Origin: Deltaproteobacteria bacterium
Lineage (GTDB): Bacteria; Myxococcota_A; Polyangia; Polyangiales; Polyangiaceae
Reading direction: 5' to 3'
DNA length: 64,000 nucleotides
Assembly: GCA_003235365.1 (NCBI GenBank)
Contig: QJWJ01000522.1
Coordinates: forward strand, 1-64,000
A program made the position numbers and the translations under genes. Numbering within the stretch: position 1 is the stretch's first letter; each line of letters begins with the position of its first letter. Shown one piece after another: positions 1-64,000 of the stretch. The notes under the pieces are model-generated. The model did not search any database, was not told where the DNA came from, and was given only the letters and a program-made list of their open reading frames with translations.

Positions 1-2
1 CG

Positions 3-443
3 CCCATCCGACTGACCCAGGTGTTGCTCGACACGTACCTGTGGGTCCTATCTGGACTGCTGGTGACGGCCTACCTCGGAGGTTGGCAGGTGCCGGACCT
101 GATCGCTCCGCTGATGAAATCGCAAACGACGCTGGGCTTGTTGGTGTTCCAAACGAAACTGCTGGCCATTTTCGGTGCGGTCGTCTGGTTACGTCGAGTG
201 CTGCCCACGGTGAGCGAGCGGACGTTGGCTCCCGTGTTTTGGCGCTGGCTGCTCCCGCTCGGTCTGGCAGGCGCGGCGCTCGACCTGGTCTGGACGTCCG
301 GATCGTGGCCCGCCTGGCTCGAGACGTCCAGCACGTGGGCGTTGGTCAGCGGTAGCGTGGTCGCGTTGGCCGCGTTGCTCAATCGCATCGCTGCCGGGCG
401 CAAAGCTGCTGCCCATTCACTGGCAGTCAACCCCTGGCTGTAG
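3..443 (+). CDS. NADH-quinone oxidoreductase subunit H (NuoH)-like membrane protein, C-terminal fragment (5' end outside window)
   Basis: Frame open to window edge; hydrophobic segments plus FQTKLLAIFGAVVWLRRVLPTVSE...FWRWLLPLGLA resembles the NuoH C-terminal 'K...F.W.R..LPR...WK.LLPL' pattern. Confidence 0.6.
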   Translation, partial: PIRLTQVLLDTYLWVLSGLLVTAYLGGWQVPDLIAPLMKSQTTLGLLVFQTKLLAIFGAVVWLRRVLPTVSERTLAPVFWRWLLPLGLAGAALDLVWTSGSWPAWLETSSTWALVSGSVVALAALLNRIAAGRKAAAHSLAVNPWL

Positions 444-455
444 ACGAGCCTCGAC

Positions 456-995
456 TCACGCGGCGTCGACGCAGCGCCGCACCGCGCGCTGCACCTCGAT
501 CAGGTCCATCGGATCGCCCGCTACGTTGAAACGCTGCACGAACGCGACGGACCCATCGGTAGCGACCACGAGCACACCACCTTGCTGCCACGGATCGCCG
601 CGCGTACCCTTCTGACGGAAACCGCGCTCATAGGCGCGCTTGGCGTGGCGGGTGCTGGTCGGGTTGACCGTGCTGAGTAACCCGCGACGCATCGCGAGCC
701 GTCGGTAGAGCAAGCGCCCCGGATCGGTGTACACATCGGCGTCGAGCTTGCTTTCGTCGCGGAACACCTGAGCGTGCAGGGGATTGCCGTTGCCGATGAC
801 GCACAAGCGCGCGCCAGACTGCACGACCAAGGGGGCGATGCTCATCAGATCCGCGGCTTGCTCGAAACACAGCAAGCAGCCGAAGTGCCGAACGAACCCG
901 ATGACCGCCGGACGGTCTTTCCACAGATCACCGAAGAACACTGGTCGCCCCTGTGGGGACAGCACCTCGATGTGAGCCAGCGAGCGTAGATTCAT
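456..995 (-). CDS. Peroxiredoxin-like (AhpC/TSA, PRXL2/AAED1-type) protein
   Basis: 179 aa; thioredoxin-fold peroxiredoxin-like sequence with FVRHFGCLLCFEQ (CxxC at the expected active-site position). Confidence 0.7.
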   Translation of the reverse strand: MNLRSLAHIEVLSPQGRPVFFGDLWKDRPAVIGFVRHFGCLLCFEQAADLMSIAPLVVQSGARLCVIGNGNPLHAQVFRDESKLDADVYTDPGRLLYRRLAMRRGLLSTVNPTSTRHAKRAYERGFRQKGTRGDPWQQGGVLVVATDGSVAFVQRFNVAGDPMDLIEVQRAVRRCVDAA

Positions 996-1441
996 TGCTA
1001 CCTTTCCCGATTCCGCCGACGAATCCTGTAGCGCGAACGGGGTATGGACAGAAGCCCTTTCGTCCCCCGAATCGGCACGAATGAAGCCTGGGGGACCTAG
1101 GAGTGAGGAAATGGCGCCCTGCCCGCGCAGACACCGTGAGCAGTCGAGTCCCGCGAGCTCTTTTTCTCAAGACTCCGCGGGTCCACCCGTTCACGAGAGG
1201 CAAGTCCGGCGGCGCGCCCCACGCCTCACGTGAGGCCGCGCACGGCCGACAGCGCGGTCATCGGCGCCGCCGCTGGCATGTTCCGCATGCGCGACGTGGA
1301 GGAGGAAGACCCCGTGCGCGGCGAGCGGCCCGCGGCGGGAGCCATCAGATACCCGTGTCAGGCGCCTGGAACCGGTCTGAGCCGCGTGGCGGCCGGGCTT
1401 GGCTCACCGTTCTTCTCAGCTCGGGCTCCCTGCCTCGTCCG

Positions 1442-2266
1442 TCAATGTCCCGCGGCGGCGCGCAACTGACGCTCTTCTTCACCGAGCGCCATGATCGCGG
1501 CGCGAGTCTTGTTGGCAATTCTCTTGTAGACGCTCTGCGAGGCAGGGGCATCGAGCAGATCACCGAGGTCGATGGGCTCGCCGAACACGGTATGGATGTG
1601 TGTGCCCGTTCCATCGAAGTTGCTCTTGATCTGCCGCGGCAGGTCGTCGGGTAGCAACCCGTTCGTAAATACGGGAACGACGGGAACACGCGCCGCGTGA
1701 ATGAGCCGCCCCACACCGGTGCGCGCGGGCAGAAGCTTGTAGGGGTCGCCCTGATTGCGCGTCCCCTCGGGGTGGAACCCCACCAGGCATCCACCACGGG
1801 CGAGCAGCCAAGCTAGCTCGTCGAGACCCAGCATGTTCAGTTCACCGCGTGAGCGTTCGCGGTACATGGGTGGGTACATCGCGAAGAAGCTCATCACTCC
1901 GTTGACGAACAAGCCGAGCTTTCGCTCGTAAAAGAAGTTCGCGCGCACGGGGAAGACGATGCGCTGGGTCATCCCGTGCTGTACCATCCACGCGATGACG
2001 ACGTACAAGTCGAAGAAGCTGCGATGGTTGCACACGAGAATGCAGCTGTCGTCCGGTCCCAACTTCGGAAAGCGTTCGAAGTGGTGGAAGTGACGCAGCC
2101 GGGACGTCGCTAGCTCAATCCAGCGCGTGCCGACGTGCTTCTGCAGCCAAGTCAAACTCGACGCGAACTTGCCGCGTTCGAAACTCTGAGACACCAGCCG
2201 AAGGTATCTCAGCTCCTTCGGAGTCAGGACCTCCTGCGCGCGCTCGATCAGCTGCGGGCGGTTCAC
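1442..2266 (-). CDS. 1-acyl-sn-glycerol-3-phosphate acyltransferase (PlsC-like)
   Basis: NHRSFFD (NHxxxxD) and FHPEGTRN (PEGTR) acyltransferase motifs. Confidence 0.85.
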   Translation of the reverse strand: MNRPQLIERAQEVLTPKELRYLRLVSQSFERGKFASSLTWLQKHVGTRWIELATSRLRHFHHFERFPKLGPDDSCILVCNHRSFFDLYVVIAWMVQHGMTQRIVFPVRANFFYERKLGLFVNGVMSFFAMYPPMYRERSRGELNMLGLDELAWLLARGGCLVGFHPEGTRNQGDPYKLLPARTGVGRLIHAARVPVVPVFTNGLLPDDLPRQIKSNFDGTGTHIHTVFGEPIDLGDLLDAPASQSVYKRIANKTRAAIMALGEEERQLRAAAGH

Positions 2267-3078
2267 GAAGTGACCTCCGCAGGCGTCGAGAACATCACGT
2301 CGATGTAGCCGGGTTCGGGGATCTTGCCGTCGAGCGCGGCAAAGAGCGCCGAACTGAGCGTGGCGCGATCGACAGAAAACTCTTCGTCGGTTTCCAGAGT
2401 CAGCGTCGGGTGAGGCTCCAAGTCGCGCTCTGCGTTGAACGTCTGCTCGATCCGGTAACCAGTAACCCCAGCGTGATCGGCGATGCAGGCTTCAATCGCG
2501 CGAATGAACTCGGGCGCTGGCGGGGTTTCGAGTTCGGCGACGAGCACTTTCTCGCTGGGGTCGTGCGGAATGTCGGCGACGTAACCGACCAGCGGCAATG
2601 GTTGCCCTTGACACAGCGAGCCCAACTCGTGCCGCTGCAACAGCAACTCGCATTCGTCGGACGGGTTGATGACAGCGCCAAGTACGGTGTTGCCGTCGAT
2701 CAACTGAAGTGCGAGGTCCAATGCCGTTCTGGCAGGCAGCGTACAGTATTCGAGCGCCTCGCCATCCGTCGTCCACTCCAGGAATTCGCCCACGGAACGC
2801 AGCACGTCAGCATCCGAAAACAGCGGAACGAACGTCTCGCCGTCGGGGCTCGAGAGCAAATGCGGCACGAGTTTGACTTCGCCCGAGTCGGGCTGCACGG
2901 CCTCGCCGATCGGAACGCCGTCGATGGGCTTGGCCAAGGGTACCAACAGCCCGCCTTCATCGAGAGCGGCTGCGAGCGGGGCGACGTCGCGACGCAAACC
3001 GCGGCGCGCACGACGGATCAAGTCCGTCAGATCCGTCAATTCAAACTGGGGAGATTCCGTACTGGATTGTTCGGTCAT
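2263..3078 (-). CDS. SseB-family protein
   Basis: SseB-like N-terminal pattern (LVPL...GEV.L.P.L.SPDGE.FVPLFSD...) and SseB C-terminal-like domain; start assigned at MTEQSS. Confidence 0.6.
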   Translation of the reverse strand: MTEQSSTESPQFELTDLTDLIRRARRGLRRDVAPLAAALDEGGLLVPLAKPIDGVPIGEAVQPDSGEVKLVPHLLSSPDGETFVPLFSDADVLRSVGEFLEWTTDGEALEYCTLPARTALDLALQLIDGNTVLGAVINPSDECELLLQRHELGSLCQGQPLPLVGYVADIPHDPSEKVLVAELETPPAPEFIRAIEACIADHAGVTGYRIEQTFNAERDLEPHPTLTLETDEEFSVDRATLSSALFAALDGKIPEPGYIDVMFSTPAEVTS

Positions 3079-3414
3079 CGGTCCTTGCGTCGAGCGCCGT
3101 GCTATCACGGCGCCATCGGGTGTGTCGTGGAGATTCGGTCGCCGCGCTCGCACGGCGAGGACGGCAACACTGCGCCTCGAAACGTCGTGTCGGCGTCGTT
3201 CCAACGCGACGACAGCAGCCAGTGGCCCGCGTGCGGCGCGTCCTTCGGCACGGGTATACGTGGGCCACTAGATCCTGTCGAGACGAGGACGGTGCGACTG
3301 AAAACCGAGGCGGACTTGGCCGCGCGGCCCGGTCGGCGGCGCGAAGCCGCTGACCGGCAGGCGAGGTCACCAAAGTCGCAAGTTTGACGTCTTGTGGTAC
3401 GAGTCGAGGTTCAG

Positions 3415-6400
3415 ATGAAGGTTCTGCAGGTCGCCCGCCGTGTCGGCAAATTGTTCAGAAAACGAGATAGGCGCCTGAGCGTCGGAGCTCGTCGCGGACA
3501 CGTCGAATTGCGGGAACTGGCCGCCGAAGAGCTCGGGCCGCTGGTCGATGCGCTCCACTCGCTGGTGTCGACGTTGCCCGAGATGGAATGGGTGGAAGTC
3601 AACGCGCACACGGGCCGAGTCGTCTTCGCTTACGAAGAGCACGCCTTTGACGGAGACGACCTCGAATCGTTCGTGGCTCAAGCCGAACGCACGGCGCAAG
3701 TCACGCGCGCAGCGTTTCGAGAGCGCCACGATCATCCCGCCGACTGGGAACCGGGTGCACAGATGCTGGTCGAGCTCACCGCCGACCTGGTCTCGATGTT
3801 GGTTGGGGCAGGCCTGCGCGTCTCGCCGTTTCCCGCAATGCCGTTCAGCGGCAACGGCGTCGCACTGCTATCGCTCGTTCGAAGCACCCAGCGTCTTCGC
3901 CAAGGGCTGGACGCGCGCCTGGGTTGGGAGCGCGCTGACTTCTTGATGAGTCTGCTCAATTCCGCGACTCAGGCTGCAGCGCAACGACCGATGAGCTCCA
4001 TGGTCGACGGCCTGCACAAGTACAGCTTGCTTCGGGAGTTCCAAAGCCGGCGCGACACCTGGGCGACGCGCGAGTTGGAGCTCTGCAAGGTCTCGGCCCG
4101 TCCAGTCGTCGGCGACGAAACGAGCCCACTTCGCCCCTGCCCCCTGCCGCCAGGGCCGATTGAAGAGTATGCCGAGCGCGCTTGGGCCGTATCTCTGGCC
4201 GGCTTCGGCTTGAGCTTCGTCACCACCCGTAGCTTCCAGCGCGCGGTCGCGGCGCTGTTCGGTGGCCTCCCGCGCCCGGCGCGAATCGGCCGCGAGGTGT
4301 TCGCCACCCAACTCGCCCGTCAACTCGCGAGCCGCGGTCTGCTCGTACTTCAACCAGAGATGCTGCGCCGGCTCGATCGCCTCGATTGCCTGGTGATCCA
4401 AGGAGACTTGGTCGCCGGCGATCGCTTCGTGCTCGGCGGCTTGTTCACGGAAGACCCGGAAGAAGCCCCCGCGGCACGCGCTCGGATCCGCGCGATGTTC
4501 GACAGCGAACGCCCCCTTCAAGCCGCGGTGGACGGCCTGTGGGTACTTCGCCCTTGGAGCACCAGCCGTGCCAGCATCGACATCCAGCTGCAAGAGAAAG
4601 GGCGTGAGCGCCTCGGCCTGGGTGGTCTGGTCTTGTCCCTCGAACGCGCCGACCGCGTCGTGGCGCTGGCTGAAGTCGAAATCCTCGCTCGGACCGGCGC
4701 CGAAGAGCTCATCACCGCGGCCCACGACGCTCAGATCCGCGTCGTCATCGCGTCCTCCGACGAGTCGATCGTCGACCGCCTCCACGCCGACGACGTCATA
4801 CCACAGCAAGAGGGCGTGCGAGCGGGCATTCGTCGTTTGCAGCGCGAAGGACATACGGTCGCACTCGTAGCCACCGGTAACTCTGAGGGGCTACCGCTGG
4901 CGGACGTCAGCATCGGGCTGATGCGCGACAGTGAGCCGACGCCGTGGGCCGCAGGGCTAATCTGCCACAAGACCCTCGACGACGTTCAGTTTCTCGTTCA
5001 CGCCAGCCGTCGCGCACGGCGCCTGAGCAAGCAAGCCGTGAACGTCGCGCTGGGTGCGGCGAGCTTCGGCGCCTTGGTCTCTGCAGGTGGCTTGCTGCGA
5101 CTGACGACACGGCGTGTGGTGTTCGTCGTCAACGCTGCGAGCTTGATCTCGATGGCCAACGGCTACCGCCACTCGGCGCAGCTGCAGCGCCTGCTGTTGC
5201 CGACACCTCGCGATCCCACGCCGTGGCATGCGCTGGACGCGCAAGGCGTGCTCGCTCGCTTGGGTAGCGGCGTCGACGGCTTGACGCGCAACGAAGTCGT
5301 TCGGCGCGCGCCCAACACCCAACTGCGGCTGACCGCCTTCGAGGAACTCGGCGAAGCGGTCTCCGACGAACTGTTCAACCCGTTGGCTCCGCTGCTCGCC
5401 GCTGGCGCCGGATTGTCGGCGGTCGTCGGTTCGTTGGCGGATGCGACGATGGTCGCGGGTGTGGTGGTGCTCAACGCCGTGGTCGGCGGGGGGCAGCGCT
5501 ATCGCACCGAGAAGAAGATACGCCAGCTGACCAACGCCGAACCGCCGAGAGCTCGCGTGCGTCGGGAAGGCCAGGAGCACGTCGTCGACGCCTCCGCATT
5601 GGTCAAGGGTGACTTGGTTCTGCTCTCCCCAGGAGACGTGGTCCCCGCCGACTGCCGCATCGTGGAGGCGAACTCCCTCGAGATCGACGCCTCGTCGCTG
5701 ACGGGCGAGTCGTTGCCGGTGCGCAAACGCAAAGATCCATCCTTCGAAGCCAACATCGCCGACCGCGATTCGATGGTCTACGAGGGTACCGCGGTTGCCT
5801 CCGGACGCGCCCTGGCAGTCGTCGTGACCACGGGCCTCGAAACCGAAGCGCGTCGCGGCGGCACCGTCGCCAAACGCACTCGCACCGAGGGCGGCGTGGA
5901 GCGACGTCTGCGCGACTTGATGGATCTGACCGGTCCCGTGGCGTTGGCCGCGGGCATCGGTGTGGTCGGGGGGGGTCTGCTGCGTGGGCGCAAGCTGCAA
6001 GAGCTGGTCGGGTCGGGGGTGAGCTTGGCGGTCGCGTCGGTTCCCGAAGGATTACCGCTACTGGCGACGGCCGCACAACTCGCTGCCGCCCAGCGCCTGA
6101 GCACGAAGAGCGCCTTGGTTCGCAATGGTCGTTCGATCGAGGCGCTAGGACGCGTCGACGTGATCTGTCTGGACAAAACCGGGACGCTGACCGAGGGACG
6201 CATCGAGTTGGCCTTCGTCAGCGACGGTCGCCTGCAAGAATCGCCGAGTCGTCTCGGCGAGTCACGGCAGAAGATCCTGGGTGCGGCGCTGCGCGCCAGC
6301 CCGGATCCCGAACTGTTCCCCGAACACGACCCGACCGACGCCGCCCTGTATCGCGCCGCGACGGCCAGCGGCGCATCGCAGTCGACGAACGCCGACGAGT

Positions 6401-7851
6401 GGTCGCTTTTCTCGGAGCTGTCCTTCGAATCCGACCGCAGCTATCACGCTGCCGCCGGCTACGTCACCGACGGCTACTTGCTGTCACTCAAAGGAGCCCC
6501 CGAAGTGGTGCTGCCCTTGTGCAGCAGCTGGCGCAAGGGCGACGAAAAGTTGGAGCTGACCGACGGCCTACGCAGTCAGTTGGCAAAAGAAGTGCAAAAC
6601 ATGGCGCGCCGCGGCCTCAGAGTGTTGGCCGTCGCGGAAGGTAACCCCAAGGAATACTTGGGGGAACTGTCCCCGGAGAAGCTCGACAAGGAATCGATGA
6701 GCTTCTTGGGGTTCCTGGCGTTCACCGATCCCGTCAGACCGAGTGCCCGCGCTGCCGTTCACGGTCTACGGCGTGCTGGTGTTCGAACCGTGATGCTCAC
6801 CGGAGATCATCCGAGCACCGCCGAAGCAATCGCGTCGGAACTGGGGCTGACGGAACACCTCGAAGTGATGTCCGGCGGGGACCTCGCCGAAGTCGACGAT
6901 GCGCGACTCGAACAGCTCAGTCGCGACGTTTCCGTCTTTGCCCGAGTGACCCCAGCGCAAAAGGTCCGCCTCGTACGCGCGTTGCAGCGCACCGGCTGCG
7001 TGGTGGCCATGGTCGGCGACGGCGCGAACGACGCCCCAGCGATTCGCTTGGCGGACGTTGGCGTCGCCATTGGTGAACAGAGCACGGCAGCCGCGCGCAA
7101 CGCCGCAGACATCGTACTGACCGATGGGCGCATCGAAACACTGGTTACGGCAATTGCCGAAGGACGTGCGATGTGGGCGTCGGTCCGCGACGCGGTCTCC
7201 ATCTTGCTCGGTGGCAACTTCGGCGAAATTGGCTTCACGACGGCCGTCGGCTTGTTGTCGGGTCGGCCTCCGCTCAACGCGCGACAGTTGCTCTTGGTCA
7301 ACTTGCTCACCGACGTCGCTCCTGCGATGGCGATCGCGCTGCGGCCACCTTCGACGGCCACTTTGGAGAACCTCGCGCTCGCCGGACCGGAAGCGACCCT
7401 CGGTAAGCCTTTGACCCGCGAAATCGCTGCTCGCGCGGCTCTCACGGCACTGGGCGCAGGCTCGGCGTGGACGGTTGCACGATTGACCGGCGGCCGCGAG
7501 CGCGCACGCACGGTGGCCCTGGCGGCACTGGTCGGAACCCAACTCGGGCAGACGATGCGTTCAGGTCAAGGGAGCCGCGGCGTCATGGCTACGGGTGTGG
7601 GTTCGGCGGCACTCCTCGCCGCCATCATTCAAACCCCTGGGCTCAGCCACTTCTTCGGTTGTCGTCCACTCGGTCCGATCGGTTGGGGCACGGCGATCGG
7701 CGCTTCCGCCGTCGCATCCAGCTTGCCTGGCCTTTCGAAGATCGTGGCGGAGTGGTTGTCCGAGCGCGTGGGCTCCGAGTCGGCGAACCAAGTCGGGGAC
7801 ACCACCCCGCCCGTCCTGGTCGAAGGAAGCGCCTCATCCGAGGCGTTCTGA
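3415..7851 (+). CDS. Very large P-type cation-transporting ATPase (CtpI-like) with degenerate N-terminal P-type module
   Basis: DKTGTLTEG, TGES and GDGANDAPA motifs in the C-terminal half; N-terminal half carries a degenerate HAD/P-domain remnant (ATGNSEGLPLADVSIGL). Confidence 0.9.
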   Translation: MKVLQVARRVGKLFRKRDRRLSVGARRGHVELRELAAEELGPLVDALHSLVSTLPEMEWVEVNAHTGRVVFAYEEHAFDGDDLESFVAQAERTAQVTRAAFRERHDHPADWEPGAQMLVELTADLVSMLVGAGLRVSPFPAMPFSGNGVALLSLVRSTQRLRQGLDARLGWERADFLMSLLNSATQAAAQRPMSSMVDGLHKYSLLREFQSRRDTWATRELELCKVSARPVVGDETSPLRPCPLPPGPIEEYAERAWAVSLAGFGLSFVTTRSFQRAVAALFGGLPRPARIGREVFATQLARQLASRGLLVLQPEMLRRLDRLDCLVIQGDLVAGDRFVLGGLFTEDPEEAPAARARIRAMFDSERPLQAAVDGLWVLRPWSTSRASIDIQLQEKGRERLGLGGLVLSLERADRVVALAEVEILARTGAEELITAAHDAQIRVVIASSDESIVDRLHADDVIPQQEGVRAGIRRLQREGHTVALVATGNSEGLPLADVSIGLMRDSEPTPWAAGLICHKTLDDVQFLVHASRRARRLSKQAVNVALGAASFGALVSAGGLLRLTTRRVVFVVNAASLISMANGYRHSAQLQRLLLPTPRDPTPWHALDAQGVLARLGSGVDGLTRNEVVRRAPNTQLRLTAFEELGEAVSDELFNPLAPLLAAGAGLSAVVGSLADATMVAGVVVLNAVVGGGQRYRTEKKIRQLTNAEPPRARVRREGQEHVVDASALVKGDLVLLSPGDVVPADCRIVEANSLEIDASSLTGESLPVRKRKDPSFEANIADRDSMVYEGTAVASGRALAVVVTTGLETEARRGGTVAKRTRTEGGVERRLRDLMDLTGPVALAAGIGVVGGGLLRGRKLQELVGSGVSLAVASVPEGLPLLATAAQLAAAQRLSTKSALVRNGRSIEALGRVDVICLDKTGTLTEGRIELAFVSDGRLQESPSRLGESRQKILGAALRASPDPELFPEHDPTDAALYRAATASGASQSTNADEWSLFSELSFESDRSYHAAAGYVTDGYLLSLKGAPEVVLPLCSSWRKGDEKLELTDGLRSQLAKEVQNMARRGLRVLAVAEGNPKEYLGELSPEKLDKESMSFLGFLAFTDPVRPSARAAVHGLRRAGVRTVMLTGDHPSTAEAIASELGLTEHLEVMSGGDLAEVDDARLEQLSRDVSVFARVTPAQKVRLVRALQRTGCVVAMVGDGANDAPAIRLADVGVAIGEQSTAAARNAADIVLTDGRIETLVTAIAEGRAMWASVRDAVSILLGGNFGEIGFTTAVGLLSGRPPLNARQLLLVNLLTDVAPAMAIALRPPSTATLENLALAGPEATLGKPLTREIAARAALTALGAGSAWTVARLTGGRERARTVALAALVGTQLGQTMRSGQGSRGVMATGVGSAALLAAIIQTPGLSHFFGCRPLGPIGWGTAIGASAVASSLPGLSKIVAEWLSERVGSESANQVGDTTPPVLVEGSASSEAF

Positions 7852-7981
7852 CCGCCTGGTCACTTGCCGCGCGCACCGAGGAGGGGCCCCTCACCCAACC
7901 GGGCTGATGATTGATCACAGCCCGCTCCCAGCATACGCTGGGTGGCAGCGAGGTTGCTGGTGCTCGCGCACGTCGCGGAGA

Positions 7982-9235
7982 TCATCGGCGGTGAATCGCG
8001 CGGCGGGCGTGGTCGAGCAGGCCCTGGGCCTTGCGGCTCCCACGTTGACCCAACGCATCCACTTCGACGCGCAGCGAGTCCATTCTGCCGAGACTCACTG
8101 CCGCGCCAGCGGTAGCCGCAAGCTCGCCCAAGTACGACAGCATCTCCGGCGATGATCGTAGCAGGCTACCATCAGCATGGCACAGGTCCGACGGCGCGAG
8201 CCCTGCTGCGTGAGACGGGAGCTTCATCGCCAAATCCTCGGTATCGAGTGGGCCCTGCCACACGACTCCCAGCTTCTCGTAGACCCCAGCCAACGCATCG
8301 ATGAGCCGCGGCACGGTGTGTATCTCGCCCGCGCCCTGACGCAGACGCGCGACGTCCAATTCGACAGCGCGCTCGAGCCAAGCGCAAATCGCCGTAGCCG
8401 CTTCAGCTTCGTCGCCAAAGAGACGCACACCTTCCTCGATACGTGTCGGCAGGCAACCGTCGAAGTCATCGCGCGGCAGGACAGCGCCGGCGCCGCACAA
8501 CAACGCCTCACCGATCTGCCGAGCCGCGCCGTCATACGCCGAGGCGAGGAATAGGACACGGGTGGCAGCGAGCAGCCACGCCAGGTCGCGCCGCGGCAGC
8601 GCGAACGGTGCCGAGGCTCCCTCGAACACCGTCAAGGCGATCTGCTGGCGTTCCTGAGCGCTGAACAGCTCGCGGTAGAGCGCACGATGATCGTGCCCCG
8701 TCGCAGTGCCCCCACCCGATGCGCAGCACAGTACCCAGGCGCGCGTCTGGGGACGCCGATCTTTGACGACACGCAATGCTCGAAGCACCTGGCGCGTGTC
8801 CTGGCGGCCCGGTCCCGAGCATACGGCCAGTACGTCCCAATGCTTGTCGACGTTGCGCGCCTGAAAATAACCGGGAACGAAGTGGCTGCAATCGAACGGC
8901 ACGCGTTCGACGGGCCCGTCAAACGTCACACTTCGATTCGGAGCAAAGTGAAAGTCGACCCAAGGCGCAGATTCGTAACTCCGGGCGGATTGCCCGTGAT
9001 GTATGGCGATACAGTAACGCTCCTTGACCCGCGAAACGACTTTCGAGAAGGCGCGCACAGGGGTCCTCACCAGCTCTTGCTCACGATGAGAGAGCACGAG
9101 CAGTCCCTTGCTCTGACCCTGGGGGGGCTTCATCACGAAAGCCACGCAACATTCCTCCTGGTCGATCGGGCACGCATCGCGCCGCTGGGTGTAGCGGCAA
9201 CAGGGCGAGCGAAGCCACACAAATCCATTCGCCAA
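7982..9235 (-). CDS. Hypothetical protein, glycosyltransferase-like organisation (weak)
   Basis: Single long ORF of 417 aa in an otherwise unoccupied region; region RVLFLASAYDGAARQIGEALLCGAGAVLPRD resembles a GT-B nucleotide-sugar site; start uncertain. Confidence 0.45.
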   Translation of the reverse strand: MANGFVWLRSPCCRYTQRRDACPIDQEECCVAFVMKPPQGQSKGLLVLSHREQELVRTPVRAFSKVVSRVKERYCIAIHHGQSARSYESAPWVDFHFAPNRSVTFDGPVERVPFDCSHFVPGYFQARNVDKHWDVLAVCSGPGRQDTRQVLRALRVVKDRRPQTRAWVLCCASGGGTATGHDHRALYRELFSAQERQQIALTVFEGASAPFALPRRDLAWLLAATRVLFLASAYDGAARQIGEALLCGAGAVLPRDDFDGCLPTRIEEGVRLFGDEAEAATAICAWLERAVELDVARLRQGAGEIHTVPRLIDALAGVYEKLGVVWQGPLDTEDLAMKLPSHAAGLAPSDLCHADGSLLRSSPEMLSYLGELAATAGAAVSLGRMDSLRVEVDALGQRGSRKAQGLLDHARRAIHRR

Positions 9236-9348
9236 CGCCTAGCACTTCGCCTCGGCGCGCGAAGACGGTGACCGGAAGCCAGCTCAGTGGGGAGTGCCTA
9301 CTGCAGCATGAGTTGATCACACCGCGGAGTGGCCCACTGGCCCCTTGT

Positions 9349-10353
9349 TCAGCTTCCTACCAGCGTCAACCAATCTGCGTGCTGCGCATTCTTGCCAGTG
9401 ACCGCGGCCATGTAGGTGCGCTGTAGCTGCGCAGCGAGCGTGTTCTTGCCCGTTCGAAACTCGACGCCGTCAATCTCGTGAATGGGTGTGATCTCTGCAG
9501 CGGTTCCCGTTTCGAAAACCTCGTCAGCACGCAGTAGCTCCTCACGCGTGAACGGTCGAATCTTGACCTCGACGTCTGCATCACGCGCGAGGGTCAAGAC
9601 GCTGTCGCGCGTGATGCCGGGTACGATGGCCGACGTCTCGTCGTTGGTAAACAACGTGTGACCCTTGACGAAAAACACGTTCCCACCGCTCGTGCTCGAC
9701 ACCGTGCCATCCAGGTTGAGCAAGATGGCATCGTCGAAGCCGCGATCGTACGCCTCGTGCGCGGCGAGCACACTGTTGGCGTAGTGCCCACTAGCCTTGG
9801 CCATCGTCGGCATGCACGCATGGGGGAACTTGCGCCACGACGAAACCATCGTCCGAATCCCGTTCCGCAACGCCTTTTCGCCAAGAAAGTAGCCGAGCTC
9901 ACGTGTGGCGATGAACACGTTCACGCTACATTCCTTTTTCGGCGTGATGTCGATCGGGCCATATCCAAAGAACGCGAGCGGCCGAATGTACGCGTTGCTC
10001 ACGCCATTCTTTCGAGTCACGTCGATCGCACCCTGACAGAGCTGTTCGACCGTATAAGGCACGTTCATGCCGTACAGCTTGGCGGACCCCAACAGGCGCT
10101 GCATGTGGTCTTCCAAACGAAACAGGGCGGGGCCACCCTCCGTCGGATAGCAACGAATGCCTTCGAACACGGCAGTGCCGTAGTGCAACGCATTTGCGTA
10201 GTAGTGGATGCTCTGGGTTTGCGCAGTTTGGATCTCGCCGTTCCACCAGATGTACGGAGAAAGCGCCTGCCCTTTGGGACGCGATACGGTGAGCGAGTCC
10301 TCCTGGGGGATGTGCAAGAAGTTGGGCCACTCGACCACCGCGTCAACCGACAT
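9349..10353 (-). CDS. ilvE: Branched-chain amino-acid aminotransferase
   Basis: Fold-type IV PLP aminotransferase features: HYGTAVFEGIRCY, YIRPLAFFGYG, GTVSSTSGGNVFFVK, EVFETGTAAEITPI. Confidence 0.93.
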   Translation of the reverse strand: MSVDAVVEWPNFLHIPQEDSLTVSRPKGQALSPYIWWNGEIQTAQTQSIHYYANALHYGTAVFEGIRCYPTEGGPALFRLEDHMQRLLGSAKLYGMNVPYTVEQLCQGAIDVTRKNGVSNAYIRPLAFFGYGPIDITPKKECSVNVFIATRELGYFLGEKALRNGIRTMVSSWRKFPHACMPTMAKASGHYANSVLAAHEAYDRGFDDAILLNLDGTVSSTSGGNVFFVKGHTLFTNDETSAIVPGITRDSVLTLARDADVEVKIRPFTREELLRADEVFETGTAAEITPIHEIDGVEFRTGKNTLAAQLQRTYMAAVTGKNAQHADWLTLVGS

Positions 10354-10677
10354 GAATAACCATTCCTCGTCAAAAAAGAAAACCGGGGCGGGAGCCTCGG
10401 ATTCTAACCGAGCGCGCACCTCTGTCGAATACTTTGGAACAATCGGCGCTCCCGAGCGACGCGATTGGCGTCAGGAACGTCGCTCACCGTAGCAAGGCCT
10501 CACGCGCAGGCAGTTCACCGGCGCCGAAAACCCCTTGTGAGGGGCAGCAGCGCTCGGCGCCGCGCCCCCGAACACCCCATCGGTTGGCGTTTCAATCGCC
10601 GCCTACCGAGCGGGGTTCGTCGAGCGCGACCATCGATCCCTTGCCGACTTCCGCCGCACTGGACTACGGGCGAGGCC

Positions 10678-11070
10678 ATGCAACCGAAGTTTCTTCTGAG
10701 CGCGGCGGCCATCAGCGGGTTTCTCGCCGTTGCCCTCGGCGCTTTCGGAGCCCACGCGCTGAGATCCCGCATCGAGCCCCTGGCGGATGGTGCACGCCGC
10801 CTCGAGTGGTGGACGACAGCTGCTCACTACCACCTAGTGCACTCGGTTCTCCTAGCGGTGCTCGGCCTCGCCCTGCTGCAGCACGAATCAGGCGTCGGGC
10901 GCATCGGCGGCTACGCCCTGATGCTCGGCATCGTTCTGTTCTGCGGTAGCTTGTACGCCATGACGCTCACTGGGATCCGCGCCTTGGGCGCGATCACGCC
11001 TCTGGGGGGGCTCGCCTTCCTCGTCGGCTGGGGAGCGCTCCTCATCGTTGCCCTGCGTTGGCCCAGCTGA
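10678..11070 (+). CDS. DUF423 (YgdD-like) small membrane protein
   Basis: LSAAAISGFLAVALGAFGAHAL N-terminus and four hydrophobic helices typical of DUF423. Confidence 0.85.
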   Translation: MQPKFLLSAAAISGFLAVALGAFGAHALRSRIEPLADGARRLEWWTTAAHYHLVHSVLLAVLGLALLQHESGVGRIGGYALMLGIVLFCGSLYAMTLTGIRALGAITPLGGLAFLVGWGALLIVALRWPS

Positions 11071-11105
11071 GCCGATGGGCATCGCCGCCCACACACCGAC
11101 TCGAC

Positions 11106-12989
11106 TCAAATGGGACCGTGACTCACCCGGGAACTGCTCGGTCCGGTGTCCAGTACTTCTCGCACGCGCTGCAGTAGTACCCGAGGATTGTACGGCTTGT
11201 TCAGCACCAACGCCCCTTTGGACGCCACGTCCTTGGGTAGCAACGTCGATGCATAGCCCGTCGAGAACAGCACGCGAGTACCGGGGCGTATCTCCTCGAT
11301 CTTCCGGTACGCCTGCCACCCGTCCATCTCAGGCATGATCACGTCGAGTAGGACGAGATCGACATGCTCGCTGTGCTCACGGAACATCTCCACGGCGCGA
11401 CGACCGTTGTCCGTCGCCAACACCTCGTAGCCGGCGCGCGTCAGAGCCCGGACGAGCTGATCTCGGACCATGCCTTCATCCTCAGCAATCAGCACGCACT
11501 CCTGGCCACCAACTTGGGGCGCCCGATGCCCTGCATCGACGACGGTTCCACTCTCGGAACGCGGCAAACGCACGATGAACGAAGCCCCCGCCCCCGGTGA
11601 GCTTTCGGCGACAATTGTCCCGCCGTGGGCGGCAATGATGCCTTCGACGACCGACAAGCCCAGACCCGACCCCGCCCCTTTCGTGGTAAAGAACGGTTCG
11701 AAGATACGCAGCAAATTTTCTTCGGGGATGCCCGGCCCTGTATCGGAGATCCTCAGAGCCACCGTCTGCGGCGGTTCGAGAGTGACATCGATCGTCAGCC
11801 GACCGCCGCTGGGCATCGCGTCCCGTGCGTTCACGCACAAGTTGATCATCACTTGGTCGAACTGCTGTTGATCGACTTCGACCCAACACTCGCCCTTGGG
11901 CGAATTGTATTCGAGCTGGATGTTCTCGGGGATCACTCGGCGGAGCATCCGGAGATTGGCAGACACCAACTCGTCGATGTCTGCACGTTGTGGGCTCACA
12001 CGCTGTCGACGCCCCACCGCAAGCAGATGCGCCGTCAGTTCTGCGGCACGCTCCGTCGCCCGCAATGCCTGCGCCAGTTCATCGTCTGCCGATTCCCCCA
12101 AACGCAGGTTCTCGCGCGCAAAATGCAGGTTCCCATCGATGACTTGCAACAGGTTGTTGAAATCGTGAGCCACACCACCCGCAAGCTGACCGACACTCTC
12201 CAGGCGTTGAACGCGATGAAATCGTTCTTCGGCAGCGCGCAACGCTGTCTCCATGACACGCTGCTCCGTCATGTCTGAAACGAGCAGCAAGACGTTGTCC
12301 ATCTCCGCCGAATGCGTGGGAACGACTCGCGTCAGCAGGTATCGCGTGGTAGCGCCGTCGTCGATCAACGTCTCGAGACTTGCCTCGTCGTCGTTCTCGA
12401 ACGCTGCATCGATCGCCGGCTTCGTAGCTTGATACTGCTGCGGGGGAACGAACCGGTGATAAGGCTGCCCCAGCATCTGCTCGACCGTGTATCCCGCCAC
12501 CGGTCTATTGACCCAAACATATCTGTGCTCTCGATCCAACAGCATCACCGAATCGGGAAGGTTTTCGACGATGAGTGCACGCAGGCGAACACTCTCCTGC
12601 AACTCCGCAACGAGCCGTTGATGCTCGGTCAAGTCTTCGGTGATTTGCAGCACGTAGGTCTTGCCTCGAGGCCCAACGAACGGCACCAGTCGCGTCCGAA
12701 GCAACCGCTTGTCCCCCCCAGACAACACGGCATCGTAGTCCAACACCTGCGGGGTGTTGGTTTGGAGCGCAGCATTGACAGTTTCAATCATGCTGTCGCG
12801 ATGCGCGGGAGCAATGAACTCCTCCGTCCGGCGCCCCAAGATGTTTGACAAGTCGCGGCTCAAAGTCCGATTGAGAAACACGACGCGACGCTCGGAATCC
12901 AGACAACTGATGAACGCATTGGATGCGCCAGCCAACGCGGCAAACAACGCTGCATTCAAGCTCTCGTCTCCCGCCCCGACGTCACTCAT
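11106..12989 (-). CDS. Hybrid sensor histidine kinase: PAS-PAS-HisKA-HATPase-REC
   Basis: GGVAHDFNNLLQVI H-box, DTGPGIPEENLLRIFEPFFTTK, C-terminal receiver (VLLDVIMPEMDG, LNKPY). Confidence 0.92.
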   Translation of the reverse strand: MSDVGAGDESLNAALFAALAGASNAFISCLDSERRVVFLNRTLSRDLSNILGRRTEEFIAPAHRDSMIETVNAALQTNTPQVLDYDAVLSGGDKRLLRTRLVPFVGPRGKTYVLQITEDLTEHQRLVAELQESVRLRALIVENLPDSVMLLDREHRYVWVNRPVAGYTVEQMLGQPYHRFVPPQQYQATKPAIDAAFENDDEASLETLIDDGATTRYLLTRVVPTHSAEMDNVLLLVSDMTEQRVMETALRAAEERFHRVQRLESVGQLAGGVAHDFNNLLQVIDGNLHFARENLRLGESADDELAQALRATERAAELTAHLLAVGRRQRVSPQRADIDELVSANLRMLRRVIPENIQLEYNSPKGECWVEVDQQQFDQVMINLCVNARDAMPSGGRLTIDVTLEPPQTVALRISDTGPGIPEENLLRIFEPFFTTKGAGSGLGLSVVEGIIAAHGGTIVAESSPGAGASFIVRLPRSESGTVVDAGHRAPQVGGQECVLIAEDEGMVRDQLVRALTRAGYEVLATDNGRRAVEMFREHSEHVDLVLLDVIMPEMDGWQAYRKIEEIRPGTRVLFSTGYASTLLPKDVASKGALVLNKPYNPRVLLQRVREVLDTGPSSSRVSHGPI

Positions 12990-13342
12990 GCGTAGAGCGA
13001 ATATACCCCAAACGGCGACGAATCCAATCGCGTCGAAGGGCTAGCCTCGCCCGGTTGGGCTCGGCGCCCCGAGGGGGGAAATCCGCAACAGCTCGGCCCC
13101 TTCCCCTGGAACAAACTGAAGCGTTTCGCAGCACTGCGGCGAGGTGCCAGAGCGACAATCATGTTGATTGCCGCGACAAACCAACAACCTAGAGCACCGA
13201 GCTGCGAGCAAGAGTGACCGAACGTGGCCCCGAAAAGCGCCCTCACACCCGCTGGGGGCGATTTTTCGGGGCACTTCCGTGCACAGGCAAGCGGATCGGT
13301 GCTCTCGTTCACATTGTCGAATTCCGGGAAGGCGATCCAACG

Positions 13343-13377
13343 AACGAAGGCCCGGTCATGGAAACCGGGCCTTCGTT
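13343..13377 (-). terminator. Perfect 14-bp hairpin, likely ilvC terminator
   Basis: AACGAAGGCCCGGT (13343-13356) / ACCGGGCCTTCGTT (13364-13377), 7-nt loop, just 3' of ilvC. Confidence 0.75.
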
Positions 13378-13413
13378 GCGCCTCATTCGGCGCGCTGACA
13401 AATCACTGGAGGC

Positions 13414-14424
13414 TCAGCGCTCGGTGACGGCGCGGTTGTCCTTCATCCACGGCATCATGGCGCGCAGCTTGCGACCGACGTCTTCGATGGGGTGGTCCTC
13501 GCCCGCCTTCTCCAGCGCGTTGAACTTCTTACGACCGCTGGCGCACTCCTCGAGGAATTCATCGGCAAACTTGCCGCTCTGGATCTCGCCGAGGATCTCT
13601 TTCATCGCCTTCTTGGTGGCGTCCGTTACCACGCGGGGGCCACGGGTCAGGTCGCCGTACTCGGCGGTGTTGCTGACGCTGTAGCGCATGTTGCCGATGC
13701 CGCCCTCGTAGATCAGGTCGATGATCAGCTTCAGCTCGTGCAGGCACTCGAAGTACGCCATCTCGGGGGCATACCCCGCCTCGACCAGCGTTTCGTAACC
13801 AGCGGTGATGAGCGCGCTCATGCCTCCGCATAGCACTGCCTGCTCGCCAAACAGGTCGGTCTCCGTTTCCTCTTTGATCGAGGTCTCGAGAATGCCAGCG
13901 CGACCGCCACCGATGGCAGACGCATAGGCCAAAGCGACCTGTTTGCTATCACCAGTCGGATCTTCGTTGACGGCGATCAGCATGGGCACGCCACGACCCC
14001 CCGCATACTCACGGCGGACGGTATGCCCAGGTGCCTTGGGAGCAACCAGGAACACGTTCACCCCTTGCGGCGGAACGATCTTCTTGAAGTGAATGCCAAA
14101 ACCGTGTGCGACGGCCAAGTACTTTCCAGCCTTCAAGCCGGGCTGGATGTCTTCGGCGTAGATACGCGGTGCGTGCTCGTCGGGGACGAGCAGCATGACG
14201 ATGTCGCCCCACTCGGCGGCATCCTTGGGATCCATCACGGTCAGGCCCGCCTGCTCGGCGCGCGGCTTGGACTTGCTGTCCGAACGCAACCCGACGCGCA
14301 CGTTCACGCCGCTATCCTTCAGGTTGAGCGCATGGGCATGGCCTTGGCTGCCATATCCGATGATGGCCACCTTCTTGTCGGAAAGCAGGCTCGGGTTTGC
14401 ATCGGCGTCGTAGTAAGCTTTCAT
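13414..14424 (-). CDS. ilvC: Ketol-acid reductoisomerase
   Basis: [42 protein letters not shown]; full-length KARI. Confidence 0.97.
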
Positions 14425-14462
14425 CTGGGTTCCTTCTCTCTTCGCGTCTCTATCTTCGGCAC

Positions 14463-14984
14463 TCAAGCGGCGCTCTCGGCACCGTTCTGCTCGGCTTCGG
14501 CCGGCTTAGTAATCGCAATCGGCGCGGAGCGCACCATATTCCGAACGCCCAGGGGCCTGGCCATTTCCAAAAAGTTGTTGATTTCCGCTTCCGTGCCGGT
14601 CACCTCGACGGTGAACAGATCGCGGGCGAAAGCCACGATTCGGCCGTTGCAGAGGCGAACGAGTCGTTCGATCTCTTCGCGACCGTTGGGGCCTGCAGCC
14701 CGCACCGTCGCCAGCAGCAACTCACGCTCGAAGTGCGCCGAGCCCTGCAGATGCAGGACCTTGTAGACACGCACCAACTTGTTGAGTTGCTTGGTGATCT
14801 GCTCGATGACGCGGTCGTCACCACGGGTGGTGAGTACGACGCGGGAACGGTCCTGGTCCATGGTGGTGTTGACCGACAGCGAGTCGATGTTGAAACCACG
14901 ACCACTGAACAAACCAACAATCCTGGCCAACTCTCCAGGGCTGTTGTCTACCAGGATGCTGAGCAAATGCCTGTGCTCGCTCAT
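14463..14984 (-). CDS. ilvN: Acetolactate synthase small (regulatory) subunit
   Basis: ACT-domain start [33 protein letters not shown]. Confidence 0.95.
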
Positions 14985-16807
14985 GATTCCTCCTTGCCGA
15001 AGTCAGGAAAGACCTCGGGGTCCATGACGATCTCGTAATGGGCGGCACCGGCGGGCAACATCGGGAAGACGTTCGATTCCTTGTGCACGATGACGTCCAT
15101 CACGACGGTTCCCGGCGTGTTGAAGCCTTTCTCGAGCACGGCAGCGAGTTCCTCTGGCTTCTCTGCACGCAAGCCCGTCGCGCCGTACGCTTCGGCGATC
15201 TTCACGAAGTCGGGGAAGTACTTCATGCCCACTTCGCTGTAGCGGCGCGAGTAAAACATCTCTTGCCACTGCCGCACCATGCCGAGGAAGTTGTTGTTCA
15301 TGATGACGATCTTGACGTTCAGCTCCTCGTGAACGCACGTCGCCAATTCCTGGATGCACATCTGGAACGAGCCATCACCAGTCACGCAGATGACCGGATC
15401 ATCACCGCTGTAGACGGCCGCACCCATCGCAGCAGGTAGGCCATACCCCATCGTTCCCAGGCCACCCGAGGTCAGCCACTTGCGTGCGTTGTCCGCGGGA
15501 TAGTACTGGGCGGCCCACATCTGGTGCTGGCCGACGTCGGTCGCGCAGATGTAGCGGCCCTTGGTCAACTTGACCAACTCCTCGAACATCAGCTGTGGCT
15601 TGATGCTTTCGGGATCGGCCTTGTACGCCAACGGGTACTTGCTGCGCCACTCGTCGAGCTGTTTCCACCACGCGGTACGCGGTGGCGGCGGCTGATCCGG
15701 CAACGCGGCAAGCAACTGACCGAGCACGGTCTTGGCGTCGCCCACGATCGGAACATCGACCTGAATGTTCTTGTTCAGACTGGTCGGGTCGATGTCGATG
15801 TGGATCTTCTTGGATTTCAGCGCGAACTTGTCGATGCGCCCCGTCACGCGATCGTCGAAACGCGCGCCGACCGCGATGATCAACTCAGCCTCGCTCATCG
15901 CGATGTTCGCGGTATACGTGCCGTGCATGCCGAGCATACCGAGGCACTGCTTGTCGCCCGGGGGGTAACAGCCGAGCCCCATCAGCGTGGGAGTCACCGG
16001 CACGTTGAGCCGCTTGGCGAGCTCCAGCACCTCGGCCTCCGCTCCCGACGCCACCACGCCGCCACCGACGTACAGGATCGTCTTGTCGTAGTGACCGATC
16101 AGTTCGAGCGCTTTGGTAATCTGCCGCGGGTGGCCGGTGATGGTCGGCTTGTACGACGGCAGGTCCACCGTCTCCGGGTAGACGAACTCGCACTCCTGTG
16201 CCGTGATGTCCTTCGGAATGTCGATCAACACGGGCCCGGGGCGACCACTGCGCGCCAGGTGGAACGCCTCTTTGATCGTCGCAGCCAGCTTGGTTACGTC
16301 CTTGACCAAGTAGTTGTACTTGGTGCACGGCCGCGTAATGCCAACGACGTCGGCCTCCTGAAAACCGTCAGTGCCAATCAGGCTCGAAACCACCTGACCG
16401 CTGATCACGACCAGCGGCGTCGAATCCATCATCGCATTCTGCAGCCCCGTGACGACGTTGGTAGCGCCGGGCCCGGAAGTCACCATGGCAACGCCGACGC
16501 GCCCGGTGGACTGAGCCACGCCCTCGGCAGCGTGGACCGCGCCTTGTTCATGCCGAACGAGCACGTGGCGAATACGGTCTTGGGCTTTGTGCAGCTCGTC
16601 GTAAACGTGCAGAATGGCGCCACCCGGATAACCGAAGATGACATCTACCCCCTCCTGGATCAGACACTCCACGACGATCTGAGCGCCGCGCATGACCGGT
16701 GCCTTCTCGGAGGCCGCACTCGATTGGGCAACCTGGGTTGGGGATTGGTGCTGGTTTGGGGTCGTCGCCCCTGGCGCGATACTCACTGCCGACCGAGAGC
16801 CTGACAT
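14981..16807 (-). CDS. ilvB: Acetolactate synthase large (catalytic) subunit; start may be internal (MRGAQIVVECL, ~16693)
   Basis: ThDP enzyme: GYPGGAILHVYDEL, RHEQGAVHAAEGVA, GDGSFQMCIQELAT. Confidence 0.96.
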   Translation of the reverse strand: MSGSRSAVSIAPGATTPNQHQSPTQVAQSSAASEKAPVMRGAQIVVECLIQEGVDVIFGYPGGAILHVYDELHKAQDRIRHVLVRHEQGAVHAAEGVAQSTGRVGVAMVTSGPGATNVVTGLQNAMMDSTPLVVISGQVVSSLIGTDGFQEADVVGITRPCTKYNYLVKDVTKLAATIKEAFHLARSGRPGPVLIDIPKDITAQECEFVYPETVDLPSYKPTITGHPRQITKALELIGHYDKTILYVGGGVVASGAEAEVLELAKRLNVPVTPTLMGLGCYPPGDKQCLGMLGMHGTYTANIAMSEAELIIAVGARFDDRVTGRIDKFALKSKKIHIDIDPTSLNKNIQVDVPIVGDAKTVLGQLLAALPDQPPPPRTAWWKQLDEWRSKYPLAYKADPESIKPQLMFEELVKLTKGRYICATDVGQHQMWAAQYYPADNARKWLTSGGLGTMGYGLPAAMGAAVYSGDDPVICVTGDGSFQMCIQELATCVHEELNVKIVIMNNNFLGMVRQWQEMFYSRRYSEVGMKYFPDFVKIAEAYGATGLRAEKPEELAAVLEKGFNTPGTVVMDVIVHKESNVFPMLPAGAAHYEIVMDPEVFPDFGKEES

Positions 16808-17841
16808 ATGGCGTCTCCCATTTCAGAGGTGGACAGGTTACCCCCCAAATCACGGGTGCGGTGACCTTGCGATAGAACTTCGTCGATTGCCTTCTCGACC
16901 ATGGCGCCCTGTTCGGGCATGCCCAGGCTAGTGTTGAACATCCACGCCACGGAGCCGATCGCCCCGAGCGGGTTGGCGATGCCCTGGCCGGCAATGTCCG
17001 GCGCCGAACCGTGTATCGGCTCGAACAAGCCCGGCCCGTCGCCGAGGCTCGCGCTCGCAAGCAACCCGATCGAGCCGGGAAGCACGGCAGCCGCGTCGGT
17101 CAGGATGTCACCGAACAGATTCGAGGTGACCACGACGTCGAAACGCTTCGGATTGCGGATCAAGTCCATGGCCGCCGAATCGACGTATTGATGCTCGAGC
17201 TTCACATCGGAATACTCTGCCTCGTGCAACTGCTTCACGACGCGACGCCACAGCTGCGACACCTCGAGCACGTTGGCCTTGTCGACGCTGGTGACGAGAC
17301 CACGACGTTTGCGCGCCGCCTCGAAAGCGATGCGCGCCACGCGCTCGACCTCGTGCTCATGGTAACCCATGGTATTGAACGCATAGCTACCCTCGATGCC
17401 GCGCGGCTCACCGAAGTACACTCCGGAGAGCAGCTCCCGGACCACGAGCATGTCGGTTCCATCGACGATGTCCTTCTTCAGCGGGGAAGAATCGATCAGC
17501 GCCGGGATCGATCGCACGGGGCGAAGGTTCGCGTAGACCCCCAGCGCGGCGCGCAGATCGAGCAGTCCCTTCTCGGGACGTCGTTCACCGGGAACTCCGT
17601 CGTACTTGGGGAGCCCCACGGCTCCGAGCAGTACGGCGTCCGCCTTCACACAGGCGGCTCTCGTCGCGTCAGGCAGGGCTTTGTCCCCTGCGTCGAGGGC
17701 TACGCCCCCCATCGGTAGCTCAACTACTTCGAGGTTGCGCCCGGCGCTCTTGCACACGAGCTCCAATACGCGAACCGCTTGGCCGTTGACTTCGGGACCG
17801 ATGCCGTCTCCAGGGAGCGACACGACTTTGATGGTGGTCAT
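16783..17841 (-). CDS. leuB: 3-isopropylmalate dehydrogenase
   Basis: VVSLPGDGIGPEV, RELLSGVYFGEPRG, EPIHGSAPDIAGQGIANP. Confidence 0.96.
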   Translation of the reverse strand: MTTIKVVSLPGDGIGPEVNGQAVRVLELVCKSAGRNLEVVELPMGGVALDAGDKALPDATRAACVKADAVLLGAVGLPKYDGVPGERRPEKGLLDLRAALGVYANLRPVRSIPALIDSSPLKKDIVDGTDMLVVRELLSGVYFGEPRGIEGSYAFNTMGYHEHEVERVARIAFEAARKRRGLVTSVDKANVLEVSQLWRRVVKQLHEAEYSDVKLEHQYVDSAAMDLIRNPKRFDVVVTSNLFGDILTDAAAVLPGSIGLLASASLGDGPGLFEPIHGSAPDIAGQGIANPLGAIGSVAWMFNTSLGMPEQGAMVEKAIDEVLSQGHRTRDLGGNLSTSEMGDAICQALGRQ

Positions 17842-18339
17842 TCCTGCTCGTTCTCCTTGTTGCCGTTTGCTCGCCCCGATTGGGGAGCCTGAGTGGGGCG
17901 ATGTCTGCGCGGCCGCTGCGTGCGTATCTAGTCGTCTCGCGCCCGGATCGCCAACAGGTTGGTGATCACCTGAGCTGTGCGGTCGGTCGTCGCGGGAATC
18001 CACGACAAACGGCCGAGTAGCGCGGGCGGGGACCCAGCCAGGACCCCCTGGACTGGACCCTCGAGCTGGGATCGAACGGACCGTCGACTGTTTTCAGACT
18101 ACGGCGCGAGCCAGCCCAAGCGCGATATTCACTACTGGAACTACTGGGCTGCTCATCCTCGCTCGATTCCGTTACTGTGCCCACTGCCGGGCAGCGGCGA
18201 GAGTATGACGTTTCCCCTCTTTCCTTGCAAGCCGCTTGGCACGGCCAGCTGCGACGAGAACAGAATCCGCTCGCCGCTGTGCACACGTACAGTAACCCGC
18301 TCCCCGGACTCGCAGCGCGCCGGGGCACCAGCCACGACC

Positions 18340-20217
18340 ATGAAGTCACTTTCTTCCTCAGGACGCCGCTCCCCGCTTTTGTATCTGTGCCTCGCGGCGT
18401 GGGTCGGGCTGACCCTGAGCTGCGAAGACGAAGCGGAAGAGCCATCCCTGGCAATCTCGGCCGGTTCACCCCGCTTCGTCGAGGTGACGGAGAAAGCCGG
18501 CCTCGCCTCGAATCACCGCTGGCTGCCCGAGTCGATGGGCGAGGCTGAGGGCTTGGCTGAGCTGCTGACGTTGGTGGGCGGCGCTGCGCTCGGTGACGTC
18601 GATGGCGACCACAACGACGATGTGCTGCTGCTCGGCGGGGACAACGGCGCTCGCTTCTACTTCAACGCGGGCGACGGCACGTTCGACGACGCCACCGAAA
18701 TGGTCGAACTGCAGCTCGACCATTTCTCGACGGCCCCATTGCTGGTCGACGTCGACGCCGACCAGGACCCAGACTTGATCGTCGCCAACGTGCTCACGGG
18801 TGGCGTCGATCTCTGGCGCAACGTCGAGGGTGAACGGTTCGAAAAGGTCGACGGCGCGTTTGGGGAGCTGGGGGCGTTCGCACCAGCAACCGGACTGGCC
18901 GTTGCCGACGTGGACTTCGACGGCGATCTCGACGTGTTCGTGTCGCGCTGGAACGTATTTCGCGACGACGAGAGTCGAGCAGGGCTGCTTTGGGTCAACG
19001 ACGGCGACGGCGAGTTCAGCGATGGGAGCGAAGCGATCACGAGCGCGTTGGGAAGCTTGGGCTGTCAGAAGCTCACCGGTGCGTATTTTTCCCCCTCTTT
19101 CGCCAACCTATCCAACGGTCGTGATCTCGTTCTGGCCCGGCCGAACGGGGCAAGCGTCATCCTTGTCAACACCACCACTTCAGGTGCGAGCCCCAGTTTC
19201 GTCCGTGCAACGCTCACTCGAGACACGGAGGGGCGGAACTCACTGGGCGCTTTGGTTGGGGGCTTGTACGGCGGAAAACAACACTGGGTACAGTCAGGTG
19301 TCGGCGGCATCAGCATCGACGGCCTGCTCGGCGACGCGTCAATCGCGTTGCCCGCCACAGCCTACCTGAAAGACGGCGGCACATGGGTTACGCCCGACAC
19401 CGAGTTGTGCGCCCCCTCGAGCACTCGCGAACCGCTCGATGCCGGCGATGGGGGGCTTGGCCTCCCAGATGGGGATGAGGGCCCCGCGCCCACGGCAGCC
19501 GGAGGAAGCGCGCTCAGCATCGCGTTCCACGACGATACCCATAGCGCGATTGTCACATCGGAACCGATGGGTTTTGTGGTCTTTGCCAATACGTCGGCAG
19601 AAGCCGGTCCCGCCATCGGAGGCTGCTACGCAGACTTCGACAACAACGGTCTATTCGATCTGCTGCAAGTGGCGACCAACCATCCGCCGAGCGACGTCGA
19701 CGCCGGACCCACGGATAGCAACGTTCTTGGCCTCTTTCTCACCGCCTACGATGAACGCGGAGCCCCACAGTTGGGGGACCATGCCAGCTCGAGCGACCTC
19801 ATCAGCACCAAAGACGGTCGCTCCGCGCTGTGCTTCGACTACGACTCGGACGGCGATATCGACGTACTGCTGGTGAACCAGGGTGGCCCGGCCCAGCTCT
19901 TTCGCAACGATCTGGAGCACCCTTCGGAGGGCAACCGCTTCATCGGTGTACGCGTCGAGCCATCCGACAACCTCCCGATCCCCGTGGGAGCCAGGGTTTC
20001 AATTGCGACCAACGAGCGCACCGCATTCGTCGACTTGCAGGTCAACGCAGGGTTTCTCGCACAGGCTCCCTTGCAAGCGCACTTCGGCTTGGCTGAGGAC
20101 GAGGAAGTGCTCCAGCTCAAGGTGACTTGGCCCGACGGCGCGCCGACGACCCTGTTCACCGACGTCCCCGCAAACGACATCTACCGTCTCAAACGGACCG
20201 CGTCCGCAGAGCAATAG
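18340..20217 (+). CDS. FG-GAP/VCBS-repeat lipoprotein with C-terminal ASPIC/UnbV domain
   Basis: Lipobox LTLSC; repeats GDVDGDHNDDVLLL, ADVDFDGDLDVFVS, FDYDSDGDIDVLLVNQGG; UnbV-like C-terminus GNRFIGVRVEPS...TWPDGAPTTL. Confidence 0.85.
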   Translation: MKSLSSSGRRSPLLYLCLAAWVGLTLSCEDEAEEPSLAISAGSPRFVEVTEKAGLASNHRWLPESMGEAEGLAELLTLVGGAALGDVDGDHNDDVLLLGGDNGARFYFNAGDGTFDDATEMVELQLDHFSTAPLLVDVDADQDPDLIVANVLTGGVDLWRNVEGERFEKVDGAFGELGAFAPATGLAVADVDFDGDLDVFVSRWNVFRDDESRAGLLWVNDGDGEFSDGSEAITSALGSLGCQKLTGAYFSPSFANLSNGRDLVLARPNGASVILVNTTTSGASPSFVRATLTRDTEGRNSLGALVGGLYGGKQHWVQSGVGGISIDGLLGDASIALPATAYLKDGGTWVTPDTELCAPSSTREPLDAGDGGLGLPDGDEGPAPTAAGGSALSIAFHDDTHSAIVTSEPMGFVVFANTSAEAGPAIGGCYADFDNNGLFDLLQVATNHPPSDVDAGPTDSNVLGLFLTAYDERGAPQLGDHASSSDLISTKDGRSALCFDYDSDGDIDVLLVNQGGPAQLFRNDLEHPSEGNRFIGVRVEPSDNLPIPVGARVSIATNERTAFVDLQVNAGFLAQAPLQAHFGLAEDEEVLQLKVTWPDGAPTTLFTDVPANDIYRLKRTASAEQ

Positions 20218-20272
20218 TCGTTCTCGAAGAGCACCCTTTACGCCTCGGCAAGTCGTGCTTACCCATGGCTTC

Positions 20273-20695
20273 ATGATCAGCGCCTGCCCGAGCTGCCAAG
20301 CCAAGAATCGTCTGCCCGCCGCGCGACTGAGCGAAGTGGCGCGTTGCGCACGCTGCAAGACACCGATATCGCCGCTGAATCATCCGGTCGAAGTGCAGAG
20401 CGTCGAGGACTTCGACGAGTTGATCAACCAAGCACCGTTCCCGGTATTGGTCGACTTCTGGGCTGAGTGGTGCGGCCCATGCCGCATGGTTGCGCCGGAA
20501 ATGGTCAAGATCGCCGATCAGCGTGCGGGGCGGTTAGTCGTGGCGAAAGTGAACACCGAGGCGCTTGTCCAGATCGCGGCGCGTTACCGCATCGAATCCA
20601 TCCCGACGATGATCCTTTTCCGCCAAGGGCAACCGAGTCAGCGCCTCAGCGGCGCGCAACCCGCCGCGGGTATTCTCCGCGCGTTGAACGTTTGA
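20273..20695 (+). CDS. trxC: Thioredoxin 2-type protein with N-terminal zinc ribbon
   Basis: CPSCQAKNRLPAARLSEVARCARCKTPI plus VDFWAEWCGPCRMVAPE. Confidence 0.93.
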   Translation: MISACPSCQAKNRLPAARLSEVARCARCKTPISPLNHPVEVQSVEDFDELINQAPFPVLVDFWAEWCGPCRMVAPEMVKIADQRAGRLVVAKVNTEALVQIAARYRIESIPTMILFRQGQPSQRLSGAQPAAGILRALNV

Positions 20696-20893
20696 GCTGG
20701 TGCGCTGCGCAGAGCGGTCATCGGCGGAGCATGGCCGCAGCCGCCCGACCGAATGCCGCGACCGTGGGCCAGAGCCCGTTCGCGGACGACACACGCGAAT
20801 CGGGCCTCGAGACGTCGTCAGCGCGATTCCGCCACCGAACTGAAAACCCAATAAATGCAATATGATGAACCGCTCCAACGCGCGAGTCATCAG

Positions 20894-20926
20894 ATTTACC
20901 TTGCGCAACAGTTAACCTTGGTAAAT
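20894..20926. promoter_or_regulatory. Candidate MarR operator: ATTTACC-N19-GGTAAAT inverted repeat
   Basis: 7-bp perfect inverted repeat in a local AT-rich patch ending 10 bp upstream of the MarR start codon. Confidence 0.45.
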
Positions 20927-20935
20927 AGTTTCCCC

Positions 20936-21382
20936 ATGGCAACTCCTGACCTACAGCACGTGCACGAGGCAATCGCGCATTTGCGGCGGTTGACGGAGCT
21001 GTTTCAGAAGCGCCGCGCCCAGCTCGCCTCCGAGGCGGGGTTGACCGAGCAGCAATGGGAGGTGCTCGAACAGATCTCGAGCGAGCATTTCATGCCGAGC
21101 ATGTTCGCCAAGAAGCGTGAAAGTTCAGCCGCCGCGGTCTCGAAGATCATTCGTCAACTCGTCGACAAGGGACTCGTGACCGTTTCACTGGCCGAACAGG
21201 ATGCTCGCCAGCGCCGCTACGAACTGACCGGCAAGGGCGATCAAGTGATTGCAAGCCTCCGGCAAAGTCGCCAAGAAGCAATCGACAAGGTTTGGATGCA
21301 CCAGGACGAGGGGGCTCTGCGGTCCTTCAACGAACTGGCGGGCAACTTGAGTAAGGAACTCGAAGCGCTGCTGCGCGCCTGA
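20936..21382 (+). CDS. MarR-family transcriptional regulator
   Basis: Winged-helix organisation; SSAAAVSKIIRQLVDKGLVTVSLAEQDARQRRYELTGKG. Confidence 0.85.
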   Translation: MATPDLQHVHEAIAHLRRLTELFQKRRAQLASEAGLTEQQWEVLEQISSEHFMPSMFAKKRESSAAAVSKIIRQLVDKGLVTVSLAEQDARQRRYELTGKGDQVIASLRQSRQEAIDKVWMHQDEGALRSFNELAGNLSKELEALLRA

Positions 21383-21453
21383 TGCGCGGTCGGCTGCGCC
21401 GAACGATGGGCACGACGATTCGCTGGCCGGCGTGACTGGCCAAGGAGTGAACA

Positions 21454-22872
21454 ATGGGAAAAACGCTGTACGAAAAGGTCTTCGACGCACACACGGTTCG
21501 CAAGCTGCCCTCCGGGCAATACCAGTTGCTGATGGGTCTGCACTTGATCCACGAGGTAACGTCACCCCAAGCATTCAGCATGCTCGAAGAGCGCGACCTG
21601 GAGGTGATGATGCCCGAGCGCACGTTCGCCACCGTCGACCACATCGTGCCGACGAAGTCGCAACTGCGCCCGTTTGCGGACAACCTCGCCGAAGAGATGA
21701 TGGTCGCGTTGGAGAACAACGTCAGCCGTCACGGCATCCGCTTCTTCTCACCGCAGAAAGGTGAGCAGGGCATCGTGCACGTCGTCGGACCGGAGCAAGG
21801 GTTGACCCAACCAGGCATGACCATCTGCTGCGGCGACTCTCACACGTCGACTCACGGCGCCTTCGGCGCCATCGCGTTCGGTATCGGCACTTCGCAAGTG
21901 CGCGACGTCTTGGCAACCCAGACTCTGGCCATGGGCAAGCTCAAGGTGCGTCGCATCGAAGTCAATGGGAAGTTGCGCCCCGGCGTTTACGCGAAAGACG
22001 TAGCGCTCTACGTCATCCAGAAGCTGGGCGTCAAAGGCGGCGTCGGGTACGCCTACGAATACGCAGGCGAAGTGTTCGATGCGTTCTCGATGGAAGAACG
22101 CATGACGGTATGCAACATGAGCATCGAGGGCGGCGCGCGCTGTGGCTACGTCAACCCCGACCAGACCACCTACGACTATCTGAAGGGGCGCCCCTACAGC
22201 CCGAAAGGCGAGGCCTGGGAGCGGGCGGTCGACTATTGGGATTCGATCAAGAGCGATGCTGATGCCGACTACGACGAGGTCGTCGTTTACGATGCAGCGG
22301 ACATCGAGCCCGTGGTCACCTGGGGCATCACACCAGCACAGTCGATCGCGGTGGGCGACACCATTCCAGCCCAAGACGCGTTCAGTGCCGACGAGAGAGA
22401 TACGGTCCAGGAAGCTTACCGCTACATGTCGTTGGAACCCGGTCAGCCCATCAAGGGGATGAAGGTCGATGTGGCGTTCATCGGTTCCTGCACGAATGGT
22501 CGATTGAGCGACTTCGAGGCCGTGGTGAAGTTGCTGCAGGGCAGTGGCCTGAAAGTGAAGGACGGCGTACGAGCTCTGGTGGTCCCCGGCTCTCAGCGCT
22601 TGCGAGAGGAGCTCGTGGAAAAGGGCTACGACAAGATCTTCACCGAGTCCGGCTTCGAATTTCGGGAAGCGGGTTGTTCGATGTGCTTGGCGATGAATCC
22701 GGACAAGCTCGTAGGCCGAGAGGTCTGCGCGTCGTCGTCGAACCGCAACTTCAAGGGTCGGCAGGGTTCGTCGACGGGTCGCACTCTGCTGATGAGCCCG
22801 GCCATGGTCGCTGCTGCCGCCATTCGCGGTGAAGTCGCCGACGCGCGTGAAGTGTTCGAAGTAAACGCCTGA
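21454..22872 (+). CDS. leuC: 3-isopropylmalate dehydratase large subunit
   Basis: [15 protein letters not shown]...; [49 protein letters not shown] (4Fe-4S ligands). Confidence 0.97.
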
Positions 22873-22904
22873 TGGTGCGCAACGAATCGACTGGAGCAAG
22901 ACAA

Positions 22905-23522
22905 ATGGAAGACACCAAACGAGTTGTGATCTCTGGCCGCGCCATCCCCGTTCGCGGCAACGACATCGACACGGACCGCATCATCCCGGCCCGTTTCCTG
23001 CGCACGACGGTATTCGACGGTCTCGGTGAGCACGCTTTCGAAGACGACCGTGAGCAGCTTCGACAGGCTGATCAGGTCCATCCTTTCGACGACTCGAAGT
23101 ACCAAGGGTCGAGCATCTTGCTCGTCAACAAGAACTTCGGCTGCGGCTCGTCGCGCGAACACGCGCCCCAAGCGATCATGCGTTGGGGCAAAGGTATTCG
23201 CCTGATCATCGGCGAAAGCTTCGCCGAGATCTTCTATGGCAATTGCATCGCCCTGGGGATCCCCTGCCCCGTCGTGGACGCCAAGGGTGTCGAGACACTG
23301 ATGAGCGCCGTCGAAGCCAACCCCGACCTGGAGCTGACGGTCGACCTACGGGAAAAAGAGATCCGTTGCGGTGATGTTCGGATCCCCATCGACATGCCGG
23401 ACGGACCACGGACTGCGTTTGTCGAAGGCACCTGGGACTCGACCACCGAGCTACTCGGCGGAGCCGAGCAGATCCGCGAGACAGCCGCAGGCCTGCCCTA
23501 CATGCGAGGGTTTGCGAACTGA
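22905..23522 (+). CDS. leuD: 3-isopropylmalate dehydratase small subunit
   Basis: [32 protein letters not shown]. Confidence 0.97.
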
Positions 23523-23535
23523 TCGTCACTGAGCG

Positions 23536-23557
23536 CGCCCCGGCCCAGGCCGGGGCG
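23536..23557. terminator. Strong GC hairpin between convergent leuD and RNA-binding protein gene
   Basis: CGCCCCGGCC CA GGCCGGGGCG perfect inverted repeat. Confidence 0.6.
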
Positions 23558-23617
23558 TCTCACATCGCATCCACGGAGTCCCGCAAGGACCCCGCGAAAA
23601 CGAGCACCCCGTCGAGA

Positions 23618-24106
23618 TCAGTAGTCGCTGTCGCCGTAGCCGCCGCGACCGCCGCGACCGCCGCCGCGACCGCCACCGCGGCCACCGCCGCGACCGCCAC
23701 CGCCGCCGCGACCGCCACCGCCGCCGCGACCGCCGCCGCCGCCACCGCGACCGCCGCCACCGCCTCCGAAGCCGCCACCGCCTCCGAAGCCGCCACCGCC
23801 GCCTCCACCACCGCCGCCGCGGCCGCCGCCGAAGCCACCGCCACCCCCAGCTCGGGGTTGACGCTCTTGCGCCTCGTTGACGGCAATACGCCGACCATCG
23901 AGCTCCGTTCCGTTCATCTCGTTGATGGCCTGTTCAGCTGAACCATCTTGCTTGAACGTCACGAACCCGAACCCGCGCGATCGTCCCGTCTGTGCGTCGG
24001 TGATGACCACCGCTTCCTCGACTTCGCCAAAACGCTCGAAAGCGGAGCGAAGCGCCCACTCGTCAGTACCCCAGCTGAGGCTGCCGACGAACACTTTTCT
24101 CGTCAC
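23618..24106 (-). CDS. RRM-domain RNA-binding protein with Gly/Arg-rich (RGG) tail; GTG start
   Basis: RNP2 KVFVGSLSW, RNP1 RGFGFVTF, then about 65 residues of GGRGG/GGFGG repeats ending GYGDSDY. Confidence 0.93.
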   Translation of the reverse strand: MTRKVFVGSLSWGTDEWALRSAFERFGEVEEAVVITDAQTGRSRGFGFVTFKQDGSAEQAINEMNGTELDGRRIAVNEAQERQPRAGGGGGFGGGRGGGGGGGGGGFGGGGGFGGGGGGRGGGGGGRGGGGGRGGGGGRGGGRGGGRGGGRGGRGGYGDSDY

Positions 24107-24237
24107 TGTCTAATATCCTCGTTGCTCGGCGAAATGCCGACCACGTTGCGGTAGCTAGGCAACGCCCATGGGTCAATCAGAATCGCCCACCGCGCTGCAA
24201 ACCACTCCCGGGCGAGAGTTCCGCTTTGGTCAGGGCC

Positions 24238-24651
24238 TCAGCGCGCCACGGCGCGCACCAAATCCGCCGCCGTTTCACCATCAATTTCCAACGCTTCGGC
24301 CATCTGTAGGATGAGCTCGCGCTCGCTCGTACGAATCCTGCCATCGGCACCGATGACCTGAATGGCGAGCAGAAGCGCATGCCGGCGCTGGGCCGGCGCG
24401 AGCGCTTCGCGGACCCGTCGCAGTCGAGCGGAGCGATCGGATGCGGCCAGCGCCGCCCGGGCCGTATCGACGCCTGCTTGCGCCTGCTCTCGACTCACCG
24501 CGCCATTGGTGACTCGCGAGATGTTTCGAGCCAGCTCGGCCAGTTCCTCCGAACTGACGTCGCCATCCGCCTCGGCCGCCAGAACCATCACGTCGATCAG
24601 CGCATTCGTTTGTGTATCGGTCAGTTGCTGAATGAATTCGAGCTCGCTCAT
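24238..24651 (-). CDS. TerB-like (tellurite resistance/DUF533-type helical) protein
   Basis: VMVLAAEADGDVSSEELAELARNI and AIQVIGADGRIRTSERELILQMAEAL, the twin acidic TerB helices. Confidence 0.65.
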   Translation of the reverse strand: MSELEFIQQLTDTQTNALIDVMVLAAEADGDVSSEELAELARNISRVTNGAVSREQAQAGVDTARAALAASDRSARLRRVREALAPAQRRHALLLAIQVIGADGRIRTSERELILQMAEALEIDGETAADLVRAVAR

Positions 24652-24908
24652 GTTCGAGAGGATAACAGCAATTCGAACCTGGTCGCCCAGGCGAATGTCC
24701 AGGGGCCCTCCCCTCGACGCTCCTCGATCATCGGCATGGATTCGGCAACGAGATTGTTTCATTCGCGGCGCGTCAAATCTCTCGACTCACGCGGTTGCGT
24801 CCGCAGAAAATGCGGTATGGTGTGTTGGCGTTGTCAGACCGAGCGAAGCCCGGGGAACTCCTGACCGCAATTGGCGTAGTTGGCCCCAACCTTGCACCGG
24901 AGCCCCAC

Positions 24909-25157
24909 ATGAGCAAACCGAACACCGTCCTGACCGCGGAGCAGGCGCAAGAGTACGTCGAGCACCTCAACAATCGCTTGGGGCTCGGCGCCTTGCCGGA
25001 AGTCAACGTCATCACCGCTTCCGACGGCTCCTGGATCATCCGCTGGAACGACGCGGAAGAGCACGGCGGAGCCATGACGGAGAAGCAGTGGCGGACGTGG
25101 CTGGATAGGCGGTTCGGGCCGGGTCTGGAAGAGCGCCTCGCGACCAGCGAAGGGTGA
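24909..25157 (+). CDS. Small hypothetical protein
   Basis: 82 aa ORF from MSKPNTVLTAEQAQEYVEHLNNRLGLG; no recognised motif. Confidence 0.5.
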   Translation: MSKPNTVLTAEQAQEYVEHLNNRLGLGALPEVNVITASDGSWIIRWNDAEEHGGAMTEKQWRTWLDRRFGPGLEERLATSEG

Positions 25158-25231
25158 GGTCGGGCGAGTCGGCGTTTCGCTGCTGCCAGTGTCGGCATCA
25201 CGCATTTCTTGCGGGCCGTACGCGCTTGGAC

Positions 25232-25963
25232 CTACTCGTTTGCGGGCCGAAACCCACTGGCCTCGGAGCTCGGGAAATCGCTGGCGACGCTCAGGCCTGG
25301 GAGTGCGACCGCGACGGCATCGGCGCCCGGACCAACTGTCGGCAACTCGAGTGTCTCGTAGAACGCTCCGTCGTCGAGAAGTCGCTTGCCTACGCGGCGC
25401 CGCAAACGCTGACTCCGATTGAACGCCACGACACGCTGAGTGAAGCGGACGAGCTCCGCCTCTTGAGTTGCCGCTTGCCGCGCGACGTTCCGGACGTTTT
25501 GCTGGGCCGCCCAGGTATGCTCACAGTCGCGAATGTCCAACAGGCGCAAGCGTCGAACGCCACCCCGGCGCCCCAGAGTCACTGAGAACGGGTAGCCACG
25601 ACAGCTCATGGGCCGATCGGCGTGCACGGAACACTCGTTCGCCGCGAGAAAGCGACAGGCTTCGTCACGCCACGCCAACGTCATCAAGCGACGTCCCTCC
25701 GGGAGAACCACGAAACTCTCCGGCTCGCCGGTCATGTCGACCTCGGTGGGTGAAAGCCAGTCGACGAGCTCTGATGGCGGCCGACCGGTGGCCAGCACGA
25801 GCCGCGCGAGGTCCACGTCGGTCAGCGGCACCCGGAACTGTCGGCAACAATTGCCGCAGCGAGTGCAGTGAAAACGTAGGTGCCGCAGGCCGTGAGCCAC
25901 GTGCCCCGATACCACATGCCGGTGCTGGTTCTGCCTGGATTCCCGCAGTACGGTTGCGCCCAT
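25232..25963 (-). CDS. YkgJ-family cysteine-cluster (zinc/iron-chelating) protein
   Basis: FHCTRCGNCCRQ, CRFLAANECSVHADRPMSCRGYPF cysteine pattern. Confidence 0.88.
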   Translation of the reverse strand: MGATVLRESRQNQHRHVVSGHVAHGLRHLRFHCTRCGNCCRQFRVPLTDVDLARLVLATGRPPSELVDWLSPTEVDMTGEPESFVVLPEGRRLMTLAWRDEACRFLAANECSVHADRPMSCRGYPFSVTLGRRGGVRRLRLLDIRDCEHTWAAQQNVRNVARQAATQEAELVRFTQRVVAFNRSQRLRRRVGKRLLDDGAFYETLELPTVGPGADAVAVALPGLSVASDFPSSEASGFRPANE

Positions 25964-26005
25964 CAAACGGCGCCCGCCCCACTCCCAAGGCCAGCGCCCG
26001 TATCC

Positions 26006-26398
26006 ATGAATCGCTCCGAACTCCTCGAAGCCGTGCGCAGCATCATCCGACGCATGAGTTGGGGGTCGGGGCTCGCCAAGGCCTGGTCGGTGTCGATGAC
26101 CGGCGCACTCGTAACCGTCGCAACCATCCCCGAGCATGCGCGTTGGGCGTGGTTCGGCGTGCTCGTCCAACTCACCTTCTGGGCGCTGGACGCTCACCTC
26201 GTTCGTCAGCGGCGGCTATTCGAGAAGATGTACGACGTGGCCGAGATGGCCCCGGAGTCACAGCTCGACTTCAGCATGGACACCAAAGCCGTCGACAGCG
26301 AGGCAGACGCGTGGGTCTCGGTGCTGTTCAGTACGGCGGTGGCGCCCTATCACGGTGCGATCGTCGCCGGCGTGGTCGTTTGGTTGTTGTTGCGCTGA
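26006..26398 (+). CDS. Small two-TM membrane protein of unknown function
   Basis: WAWFGVLVQLTFWALDAHLVRQRRLFEKMYDVAE, then C-terminal TM AIVAGVVVWLLLR. Confidence 0.6.
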   Translation: MNRSELLEAVRSIIRRMSWGSGLAKAWSVSMTGALVTVATIPEHARWAWFGVLVQLTFWALDAHLVRQRRLFEKMYDVAEMAPESQLDFSMDTKAVDSEADAWVSVLFSTAVAPYHGAIVAGVVVWLLLR

Positions 26399-26456
26399 TC
26401 CACGCAGCTGACTCACCGCTCGTGAATCCAGCGAGGAGCAACGGCGCTCAGGCGAC

Positions 26457-26885
26457 TCACCCTCCAACGGCGGGCGACACCGCGGGGTCCTCCGGACGCT
26501 TGTTCCACTTGCCCCAGTAGTTGACCAAGTCGGTGAGCATTTCTTCGAGTTCTGCGAAGTCCATCGGCTTGACGACGTAGCCGTTGGCGTGATGGTGATA
26601 CGCCAGGAATCGATCGGTCGGTGATCCCGACGTCGTCAGCATCACGATGGGCACTCGCCGGCCAGCCTCGGTCTTCTTGACGTGCTGTAGTACCTCGATG
26701 CCGCTCATTCGCGGCATGTTGATGTCGAGCAAGACCAAATCGAGCGACGCGGCGGTATCGCCGGTCAAGCGAGCTACCGCCTCTTCGCCGTTGACCACCC
26801 GCTCGACGTTCGACACCAACGAGGTCAACGTGAACTTGATGAGCTCTGCGTGCTCATCATTGTCCTCCACGAGCAGGACCCGCAT
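26457..26885 (-). CDS. Rcp1-type single-domain response regulator
   Basis: VLLVEDNDEHAELIKFTL, VLLDINMPRMSG, YVVKPMDFAELEEML. Confidence 0.9.
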   Translation of the reverse strand: MRVLLVEDNDEHAELIKFTLTSLVSNVERVVNGEEAVARLTGDTAASLDLVLLDINMPRMSGIEVLQHVKKTEAGRRVPIVMLTTSGSPTDRFLAYHHHANGYVVKPMDFAELEEMLTDLVNYWGKWNKRPEDPAVSPAVGG

Positions 26886-26935
26886 TTCGTCTGAAACGGC
26901 TCCGTCTCGGCACACTTAACCCCGACTGCCTCGCT

Positions 26936-26968
26936 GAATGAGCGTTCGCGATTCGCGAACGCTCATTC
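26936..26968. repeat. Perfect 15-bp inverted repeat with 3-nt loop upstream of response-regulator gene
   Basis: GAATGAGCGTTCGCG ATT CGCGAACGCTCATTC. Confidence 0.8.
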
Positions 26969-27091
26969 GATGCAACAGAGAACGGAGTCGAGAAAGCGAC
27001 TGCAACGGGGGCGGTTTTTCGGGCACTCACCAAACGGCGGCCTGAAGAACTGCCCGACAAACGTGCTCGCCCATTTGGCTGTGGGAGACTG

Positions 27092-29011
27092 TCAGGCGGA
27101 CAGCGACACCTGTTTGTTCTGACTGCCAGACGTTGACGACGTGGCTGGAATACCCCGTGGAGATGTATCGGGGAAGGACAGGTGAAAGGCACACCCGTCC
27201 CCCTCTCCGCGAGACTGCACCCAGACTCTTCCTCCGTGGCTGCGCATGACCTTCTCCACGATCGCCAGCCCCACTCCCGTGCCTGCTTGGGTGTTGTCCA
27301 ATCGCTGAAACAACGCAAACATGCGTTCGTGAAACTCCGGAGCAACTCCGGGACCACGGTCTTTCACGACGACGATCGATTCCGCTCCGTCCCGATGACC
27401 TTCCACGGTGATGGTGCTGGTGTCCGCTGACGCGCGCCCGTACTTCATCGCATTGGTCAACAGATTGTCCATGACCTGCATGAAGCGCGACGGGTTCGCG
27501 CTGACATTCGGAAGCGACTCGATGATCAACTCGAACCCTGCTTGCTCGAGCCGCATCTGATTGGCCCGCTTCCACTCTTCGAGCAGCGGACTCGGGTCGA
27601 ACGTCGTGACCTCCAGGTCGATCCGCCCGACCCTGCTCAGGTCCAACAAGTCGTCGATGAGATTCGCCATGCGTCGGTTGGCACTTTCGATCGTATCGAG
27701 CTTGCTCAACGCCTCTTCGATCCGCCCCTGGTCCGCCAAGCGTCGGATCATTCCGAGGAACCCACTACTGGTGACGACGGGCGACTTCAAGTCGTGGGAA
27801 ACCGTGTAGACGAATTGCTCCAGTTCCGCGTTGGACTTCTCCAGCTGGCGTTGGTTTCGAGCGAGTTCAGCCGTCAGATGGCGGGCGCGTTCGAGCAACG
27901 CTTTCGTCTCGAGATTGCGCCTTCGAAAGACGTCTGCTGCTTTGGCCATCTGCCCGATCTCGTCGACGCGGTCCGTCGCTGGAATGTCGGCAGCTCGATC
28001 CTCCGAAAGCTCCGTCAGCGTGCGGGCAATGGCACTGATGGGTCCAGACAGGTTTCGCGTCAACAACCACGCGATGATTCCCGCCGCTGCCAGGGCAGCA
28101 AAGCCCACGACCACGACCCGCAACTGAGTCTGGACGGCGCGACGGGAGAACTCCTCGGAGATGGGATCGACTTCATTGAGGATCAGTTCTCGGAGTTCGG
28201 TGGACACGTGACCGAATTCCATGGCCTCTCCAGCCATCACCACACCCGTCAAGTGAAGGTAGCTACGAGTGGCTTGGACGATACGAGTGAACACTCCGAG
28301 GTACTGCTCCGCATACCGAAGTTCCGGGTACTGTCCAGTCGGGTTGGCGCCATCGATGGCATAGCGCCGCGCAGCGTTCTGGACGGCTCGTTCGGCGCCG
28401 GTGAGCAACGCGAACCGTGGGTGATGGAGGTACTTGAACAGCGCTACCTCTGCTTCCTTCATCGCTTTCTCGAGCGCGAGCCGAGCTCCAGCGTCGAGGA
28501 GTTCGGGCCTCGCCGCGGCGCTCAGCAGTGCATCATCGAACTTCGACATGGTCGATGCCGCCGCCTGGTACACGAGTTCTCGACGCAGTTCACGTTCTTC
28601 CACGGCTTGCTCGAACGTCTTGTCGTATTCGGCGAGGTGACCCTCCAGGCGCAGCACGAAGGCGCGCTCCTCCTCCGTCGAGCAGAGGCTACGCACCTTC
28701 ATCAAGTGCTGCTCGAGCTGGGCGCTACGTTGGCGAACGGTATCGGCAATGCTGCGGTGGCCGGAATAGGTATAGTGCAGCACATCGCGCTGCAACGCCG
28801 CCACGGCGCGGTCGACCTCGAGCACCGTCATCGCTCGCTCATTTACAGCACGCACTCCCTCGAATCGCTCTGACGCCCGACGTGCGTCGTAGAACGTGAT
28901 GGCGCCAACGACCCCCAAGAGCAGCACCATCAACAACAGCGAAGTGGTTACCTTCGCTCCGATCGAGAACTGGGCTAGATGTCGTCCTTGGACCATGGTG
29001 CGCCCCCTCAA
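27092..29011 (-). CDS. Membrane histidine kinase with long periplasmic helical sensor, HAMP and HATPase (start TTG 29011 or ATG 28996)
   Basis: TM near N-terminus, ~240-aa helical extracytoplasmic region, second TM + HAMP, YTVSHDLKSPVV H-box, DRGPGVAPEFHERMFALFQR. Confidence 0.9.
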   Translation of the reverse strand: MRGRTMVQGRHLAQFSIGAKVTTSLLLMVLLLGVVGAITFYDARRASERFEGVRAVNERAMTVLEVDRAVAALQRDVLHYTYSGHRSIADTVRQRSAQLEQHLMKVRSLCSTEEERAFVLRLEGHLAEYDKTFEQAVEERELRRELVYQAAASTMSKFDDALLSAAARPELLDAGARLALEKAMKEAEVALFKYLHHPRFALLTGAERAVQNAARRYAIDGANPTGQYPELRYAEQYLGVFTRIVQATRSYLHLTGVVMAGEAMEFGHVSTELRELILNEVDPISEEFSRRAVQTQLRVVVVGFAALAAAGIIAWLLTRNLSGPISAIARTLTELSEDRAADIPATDRVDEIGQMAKAADVFRRRNLETKALLERARHLTAELARNQRQLEKSNAELEQFVYTVSHDLKSPVVTSSGFLGMIRRLADQGRIEEALSKLDTIESANRRMANLIDDLLDLSRVGRIDLEVTTFDPSPLLEEWKRANQMRLEQAGFELIIESLPNVSANPSRFMQVMDNLLTNAMKYGRASADTSTITVEGHRDGAESIVVVKDRGPGVAPEFHERMFALFQRLDNTQAGTGVGLAIVEKVMRSHGGRVWVQSRGEGDGCAFHLSFPDTSPRGIPATSSTSGSQNKQVSLSA

Positions 29012-30264
29012 GCCGTCAGAAACTCAGCCCACCGCTGAAGGCTGTACTCGTAGGTCGGCATCACGGTGTTCCACACGGCGATGTTTGAAAAACGCCGTTC
29101 GTAGCTGCCGCCGTTGCGCACTTGCCCGGGACGTACCGCGATCTGTCGATTGGTGTTCATGAGCGCTTGCCGCGCCGGTCGACCACCGTACCAGTAATCC
29201 CATTCCTCGTCGGAAAGGTAGGGACGGGACAGGTGAGGCGTCGAGATGTAGTAACCCTGACGCGCGATGAACGCACCCGGCCAACCCGAGAGCCACCAGT
29301 TCATGTAAGCGTACGCGGCGTCCTTCGTCGCTGACGTGGTCTTCGATGACAGGCACATCACGCCATGCCACGCCCTGTAGCCCTCCTTCGGCGCCGCATA
29401 CACGCAAGGCACTCCAGCCCCCGCCAGCGCCGATGCCGCCGGGGAGAACATGCTTTCGACGACGACCTCACCTCGCTCCATCATTGCCACCGAGTCTGGC
29501 ACGGAGCGCCAAGCCCCTCGAAAGTGACCACGCTTCTTCAGGTCGATCAGGATCGAGAACAGCGCATCGAGTTCTGCCTCGCTGAGGTCCCCCAGATCGC
29601 GAAAACTGAGCAGGCCCGCCGCTCGCGCGGCAAGGGCAGCGTCGAACACACCGATCGTCGGCTGGTTGACGAGTGCTACCTTCCCCCGATAGCGCTCGTC
29701 GAGCAGCCAGGCCCAACTCTCGGTTTCGTACGCCGTCCCCCGCGGTATGACGCGCGTATCGTAGCCAAACGAGTCCGCGTTGTGAACGTACGGCAGGTAG
29801 CTGATCTGCGCCGTTGGTCGCCCCGCCAGCGTGCCATCGCGCTGGACATACAGGATCCGTTCGGGAGAGTCGCCGGCACCATAGCGAGCCCCCGACGTCA
29901 GACGACCGGTCTTCGCCAGCGGGTTCACGTCGAGCCAACGCTCGATTCGAGACACCTGCAACGGCTGAATCGCTCGCGCTTGCCACAGGACGTTGATGCT
30001 GTCTGACCATTGCTCGTACAGATCGAAACTCTCAGGTCTGGTCGAAGCTTGATGCAAGACCGCAGCGCTGCCTCCGGGCGAGAACTCCAACGAAATTCCC
30101 AGGTCCTGTTGGGCCTGTTGCCTCAACGCTTCTTGTAGCGTGACGTGCGTGCCCAGCACGCGCACGACGAACGTCGTGCGCGCGAACACGGTCGGCGCCA
30201 CGGTTGATGCAGCGCCGAGCGCGGACTGGACCAAGAACTTCCTTCGTCGCATCTGTTTCGTCAT
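29008..30264 (-). CDS. Tat-exported periplasmic solute-binding protein (PotD/spermidine-putrescine-type)
   Basis: RRRKFLVQSALGAASTVAPTVFA signal; YLPYVHNADSFGYDTRVIP, YMNWWLSGWPGAFIARQGYY; type II SBP-like pattern. Confidence 0.75.
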   Translation of the reverse strand: MTKQMRRRKFLVQSALGAASTVAPTVFARTTFVVRVLGTHVTLQEALRQQAQQDLGISLEFSPGGSAAVLHQASTRPESFDLYEQWSDSINVLWQARAIQPLQVSRIERWLDVNPLAKTGRLTSGARYGAGDSPERILYVQRDGTLAGRPTAQISYLPYVHNADSFGYDTRVIPRGTAYETESWAWLLDERYRGKVALVNQPTIGVFDAALAARAAGLLSFRDLGDLSEAELDALFSILIDLKKRGHFRGAWRSVPDSVAMMERGEVVVESMFSPAASALAGAGVPCVYAAPKEGYRAWHGVMCLSSKTTSATKDAAYAYMNWWLSGWPGAFIARQGYYISTPHLSRPYLSDEEWDYWYGGRPARQALMNTNRQIAVRPGQVRNGGSYERRFSNIAVWNTVMPTYEYSLQRWAEFLTA

Positions 30265-30275
30265 CGCTCTGTTCC

Positions 30276-31517
30276 TCACTGACCGGCAGCGCCATTCGTC
30301 CCGTCGACGAGGCCCGGGTCACGCAGCCTGCATTTGAACGTGCTGCCCTCGCCTGGCTGTGATTCGACCCAGATTGTCCCTCCGTGTGCTTCGACGACCC
30401 GCCGGGCGATCGCGAGACCGATACCTGTTCCAGGCGCGGAGTGTGAACTGGAGCGATAGAACGGCTGAAATATCCGCTCACGTTCGCTCGGGGGAATGCC
30501 GATACCGTTGTCTCGAACCGAGATCACCCAATACGCCCCATCTCGCTCGGCTGAGACGTGTATTCGAGCGGGTGGTTGCGTACAGAACTTCAGCGCGTTC
30601 GAAAACAGGTTCTGCAACAACTGCCTGAGCAGTTGCGGGTAGCCCACCAAGGTGGGGAGTTCATCGGCTTCGATCACGGCGCCTCGCGCTTGAACGATGG
30701 CGTTCAAATCGGATTTGACCCATTCGAGAACCGCACCGAGCGCCACTTTCTCCGGCGCGACGGATGTCCGGGTCTTCGCGTACGCGAGCAGACTGCGCAC
30801 GAGCTCCTTGCCGCGCCGCGCCCCGTCGATGGCGAAGTCGAGGTACTGCTTGCCGACGCCGTCGAGTTCGGGCGCGCACTCTTCGACGTACAGGCGCACG
30901 AACGACTCTACCGTTCGGAGCGGCTCCTGCAGGTCGTGCGAAACCGCGCGTGCGAAGTGCTCGAGCTCGTTGCACTTCGACTTCAACGCTTCCTGCGTCT
31001 CGTGGAGGTCCCGTAGACGGCGACGCAGCTCGAGCTGGGCGTTTGCCTGGCGTTGAAGCCGTTGCATCGCCGTCAGCTGCGCAGGAGTCAACTCGCGAGC
31101 GCGGTGATCGATGACGCACAGTGTGCCCAACCCATCGCCATCTGGAGTACACAGCGGGAATCCGGCGTAGAAGCGCACGTGCGGTTCACCCGTCACGAGC
31201 GGATTGCCCGCGAATCGCTCATCGACGTGAGCGTCTGGCACGATCATCGGCTCGCTCCCCATGATGGCGTGTGCACAGAACGCGACCGCACGCGGCGTGC
31301 TCTCCACTCCCAGCCCCACCCTCGCCTTGAACCATTGACGGTCGGAATCGACCAACGAAACGAGGGCTATGGGTGTCCCGCACAGCTCGGAAGCAAGCGC
31401 GACCAAGTCGTCGAAACCGGACTCGGGCACGGTGTCGAGGATGTCGTAGCGCTGCAATTCGGCGACTCGGTCGCGATCGTTCTGCGGCACGGGCGCGGGC
31501 AGATACCGGGATTCCAC
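30276..31517 (-). CDS. GAF-domain histidine kinase
   Basis: GAF-like N-terminus (RYDILDTVPESGFDDLVALASELCGTPIALVSLVDSDRQWFKA), ARAVSHDLQEPLRTVESF H-box, HATPase GTGIGLAIARRVVEAHGG. Confidence 0.92.
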   Translation of the reverse strand: MESRYLPAPVPQNDRDRVAELQRYDILDTVPESGFDDLVALASELCGTPIALVSLVDSDRQWFKARVGLGVESTPRAVAFCAHAIMGSEPMIVPDAHVDERFAGNPLVTGEPHVRFYAGFPLCTPDGDGLGTLCVIDHRARELTPAQLTAMQRLQRQANAQLELRRRLRDLHETQEALKSKCNELEHFARAVSHDLQEPLRTVESFVRLYVEECAPELDGVGKQYLDFAIDGARRGKELVRSLLAYAKTRTSVAPEKVALGAVLEWVKSDLNAIVQARGAVIEADELPTLVGYPQLLRQLLQNLFSNALKFCTQPPARIHVSAERDGAYWVISVRDNGIGIPPSERERIFQPFYRSSSHSAPGTGIGLAIARRVVEAHGGTIWVESQPGEGSTFKCRLRDPGLVDGTNGAAGQ

Positions 31518-31664
31518 GATGCGGGTGTACGGTCGACGTGAGCTGGGCGATTACCCTCTGCGCAGAATCGCTCGGATGTCGCCGACCAGTTTCGTACGCG
31601 CCGTTCCAAATGCACCACACGCCCTACAGTTGTTTCGGGACGCGCCGTACAACGAAGAGCACCG

Positions 31665-33878
31665 ATGTCGCATACCCGTCTGCAACAACGCCGGCGCCGC
31701 TTCGACTCCCCGAGCCGCAACGACGCGAGCGACGGACGTCGTCGGATCCTGTTCGTGGACGACGACCCGCTTGCAGGCGCGGCGTTCGAGCGAAGTGTCC
31801 GGCGGGCAGGATACCTGGTCGAGGTCAGCCGGAGCCCCTACGAAGCAATCGCACGAGCGAAAGAACGTCGCTTCGACGTGATCGTCACCGATTTACGGAT
31901 GCCGGGAATGGACGGGTTGACGTTGCTCGAGCGCTTTCGAGAAATCGACCGCAGCTGTGTCTCGATCCTGGTCACCGGAATGCCTGATGTAGACCTTCCA
32001 CGGAGCCCGGCTACCGACGGCTCGCTCCTCGCGGTGTTTGGCAAACCGTGGGACGACGTCGCAATGCTCGAATCGCTGGATCGCGCGTTTACCTTGTGTG
32101 AGCGGCGTTCAGCGCTGAGCAAAGAACACAAGCTGGACCTGTTGAGAGTGCTGCTCGTCGAAGACAACCCGGCCGACGCGTTCTTGACGAAACGGGCGTT
32201 GGAAACGCACTGCACAGCGGTCGTGGAGGTCGCCCATCGACTGCGCGACGCGGAACTACTGTTGGACACGTGCGAGTTCGATGTCGTGGTGTCCGACTTG
32301 TCGCTCCCAGACGGCCGCGGCATCGACTGCATACGGCGTTTGCGTGGAGCGGCTGGAGAAGCCCCGATCGTGGTCCTGACGGGGCTCGAAGACGATGAGG
32401 TCGCGGGCCAAGCCCTCGAAAGCGGCGCCCAAGAGTTTCTCACCAAAGGCGAGCTCGACGGCGACAAGCTCGGCCGAGTGATCGCCTTCGCTCGCCATCG
32501 TGGTCGCTTCGTTGCACAGCTCACCCGCTTGGCGTCCTACGACGCACTCACCGGCCTGGCCAATCGACGAACTCTGCGCGACCGGCTCTCTCACGCCCAG
32601 GCGGTGGCTCGTCCCGACGGCAGCCACGTCGCTCTGCTGGCGATAGACCTAGACCGGTTCAAGAACATCAACGATACGCTCGGGCACGAGGCGGGGGACG
32701 AGCTGCTGCGCGTCGTCGCGCAACGTCTGCAAACGGTAATCCGCGAGCACGACACGGCCGCGCGATTGAGCGGCGACGAGTTCGCAGTTCTGCTGGGCAA
32801 GCTAGCGGATCCCGAAGACGCGCTGACGATCACGCAACGGCTGATGACCGACGTTCAACGCCCGGTGGAGTTGGTGCAAGGAACCGTCGGCGTCTCGCTG
32901 AGTGTAGGCATCTCCGTCTCCTCCACGGGGCACGAGACTCTCGACGAGATGCTACGCTCCGCTGACGAGGCGATGTACCAGGCAAAGCGCGGAGGCCGTG
33001 GCAGATCCGTCCCCCCCGCGCAGGTCGCGCACGCTCGCGGCCTCGAGCGACTGAGTTTGGAGATGGAGCTGCGTGAAGCCGTCCGGGAGCAACGCTTCAC
33101 CCTGGCATATCAACCGCAGTACCGGCTGAGCGACGGGGAACTGGCCGGCTTCGAAGCGCTACTGCGGTGGCGACGCGCCGACGGAACCCCCGAGCCGCCC
33201 AGCACGTTCATCCCCATACTCGAGGAAACGGGCCTCATCACCAAAGTCGGTAAGTGGGTCGTGGAGGAGAGCTGCAGAGAGCTGCAGCGTTGGCGTGCCG
33301 CCCACCCAGGACACGACGCGAGAATGTCGGTCAACGTCGCGGGTCAACAATTCGAGACGCCTGGCCTGGTGGAGCTGGTTCGCGATGCGTTGGCCACGTC
33401 TGGTCTGGCGCCCAACGACTTCGAGCTTGAAATCACCGAAAGTGTGCTCATGCGCGACACGGCACACGCAACGGCGGCGCTGCTGGGCTTGAGGAATCTG
33501 GGGGTTCGAATCGCCATCGACGACTTCGGCACGGGCTACTCATCACTCGCCTACCTCAAACGATTCAACGTCAACACGCTCAAGATCGACCGCTCCTTCG
33601 TGGCCGACATCGAACAGGAAGCGTCGACCTGCATCGCCAGCGCAATCATTACCCTGGGACAGCAACTAGGGATGGAGGTCGTGGCCGAGGGCGTGGAAAC
33701 GTGGTCCCAAGCGGAGTACCTCGGTGCTGCTCATGGTCTGGTCGTACAGGGGTATCTATTTGGTCGCCCCGGTCCGCAGACGACCGACTTTGCGGCCCGG
33801 GTCACGACACCGCGCTTGAGCCGACCGTCACCAGTTCTCACCTCCTGGAACGCGTCGACACAAACCGCCGGCGAATGA
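31665..33878 (+). CDS. REC-REC-GGDEF-EAL protein (probable c-di-GMP phosphodiesterase/dual enzyme)
   Basis: Two receiver domains (TDLRMPGMDG; SDLSLPDGRG), REHDTAARLSGDEFAVLL (RxxD I-site, SGDEF), GFEALLRW EAL motif, DDFGTGYSSLAYLKRF. Confidence 0.93.
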   Translation: MSHTRLQQRRRRFDSPSRNDASDGRRRILFVDDDPLAGAAFERSVRRAGYLVEVSRSPYEAIARAKERRFDVIVTDLRMPGMDGLTLLERFREIDRSCVSILVTGMPDVDLPRSPATDGSLLAVFGKPWDDVAMLESLDRAFTLCERRSALSKEHKLDLLRVLLVEDNPADAFLTKRALETHCTAVVEVAHRLRDAELLLDTCEFDVVVSDLSLPDGRGIDCIRRLRGAAGEAPIVVLTGLEDDEVAGQALESGAQEFLTKGELDGDKLGRVIAFARHRGRFVAQLTRLASYDALTGLANRRTLRDRLSHAQAVARPDGSHVALLAIDLDRFKNINDTLGHEAGDELLRVVAQRLQTVIREHDTAARLSGDEFAVLLGKLADPEDALTITQRLMTDVQRPVELVQGTVGVSLSVGISVSSTGHETLDEMLRSADEAMYQAKRGGRGRSVPPAQVAHARGLERLSLEMELREAVREQRFTLAYQPQYRLSDGELAGFEALLRWRRADGTPEPPSTFIPILEETGLITKVGKWVVEESCRELQRWRAAHPGHDARMSVNVAGQQFETPGLVELVRDALATSGLAPNDFELEITESVLMRDTAHATAALLGLRNLGVRIAIDDFGTGYSSLAYLKRFNVNTLKIDRSFVADIEQEASTCIASAIITLGQQLGMEVVAEGVETWSQAEYLGAAHGLVVQGYLFGRPGPQTTDFAARVTTPRLSRPSPVLTSWNASTQTAGE

Positions 33879-34005
33879 CGGCGCCGGTCCCGGGCCACGC
33901 GTTGCCGCAGCGCATCGCAGGACGATGAGCCTGCGCCCCGAACGCGACTGGCCAATCACATCTGCGAACTTGACACCCCGCGAAGCCGGCCCGAGAACGT
34001 GGGCC

Positions 34006-34620
34006 ATGGCTAAACCCAAACTCACGTATTTCGATTTTCCAGGTGGCCGAGGGGAAGACGTTCGTATGGCATTCGCGCTCGCCGAAGTCGATTTCGAGGA
34101 CAAGCGCATCGCTGGCAGCGATTGGCGACAACTCAAGGAGTCGACGCCGTTCGGCGCGCTGCCAATCTTGGAGGTCGAAGGCCGCCCGACGCTTGCGCAG
34201 TCCAATGCCATCCTCGTTTGGATTGGCACGGAGCACGGGCTGCTACCGAAAGACACCTGGGAGGCAGCTCGACACGTCTCCGTACTCGAATCGGTCGAGG
34301 AACTCCGCGCAACGATTGACCCTTCCGGACGTCTCGAAGACGACGATGCCAAACGGCAAGCGCGGCAGGCCCTGTGCGACGGTCCGATCCCTCGCTGGGC
34401 CAAGCAGATCGAACAGCAGATTCGGGGTCCGTTCGTCGGCGGCGAGGCGATCAGCGTGGCAGACCTGAAGATCTTCACGGCGATGAACTGGTTTCGTCGC
34501 GGTGTGCTCGACCACATCCCCACGGACATCCTCGATGGCCACTCCAAGCTGACCGCGCTGCACACCGCCGTTGCGTCCCAACCCCGCATCGCCGCGTGGC
34601 GTGAGCGTTTCGCTCGCTGA
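34006..34620 (+). CDS. Glutathione S-transferase family protein
   Basis: LTYFDFPGGRGEDVRMAFALAEVDFEDKRI, FGALPILEVEGRPTLAQSNAIL. Confidence 0.88.
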   Translation: MAKPKLTYFDFPGGRGEDVRMAFALAEVDFEDKRIAGSDWRQLKESTPFGALPILEVEGRPTLAQSNAILVWIGTEHGLLPKDTWEAARHVSVLESVEELRATIDPSGRLEDDDAKRQARQALCDGPIPRWAKQIEQQIRGPFVGGEAISVADLKIFTAMNWFRRGVLDHIPTDILDGHSKLTALHTAVASQPRIAAWRERFAR

Positions 34621-34709
34621 GTCGGAACGTGGGGTCACCCGCGGACGCCCGACCGACGGGAGGAATTCGCCTCCGGGGTGAGCGACGGCTTGACGGGGCC
34701 GTAGCGTCA

Positions 34710-34723
34710 GAGCACTAGTGCTC
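34710..34723. repeat. 14-bp perfect palindrome GAGCACTAGTGCTC
   Basis: Read directly; intergenic between GST and small conserved ORF. Confidence 0.8.
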
Positions 34724-34823
34724 CGGTACAGTTGCCCGCCCCTCACACCTCTGGGGTGGCAACTCCGAACCGGTCGAAGCCGCCCTGTCGAGGCACTAGT
34801 TTCATCTGACCGCGAAAGCCCCG

Positions 34824-35225
34824 ATGCACATCACCTCCGTGGAAGACCTCGTGGCTGCCGCCCAGCAGCAGCCCACCGCACAACGCCTGCTGCTGGTGTT
34901 CGTCAAGACACGGCTGCAGAAGGACCACACCGCGGAGGAGCGTGTTCGTTTCGAGCGAGGTGAAGGGGGAACGTTGCAACCGCTATTCTGCGTCGACTTC
35001 GGTGCAACCCAAATGCCGGCGTTCCCCGAACTCAGCCGCCAGGCTGATCAGATGTCGGACGAGTGGGACAAGGTGCTCATCGGCTGCATCGACGAGCCGA
35101 TCTCACCCGGCGACGAGGTCGTCGATACGACGCTGAAGATGCTCGTCGCCCGCATCGAGAGCGGAGGCGACCTGCGAGGGTTGCTGTGTTTCGGCCGCGA
35201 TGGTGCGCCCATCGTGTTCGAATGA
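34824..35225 (+). CDS. Small conserved protein of unknown function (family often annotated 'ribonucleotide reductase subunit alpha', by recollection)
   Basis: 133 aa: RLLLVFVKTRL...ERVRFERGEGGTLQPLFCVD...; no RNR catalytic residues possible at this size. Confidence 0.65.
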   Translation: MHITSVEDLVAAAQQQPTAQRLLLVFVKTRLQKDHTAEERVRFERGEGGTLQPLFCVDFGATQMPAFPELSRQADQMSDEWDKVLIGCIDEPISPGDEVVDTTLKMLVARIESGGDLRGLLCFGRDGAPIVFE

Positions 35226-35678
35226 GGTAACCTCCTACATCTCCGCCGACGTGGCGCCATGGGTGGTCGTACACTTCACACGGCCTAGCGATCCCAGGCA
35301 CACCCCAAGCGTTCTCGCGTCGCTGTACGAGCTCTCGGGGCCCTGGGCCGCTGCGCCCAAACAGAACAGCCTGACGCTGACAGCTTCTATTGTTGGCGCA
35401 ACGCGTGGCGAGCTGGGGAGGCCCCCACTACGATCAAACGTAGACAGTCCGTATAGGTCATCTAGAGCAGACCCGTGGGTCCTGCGACAGATGCACCGAT
35501 GATCCTGAGCCAGCTCCAACGACTCCTTCGCACCCGCCGCGACTTCGCGCAATCGGGTTCGTAGGGGCCGTCCTCGGAGACTGGGCGCAGGTATGCGCAT
35601 GATGCCCCACCACGACGGCGTCGCGTCCAGCACGTTAATCGCGAGCAACGGCGCCATCGAAAAGACCAAGAGGAGTCA

Positions 35679-36332
35679 ATGAACCGTACAATCCTGGGCC
35701 CAATCCTGACAGCAGTACTCACCTTCGGCATCGCCACCGTCAGCAGCGACACGTTCGCGGGAGGCGAGCAAGGCACCGAACTCAGCGGCGAAAAGAGCGA
35801 GGCCGACTACAGCAAGGCGTTCGACAAGATGATCCAAGCATTGGATCGCGACTTGAACGAAACGAAGAAGCGGCTCTACGTCATGGATTCTCAGCTACCC
35901 AAGCTACAGAAACGCGCTGAAGCTGCAAAGTACCGTGTTACGGCGGCTCGCGAAGAGTACGACGATGTCCAGTCCCAACTGGCAAGCTCCGAGGCACTGC
36001 CCAAGCCCAAGGTCGAGAAGCTGCGCAAGAAGCTCGCACAGAAGCGGTCGATGTTGGAGAAGGACGCGGTGAAGCTCGACGCCATCTCCACCCAGGCCAA
36101 GGAATCCCGGACCGAGATGACCCAGCGTCACGAACGCTTGACCCGTCTCAAGGACGACGTGGCGATCGAGGCAGACCGCTTCGATCCCGAAGACAGACGG
36201 CAATCGCGTGTGCGCAAGCTGCTGGCCGAGTCGGACTGGGCGTTGAGCAAGCTCGACGAACTGAATGCTCAGTACGACAGCGACCTGATCCAACCCGTGT
36301 CGGAGACGGTCGGGCAAGCCCGCGTCGAATAG
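35679..36332 (+). CDS. Secreted coiled-coil protein
   Basis: Signal peptide MNRTILGPILTAVLTFGIATVSSDTFAG then ~150 aa of charged heptads. Confidence 0.65.
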   Translation: MNRTILGPILTAVLTFGIATVSSDTFAGGEQGTELSGEKSEADYSKAFDKMIQALDRDLNETKKRLYVMDSQLPKLQKRAEAAKYRVTAAREEYDDVQSQLASSEALPKPKVEKLRKKLAQKRSMLEKDAVKLDAISTQAKESRTEMTQRHERLTRLKDDVAIEADRFDPEDRRQSRVRKLLAESDWALSKLDELNAQYDSDLIQPVSETVGQARVE

Positions 36333-36355
36333 TCGGGGCCTCGACAGACCCCTCC

Positions 36356-36401
36356 ACGACAGCACTGCGACGGTCGTCGGCGACCGCTGCAGTGCTGTCG
36401 T
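36356..36401 (+). terminator. Intrinsic terminator-like hairpin downstream of secreted coiled-coil gene
   Basis: ACGACAGCACTGC ... GCAGTGCTGTCGT with inner CGGTCG/CGACCG, followed by TCATTT. Confidence 0.7.
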
Positions 36402-36486
36402 TCATTTGGCGTCCCAACCGTGGGGCGGCGACGAAGAAGTAGCAGCGGCGTTGACGGGCGAGCCCGATGCGCAGTAGTTCACGCCA

Positions 36487-37569
36487 ATGCGGGTACTGTA
36501 CGGGGTCGTGGGTGAGGGCATGGGACACGCGATTCGGTCGCGCGTCATCATCGAGCATTTGCTCGAAATTGGGCACGACATCGAGGTGATGGCCTCGAGT
36601 CGCGCCTGCGACTTTCTGCGCAAGCAGTTCGGCGACATTGCCGTCAACCGAATCCACGGTCTGCATCTCATCTACGAGGACAACCGCGTTCGACGTGGAA
36701 AGACACTGTGGTCCAACGTACAGGCGGGAATAGCCGGCATTCCGAAGAACATCTCGGCGTACTTCGAGCTGATCGAAGACTTCGCGCCACAAGCAGTGAT
36801 CAGCGACTTCGAGTCCTGGACCTACCTTTACGGCCTCACTCATCGCCTGCCGGTCCTGTCAATCGACAACATGCAGATCATCAATCGTTGCCGAATCCCC
36901 GAACGAGTGGTCGCCGGGGAGGAAGACGCATTTCGCTTCACCAAAGCGTTCGTCAAAGGCAAGTTGCCGTTCTGTTCCCACTACTTGATCACCACGTTCT
37001 TCCATCCCGAGATCCGCAAGAAGCGAACGACGCTGGTACCCCCCATCTTGCGGCGCGAGATCCTGGACGCAACGGTCGAGCGCGGCGAGCACCTCCTCGT
37101 GTATCAAACCGGCGAGGGGTACGCGCAGCTCGCCGACACGCTGCAATCGCTCGGAATCGAGTGCCGCGTGTACGGGATGCGCCGAAACATCACGAGCGAG
37201 CAGGTGGAAGGGAATCTTCGATACCGACCCTTCGACGAAACGGGATTCGTTGCGGATCTGGCCAGCGCGAGGGCCGTGATTGCCGGCGGCGGATTTACGC
37301 TCATGGGAGAGACGGTCAGCCTACGGAAGCCAATGCTGAGCGTCCCGCTGGGCGGGCAATTCGAGCAAATCCTCAACGCCCGTTATCTGCAACACGATGG
37401 TTTCGGCCGCGCCAGCACCAACCTGCAGGACCCTGAGGAGGTTCGGAACTTCCTCGCAGAGCTTCCGCGCTTCGAAGAGAACCTCTCGCGGGTCCCCGCG
37501 CCGACGAATGAGCACACGTTCAACGCGCTGGATCACTGGTTGGACAAGGCGCAGGCAGGTCTGGCGTAG
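36487..37569 (+). CDS. MJ1255/VC2487-type glycosyltransferase
   Basis: MRVLYGVVGEGMGHAIRSRVIIEHL start; LPVLSIDNMQIINRC; AVIAGGGFTLMGETVSLRKPMLSVPLGGQFEQILNARYLQ. Confidence 0.82.
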   Translation: MRVLYGVVGEGMGHAIRSRVIIEHLLEIGHDIEVMASSRACDFLRKQFGDIAVNRIHGLHLIYEDNRVRRGKTLWSNVQAGIAGIPKNISAYFELIEDFAPQAVISDFESWTYLYGLTHRLPVLSIDNMQIINRCRIPERVVAGEEDAFRFTKAFVKGKLPFCSHYLITTFFHPEIRKKRTTLVPPILRREILDATVERGEHLLVYQTGEGYAQLADTLQSLGIECRVYGMRRNITSEQVEGNLRYRPFDETGFVADLASARAVIAGGGFTLMGETVSLRKPMLSVPLGGQFEQILNARYLQHDGFGRASTNLQDPEEVRNFLAELPRFEENLSRVPAPTNEHTFNALDHWLDKAQAGLA

Positions 37570-37636
37570 CCGACTGACGCCTTGGCCTGGGGTCGCCGCG
37601 AGTGACTTGCCGAGCGATGGCGACCAAGCGCGCCAT

Positions 37637-37662
37637 CGTCCCCATGGGCCCCGACGGGGACG
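37637..37662. terminator. Possible bidirectional terminator between convergent genes
   Basis: CGTCCCC ... GGGGACG followed by TT; weak. Confidence 0.35.
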
Positions 37663-37676
37663 TTCGACGCCACTCG

Positions 37677-38561
37677 TCAGCGCGACGTGCCAGCGTCCGC
37701 ACTCGACGGTATTCCGGCATCACCAGTGCGGGAGTCGTCGACCTCGGATTGCGGCATGGGGCTTTCGTCGGAGTCGATGCAGATCACCTCCGGACCGAGC
37801 TCGTTCTGAGCGGCCATGCCGTCTTCATCGTCGTCGAAGAACCGGAAGTTGTCATTGCAGGTCAAGTTCTTCGCCCGCAGCTGCTCCAACGTCGCGAAGC
37901 GATTCTGTACGAAGACAGTATTCAGCCCGAGTACTCGTACATTTCCGAGGACGACACACTCGGCGAGGGTCGTATTGTTGCCGGTGATGGTCAGGTCTCC
38001 CTCGATCACGCAGAACGCCATCTGAGTGTTGTTCTTCGTGATGGTGACGTCGTCCATGATGCGTACCCCCCGCACGATCGCGTTGTTCTTCTCGATGTCG
38101 AGAGTCCCACCAATTACCGAAACATCGGGGCCTTCTCCGTAGACGAGCGCGTTGTTGCCGCTGATCGTCACGTCACCTTCGACGTCCAGGCCGTCTGCTT
38201 CGCCGTCCAATACCAGCACGGTGTTGTTGCCCGCCTCAGCACTCTTTACCGCATCGATGCCGACACTCTCGACGCTGACGTCGCGTTCGTAGCAAATCAC
38301 GTCGACGACGTTTCGCTGATCATCGAGGATGATGTCAGCAGCAGCTCCGTCGCCACATTGTTCGTCGACGGATTCGCACGCCGCATCCTCGCAATCGCCC
38401 AGATCCGTTTCCTCTCCACCTTGCTTGTCCCCGATCAGCGTGGCGTCTCCAGCTTCATAGGGCCGCGCCACAGCGCTTTGGCCACTCTCCGCGCCACAAG
38501 AGCTAGCGAAAAGAAGTGCCGCGAACTGCCAGTATCGATTTTCCACGAGTCCGTTCTCCAT
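37677..38561 (-). CDS. Lipoprotein with repetitive Asn-ladder (beta-solenoid-like) domain
   Basis: Lipobox-like LFASSC; repeats GNNTVLVL..GDVTI, GNNALVYG..GTLDI, KNNAIVRG..DVTI, KNNTQMAF..GDLTI, GNNTTLAE..GNVRV. Confidence 0.65.
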   Translation of the reverse strand: MENGLVENRYWQFAALLFASSCGAESGQSAVARPYEAGDATLIGDKQGGEETDLGDCEDAACESVDEQCGDGAAADIILDDQRNVVDVICYERDVSVESVGIDAVKSAEAGNNTVLVLDGEADGLDVEGDVTISGNNALVYGEGPDVSVIGGTLDIEKNNAIVRGVRIMDDVTITKNNTQMAFCVIEGDLTITGNNTTLAECVVLGNVRVLGLNTVFVQNRFATLEQLRAKNLTCNDNFRFFDDDEDGMAAQNELGPEVICIDSDESPMPQSEVDDSRTGDAGIPSSADAGTSR

Positions 38562-39054
38562 TCAGAGCACTCGAATTGGTGTGGGCGCGGCGCGCGGATT
38601 ATGAATCTCCCCGGTACATCACTCGTCGGGGCCATCCTCCGACCTCGAGTTTCCAGCCCAAACCCCGGCCCGCGAAGCGCCAGTCGGCCGACTGACTTGG
38701 CCACTTCGAAGCCGACCCCCGCGGCACCCAACCCGAGCCCCCATCGATGAGGACGGCGGTCGGCGACGACGCCAAGGACCGAGATCCGGACGAGCCCCCC
38801 TGGCCCCTCACCCCGTGCTGAAGGTTATCGGTTTCGGCGGTGCTCACCCGTGAGGAGGATATGGCCCAGCTCACCTCGAGTCGGCCCCCAAACCGTAGGT
38901 AGGAGCGCACGTACTCGACCGCCAGTCGCCCGACACACGGGGGGTCTTCCTTGGCTAGGTGACCCGCGTCAGGCATATTACGAAACGCGGTCGTCGGGCC
39001 GTCATGGGGGAGGGTCGGTGACCGATCGCCAGCGCTCGAGGCCACCCACGGAGT

Positions 39055-40392
39055 ATGAGAACGCTACTGCTCGTCGATGACCAGGCGGAGGTCCGCATGG
39101 TGTTGAGTCGTTTCCTCAAGCGACACGACTACGTCGTTTTCGAAGCGGCAAACCTGGAGGATGCCAGGCAAATCGTCGACGAGCACTCTCCGGAACTGAT
39201 CCTGGCCGACTTCTATCTGGGCGAAGGAACCGCCCTCGACCTGCTCGACGACCTGCGCGCCAAAGGGACCCCGAGCTCTGTCGTCGTGCTCAGCGGGCAA
39301 GGAAGTATCGACCTCGCCGTGCAAACGATGCAGCACGGGGCGGAACACTTCCTGACCAAGCCCGTCCCATTCGATACGCTCATGGTCGTCGTGGAGCGCG
39401 TGCTCAAGACGCGACAAGATCGGCGCCGTCAACTCGCCGACCGCACCCGATCGAAACGGGCCGAACTCGATCCTTTCGCAGGCACGAGCGCAGCCATCAC
39501 GCGGTTGCGGTCCCTTGCCGAAGCCGTCGCGGATTCCCATGCACCGATCCTGTTGCTCGGCGAGACCGGTACGGGCAAGGGGGTCCTCGCGCGTTGGTTC
39601 CACGACCACGGCCCCCGCTCGCACGAGCCGTTCGTCGACCTGAATTGCGCGGGCCTTTCCAAGGAGCTCGCGGAGTCCGAGTTGTTCGGGCACCAACGTG
39701 GCGCCTTCACCAACGCCACCTCCGACAAGCAAGGAATGGTCGAAGTTGCCCATCGCGGCACGCTGTTTCTGGACGAGATTGGTGATCTGGACGTCAACGT
39801 ACAACCCAAGCTGCTCAAGGTTCTCGAAGAGCGAAGCTTCCGACGTGTGGGCGACGTCAAGAACAAGAGCGTGGACGTTCGCCTGATCTCTGCCACCCAC
39901 CGCGACTTGGCGGAGATGGCGCAAACGGGAGACTTTCGCAACGACCTGCTGTTTCGCATCAACGTAGTAATCCTCGAGTTACCGCCGCTCAGGGAGAGAA
40001 CCGAGGATCTGGAACCGTTGGTCGAGCAACTGTTGCAGCGTCTGAGCGTGAGCACACGCCTGAAGTGTCGAGGCATCTCCAAACGAGGCCTGGAGGCCAT
40101 GAAGAACCACCATTGGCCAGGTAACGTACGTGAGCTCAAGAACGTCTTGGAGCGTGCGCTGTTGTTCTGCGGTGACAACGAACTCAACCCGGCGGAGCAC
40201 ATCGTCTCGAGTTCCAGGAAGAGTAGCCAGCCCCCGGCGCCGACCGTCTCGCTCGAGGAAGTGGAGCGACAGCACATCCAAAACGTCGTCCGCGCACATG
40301 GTGGGCGTGTCGAAGCCGCCGCAGGAGCCCTGGGTCTTCCGCGCAGCTCGCTGTACGCGAAGATGAAGCGGTACGGCATCCAGGCTCAGTAG
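39055..40392 (+). CDS. NtrC-family sigma-54-dependent response regulator
   Basis: REC (LLVDDQAEVRMVL, LADFYLGEG), AAA+ GETGTGKGVLARW, GAFTNA (GAFTGA variant), Fis-type HTH GALGLPRSSLYAKMKRYGI. Confidence 0.95.
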   Translation: MRTLLLVDDQAEVRMVLSRFLKRHDYVVFEAANLEDARQIVDEHSPELILADFYLGEGTALDLLDDLRAKGTPSSVVVLSGQGSIDLAVQTMQHGAEHFLTKPVPFDTLMVVVERVLKTRQDRRRQLADRTRSKRAELDPFAGTSAAITRLRSLAEAVADSHAPILLLGETGTGKGVLARWFHDHGPRSHEPFVDLNCAGLSKELAESELFGHQRGAFTNATSDKQGMVEVAHRGTLFLDEIGDLDVNVQPKLLKVLEERSFRRVGDVKNKSVDVRLISATHRDLAEMAQTGDFRNDLLFRINVVILELPPLRERTEDLEPLVEQLLQRLSVSTRLKCRGISKRGLEAMKNHHWPGNVRELKNVLERALLFCGDNELNPAEHIVSSSRKSSQPPAPTVSLEEVERQHIQNVVRAHGGRVEAAAGALGLPRSSLYAKMKRYGIQAQ

Positions 40393-40459
40393 GCAGGCGA
40401 TCTTGGAGCGTGGGCTCCCGTCAGCGGCGCCCAATGGGCGAGCACCCGTCGCACGACAC

Positions 40460-40481
40460 TGACACTCGGCAACCGGTGTCA
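40460..40481. promoter_or_regulatory. Candidate enhancer (UAS): TGACAC-N10-GTGTCA
   Basis: 6-bp perfect inverted repeat, about 230 bp upstream of the candidate -24/-12 element. Confidence 0.3.
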
Positions 40482-40708
40482 GCGACGTACATCGCAACAG
40501 GTTCACTGCCGTACGCGTACTCGCAGTTCGGGCTGTTCGGAATCAAGGGATGATGCGGACTGGCAGTCTGACTCCTAGACGTTCCGTCTGAGATATGGAC
40601 TGGAGCGTCCAGCGCCCACCGCATCGTGACAGCAGCCTTTTCGCCAAGCCGTTGGAAGACTTGGTGATGCGATTCTGCGACATCGTCGCCATGGACGCCC
40701 TTCGGTGT

Positions 40709-40724
40709 TGGTACCGCATTTGCA
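40709..40724 (+). promoter_or_regulatory. Candidate sigma-54 promoter -24/-12: TGGTACC GCAT TTGCA
   Basis: GG-N10-GC spacing correct, TGG and TTGCA cores intact, immediately upstream of first cheW and downstream of an NtrC-family gene. Confidence 0.45.
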
Positions 40725-40738
40725 GTTGGGTGAGTCAC

Positions 40739-41365
40739 ATGGCTCGGGCAAAGATTCGTAACACCAACGGCCACGCGAATGGCGAGCTGACGCAGCGCCT
40801 CGCACGGCTCGAACAGGAGCTCACGCTCCTCCGCCGGCAAGTCCAGGAGCCGCTGTACGCATCCAGCGAACTGCCCCCTGACGACTTTCAAGCACTACGC
40901 TGCTCACTCGACACGGAATACTTCGGACTGCCGATCAACTGGGTTCGCGAAATCCTGCGCTACGTCGCGCTCACGAAGATGGCCAACGCCCCTGCAGGCG
41001 TGGCCGGTGCCATCAACGTGCGCGGCGAGATCCTGCCGGTGATCGACACCCGGCAGCGCCTCGGCCTACCGAGCATCTCCCCCAATCTGCGCACATCGAT
41101 CATCCTCGTGGCCATCCCCGGCCACGACTTCGGAATGTTGGTCGATGCAGTTCTCGACGTCGTCGACATCCCCCACTCGAGCTTGTCCGCACCAAACTCG
41201 GACCTCACGCAGAGCGTCGCCATCAAGAGCGTTGCGACCCTGGGAAGCCAAGTCGTCCAACTATTCGACATCGCACGCCTGCTGACGAAGCACCAGTGGG
41301 AAGCGATCCCTCAATCCATGCCCAACGGGAAACAAGATGCCCGCAATGCCGCTACGCGTGACTGA
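40739..41365 (+). CDS. CheW-like coupling protein (first of two; WspB position)
   Basis: ALRCSLDTEYFGLPINWVREILRYVALTKMANAPAGVAGAINVRGEILPVIDTRQRLGLP. Confidence 0.92.
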   Translation: MARAKIRNTNGHANGELTQRLARLEQELTLLRRQVQEPLYASSELPPDDFQALRCSLDTEYFGLPINWVREILRYVALTKMANAPAGVAGAINVRGEILPVIDTRQRLGLPSISPNLRTSIILVAIPGHDFGMLVDAVLDVVDIPHSSLSAPNSDLTQSVAIKSVATLGSQVVQLFDIARLLTKHQWEAIPQSMPNGKQDARNAATRD

Positions 41366-42806
41366 ATCTCAACCGCTGGACGCCACCTGGGTCGCGCCGC
41401 TGCTCAGCTGGCTACACGATCGGTTCGGTCACACGGTTCCAGATCGTCGAGCTCGCCACCTGGCAACGGTCATTCCGCAACTCGCCAAGCAGGCGGGCTT
41501 TGGGGCAACGGAACACTACGTCGCGGCAGTCCGGCGGATGAACCTCGACGACCCGGTCATCCAACAGCTGATCGATTCGTTGACGATCAAGGAGACGTAC
41601 TTCTTTCGGGATCGAGCCAGTACACAGTCTCTGCGCGACCTGGTGCTGCCCCTGTTGATCGAGCGCTGCCGCGACAAGCGAGTGTTCAGCGTTTGGAGCG
41701 CGGGGTGTTCGACCGGCGAGGAGCTGTACAGCATCGCAATCCTCCTCGATGAACTGATACCCGACCAAAGCGACTGGACCATCAGCCTGGTCGGAACCGA
41801 CCTGGACGCCGGCGCGGTCGAGCGAGCGAAGCGGGCCATCTACAAGCCTTGGTCGCTCCGCGCCGTCACAGCCGAGGAGCGCGCGGTGTACTTCACGTCG
41901 GAGGGGCCCGATGGTCACTTCCGGCTCCGCAACAGATACAAGCGAAACATCACGTTCCAGGTTCACAACCTCGCGAATGCCCACGAAGCATTGCCAGGGC
42001 CGGCGCGTTTCGATCTCATCTTGTGCAGGAATGTCTTGATCTACTTCAGCCAGGAAAGTCAGCGCATCGTCACGTCGACGTTTGCGCGGGCGCTCTCTGG
42101 CGAGGGTCTGTGGATTGCCGGTGCTTCCGACCCGACCCCGGACCGTTCGTGGAAGACGAGCGTATATCCGGGACTTCTCGCGCATCACCGACTCAACGGG
42201 CCGGCCCTGATGCCGCTTGGTGCTTTTGAAAGCGTCACGCCCAGAGCGCTACCTCATTCGCTCAGGTCAGAGCCTTTCCCTCTCGCCAGCTCCCTGATGC
42301 CGCCCGCGCGCAAGCCCGAGCCCGAGCCCCCTCCCCCATCCTTTGAACGGCTTCCCGACCCCCCACGCAGCTTCCCCTCGTCGTCAGCCGCACGGGCAAC
42401 CGCTGAGGCGGCCGACGTCCATGCCGCGCACGCCGACTTGGAGCTCGTTCAGCGAATGGCCGACGCCGGGGGCCTCGACGCCGCACTGATCGAACTGCTC
42501 ACCCTGATCGACCGCTTCCCGCTCTGGTCCAAGCCGTACCTGCTCGCCGCTCAAGTGACCCAGTCTTTGGGGCGCCACGACGATGCCGTGGCGTACCTCA
42601 AACGCGCACTCTATCTCAGCCCGCAGGACGCCACGGCCCACCTCCGGATCGGGTTGCTCCACGCGCGCCGCGGTCATCGCGAGGCAGCGGTCAAGTCCCT
42701 GCGCAACGCCATGTTGTTTGCACACCTGCACGGAGATCACGCCAGCGATCTGCGAGACGCCGCTAGTCGCCAACTGGTCGCCCTGCTGCAAGAGGAAGCC
42801 CGATGA
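41337..42806 (+). CDS. CheR methyltransferase with C-terminal TPR region (WspC-like)
   Basis: KETYFFRD, VWSAGCSTGEELYSIAILL, FDLILCRNVLIYF; C-terminal TPR ALYLSPQDATAHLRIGLLHARRG. Confidence 0.93.
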   Translation: MPAMPLRVTESQPLDATWVAPLLSWLHDRFGHTVPDRRARHLATVIPQLAKQAGFGATEHYVAAVRRMNLDDPVIQQLIDSLTIKETYFFRDRASTQSLRDLVLPLLIERCRDKRVFSVWSAGCSTGEELYSIAILLDELIPDQSDWTISLVGTDLDAGAVERAKRAIYKPWSLRAVTAEERAVYFTSEGPDGHFRLRNRYKRNITFQVHNLANAHEALPGPARFDLILCRNVLIYFSQESQRIVTSTFARALSGEGLWIAGASDPTPDRSWKTSVYPGLLAHHRLNGPALMPLGAFESVTPRALPHSLRSEPFPLASSLMPPARKPEPEPPPPSFERLPDPPRSFPSSSAARATAEAADVHAAHADLELVQRMADAGGLDAALIELLTLIDRFPLWSKPYLLAAQVTQSLGRHDDAVAYLKRALYLSPQDATAHLRIGLLHARRGHREAAVKSLRNAMLFAHLHGDHASDLRDAASRQLVALLQEEAR

Positions 42807-43399
42807 CCAACGATTTCGACTGGGAAGCGCTCAAGCGCAAGGTGTCGATGACCGTCGAACACACGGTCAGCCCCGCGGAGCTGCAGCGCATCTTCAAACA
42901 ACGCTCCGAACTGCTCGCTCAACGAAAAACTCAAACCACGCACTCGACGACCGTCGGGGAACACCTGATCTTCTCGTTGGGCGAGGTGAAGTTCGCAGTA
43001 CCGCTCGGAGACGTCCGTTCGCTGGTCTCCCCGAAGTGGGTTACCAGAATTCCGGGAGCCCCCGCTTACAAGTCGCGGGTCACCCACATCGGCGGTCGCA
43101 TCGTATCGCTGGTCGACCTGGCCAACCTGCTGGCGCTCGACGATCACAAGACGCACGTTCGAGAGGACCGCTGCCTGTTGCTCGAAAGCGGGGGGACGCG
43201 CCTCGGCCTGCTGCTCGACGAAATCCACGGCATCGAGAAGGTCGACGAATCGACCCTGAGCCCAGCCGGGCAAACCACCCTCAACATCGAGCTAATCAAA
43301 GGGATCACCAAGGATCTGATGTTGGTCCTCGACGGGAAAGCAACCGTCAAAGGTCTACGTGACGGGGACAAATCTCCCAAGTCAAGCTCGCGAGATTAG
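42803..43399 (+). CDS. CheW-like coupling protein (second; WspD position)
   Basis: LIFSLGEVKFAVPLGDVRSLVSPKWVTRIPGAPAYKSRVTHIGGRIVSLVDLANLLAL. Confidence 0.92.
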   Translation: MTNDFDWEALKRKVSMTVEHTVSPAELQRIFKQRSELLAQRKTQTTHSTTVGEHLIFSLGEVKFAVPLGDVRSLVSPKWVTRIPGAPAYKSRVTHIGGRIVSLVDLANLLALDDHKTHVREDRCLLLESGGTRLGLLLDEIHGIEKVDESTLSPAGQTTLNIELIKGITKDLMLVLDGKATVKGLRDGDKSPKSSSRD

Positions 43400-43412
43400 G
43401 AGAACACGAAAC

Positions 43413-45293
43413 ATGAAATGGCCCTTGAAGAAGAAGCTGTACGTCTCGTTCGGCGTACTCATCACCATGATGGCGTTGCTCGGAATCGTCAGCTACTTGC
43501 GACTAGAACAGTCCGCAGCCATGCATCAGCGACAGATCGATCACGAACGAGTAGCACAATACTCGGACAAGATGATGACCACCTTGTTGCAGTCGCGCCG
43601 TCACGAAAAAGACTTCTTCGCGAGACTCGGTGACGAGAAGTATCTGAAGATGCATCACGATCGCGAACTGGAGTTCAAGGACTACGCCGTACAGGCCCGC
43701 AAACTGCTCGACAAGGACGATGCTCAGCTGCTGCGCCAACTCAACGACGCTGAGCTCAAGTACCACGAATACGACGCGGCCTTCGGCAAGGCCGCGGAAC
43801 TCTTCGTCACGCGCGGCACGCACGAGAACGGCCTTCAGAAGCAATTTCGCGATCTCGCACACGAAGCTGAGGCGCTCACCGACAAGCAAGACAACCTCGA
43901 GCTGAAGGTGTACGTGCTGCAGATGCGGCGCGCCGAGAAGGATTTCTTGCTCCGCAATCTGCCCAAGTACCGAGACCTGTTCATGTCCACCGGCGCCGAG
44001 GCAACTCTCCTCGCCCAGCGGTCGGGCGCGCGGGATCTGGCAGCGATCCTGACCGAGTACGTCAAGAAGTTCGACGAAGCCTACGTCGTCAGCCAACAGT
44101 TCGACGAATCCAAGGTGGCGCTTCACCAGGCGACCGAAGCGATCGACAAGGTTCTGACTGCAGTCGAAGAAGAGGCGATTCTAATCAACGATCGTATTGC
44201 CAAAGAGAGCACCGACGCCCAGCGCCAAACCGGGATCACGATGCTCATCGTTTTTGCCTTGGCCATCGTGGTGGGGCTCGGCGTCGCTCGCGTCCTATCG
44301 GGGCAACTCTCTCGGGCCGTCGAGCAGTTGATCACCGGAACTCGCAAGATCGCCGATGGCAATCTGACGGCAAACGTCGAGGTCGTGAGCAACGACGAGC
44401 TGGGCGAGCTGGCCACGACGTTCAACGTCATGACCAAGTCGCTTCGCGACATGGCCATGAACGTCACGGACGCTTCAGAGTCGCTGAGCCAGGTCATTCA
44501 GGAACTGCAAGCGACGGTTTCCGAACAGGGTGCAGCGCTTCAACAGCAAGCATCCAGCGTGAGCGAAACTGTCGCCACAGTCGAGGAGATGTCCCGTTCT
44601 TCGGGTCAGGTTTCCGATACCGCGGGGCAGGTATTGAACGGCGCTACGCGCTCCTTGCAGACGTCAGAAGACGGCAAGAGCTCGATTCAACAAAGCGTCC
44701 AAGGCATGCACGACGTTCGTGAGCAGGTTCAGAACATCGCCAAAACGATCCTCGAACTGAGCGACAAGACACAACAGATCGGCACGATCATCGCCACCGT
44801 AGACGATTTCGCGGAACAGTCCAGTCTGCTCGCGTTGAACGCGAGCATCGAGGCAGCCCGCGCGGGCGAAGATGGCAAAGCCTTTGGCGTCGTCGCTGGC
44901 GAGGTGAAGAATCTCGCCGAACAGTCGCAGCAAGCGACCGAGAAGGTCCGCACCATCCTCAGTGAGATCCAGCGGGCAACTCACACCGCCGTGATGGTGA
45001 CCGAAGAAGGAAGCAAACGCGTCGATCGAGGCGTGGAGCTGGTGAACTCTGCTGGTGAGATCATTCGTGCGCTGGCCACCAGCATCTCCGACTCGGCTGA
45101 TTCCGCCAAGCAGATCGCCTCCGCGGCTCGACAACAATCGAACGGCGTCGAGCAAATCAACGTCGCCATTGCGGGCATCGATCAGTTCTCTCGCCAGAAC
45201 CTCGAAGCCATCAGGCAAACCGAGGCGACCGCCCAGACCCTGGCCAGCGTCTCCCAGCAACTCCGCTCCTCCTCCGAACGGTACGTGTTGTAA
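43413..45293 (+). CDS. Methyl-accepting chemotaxis protein with HBM-like helical sensor
   Basis: Two TMs; repeated RRHEKDFFARLGDEKYLK and RRAEKDFLLRNLPKYRD motifs; HAMP; signalling tip EQSSLLALNASIEAARAGEDGKAFGVVAGEVKNLAEQSQQA. Confidence 0.93.
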   Translation: MKWPLKKKLYVSFGVLITMMALLGIVSYLRLEQSAAMHQRQIDHERVAQYSDKMMTTLLQSRRHEKDFFARLGDEKYLKMHHDRELEFKDYAVQARKLLDKDDAQLLRQLNDAELKYHEYDAAFGKAAELFVTRGTHENGLQKQFRDLAHEAEALTDKQDNLELKVYVLQMRRAEKDFLLRNLPKYRDLFMSTGAEATLLAQRSGARDLAAILTEYVKKFDEAYVVSQQFDESKVALHQATEAIDKVLTAVEEEAILINDRIAKESTDAQRQTGITMLIVFALAIVVGLGVARVLSGQLSRAVEQLITGTRKIADGNLTANVEVVSNDELGELATTFNVMTKSLRDMAMNVTDASESLSQVIQELQATVSEQGAALQQQASSVSETVATVEEMSRSSGQVSDTAGQVLNGATRSLQTSEDGKSSIQQSVQGMHDVREQVQNIAKTILELSDKTQQIGTIIATVDDFAEQSSLLALNASIEAARAGEDGKAFGVVAGEVKNLAEQSQQATEKVRTILSEIQRATHTAVMVTEEGSKRVDRGVELVNSAGEIIRALATSISDSADSAKQIASAARQQSNGVEQINVAIAGIDQFSRQNLEAIRQTEATAQTLASVSQQLRSSSERYVL

Positions 45294-47491
45294 TGGCCTC
45301 TTCGTCGTCACAGAACGAGCGCTTGCTGCGCCTCTTCCTCGAAGAGGCTCAGGAGCACTTGCTGGTGATGAACGGCGCGCTGCTGGAAATCGAAGCACGG
45401 CGCGGTGAGCGCGCCGAACACCTCTCGGCGATATTGCGGGCGGCCCACAGCATCAAGGGCGCGGCGTCCGCCGCTGGTCTGAGCCGTGTCAGCGCAATGC
45501 TGCACAACTGGGAATCGTGTGCGCAAACGCTGAGCTCTCGAGAAGACGTCGACGTCAGCGCCCTCGAGCTGTTGTACCGATCCCTCGATGCGATCGAAGG
45601 TCGGATCCAAGAGGACTGCACCGGCACTCGAGCCAAGCTCAGTGCTCCCGGTCCGAACCTGACGGAGCTGCGAACGGCCTTCGGAGAAGCCGTCGATTTG
45701 TTAGACGTCGAATCCGACGCTGTACCCATCGATCCATCGCTCGCCCCGGAATCGGCGCCACCCTTCGACGACGTCGGATCAATTCGCGTCGCGACCGACA
45801 AGATCCAGCGATTGATGAGTGGCGTCGAGGATCTCGTCGCAATCAAGTCGGGGGGTGATCGGCGTTCGAAAGACGTGCGCGAGTTGGAAACCCGACTCGA
45901 ACGTGCCGTGAAGCTCGCCGGACGCATCCGAACCGAAGTGCGGGACAGCCGCACGGGCGGTACCATCCTGGCGCTCATCGAGGAGCTGCACGGCTTGCTC
46001 GGTTCGACGGAGGACTTCGGCTCCCGCCTTTCGCTCGACGTCCGTCGGCACACCCACGGCCTGGACGCCTTGGCGACGCGACTGCAGGACGACATCCGCT
46101 CGGTGCGCATGATCCCCATCGAACAAGCGTTCGCTGCACTACCGCGTTTGGTTCGCGATGTGTCGCGCAAGCTGGGCAAGTCCGTCGAGTACCAACTCGA
46201 GGGCGGCAACACGGAGATCGACCGCGATCTGGTGGATGTGATGAAGGATCCGGTGATGCACTTGATCCGCAACGCCATCGCCCACGGCATCGAGTCCGAC
46301 GAAATCCGTCGCGCTTCCGACAAACCGGTCCCCGGCGTCGTGCGCGTCGAGGCTGTCAGTCGTGCCGGTGGGTTACAACTGTCGATTCGCGACGATGGTG
46401 CGGGCATCGATCTGGAACGCGTGCGACGGATCGCCGTCGAAAAGGGCCTGTTCGGTCAAAGCGAGGCCGACCTGCTCGATCGACAGCAGCTCACACAGTT
46501 GCTGTTTCGCGCGGGGTTTTCGACGGCGCACAAGCTCGACGAAGTCTCGGGTCGAGGCGTTGGCCTCGACGTGGTGCGCCAGCAGGTAGAGGGTTGCGGC
46601 GGAAGCGTCATACTCGAGACGAGCCCGGGCATCGGCACCGAGTTCGCCGTACGCCTCCCGCTGAACCTGACGTCGATGCGGATGCTTCTGACCCGTGTTG
46701 GATCAGAACAGTTCGCATTGCCGATCAACGCGGTACTACGCGTCATGCGCGTTCACCGACAACACATTCGCCAGGTCGATACCGGCCTGGTGTGTGAGGT
46801 CGAAGGCAAACCGGTGCCGATCGAACGGTTGTCTCGCATGCTCAACGTTCAAGACCAGGTGAGCGCGAGCGACAAGAGCCCGGGCATCGTGATCTCTTCA
46901 GGCGCGTCCCAGGCCATGTTGCTCGTCGACGCCATCGAAGGAGAGCACGAACTGATCGTCAAGAGTCTGGGAGATCACTTGGGACGCGTGCAACACGTCG
47001 CTGGCGCCACGGTGTTGGCCTCGGGTCGAATCGTGCCGCTGCTGAACGTGGGCGACATCGTGCAGCAGCTCGTCGGCGCCCGCCAAGCCAAGGCCCTGTT
47101 CGTCGATGACGACGAAGCTCAACGCAAGCGGCACCGAGTGCTCATCGTGGATGACTCGATCACGACGCGCACCTTGGAAAGCAGCATCCTGGAAGCCGTT
47201 GGCTACGAAGTCGACGTCGCAACGGACGGTGTGGACGCGCTATCCAAGCTTTCCCAGAGTCACTTCGACCTCGTCCTGTCCGACTTCCAGATGCCGCGAA
47301 TGGACGGGTTGGAGCTGGCATCGAGAATCAAGGGGGATCCTGCCCTGCACCAGATCCCGGTGATATTGGTCAGTTCGTTGGCGTCGGAGGACGACCGCGC
47401 CCGCGGCCTGAAAGCGGGCGCCGACGCCTATCTCGGCAAGGGTGAGTTCAGCCAAGAACTCTTACTCAAGACGCTGGAGAGATTTCTATGA
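45293..47491 (+). CDS. CheA histidine kinase with C-terminal receiver (WspE-like)
   Basis: Hpt RAAHSIKGAASAAG; P4 HLIRNAIAHGIE; CheW-like domain; REC VLIVDDSITTRTLESSIL...VLSDFQMPRMDG. Confidence 0.95.
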   Translation: MASSSSQNERLLRLFLEEAQEHLLVMNGALLEIEARRGERAEHLSAILRAAHSIKGAASAAGLSRVSAMLHNWESCAQTLSSREDVDVSALELLYRSLDAIEGRIQEDCTGTRAKLSAPGPNLTELRTAFGEAVDLLDVESDAVPIDPSLAPESAPPFDDVGSIRVATDKIQRLMSGVEDLVAIKSGGDRRSKDVRELETRLERAVKLAGRIRTEVRDSRTGGTILALIEELHGLLGSTEDFGSRLSLDVRRHTHGLDALATRLQDDIRSVRMIPIEQAFAALPRLVRDVSRKLGKSVEYQLEGGNTEIDRDLVDVMKDPVMHLIRNAIAHGIESDEIRRASDKPVPGVVRVEAVSRAGGLQLSIRDDGAGIDLERVRRIAVEKGLFGQSEADLLDRQQLTQLLFRAGFSTAHKLDEVSGRGVGLDVVRQQVEGCGGSVILETSPGIGTEFAVRLPLNLTSMRMLLTRVGSEQFALPINAVLRVMRVHRQHIRQVDTGLVCEVEGKPVPIERLSRMLNVQDQVSASDKSPGIVISSGASQAMLLVDAIEGEHELIVKSLGDHLGRVQHVAGATVLASGRIVPLLNVGDIVQQLVGARQAKALFVDDDEAQRKRHRVLIVDDSITTRTLESSILEAVGYEVDVATDGVDALSKLSQSHFDLVLSDFQMPRMDGLELASRIKGDPALHQIPVILVSSLASEDDRARGLKAGADAYLGKGEFSQELLLKTLERFL

Positions 47492-48615
47492 TCATGAGCG
47501 AAATTTCCGGACGGCTAGTTCGAGTTTTGATAGCCGACGATTCGGCGGTCGTACGCGAGTTTCTGCGGGAGCTCATCGACGCCGTCCCGGACATGTTGGT
47601 AGTCGGCATGGCCGTCAACGGGCAAGAGACGGTTTCGTTGACTCGTTCACTGAAACCCGACTTGATAACCATGGACGTCAACATGCCCCGCCTCGACGGC
47701 GTTGAGGCAGCGCGCCAAATCATGGCCGAGGTCCCAACGCCGATTGCGATCGTGACGGGTGCGCCCGTTGGTCCCGGGGAGGCCACGACCTTCCGAGCGA
47801 TGGAAGCCGGAGCTGTCGAAGTCATTGCCAAGCCGAATCGAGCCGACCTCCTCTCATCTGAAGCCCGCAGAGCTTCTTTCATCCAGCAGTTGCGCAACGT
47901 TGCGCGTGTCGGCGTGGTCGGAATCCGCCGCGGCACGACAACCCGCACCGTCACGAATCTCGGCTCTGGCCCCCCAACCGCACCGTCTTCAATACCCGTT
48001 CCAGCGGGGCCGGGCCTGTTCCCGGATTGCGCGCAACTCATCGCGATCGGAGCGTCGACGGGTGGACCGCCGTGCATTCGGACGATTCTCGACACGCTCG
48101 ATCCGAGCCGATGCCCGCCGGTCATCATCACTCAGCACATGTCCGCGCAGTTTTTGTGTGGGTTCGCGGAGTGGCTCAACAGCAGCTGTTCACTCAACGT
48201 TCACATGGGCCAATCGGGACAGCGGCTGCTACCGGGCTCTGTTTACATTGCCCCGGGAGACAGGCACCTGGTGGTGACCGATAGGGGACGCATCGCTGTT
48301 CTCGACGGGCCACCAGTGCAGTATCAAAAGCCGTCCGTCGACGTGTTGTTCCAATCCGTCGCAGACCGCTATGGCGACGGGGCCATTGGTGTGCTGCTCA
48401 CCGGAATGGGACAAGACGGAGCACTCGGCCTGAGGAAGATGTTCGACCGAGGTGCGTGGACCATCACGCAGAGTAAAGATAGTAGTCTCGTCTACGGAAT
48501 GCCCGGTGTAGCTGTGCAGCTCGGAGCATCCCGTGTTTCAGCCAATCCGCTCCACATCGGTCGACTTCTACGAAGAGTCGAGTGGACGAACGGACGGGTG
48601 GGCGTCTCAGCATGA
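47488..48615 (+). CDS. cheB: Chemotaxis protein-glutamate methylesterase CheB (WspF-like)
   Basis: REC RVLIADDSAVVREFLREL...TMDVNMPRLDGVEA; catalytic domain AIGASTGGPP, ITQHM, LLTGMGQDGALGL. Confidence 0.95.
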   Translation: MIMSEISGRLVRVLIADDSAVVREFLRELIDAVPDMLVVGMAVNGQETVSLTRSLKPDLITMDVNMPRLDGVEAARQIMAEVPTPIAIVTGAPVGPGEATTFRAMEAGAVEVIAKPNRADLLSSEARRASFIQQLRNVARVGVVGIRRGTTTRTVTNLGSGPPTAPSSIPVPAGPGLFPDCAQLIAIGASTGGPPCIRTILDTLDPSRCPPVIITQHMSAQFLCGFAEWLNSSCSLNVHMGQSGQRLLPGSVYIAPGDRHLVVTDRGRIAVLDGPPVQYQKPSVDVLFQSVADRYGDGAIGVLLTGMGQDGALGLRKMFDRGAWTITQSKDSSLVYGMPGVAVQLGASRVSANPLHIGRLLRRVEWTNGRVGVSA

Positions 48616-48658
48616 AGGGGGCAACGTGCAAGATCGATCAGGTTCCAGGTTGATACCA

Positions 48659-49081
48659 ATGGGTGAAAACAGAGTAGTAGGAAAAGTGCTCGTCATCGAC
48701 GATTCGCCGACTGCTAGGGCGAGCATCGCAAACGTGTTGGGGCGCGCCGGCTGGGATGTTTTCGAACTACCATCCGCGATCGGTGCCACCCGCACGATCC
48801 TGCGCTACGAGGTCGACGCGGTGATTGTGGACATCAGCATGCCCGGATTGTCGGGGGACAAGCTCGTGTCCGTGCTCAGGCGAAACCCACGACTGCGAGG
48901 GCTGGTGGTCATCGTCGTTTCCGGCCTCACCGACACTGAGCTGGAGGCGGTCAGGACCAGAGTCCCCGCAGACGCCGTCCTATCCAAGCAGGAGATTCAA
49001 TCCGCGCTGGTTGCCACGCTGCATCGCACACGATCACTGCGCCGCATCGGGATGGAGGCTCGCGTCGAAGAAACGGGCTGA
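48659..49081 (+). CDS. Stand-alone receiver-domain response regulator
   Basis: KVLVIDDSPTARASIANVL, VIVDISMPGLSGDKLV, VVSGLTD, VLSKQE; no output domain. Confidence 0.92.
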   Translation: MGENRVVGKVLVIDDSPTARASIANVLGRAGWDVFELPSAIGATRTILRYEVDAVIVDISMPGLSGDKLVSVLRRNPRLRGLVVIVVSGLTDTELEAVRTRVPADAVLSKQEIQSALVATLHRTRSLRRIGMEARVEETG

Positions 49082-49189
49082 GTGAGAAAGTATGGTCGGA
49101 TGCGGCAGTTGATGAAACGCCGGGCGCGATCACCCCAAAAACTCACCGCAAGCCTGGCCACTCGGGGCGACCTACACTAGACAAAGCGG

Positions 49190-50494
49190 ATGCCGCTTCC
49201 GCCAGCTCAACCCAATCCGGGAGCGTCGGCAACCACCCGCCGACAGTTCCTGCGCAGCGGTCTGGCATTGAGCGGTGGTCTGTTCGCGGGGTGCCAGTCA
49301 AGACCCTCCTCCACGGGGCGTAGTTCGCCCACGCCACCCAAATCCCGCCAACCCGACGCGTCGACTCCGAGCGCTCCCCTCCGGGACGACGGACACCCTT
49401 GGGACGCCTCGACGGGTGAAGACTGCACCGATGGCGGTCCACGCGAGTACGTCGACGACGTGCCATTCGTCGGGGAGGACGACGCTCCGTTCGAGGTCGC
49501 AATCAACGAGGGGCTCGACGGCAGACTCTTCACGGATCTGACCCGGCTGACGTCGCGGAATCTCATCGTCGCGAACGACGCTTTCTACATCCGAACGCGA
49601 CGGCCTGACCGCCTGACATCGCTGTCACCGTGGACGATTCGAGTGCACGGCACGGTTCAGCGTGAGCTGACGTTGAACGTCGAACAGTTGCGCGCGAGGG
49701 AGCGTGCACTGGGAACCCATCTGCTCGAGTGCAGCGGCAATGGTCGTGGCGCAGGATTCGGCATGCTCAGTAGCGCCGAATGGGGCGGAATCGAAGTATT
49801 GGACGCGCTTTCGGATGCATCAGCTACTTCACCTGAAGCCCGCATCCTGATCAGCGGCTTTGATGACCACTCGCTTCCGTCAGCCAACAACCATTCGACT
49901 CCCGGAGCGAGCTGGATCTTCACGCGTACACAGCTCGAATCAGCCGGCGCGTTCTTCGCGACGAGCATGAACGGCGAGGCGCTTCCCCCCGACCACGGTG
50001 CACCAATCCGCTTGGTCGTGCCGGGCTGGTACGGCTGCACTTGCATCAAGTGGGTCGACGAGATCGAGTTCGTGCCCGACGACGCCGCCGCGACGTCACA
50101 GATGCTCGAGTTTGCCTCGCGCACCCATCAGTCGGGAACACCCGAGTTGGCCCGCGACTATCTGCCCGCCGTGATCGATACGGCCGCGATGCCAATCCGC
50201 GTGGAACGCTGGCGCAACAACGCCGGGTCGATTGTCTACCGTGTCGTGGGCATCGTCTGGGGTGGAACCGAACCCGTCTCCGAGCTGGAGATCCGCTTCG
50301 GTGACGGCACGTGGAGCCGGGTTCCGCTGTGTACAGCACCGTCCCAAACCACGAGCTGGTCACTTTGGTCCCATTGGTGGCAGCCGTCGGCGTCGGGAAC
50401 CTACTCGATCGTGCTCCGCGTCGGAGATCCTAACGTGCGTACTCGCCGTCTGGATCGACAGTACTACCTGCGCGAAGTAACCGTGGACGTCTGA
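49190..50494 (+). CDS. Sulfite oxidase-family molybdopterin-dependent oxidoreductase with Tat-like signal
   Basis: TTRRQFLRSGLALSGGLFAGC; HLLECSGNGRGAG (Mo-ligand Cys region), PIRLVVPGWYGCTCIKWVDEIEF; C-terminal Mo-co dimerisation-like domain. Confidence 0.88.
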   Translation: MPLPPAQPNPGASATTRRQFLRSGLALSGGLFAGCQSRPSSTGRSSPTPPKSRQPDASTPSAPLRDDGHPWDASTGEDCTDGGPREYVDDVPFVGEDDAPFEVAINEGLDGRLFTDLTRLTSRNLIVANDAFYIRTRRPDRLTSLSPWTIRVHGTVQRELTLNVEQLRARERALGTHLLECSGNGRGAGFGMLSSAEWGGIEVLDALSDASATSPEARILISGFDDHSLPSANNHSTPGASWIFTRTQLESAGAFFATSMNGEALPPDHGAPIRLVVPGWYGCTCIKWVDEIEFVPDDAAATSQMLEFASRTHQSGTPELARDYLPAVIDTAAMPIRVERWRNNAGSIVYRVVGIVWGGTEPVSELEIRFGDGTWSRVPLCTAPSQTTSWSLWSHWWQPSASGTYSIVLRVGDPNVRTRRLDRQYYLREVTVDV

Positions 50495-50536
50495 CTCCAG
50501 ACTCCACACGCTCTCACCAGTGCCGACAAACGACAC

Positions 50537-50569
50537 GGCCCCGCGACGGCTAACCACCGTCGCAGGGCC
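50537..50569. terminator. Bidirectional terminator-like hairpin between convergent genes
   Basis: GGCCCCGCGACGG CTAACCA CCGTCGCAGGGCC, 13-bp stem with one mismatch. Confidence 0.6.
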
Positions 50570-50593
50570 AACGTCGGTTGGATCCGCTCGCCG

Positions 50594-51757
50594 CTACTTC
50601 TTCTTGCCGCCCGAGCTACCGCTACCCCCACCATTCTCGCCAGTTCCGCCGCTGCTGCTATTGCCGGCGCTCTTGCCCTTGCCCGCGCCGTAGGCGTTGC
50701 CCTTGGGATCGAAGACGTGGTCGTGATTGTTGTCACCGTAGCCGTGCCCGTTCTTGGCCTTGCCATCGTCGCAGCCGCTCTCGCAGTCGCCGTCACGCGC
50801 ACCGTCGTCGTCTGCGCCGCCGTTCTCCGATCCATCGCCACCGGACATGCCGTCGTCGGCACCGCCTGACGTGCCGTCGTCGTCGCCATCGGACATGCCG
50901 TCGTCGGCACCGCCTGACGTGCCGTCGTCGTCGCCATCGGACATGCCGTCGTCGACACCGCCTGACGTACCGTCGTCAGGGCTGACGTCGCCGCTGCCGC
51001 CGGTGCCCCCAAACGTCGAATTGGAGGAGCCACCGCTCACGCCAACGCCGTCTGGAGCCGCGGCGGGCCCGGAGCTTCCCGACGGATCGGTTTGCTCACC
51101 GCTGCCGTCACCCGATGAACCACTGCCACTCCATCCCCAGCTCGACCCACCGCCGCTGGTCCCCGTCCCCGATCCGTCAGTCGCACCACTCGCGCCAAAC
51201 TGTGAACCGTCGGCACCACTGCCGTCGCTGGTGCCGTAGCCTGACCCACTACCGCCCCCCGACGTCAGCGAACTGCTCGATTCCCCCTCGCTCCCGCTCG
51301 AAGTCGTCCCTGCGCCATCGCCGTCGAAGGATGTGTTGCTACCGGACTGATCGCCGAATTCCGGATCGGTCGCCTCCGGACCGTCGACTTCGTCCGCAAA
51401 GCCATCGCCCAAGCCTTCATCCGCAGGCGCACCGAGATCGCCGTCCAGCGCCGGGTCGTAGCCCTCAGGGTCGCCCGCCCCAGCAGGATCGGAATCGGAT
51501 CCGAACCCATCGGGGTCCGAGTTACCAGACGGGTCGGCGAAGTCGCCGCCCTCGCTCCAGCTCCCTCCCTGATCTGCCGTCGGGTCGCTTGGATCACCGG
51601 GTGTGGGGGGATACGCCGGGTCGCCCTCCAAGTCACCCATCTCAGGGTCGGAATAGCCGGAGTTGTTGTCGTAGTGAGGCGCCTCGGAACATGCCGCGGT
51701 GAGCACCAAGCCGAGAGCCGTCAAACCCAAACCAGATCGCGAGAGCAGGAGCTTCAT
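50594..51757 (-). CDS. Low-complexity Gly/Ser/Asp-rich lipoprotein
   Basis: Lipobox LGLVLTAAC; ~350 aa of SDPDGFGSDSDPAGAGDPEG..., GSGSSG..., DDGTSGGADDGMSDGD repeats; basic C-terminus GGKKK. Confidence 0.75.
   Translation of the reverse strand: MKLLLSRSGLGLTALGLVLTAACSEAPHYDNNSGYSDPEMGDLEGDPAYPPTPGDPSDPTADQGGSWSEGGDFADPSGNSDPDGFGSDSDPAGAGDPEGYDPALDGDLGAPADEGLGDGFADEVDGPEATDPEFGDQSGSNTSFDGDGAGTTSSGSEGESSSSLTSGGGSGSGYGTSDGSGADGSQFGASGATDGSGTGTSGGGSSWGWSGSGSSGDGSGEQTDPSGSSGPAAAPDGVGVSGGSSNSTFGGTGGSGDVSPDDGTSGGVDDGMSDGDDDGTSGGADDGMSDGDDDGTSGGADDGMSGGDGSENGGADDDGARDGDCESGCDDGKAKNGHGYGDNNHDHVFDPKGNAYGAGKGKSAGNSSSGGTGENGGGSGSSGGKKK
50843..50986. repeat. 48-bp tandem repeat, 3 copies, coding for DGMSDGDDDGTSGGAD-type 16-mers
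   Basis: Unit GGACATGCCGTCGTCGGCACCGCCTGACGTGCCGTCGTCGTCGCCATC starting at 50843, 50891, 50939 (third copy diverged). Confidence 0.9.
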
Positions 51758-52023
51758 GGTCCCCCAGTACGGCGCAGCGCGGCAAAGGCGGAGCGGCGTG
51801 AATGTGAATGTCTGATCTCGCGGCGTAAACTTAAGGGGTGGCACGTCGCTTCGGTTCACACCGGTGCCCGCGTTCCCTTCCGGAGCAACCGCATCACAGT
51901 TCCAACGCAACGCGACGTCCGCCAGCCCGCGGAAACGCGCCAGACAGTCGGCGTCGCCACACGACGAGACCGTCGTTATCCTACAGGAATCAATAGCCTT
52001 TGAGGGCTATCCCATCTCCCCAC

Positions 52024-54561
52024 TCAGGGTACGAGCAGTGCGTCGACGTGCTCCGCTTCACGATGACTGGCCAGGCGTGAGACCAGGTTCTCGCGCGAGC
52101 TCCAAGGCATCACGTTCCCCTTGGGCGTGTCGTACTCGAGGCGCAGATTGTCGTCCGTCGAGACGAGGTCGGAGACGGCGCGCTCCGATTCGTCCGCCGC
52201 CTGACGAATGAATGCGTCGATCCCGCGTTCGGTGACGAGCACGTCCGCCAACAGCGACGCGAGCGAGCGGTCCGCGGGCAGCAGGTCGGCAAGCTCCGAG
52301 CGGCCTTGGAGCACCCTCAATGCCTGAACCGAGGCACGCAACGGGCGATGGGAAGCCACGAGGATCCCCTGCCCGCCACCATAGAACAATGCCACGTGCT
52401 CGAACTGCTGTCGCAACGTGTGCAGCACCGTTGCGAACACGTCGTCGTGCATGTGGTGCAGCTGCACCCATTGCTGGAAGATCCCCCCTTCGGTCAAACG
52501 CTCTCCGACCAGTTCGTAGAAATCGCGGCTGTATAGCGCGGCGGCCCCCGCAAACCACACACTCGACAGCTCCATGCCGATGAGGTCGTAGCGTGCGGTG
52601 CTGGTCAATAGATGGTTGCGCCCGTCGTTGATATGCAAAGTCAAACGCGGATCGTCGAGCGCACCGTGATTGACCGACGTGAAGTAATCGCTCGCTGCCT
52701 CGACGATTGCCGGTGAGATCTCGACCACGTCGATCTGGCGCCACGGGTAGCCAGCGTAGGTGCCCAACGTCGTGCCAGTGCCCAGACCGATGACCAGAGC
52801 ACGAGCGAAGTCGGAAACGAACAGCGACGGGTAATGCGCAAAGAAGCGCTGGGCGTGCATCTCCAAGCCGTCGTTCCCCTGGAATTTGCCGTTGGTCAGC
52901 AGCGTGTGAACGCCGTTGTCGGCTTCGGTGATGGTGGTGATCCCGCCGTGCACGTCTTCCCGAACGAAGGGAACCTGCCTCGGCGGCGTGTAGCCACTGA
53001 AGTAGACGTTGCTCCCAGCGGTCAAGCGCGCCAGATCCCAACGCGGGAGCAACACGGCTGCCCCGGCCAGCGCAAACAGAACGAGTCTTTGAAACGACGC
53101 TCGCTGGCGAAGCCCGTCACCCGCCGCCAACAGCGCTCCGGCCCCCGCCAGTACCAGCGCGACGCCGCGTAGACTCAGCTCAGATCCGAAACTGGGAAGC
53201 AGGACGTACCCGGCCAAGAGCGACCCGAAAATGGCACCGAGCGTGTTGCTCACCGTCAGCGAGCCGACCCACGCTCCAACGTCCGCGCGCTGCGCGATCG
53301 AGCGCAACACTAACGGAAACGTCAAACCCATGAGCACCGTGGGCACGACGAGGATCGCCGCGGCGACCGTCGCCCGCACGACTTCGCGCCCCCAAAAGCC
53401 GTTCACGACGTGGCCCGCCGCGCCGAAGATCGGAGGCAACAGATCCCACACCGGCAACACCGCCAACGTGGCGCAACCGCTCAGCGACAAGCTGATGCTC
53501 AGCGCATGACTGCCGAAGCGTCGTTCGACGTTGGGGGCGAAGGCCGCCCCTGCAAACAAGCAGAGCAGGAACACTGCCAAGATGACGCTGAAGGCGTAGA
53601 CGCTGTTGCCGACGACGACCGCCAACAGGTGCGTATTGACCACCTCAGCAACGAACACGACGGCGCCGGACAACGCTGCAACCCACTGCAGGCGCGCCTT
53701 GGTCGTGCTGCCGTCGGCGTGGACCGCATGCACCTGCTCGCGAGGACGCAGCTCACGCCGCAAGGATACTGCGGGAGGCTCCTCCACCTCGTGTGCGGTC
53801 GACGAGACGGCGTGAATTCTGAGCCCCGCGATACTTGCCGCCACGCCGATCAGCCCAGTCAGGCCAGCGGCCAACTGCAAGGTACCCGACAAGCCGAGCG
53901 TGGGGAGCAGCGTGTACGCTGCCAGAAGCGCTCCCAACGCGCCGCCGAAAGTGTTTGCTGCGTACAGCGCGTTCAGACGCGAATTGGATTCACCACTGCC
54001 GGCACTGCGCAACGCGGGCGCCAGCAACGGCAGGGTCATGCCCATGGCGGTCGTCGGGATCACGACGACGAGCGCCGCAAACAACCAGCGCAGCCCAGTA
54101 ACGAGCACGAGTGACCCCTCGAAGCGCACGGCAAGTTCGACGTACGCGGGAGTCAAAGCCTGGAAAGCAACGGGAGCCAGAGCGATCGATACCGCGGCGC
54201 ACAGCTCCGCGACACCGTAGGCCAGCAGCGGTCTGCGCACTCGACCCGCGAGCTTCCCCCCGAAGTGTGAGCCCAACATCAACCCACACATGAAGGCGGC
54301 AAGCACGGCGCTGATCGCGTAGGCCGTGGCACCAAACACGGTGCTGAGGTACTTGGAAAAGCAAACTTGGTCGATCAGCCCCAGTCCCCCGGACACGCTG
54401 AACAAGCAGCACAGCACGGCAAACGTGCTCGCGCTGAGTTCGCTCCTCGCGGGCGACTCTCGTCGGGACGACGCTGCGCCATTGCCCACATCCTGCGCCG
54501 CGGGTTCCGACACCGCCAGGTCGCGTGCAGCGCTCCCCTCACTCGCTCGTCGTGATTCCAT
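52024..54561 (-). CDS. Fused MFS-like membrane transporter / spermidine synthase-like protein
   Basis: Multiple TM helices N-terminally, then VIGLGTGTTLGTYAGYPWRQIDVVEISPAIVEAAS...DDPRLTLHINDGRNHLLTSTARYDLIGMELSS. Confidence 0.85.
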   Translation of the reverse strand: MESRRASEGSAARDLAVSEPAAQDVGNGAASSRRESPARSELSASTFAVLCCLFSVSGGLGLIDQVCFSKYLSTVFGATAYAISAVLAAFMCGLMLGSHFGGKLAGRVRRPLLAYGVAELCAAVSIALAPVAFQALTPAYVELAVRFEGSLVLVTGLRWLFAALVVVIPTTAMGMTLPLLAPALRSAGSGESNSRLNALYAANTFGGALGALLAAYTLLPTLGLSGTLQLAAGLTGLIGVAASIAGLRIHAVSSTAHEVEEPPAVSLRRELRPREQVHAVHADGSTTKARLQWVAALSGAVVFVAEVVNTHLLAVVVGNSVYAFSVILAVFLLCLFAGAAFAPNVERRFGSHALSISLSLSGCATLAVLPVWDLLPPIFGAAGHVVNGFWGREVVRATVAAAILVVPTVLMGLTFPLVLRSIAQRADVGAWVGSLTVSNTLGAIFGSLLAGYVLLPSFGSELSLRGVALVLAGAGALLAAGDGLRQRASFQRLVLFALAGAAVLLPRWDLARLTAGSNVYFSGYTPPRQVPFVREDVHGGITTITEADNGVHTLLTNGKFQGNDGLEMHAQRFFAHYPSLFVSDFARALVIGLGTGTTLGTYAGYPWRQIDVVEISPAIVEAASDYFTSVNHGALDDPRLTLHINDGRNHLLTSTARYDLIGMELSSVWFAGAAALYSRDFYELVGERLTEGGIFQQWVQLHHMHDDVFATVLHTLRQQFEHVALFYGGGQGILVASHRPLRASVQALRVLQGRSELADLLPADRSLASLLADVLVTERGIDAFIRQAADESERAVSDLVSTDDNLRLEYDTPKGNVMPWSSRENLVSRLASHREAEHVDALLVP

Positions 54562-54662
54562 CCCGCCGCGACTAGAGCACATCTCGAAGCGATCCGCGAC
54601 CGAATGCTTCCTTGCAGTCACCGCGCACCGATGCGGGCCGTGTTGCCGCACCCGCAAGCGGC

Positions 54663-55553
54663 TCAGTCCTCACGTCGATCGGCAAACAGGTCGACTCGGA
54701 CGGAGCCCGAGCCGACTTCGATCACGCCGGCCAACTCGGGATCGCCGTAGCGCGCCCTGCCTGTGAACACCGTCAGGTTGTCTCGATGACGGTAGATGCC
54801 GCAACCGTGCGTGTGCCCGCACAGAACCGTAATTCGCGTGCGCGGCCACGCCTCGGCCACGGCGTCGACGACGTCACCCAGCGCCTTGCTGCTGAAGAAG
54901 GGCGCCCAGTAGTCGTTGCTCGACTCGCCGGCGTGCCAAGCCGCCGCCTGAAACGGCGGCACGTGGGTGGCGACGATGACTTCGTCGGGAACTTGGGTCG
55001 GGTGTCCGTCGTCGTAGCGGTCCGCAGACAACACGGTGTGTAGCTGGTCGCGGAGCAAACGAGCCTCGGCATCCGCGCGGCGTTCGCACGTGGCCAACAG
55101 CTTTTGCCGACTGTCGTCTCGAGCTTCGAACAGCTCGGCGATCCGCACGAAATCCGTCAACTGCAGCGCCGTGTTTCGGTCGCCGTTGCGCGCGTCGTAC
55201 CAACCGTCCACGCCGAGCAGTACGACGTGCTGGGCAAGCCACGCCGGGCCCTGCCTGAGCCAGTGCAGGTTCGACACTCGACTGCAGAGGTCGTCGACCG
55301 CGGGAACCACCTCGGCAAACGATCCCCCATAAAAATCATGGTTCCCCAACACGAAGTGGACGGGACGTTCGAACCCTGACGCCAGCTCGCCGAGAATGTG
55401 CACGACGCTCGGCGCCTCGCCGATGTCTCCGGTGACGATCAGCCCCGCACAATCGGGCGATGCGCGCAGCAGCCCGACGCCGAAATCACGTGCGGCGGAA
55501 GGCTGCGACAAATGGTCGAGATGAACGTCGGTCGCCCAAAGCCAATCGGACAT
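54663..55553 (-). CDS. Metallophosphoesterase (calcineurin-like)
   Basis: WATDVHLDHL, GDIGEAPS, LGNHDFYGG, VLCGHTHGCG. Confidence 0.9.
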   Translation of the reverse strand: MSDWLWATDVHLDHLSQPSAARDFGVGLLRASPDCAGLIVTGDIGEAPSVVHILGELASGFERPVHFVLGNHDFYGGSFAEVVPAVDDLCSRVSNLHWLRQGPAWLAQHVVLLGVDGWYDARNGDRNTALQLTDFVRIAELFEARDDSRQKLLATCERRADAEARLLRDQLHTVLSADRYDDGHPTQVPDEVIVATHVPPFQAAAWHAGESSNDYWAPFFSSKALGDVVDAVAEAWPRTRITVLCGHTHGCGIYRHRDNLTVFTGRARYGDPELAGVIEVGSGSVRVDLFADRRED

Positions 55554-55640
55554 GCGACTCAGAGCATAGAGCATCTCCACACGAGTCGAAGCATCGACGC
55601 GACTTGGTCACCGGTCTCCGCCGCTACCGAACGCCAGGCC

Positions 55641-56108
55641 TCACGTGCCGAAGCTGCGCTCGGCGCTGACGCCACAGAACTCGCGCAGTCGGGCGCGCTC
55701 CGCATCGTCGAGCACGTCGCTCAGCCAGTCGACGAGTTCGTAGGCGTTCGTGAACAGCCGGCGGTCCGCGTTATCCCCCTCCCGTACCAAGCGTTGAAAC
55801 TGCAGAATGGCGAGCGGCGACTCGGTGGATGCCAGAGCCGCGCTGCGCAGCAGCCGTGGATTGTTGTGCTTGAGGCGCTCCGCGAGCAGATTCGCGGCGG
55901 GTTCGGACATCAGCGGGCAGCGGCGCCAATCGGCAATGAACACGGCCTTTTGACCCTTCGGCACGCTGCGGACCGCGCCCTCGATCAGGTCGAGCAAGCC
56001 TTGCACGTCCCTGTCGTCGCGGTAGCCAGCGGCTACACGTACCTCCACCAGACGCCCCACCCGCACCTCGGCTGTGTTCTGCATGCCCCCGTGTAAACGG
56101 CGTGACAC
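55641..56108 (-). CDS. Hypothetical protein, SpoIIAA/STAS-like character
   Basis: GLLDLIEGAVRSVPKGQKAVFIADWRRCPLMSEPAANLLAERLKHNNPRLLRSAALAS; no diagnostic motif. Confidence 0.5.
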   Translation of the reverse strand: MSRRLHGGMQNTAEVRVGRLVEVRVAAGYRDDRDVQGLLDLIEGAVRSVPKGQKAVFIADWRRCPLMSEPAANLLAERLKHNNPRLLRSAALASTESPLAILQFQRLVREGDNADRRLFTNAYELVDWLSDVLDDAERARLREFCGVSAERSFGT

Positions 56109-56240
56109 TTCAATTGCGTAACGGGTCGCACGCGAGGCGGTGTCCCCAAGCAGGTCAGCAGCAGGGCTGCCCCAGCAGAAGCCGAACCGCGCAGCTGCAA
56201 CAAACAGCGGACCGACGGTGGCGTAGGGATTGAAGTTCGT

Positions 56241-56390
56241 TCAGCTCAGCAGGCCGATGATCTGCAGCAGCGAAACCAAACCGACCGTGCCGAGGCCAAC
56301 CAGCGACGTTGCGATCGCCAAAACTCCCGTCGCGTCCAACGCCTCGTCATTGGCGGAGGGGACGGGCAACTCGTTGGCTAAGTCGGACAT
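56241..56390 (-). CDS. 49-aa predicted single-TM small protein (below the ORF-track threshold)
   Basis: Translation MSDLANELPVPSANDEALDATGVLAIATSLVGLGTVGLVSLLQIIGLLS*; AGGAAA ribosome-binding-like sequence just upstream of ATG. Confidence 0.5.
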   Translation of the reverse strand: MSDLANELPVPSANDEALDATGVLAIATSLVGLGTVGLVSLLQIIGLLS

Positions 56391-56679
56391 CGGATTTCCT
56401 CGCAGTCCCCGCTGAACGATTGCGGAGTATGCCCTTACAGATGCCTACACCAAGCCACACTGGCAATAGTGCTCTTTGCGCCTGGCGTCATTGGGCCAAA
56501 AAGCGTTCCGCATCGGACGAGTCGTCGCACACCTGCAACATTCAGGACTTACAGGGCGTTCCAAATCAGACCCGTCGACGCCACCGTCACGCGAGCTTAC
56601 CGCCGCTGGTGCAGAACGCGTGGTTTCGGTGAGACGCGAGTGTTCGGGCGATCGCGCGTATCGGCAAGTCGATCGGTAC

Positions 56680-57414
56680 CTAGCCGTAACAGGCGAGCAG
56701 ACTCGAAGTAATCGGGTTGTCCGGCGCGAGGTTGGCCTGGTCGTACAAGGCCTGGGGCGACAATGGCAAGCGATGCAGCATCACGGTGGGCCGCCCCTCC
56801 TCGACCCAGATGCTCGCGTACTCGGCGTGTGGCAAGATCACCGGCGCGGTCCCGCTCACGCTCTGCTCGAACGGCATGCCGACGCTCCCGGGATTGACCA
56901 CCCACTTGCCGCGGTGTTGCCGCAACATCTGCAAGTGCGTGTGGCCCCCCGCGTAAACGAGAGCATCGACGTCACCGAGCTCCGCGTCGAGCTGCTCTGG
57001 CGGCGTGACGGCGAGCAACTCGGTCATGTGAGAGGACGGCGTGCCGTGGTATAGGTAAACACCCACACCGTCGAGCTCGAGGCGCAGCGTGCTCGAAAAC
57101 GACGCCAAGAAGTCGAGCTCTGCCTGCCCGAGTCGCTGCCGGCACCACTGCACGGCGTCCACCACGACTGGCGCTTCGGTATAGGAGTGAATGAGATCGG
57201 GATCGAGCATGAACGCGTCGTGGTTGCCCATGATGCACGGACACCCCAACTCGACTAGTCGCGCGATGACCTCGTTCGGTTTGGGCCCAAGCGTCGCCAC
57301 GTCGCCCAAGCACACCACCTGGTCGATCCCACGCCGCTCGACGTCCGCCAGCACGGCGTCGAGAGCCAGCAGATTCGCGTGCAGGTCCGAGATCAGCGCG
57401 AGGGATTGGGGCAT
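56680..57414 (-). CDS. YfcE/MJ0936-type metallophosphatase
   Basis: LALISDLHANLLALDAVL, CLGDVATLGPKPNEV, IMGNHDAF, YAGGHTHLQML, NPGSVGMPF. Confidence 0.9.
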   Translation of the reverse strand: MPQSLALISDLHANLLALDAVLADVERRGIDQVVCLGDVATLGPKPNEVIARLVELGCPCIMGNHDAFMLDPDLIHSYTEAPVVVDAVQWCRQRLGQAELDFLASFSSTLRLELDGVGVYLYHGTPSSHMTELLAVTPPEQLDAELGDVDALVYAGGHTHLQMLRQHRGKWVVNPGSVGMPFEQSVSGTAPVILPHAEYASIWVEEGRPTVMLHRLPLSPQALYDQANLAPDNPITSSLLACYG

Positions 57415-57586
57415 CACCAAAAAGCTTGCGAGATCCCAGGGGTTGGAGCCACAAAGAAAGGCCCTCCACGGCGCCCCTCTGGCCCGTCCGGAGCGCCAGA
57501 CCTGCCCATCGCACCCCAATCCCCCCACTTTGCCCCTCCCCCGCGCTTGCACCCACACCGCCCCCCCACTAAGGTTCCGCTCCCGC

Positions 57587-57668
57587 GCGCGAGTGGCGGA
57601 ATTGGCAGACGCACCGGATTTAGGTTCCGGCGTAGAGATACGTGGAGGTTCGAGTCCTCTCTCGCGCA
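57587..57668 (+). tRNA. tRNA-Leu (anticodon UAG)
   Basis: Acceptor GCGCGAG/CTCGCGC, anticodon stem-loop CCGGA-TTTAGGT-TCCGG (TAG), long variable arm, T-loop GGTTCGAGTCC; CCA not encoded. Confidence 0.95.
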
Positions 57669-57672
57669 CAAG

Positions 57673-57696
57673 AGCCCAGCCCATAGGCTGGGCTTT
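57673..57696 (+). terminator. Intrinsic terminator of tRNA-Leu
   Basis: AGCCCAGCC CATA GGCTGGGCT followed by TT. Confidence 0.75.
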
Positions 57697-57722
57697 GTGC
57701 TCGAGAGGGCCTCAGGGGAACC

Positions 57723-57769
57723 AGTCGCCGCTCTGCGGCTCCTTCGTTCGCGCGAGTCCTCTCTCGCGC
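57723..57769 (+). repeat. 47-bp repeat copy 1, carries modified tRNA-Leu 3' end
   Basis: AGTCGCCGCTCTGCGGCTCCTTCGTTCGCGCGAGTCCTCTCTCGCGC. Confidence 0.95.
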
Positions 57770-57824
57770 TCGAACAGACCAGCCTTGGCAACGCTTTCCG
57801 GCGCGAGTGGGAATCGGGGGAAAC

Positions 57825-57871
57825 AGTCGCCGCTCTGCGGCTCCTTCGTTCGCGCGAGTCCTCTCTCGCGC
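57825..57871 (+). repeat. 47-bp repeat copy 2, identical to copy 1, offset 102 bp
   Basis: AGTCGCCGCTCTGCGGCTCCTTCGTTCGCGCGAGTCCTCTCTCGCGC. Confidence 0.95.
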
Positions 57872-58006
57872 ACGATTCGGGAATGACTGAGGAAACGGAA
57901 ATCGGGGTGGGGGGCGATCGCCCGGGCGGCATGGTGCGCGAGAATTCATTGCGGGTCCTGACTCGGCTCTCATGCTCAGTGGTCACGCGACCCAAGCGGA
58001 GGCTCG

Positions 58007-59695
58007 ATGACAAACGCTCAACCCTCGTTCATGCGCGGCTACCAGCGGCTCGACTTCCGAGAGCTCCGCCGCCGCGCCCGGACTCACGCGGAGGTGTTGC
58101 GATGCGCAGCGGACGCGGGGCGAGCCGTCGCGGAAGTGCTGCATTGGGACGAGCTGCGTTCCCAGACGCACACCATGTGGAACTGCGCTCGCTTGTACCA
58201 TACCGTCGATTCCACGAGTGAGTCGGCGCGTGCGGAACTGCAGTTCTGGAACACGCATACGGGCGATATCGCCGAGATCGACGCGACCTTCGGCGCGGCA
58301 CTGCTCGCATGCCCGCAGAAGCGTGCGCTGGAGGAAACGTTTGGCAGACAGATCTCGAGGCTCGCCCAGTGCGACGGCGCAACAGCAACAAGAAACGCCA
58401 CGTCGCTCTTCGACGAGGAGGCTCATCTGGTTGGTCGTTACCACGAACTCACATCCGAGACCGTGGCTGACATCCGAGGAGCCGCGTTCAACGTGTTGAA
58501 GGTCCGCAAGCTACTCGACTCACCGGACCCAAGCCTTCGTCATCAGGCCTGGACCATCCGAGAACGGTTCTGTCGAGATCACGGCGACGAGCTCGATCAC
58601 ATCTTCGATCGACTGGTAGCGGTTCGCACCCAAATCGCCCGCGCGGCATCGCTGACGAGCTACGTCCAGTTCGGACACTTGTTGAGGAGGCGCATCGGGT
58701 ATTCCGCACAGGACGTCGAGCGATTCCTGACGAACGTGGAGGACCACCTCGTGCCTCTTGCGCATGCTCAAATGGTCAGAAAGCGGGAGCGACGCGACGA
58801 CGGCGAACTCAGACTCTGGGACGAGGAAGCGCCACCATCAGGAGCTGCATCCACCATCGCGTTGGCGCCTTCCGAAGCATTGAGTGCGCTGTCCCGACTA
58901 CTGAGCGAAGTCCACCCGGAATTCGTGCAGTTCATGGAGACGATGACATCCGAGAAGCTGTTCGACATCAACAGTCGTCCCGGAAAAGCCGGGCTCTGCC
59001 AGTGCTGGGTACTTCCAGACGCCCGGCTGCCCTTTGTCGTGGCGCAGATGGACGGCACACCACGTGACGTCTGGAGTCTCTTGCACGAATGCGGGCATGC
59101 ATTTCACGCCTACCGCGCTCGTCACGTACCACTGATGGACTACATCTGGCCAACCAGCGACGGCGCCGAACTCGGAGCGGGTGGGCTGACATACCTTTGC
59201 ATGGGCAACACTTCGCAGTTCTTTGGCGAGCACGCGCAGATAGAGGAGAAGAAAGAACACGAGCGATTGCTCCTATCGATCCTTCGCGGCGCACACATGG
59301 AGCGGTTTCAGCACGCCGTCTACTCTCGACCCAGCATCAGCTCGCGCGAACGGCGCGAAATGTGGGCAGCGCTCGAACGAGTCTACTTCCCGTGGCGCCA
59401 GTACCCCGCAGCGTTTCCGGCTCTCCGGGAAGGCGCTGGCTTCGCGCTGATCCCTCACCTTTTCGCGTGGCCGTTCTCCGGTCTCGACTTCGCGCTCGCT
59501 TCCGTGAGCGTCCAGTTTCACAGGCGCGCGAAGCACGACCGTCGGCAAGCGGCGGCTGACTATGTTGCGCTGTGCGACCTGGGAGGAACCCGCTCCTTCG
59601 TGGAGCTGCTCGAGACCGGAAACCTCGATTCGCCATTCGAAGCGGGTACGATACGCGACATGGCCGCGTACTTGGCTTCGGTGCTCGAGGCATGA
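58007..59695 (+). CDS. M3-family (oligoendopeptidase F-like) metallopeptidase
   Basis: LLHECGHAFHAYRA (HExGH) zinc motif with downstream WPTSDGAELGAGG; coiled N-terminal domain typical of M3. Confidence 0.82.
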   Translation: MTNAQPSFMRGYQRLDFRELRRRARTHAEVLRCAADAGRAVAEVLHWDELRSQTHTMWNCARLYHTVDSTSESARAELQFWNTHTGDIAEIDATFGAALLACPQKRALEETFGRQISRLAQCDGATATRNATSLFDEEAHLVGRYHELTSETVADIRGAAFNVLKVRKLLDSPDPSLRHQAWTIRERFCRDHGDELDHIFDRLVAVRTQIARAASLTSYVQFGHLLRRRIGYSAQDVERFLTNVEDHLVPLAHAQMVRKRERRDDGELRLWDEEAPPSGAASTIALAPSEALSALSRLLSEVHPEFVQFMETMTSEKLFDINSRPGKAGLCQCWVLPDARLPFVVAQMDGTPRDVWSLLHECGHAFHAYRARHVPLMDYIWPTSDGAELGAGGLTYLCMGNTSQFFGEHAQIEEKKEHERLLLSILRGAHMERFQHAVYSRPSISSRERREMWAALERVYFPWRQYPAAFPALREGAGFALIPHLFAWPFSGLDFALASVSVQFHRRAKHDRRQAAADYVALCDLGGTRSFVELLETGNLDSPFEAGTIRDMAAYLASVLEA

Positions 59696-59722
59696 ATCGT
59701 CACGGCCAGCGCCCCTGACGCT

Positions 59723-61156
59723 TCATTCGAGTGCTTGCATCCCCGCGCCGCAACACCGCTTGTATTTCCTGCCGCTGTTGCACGGGCAGGGGGCGTTGCG
59801 AGAGGGGCGGACGGGAGCGCGGCTGGGCGGGGGTTTGCGCAGTTCGTCTTCGGCGCGGCGGGGCTGGACGTAGGCCAGCGCCAAGGTGCGGCTGTACTGA
59901 CGCGGAACCACCAGCTCTTGGTAGCGCTCGGGCACGTAGAAGTCGCGCGCGTTCATGCGGGCGACCGCAGGCACGAAAAGGAAGGACCGACTCAAATCCT
60001 CCGGCCTCTGGGTGGTAGGCGTGGGAAGAGTGAACAGCATCGCGAGCCTCGTCTCGGCTGGAATTGCTGCGATGACGGCGCGTTCTTCATCGGTGTCGGC
60101 GAGGCATTCGGATAGATGATCCATGAACGCGTCGGCCTCCTGCCGCGGCACATCCATCAGCCCCTGCCGCACGTCGGTCGCGAACTCCTGCGCCAGCACT
60201 CGACCCACGTAGGCCCGGTAGTGCTCGAGCGGGGGGGCGTCGTCAGGGGGCTTCGCCCGCATCAGGAACTTGGAGATCTCTGCTTGATAGCGCTGGTGGC
60301 GGTGGCCGATGGCGGCCAGCCCCCAACCGTAGCCGGACACGCCTTCCCCCAGTGCGGTGGTGTCGAAACCGGCCTTCAGCGGGCGCAGAAACGCTTTCGG
60401 CATGCGCGCCGCAAACCAGGCACCGCGCAGGGCCCACGTCTGTAGTCCCGTCTTCCACAGCAGCAGCAAGAACCACAGCCGATAGCGTTCGGAGGATGCT
60501 TCGGTGTCGTCGAGCTTCTCGAAGGTGCGCTGCATCACCTCCGGTCTATCCCCGACCAAAGACAACAAATGCAGCACCGACCACAACGTTTGCCAGTAGG
60601 CCTTCAGCAGCGGCTCCGAACGCTTGCCGACGCGCTTGACACCCTTGAGGCGCTCGTAGCCCGTTTCCAGCAATACCAAAGCACGCACCAACGCATCGGC
60701 GTACAGGGACCCGACGCACGGGCTCCACGTCACCAGATCGTCGAACTGTTCTTGGGTGACCGTGTTGCCAGCCTTCAGCACACGCTCGAGCAGTTGGTCG
60801 CAGTGTCGCCGATTGCCTCCCGCGCTGTGTTGGATGAGCGCGCGCAACGCGTCGATCTGGCCGCCCAGGTGATCGAGTGTTCCGCGGCGGATCAGCGGCA
60901 GGTCGTCCCCCACGCGCATGCCTTCACCGAGACACGTCACGAAACGTCCCTCGCGTGTCACGATCACGTATGGGCCGCGATCGCCATCAGCCAGCGAGAT
61001 CGCGACGCGCTCGACGTGATCGCTCAACGCCTGATGACCGAGAATGTAACGCACCAACTCGTGATCGCGGTACAGCCCCAACGCCAACTCGGCGTGCTGC
61101 GCGCCCAGTCGATCGATCCGAGACAGGAAATGCTCGGCGTGAGTGGTAAACGACAT
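59723..61156 (-). CDS. Hypothetical protein with C-terminal SEC-C zinc motif
   Basis: C-terminal RNAPCPCNSGRKYKRCCG (SEC-C) after a ~450-aa domain of unknown function. Confidence 0.8.
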   Translation of the reverse strand: MSFTTHAEHFLSRIDRLGAQHAELALGLYRDHELVRYILGHQALSDHVERVAISLADGDRGPYVIVTREGRFVTCLGEGMRVGDDLPLIRRGTLDHLGGQIDALRALIQHSAGGNRRHCDQLLERVLKAGNTVTQEQFDDLVTWSPCVGSLYADALVRALVLLETGYERLKGVKRVGKRSEPLLKAYWQTLWSVLHLLSLVGDRPEVMQRTFEKLDDTEASSERYRLWFLLLLWKTGLQTWALRGAWFAARMPKAFLRPLKAGFDTTALGEGVSGYGWGLAAIGHRHQRYQAEISKFLMRAKPPDDAPPLEHYRAYVGRVLAQEFATDVRQGLMDVPRQEADAFMDHLSECLADTDEERAVIAAIPAETRLAMLFTLPTPTTQRPEDLSRSFLFVPAVARMNARDFYVPERYQELVVPRQYSRTLALAYVQPRRAEDELRKPPPSRAPVRPSRNAPCPCNSGRKYKRCCGAGMQALE

Positions 61157-61444
61157 GACTAGTCTCCTGCAGAGTGCGTGCGGTGCATGGTGACGGGGAG
61201 AGCGGGCATCAGTCAACCGTCGGGTGTGCCAGGCGACGAAGCCCCTCTATCGCTTCCGCAGGCGCAGTGAAATTGGAGCACCTACGATATCCTGCGCCAC
61301 GCAGGGTAGCTATCGCGACCACCCGCAGCCTAATCCACTGCGCAAACCATGACGCAACGAGACAAGCTTGATTTCACCCTATCCGCTCGGCACACACGAG
61401 CCGCGTCGGGAGATCGATGTCGCAATGACGTTGATATCCCAGCA

Positions 61445-61771
61445 ATGAGCGCTCTGAGTGAACAGTTCGGCGAGCTGTTGGCAGACCGTCCCGACGAACC
61501 CGTGTCGTTCGAACGTGTGAAGGCTGCTAGGGCCAAGGGCCAGACCTACCTGATGGCGTGCATCGCGCTGGCTCTCGGCCGCTACTGCGACGACGACGAT
61601 CCAGCCTGCGTGCGGATCCGAGCCCAGCTGCTCAAACCAGTGCTCGATCAGAACAACGCCATCGCCAGCTACTTGTCGCGCCGCCGCCCGACACCCGACG
61701 TCGATCCACAGACCGGCAACGAGCTGCCCGATCCCGATCCCACGGACGACGGCCTGCCCGTCGCATCCTGA
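61445..61771 (+). CDS. Small hypothetical protein
   Basis: ~108 aa from MSALSEQFGELLADRPDEPVSFERVKAARAKGQTYLMACIALALGRYCDDDD; no recognised motif. Confidence 0.45.
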   Translation: MSALSEQFGELLADRPDEPVSFERVKAARAKGQTYLMACIALALGRYCDDDDPACVRIRAQLLKPVLDQNNAIASYLSRRRPTPDVDPQTGNELPDPDPTDDGLPVAS

Positions 61772-62022
61772 CGGACCCCATCGCGGGCAGCACCCCGCCA
61801 GGCGGCACTGCCAAGCGGCACTGCCAGGGGCAACCGGCACTGCCGAATCGGACCTGCAAGACCCGAGTCGACGTCGACTCAGCGTCGCCCAAACCGCACG
61901 CTGGCTCGACGCCGAACCCGGTTCGCCGATGCCCAGGCAGCCGATCCCGGCGGCAGCAGCAACAAAGCCGAACGCAATCCAATACCGTCGCGGCCCCACC
62001 CAATGCGGATCTCCACCTCGTT

Positions 62023-62090
62023 CGACCCCCTGTCGAGCCGACCCAGAGTTGCCTCCGACCAGGTGCGACCCCCTGTCGCCTCGACCCAGA
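62023..62090. repeat. Two imperfect 25-bp direct repeats, 43 bp period
   Basis: CGACCCCCTGTCGagcCGACCCAGA (62023-62047) and CGACCCCCTGTCGcctCGACCCAGA (62066-62090). Confidence 0.8.
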
Positions 62091-62266
62091 CACTCCGCGC
62101 TCCGAAACTCGGCGCTGGGACCGCCGATCGATGTTGGCACCACGCTAGAGCAGCCGTGGCCGCAGTGTCTAGGCATCGAGCAAGGCCCGCCGGATGGTCG
62201 TCGGATCGCCGCGGGATCTGGTGCAGGAAACTGGACATCTGAACGTTCGATCAGTATTCGGACCCC

Positions 62267-62521
62267 ATGAGCGACCTGGCGCAGGAGTTCTCCGATCGAG
62301 TCGCCGAGTTCGTCGAATCGCGCTCGGCGTTCACCGCCGCGGAGCTCCGTGCGCACCTGGTCGACCGGGGCTTTCGTCGGTTGTCCGCTGCGTTGATGTT
62401 GCAGTGGCTCGAGCATTGGGTCGCCAACGGTCTGTACGCATCGGACGATTTTCGGCGCAACCCCGACGGCTCGTACTCGTGCGTCTGGGCGGAACCGGCA
62501 GCGCAACGCACAGCGTCATGA
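62267..62521 (+). CDS. Small hypothetical protein, winged-helix-like
   Basis: 84 aa: FVESRSAFTAAELRAHLVDRGFRRLSAALMLQWLEHWVANGLYA. Confidence 0.5.
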   Translation: MSDLAQEFSDRVAEFVESRSAFTAAELRAHLVDRGFRRLSAALMLQWLEHWVANGLYASDDFRRNPDGSYSCVWAEPAAQRTAS

Positions 62522-62564
62522 TGGAGGGCGACGTGGGTTCGTCGGGACTGGAGTGGCTGCCCGA

Positions 62565-63146
62565 TCAGGGCTCGCGCGTCAGCGGCGGTCGCGCGGGCGC
62601 CAGGGCGATCACGCTGAAGGCGCGGGCGACCGAGCGCCCCAGGTTGGTGTAACTGTGACGTTGGCTGCCGTGAAAGGCGGCCACGTCGCCCGCACCGAGC
62701 CGGTAGCTCTCTCCAGCGACGCGCAGCTCCAGTTGCCCGGTCACCACCGACAGGTACTCGCGCGTGCCCATCGTGTGAGGAATGCCGGTCAGTGTTCTTC
62801 CCGGTGGGATCACGAGCTGTTCGATGTCCAGCCCCTCGACTCGCTCGGGCAGCAGGTTGCGCACGGTGACCCCACCGCGTTCACGCTGCAACAGATCGGC
62901 CTCTTTGACGACTCGCGTCTGTGACGCACGCGCTTCGAGTAGCTCCTCGAGGTGTACATCGAGGGCGCGCGCAACGCGCAACGCGACGTCGAGGGTCGGA
63001 TTGGCCGTGCCCGATTCGAGGAGCGAGAGCGTCGTGCGCGGGATCCCGGCGCGCTTGGCCAGCTGCGCCTGAGAGAAGCCCCGCGCCGCGCGCAATGCCT
63101 TGACGTTCTGCGCCAAACCAGCAGCAAAGTCGAACGGGTCGTTCAC
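62565..63146 (-). CDS. XRE-family regulator with C-terminal cupin domain; GTG start
   Basis: HTH FSQAQLAKRAGIPRTTLSLLESGTANPTLDVALRVARAL; cupin TREYLSVVTGQLELRVAGESYRLGAGDVAAFHGSQRHSYTN. Confidence 0.92.
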   Translation of the reverse strand: MNDPFDFAAGLAQNVKALRAARGFSQAQLAKRAGIPRTTLSLLESGTANPTLDVALRVARALDVHLEELLEARASQTRVVKEADLLQRERGGVTVRNLLPERVEGLDIEQLVIPPGRTLTGIPHTMGTREYLSVVTGQLELRVAGESYRLGAGDVAAFHGSQRHSYTNLGRSVARAFSVIALAPARPPLTREP

Positions 63147-63619
63147 GCAGCGGGTCCGGGTGCTGGTTCGAGGGGGTCGAAGCGAACGGTATCGTCGTGC
63201 CAGTTGACGACCTCGATCTGATGTCCCGTCGGATCAGTCAAATAGTACGACGTGGAGTGCGGCCACGTGACGGGACCACCGTACAGAAAATCGACGCCGA
63301 GCTGCGCGGCCAGGCGCTCGAACGCCGCTCCGTCCTCGATCCGGAGGGCGAAGTGCCGGACGTCTTGCACCACGGGGCGCTCGGGATACTTCGGCCCCGT
63401 GGGAACCGAGCCGTGTTCGTACAAGCACAGCATGGCCTCGCCGCTACGGAGGATCAGCCACGGGATGTCCTCGTCGGGCGCGCCCCGCTCGACCACTTCG
63501 AAGCCCAGCAGAGCTCGATAGAATTCGACACTCTGCGAGAGGTTTCGAACCGTCATGTTCAAGTGATCCCAATGTCGAACGCGGACAGGGTGTGAACTTG
63601 GATTGGTGGAATTCAGCAT
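63143..63619 (-). CDS. VOC-family (glyoxalase/dioxygenase-like) protein, translationally coupled to the XRE-cupin gene
   Basis: WDHLNMTVRNLSQSVEFYRALLGFEVVERG...; DPTGHQIEVVNW. Confidence 0.88.
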   Translation of the reverse strand: MLNSTNPSSHPVRVRHWDHLNMTVRNLSQSVEFYRALLGFEVVERGAPDEDIPWLILRSGEAMLCLYEHGSVPTGPKYPERPVVQDVRHFALRIEDGAAFERLAAQLGVDFLYGGPVTWPHSTSYYLTDPTGHQIEVVNWHDDTVRFDPLEPAPGPAA

Positions 63620-64000
63620 CACGATGTTCCTTTCGAAGCAAGTGATAGCCTCGAGCTGGCGAACCGTCAGGCAACCTGACATCAGAATGTCTGATTGACG
63701 TAATACCGTCCAGCCACCCCCTCCAGAGGTTCACCGGACGGCCGATGACCATGGCTACTGCTGCGACCAAACGCTGGTCACGGCGAGTTGTCCGGCAATC
63801 GCCAAACGACCATGGGGAGGATCAGCAGGTCTGCCTGGATAGGCGTTGCTGGAGCAGCCAAACCCCATCCGAAAGGGACGAACGCTCCCCATGGCACCAA
63901 TTCGAACCCAGCTCGTCGCGGCCCAATCGAGCCCGAGCGCAAGCTGTGCCGATGGCCCCGAGCCGTCACCACAGTCGGGATGAGCCGGCGTCTGAGTCAC

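Follow-up and report, generated by a model that had tools for sequence, protein, structure and literature searches.

Tandem rtT-like hairpin repeats behind tRNA-Leu(UAG) in a Polyangiaceae genome, with stems that mostly suit the local tRNA

The window analysed here, a 64,000-nucleotide stretch of DNA from a Polyangiaceae genome (G000), carries a tRNA-Leu(UAG) gene that is followed by two copies of a hairpin repeat (Table 1), in a locus flanked by genes for a metallophosphoesterase and an M3 peptidase. The 3' end of the tRNA is found at 57651, within the gene itself, and again at 57753 and 57855 (spacing 102/102 bp), with about 85 bp separating the direct repeats; at three mismatches or fewer, GCGCGAGTCCTCTCTCGCGC occurs three times in the window against 0.03 expected. 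Each unit is made up of three parts in the order A'-X-A: A' repeats the tRNA 3' end imperfectly and in inverted orientation, X forms an apical domain, and A repeats the tRNA 3' end directly, beginning in the T-loop. The assembly of the source genome comprises 546 contigs, is contaminated to about 6% and may have collapsed arrays.

Table 1. Features of the tRNA-Leu(UAG) locus, in window coordinates
Feature	Position	Strand	Basis
tRNA-Leu(UAG)	57587..57669	+	ARAGORN; Rfam tRNA 53.8 bits
3' part of tRNA-Leu(UAG), T-loop to acceptor (A), source of downstream copies	57651-57667	+	
9-bp G+C-rich hairpin (T), then TTT only; weak, terminator-like	57673..57696	+	sequence; paired in fold
Hairpin repeat copy 1, A'-X-A	57697..57771	+	covariance model R2 (built partly from both Leu copies), 78.7 bits, E 1.5e-17
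A' of copy 1 (GTGCTCGAGAGGGCCTC), imperfect inverted copy of tRNA 3' end	57697..57713	+	duplex score rank 1/42 tRNA ends; fold
Apical stem-loop GCCGC-TCT-GCGGC, copy 1	57727..57739	+	fold; compensatory changes at its pairs across family
A of copy 1 (CGAGTCCTCTCTCGCGC), direct copy of tRNA 3' end	57753..57769	+	exact repeat
Spacer preceding copy 2, without recognisable terminator	57772..57798	+	9/29 identity to copy-1 stretch
Hairpin repeat copy 2, A'-X-A	57799..57873	+	R2 (built partly from both Leu copies), 68.7 bits
A' of copy 2 (GCGCGAGTGGGAATC)	57801..57815	+	sequence; fold; duplex score rank 2/42 tRNA ends
Apical stem-loop GCCGC-TCT-GCGGC, copy 2	57829..57841	+	fold
A of copy 2, direct copy of tRNA 3' end	57855..57871	+	exact repeat

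A preliminary description of this locus had reported two identical 47-bp elements repeated at a period of 102 bp, each carrying a 4-nt insertion in the copied tRNA end together with the stem-loop GCCGC-TCT-GCGGC. The insertion and the stem-loop are both found in the sequence, and the 102-bp period holds exactly, with the tRNA itself included; the elements are indeed identical, but the identical block is 48 bp long (57722-57769 = 57824-57871). The 7-bp hairpin GCGCGAG/CTCGCGC described there is a possible pairing, but structure prediction gives a longer hairpin, A pairing with the inverted A' upstream of it (57697-57713 in copy 1, 57801-57815 in copy 2). The likeness of GCGCGAGTGG-GAAT to the tRNA 5' end had also been correctly seen: this stretch is the A' arm of the longer hairpin of copy 2, and the likeness is one to be expected of any complement of the acceptor 3' strand. 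The earlier observation is confirmed, being right but incomplete. A comparison of the two copies gives 49/50 identity over X-A, 17/23 over A' and 9/29, which is chance level, over the terminator-adjacent part, so that the hairpin has been held constant and its flank has not.

The repeat belongs to a family. In this genome, copies follow no fewer than eight tRNA genes (Leu-UAG, Arg-ACG, Arg-UCG, Ala-GGC, Ser-UGA, Asn-GUU, Arg-UCU and Arg-CCU), often in tandem, with periods of 114 bp behind Ala-GGC and 91 bp behind Arg-CCU; the trailers were fetched for the tRNA genes of the genome, which amount to 46 Rfam hits including one 3'-partial copy. Covariance model R1 finds 13 places in the genome, all of them tRNA 3' ends or the Ala array except for a copy on contig C408, and X is homologous among elements at different tRNAs (R1, E 4e-11 to 7e-20). 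The preliminary description had proposed a tRNA-derived hairpin repeat family as one of two readings, and this is borne out by a family whose stems are matched to each tRNA; it had held that a sequence never occurring beside other tRNAs would count against mobility, and diverged copies do adjoin other tRNAs. The Arg-ACG element is on contig C180, and the Ala-GGC array extends from C270 to C416, both of which break inside it. The Arg-UCG element (C320) follows a 3'-partial tRNA copy 690 bp behind the full gene, the C406 element follows a 3'-partial copy of Arg-ACG, and candidate remnants are present after Ala-CGC and Val-CAC.

A full U-run terminator stands between the tRNA sequence and the element at four loci (Arg-ACG, Arg-UCG, C406 and Asn), and for this reason the unit may rarely be transcribed. 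Units behind such a hairpin are single, and those without the U-run (Leu, Ala, Ser, Arg-UCU and Arg-CCU) are tandem, in what is a small and unplanned comparison, other genera being able to have single units without a U-run.

Several further features of this genome are worth recording. The A end of the C408 copy (L160, G000:C408:15002-15078, minus strand), CGATTCCCGGCGCCTCCA, has no counterpart among the tRNAs found in the assembly, from which the parent gene may be absent; tRNA-Sec is a guess as to its identity, and tmRNA was rejected, none being found above the cut-off. The 3' end of tRNA-Arg(CCG) coincides with the end of contig C477 (G000:C477:2-75), as expected were a repeat array next, and another genome, G036, has an array behind its tRNA-Arg(CCG). 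At two tRNA-Arg loci (L058, G000:C320 4930-5860; L059, C406; L057, C180 3001-3533), extra 3'-partial tRNA copies lie after a common GGATGGGGGC... sequence, with genes or remnants of DUF559 (a Vsr-like endonuclease) at C180 and C320, and these loci look like the ends of islands inserted at tRNA-Arg. DUF559 was considered as a driver and set aside, since 0 of 29 DUF559 loci from relatives had a tRNA on the fetched stretch.

How closely do the stems follow the tRNA beside which they lie? A and A' mostly suit the local tRNA over other tRNAs. Across all 44 trailers, the direct copies of the own tRNA were equalled by 4 of 20,000 permutations of tRNA ends, and the inverted copies by 27 of 20,000. Ranked arm by arm, in a comparison that was not blind in that the 14 elements and their arm boundaries were chosen by eye, the own tRNA ranks first of 42 ends for A' in 11 of the 14 (the remaining ranks being 2, 2 and 3), and for the direct copy A in 8 of 14, with a poor fit in Asn, Arg-CCU and some of the elements from other genera. 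In all 14, A' suits the tRNA no less well than it suits the A of its own element.

Single units are predicted to fold into one long hairpin, with z-scores of -1.4 to -4.6. In the consensus hairpin of eight elements (alignment A1), 14 of the 24 pairs are changed on both sides, and compensated cells number 38 against a shuffled mean of 17 (0/500 shuffles), collapsing to 4-9 in slid controls; part of the basal covariation is that of different tRNAs, and some apical changes trace a single division of the elements into two types. The apical stem as such adopts several pair combinations, and tandem copies in the Arg-CCG array of G036 differ from one another by compensated changes (ACATGTGC-TGC-GCACATGT versus ACACTTGC-TTC-GCAAGTGC). 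Among non-Watson-Crick cells the ratio of G.U to A.C is 5:3 and 10:5, and because G.U is not clearly above A.C, selection on an RNA is not proven.

The same anatomy is found at four loci in two other genera: G048 Leu, G048 Ser-GGA, G036 Arg-CCG (in tandem) and, more weakly, G036 Leu-UAG. The G048 tRNA-Leu copy was found by R1, which was built without that copy (E 1.4e-8), and the other three were added by inspecting tRNA trailers. With R2, which includes the G048 copy, only G000 and G048 match among 108 genomes of the family, the G048 site lying after tRNA-Leu, in a survey whose first-look filter may lose weak copies. Whole-genome permutation of trailers is significant for inverted copies in G048 (77/5,000) and gives no significance in G036 or in G001, a genome of the same genus as G000. 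Few relatives carry elements and the permutation signal varies by genome, so presence is patchy. Among 34 trailers of G001, only that of Ser-GCU (L210) contains both types of copy, inverted and direct, at a distance of about 190 bp, which is possibly a longer relative of the A'-X-A layout. In another family of the order, the 3' end of tRNA-Leu CAG of G060 (L053) recurs 61 bp downstream of the tRNA as a direct but degraded copy. A core-pattern scan of genome_contigs (84,980 species) returned four matches, none with a tRNA 3' end or repeat nearby, and the sequence type is therefore rare. In an empty-site comparison, the genes neighbouring the window locus had no match beside tRNA-Leu in relatives.

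We consider it probable that the two units at this locus are rtT-like tRNA-trailer hairpin repeats, which template switching or gene conversion has kept matched to the tRNA and which may give rise to an RNA resembling a tRNA acceptor. The basal part of the hairpin into which each unit folds would mimic the adjoining tRNA's acceptor/T-arm helix. Because X is homologous at different tRNAs, one unit appears to have spread and then been re-matched; A' and A would have been re-matched through template switching or through gene conversion in which the tRNA takes part, and tandem multiplication would have come about by recombination between A repeats. On read-through of the weak terminator hairpin, processing of the tRNA precursor could release the unit as a small RNA whose 3' end is tRNA-like. 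Such a product is plausible by analogy with RttR of E. coli, and the least certain element of the proposal is whether the released RNA would have a function at all.

Much of this could in principle arise neutrally, through template switching at the palindromes formed by tRNA plus terminator, followed by slippage or unequal exchange between A copies, with neither function nor RNA being needed. Template switching has been proposed to build and mend RNA hairpins, is known to make and repair their stems, compensatory changes included, and can thereby generate covariation without function (PMC8794818). The fit of A' to the tRNA, at least as good as its fit to its own A in every element ranked, would follow from the tRNA serving as template or from simple decay of A, and the lack of a clear excess of G.U points the same way. 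However, local template switching alone makes no common X, and the contrast in the Leu pair between X-A (49/50) and flank (9/29) requires constraint or conversion. We therefore regard a purely neutral quasi-palindrome as unlikely, while taking it seriously.

More doubtful is a reading based on predicted folds, in which the A-A'-A layout would act in cis as an RNA switch that controls the supply of the tRNA, with E. coli rtT as another case. When tRNA and trailer are folded together, A' is predicted to be able to capture the tRNA 3' strand, with a mean probability of 0.62 in seven element-bearing tRNAs versus 0.08 in 37 others, a difference explained by the inverted copy that the elements carry. 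On read-through, A' would capture the 3' end of the tRNA and the downstream A would neutralise A', so that tRNA folding would depend on the extent of transcription or processing.

What of integration, the other reading in the preliminary description? Class II tRNA integrases have as their core the segment from the T-loop to the tRNA 3' end. Repeated 3' ends could therefore be scars left by such enzymes, with the spacer a decayed attL/attR remnant, and the copied segment does run from T-loop to acceptor end and stand in direct repeat; the two tRNA-Arg loci with extra 3'-partial copies and DUF559 remnants also resemble island ends. An att scar, however, predicts neither an inverted A', nor a common X, nor regular tandem units of 91-114 bp, and whereas spacers at different tRNAs should be unrelated, X and the inverted copy are common to them. 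No integrase or mobile gene lies between the repeats, whose immediate neighbours are the metallophosphoesterase and M3 peptidase genes, and searches of viral contigs, phages and plasmids gave no relative of the repeat. Remnants of repeated integration are thus very improbable, and the earlier interpretation, taken as a whole, is partly supported. Slightly less probable still is a REP/BIME-like palindrome settling at tRNA 3' ends and moved by a RAYT-type transposase: E. coli rttR has been listed among REP-containing sRNAs (PMC12306157) and rtT-like elements have been assigned to BIMEs (PMC2965389), but REPs occupy many intergenic sites, whereas all model matches here bar that on C408 are tRNA 3' ends or the Ala array, and the stems are tRNA-specific.

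Returning to the rtT-like repeat that we favour, its anatomy, in a sequence family unrelated to rtT and behind at least eight tRNA genes, turns what had been the case of a single operon into a class, and suggests that hairpins linked to tRNAs are more widespread as a class. The succession of tRNA 3' end, inverted copy, hairpin and direct copy provides a signature by which the class can be sought computationally, and makes testable the candidate roles of processed RNA, control of tRNA folding and by-product of template switching. It also cautions against taking every tRNA 3' end duplicated close to a tRNA for an integration scar.

Other known systems have individual traits in common with these elements. 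REPs and BIMEs are likewise short, imperfect intergenic hairpins, tandem or clustered, but the present elements are so far confined to tRNA 3' ends (C408 aside) and have stems that fit the local tRNA. Duplications left at att sites by class II integrases also place the tRNA segment from T-loop to 3' end in direct repeat, but the present units have in addition an inverted copy and a common X, and at the window locus the repeats enclose no element. 3'ETS-leuZ and other E. coli tRNA-trailer RNAs derive from sequence behind a tRNA, where the present elements also lie; in the passages of PMC6191717 consulted, 3'ETS-leuZ pairs with the sRNA RyhB and is not described as a repeat or a copy of a tRNA end.

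The closest parallel is provided by the rtT/rttR repeats of E. coli tyrTV (Bosl and Kersten 1991, as cited in PMC4986893 and PMC2965389), whose RNAs are reported there to be released from tRNA transcripts and to have an effect on the stringent response. The Rfam RtT consensus (RF00391), with four copies at tyrTV, has the basal stem GgGaaGGAU/AUCCuuCcC followed by ccaCCACCA, that is, an inverted and a direct tRNA-Tyr end. Downstream of tyrV, E. coli has three 178-bp units, each closing with the tRNA-Tyr 3' end including CCA, with a perfect 10-nt inverted copy upstream (GGGGAAGGAT; 9/1,000 shuffles as good), and annotated RttR (1287066-1287236) has as its last bases the CCA of the direct copy, 178 nt past tyrV. 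X in the present elements is different and shorter, the period is 91-114 rather than 178 bp, and a terminator hairpin often stands between tRNA and unit; they occur with matched stems at at least eight tRNA genes, whereas rtT comes from one operon, and they are known here from DNA sequence, whereas RttR is an annotated RNA. The Rfam RtT model has no match to the present elements even at E <= 1, its gathering score of 45 bits not being reached, nor does R2 match E. coli rtT. We therefore call the elements rtT-like and not RtT, the Rfam score being absent but the anatomy common: in both, the repeat lies directly downstream of a tRNA gene, its basal helix pairs two copies of the tRNA end, one inverted and one direct, the unit closes with the direct one, and units are arranged in tandem.
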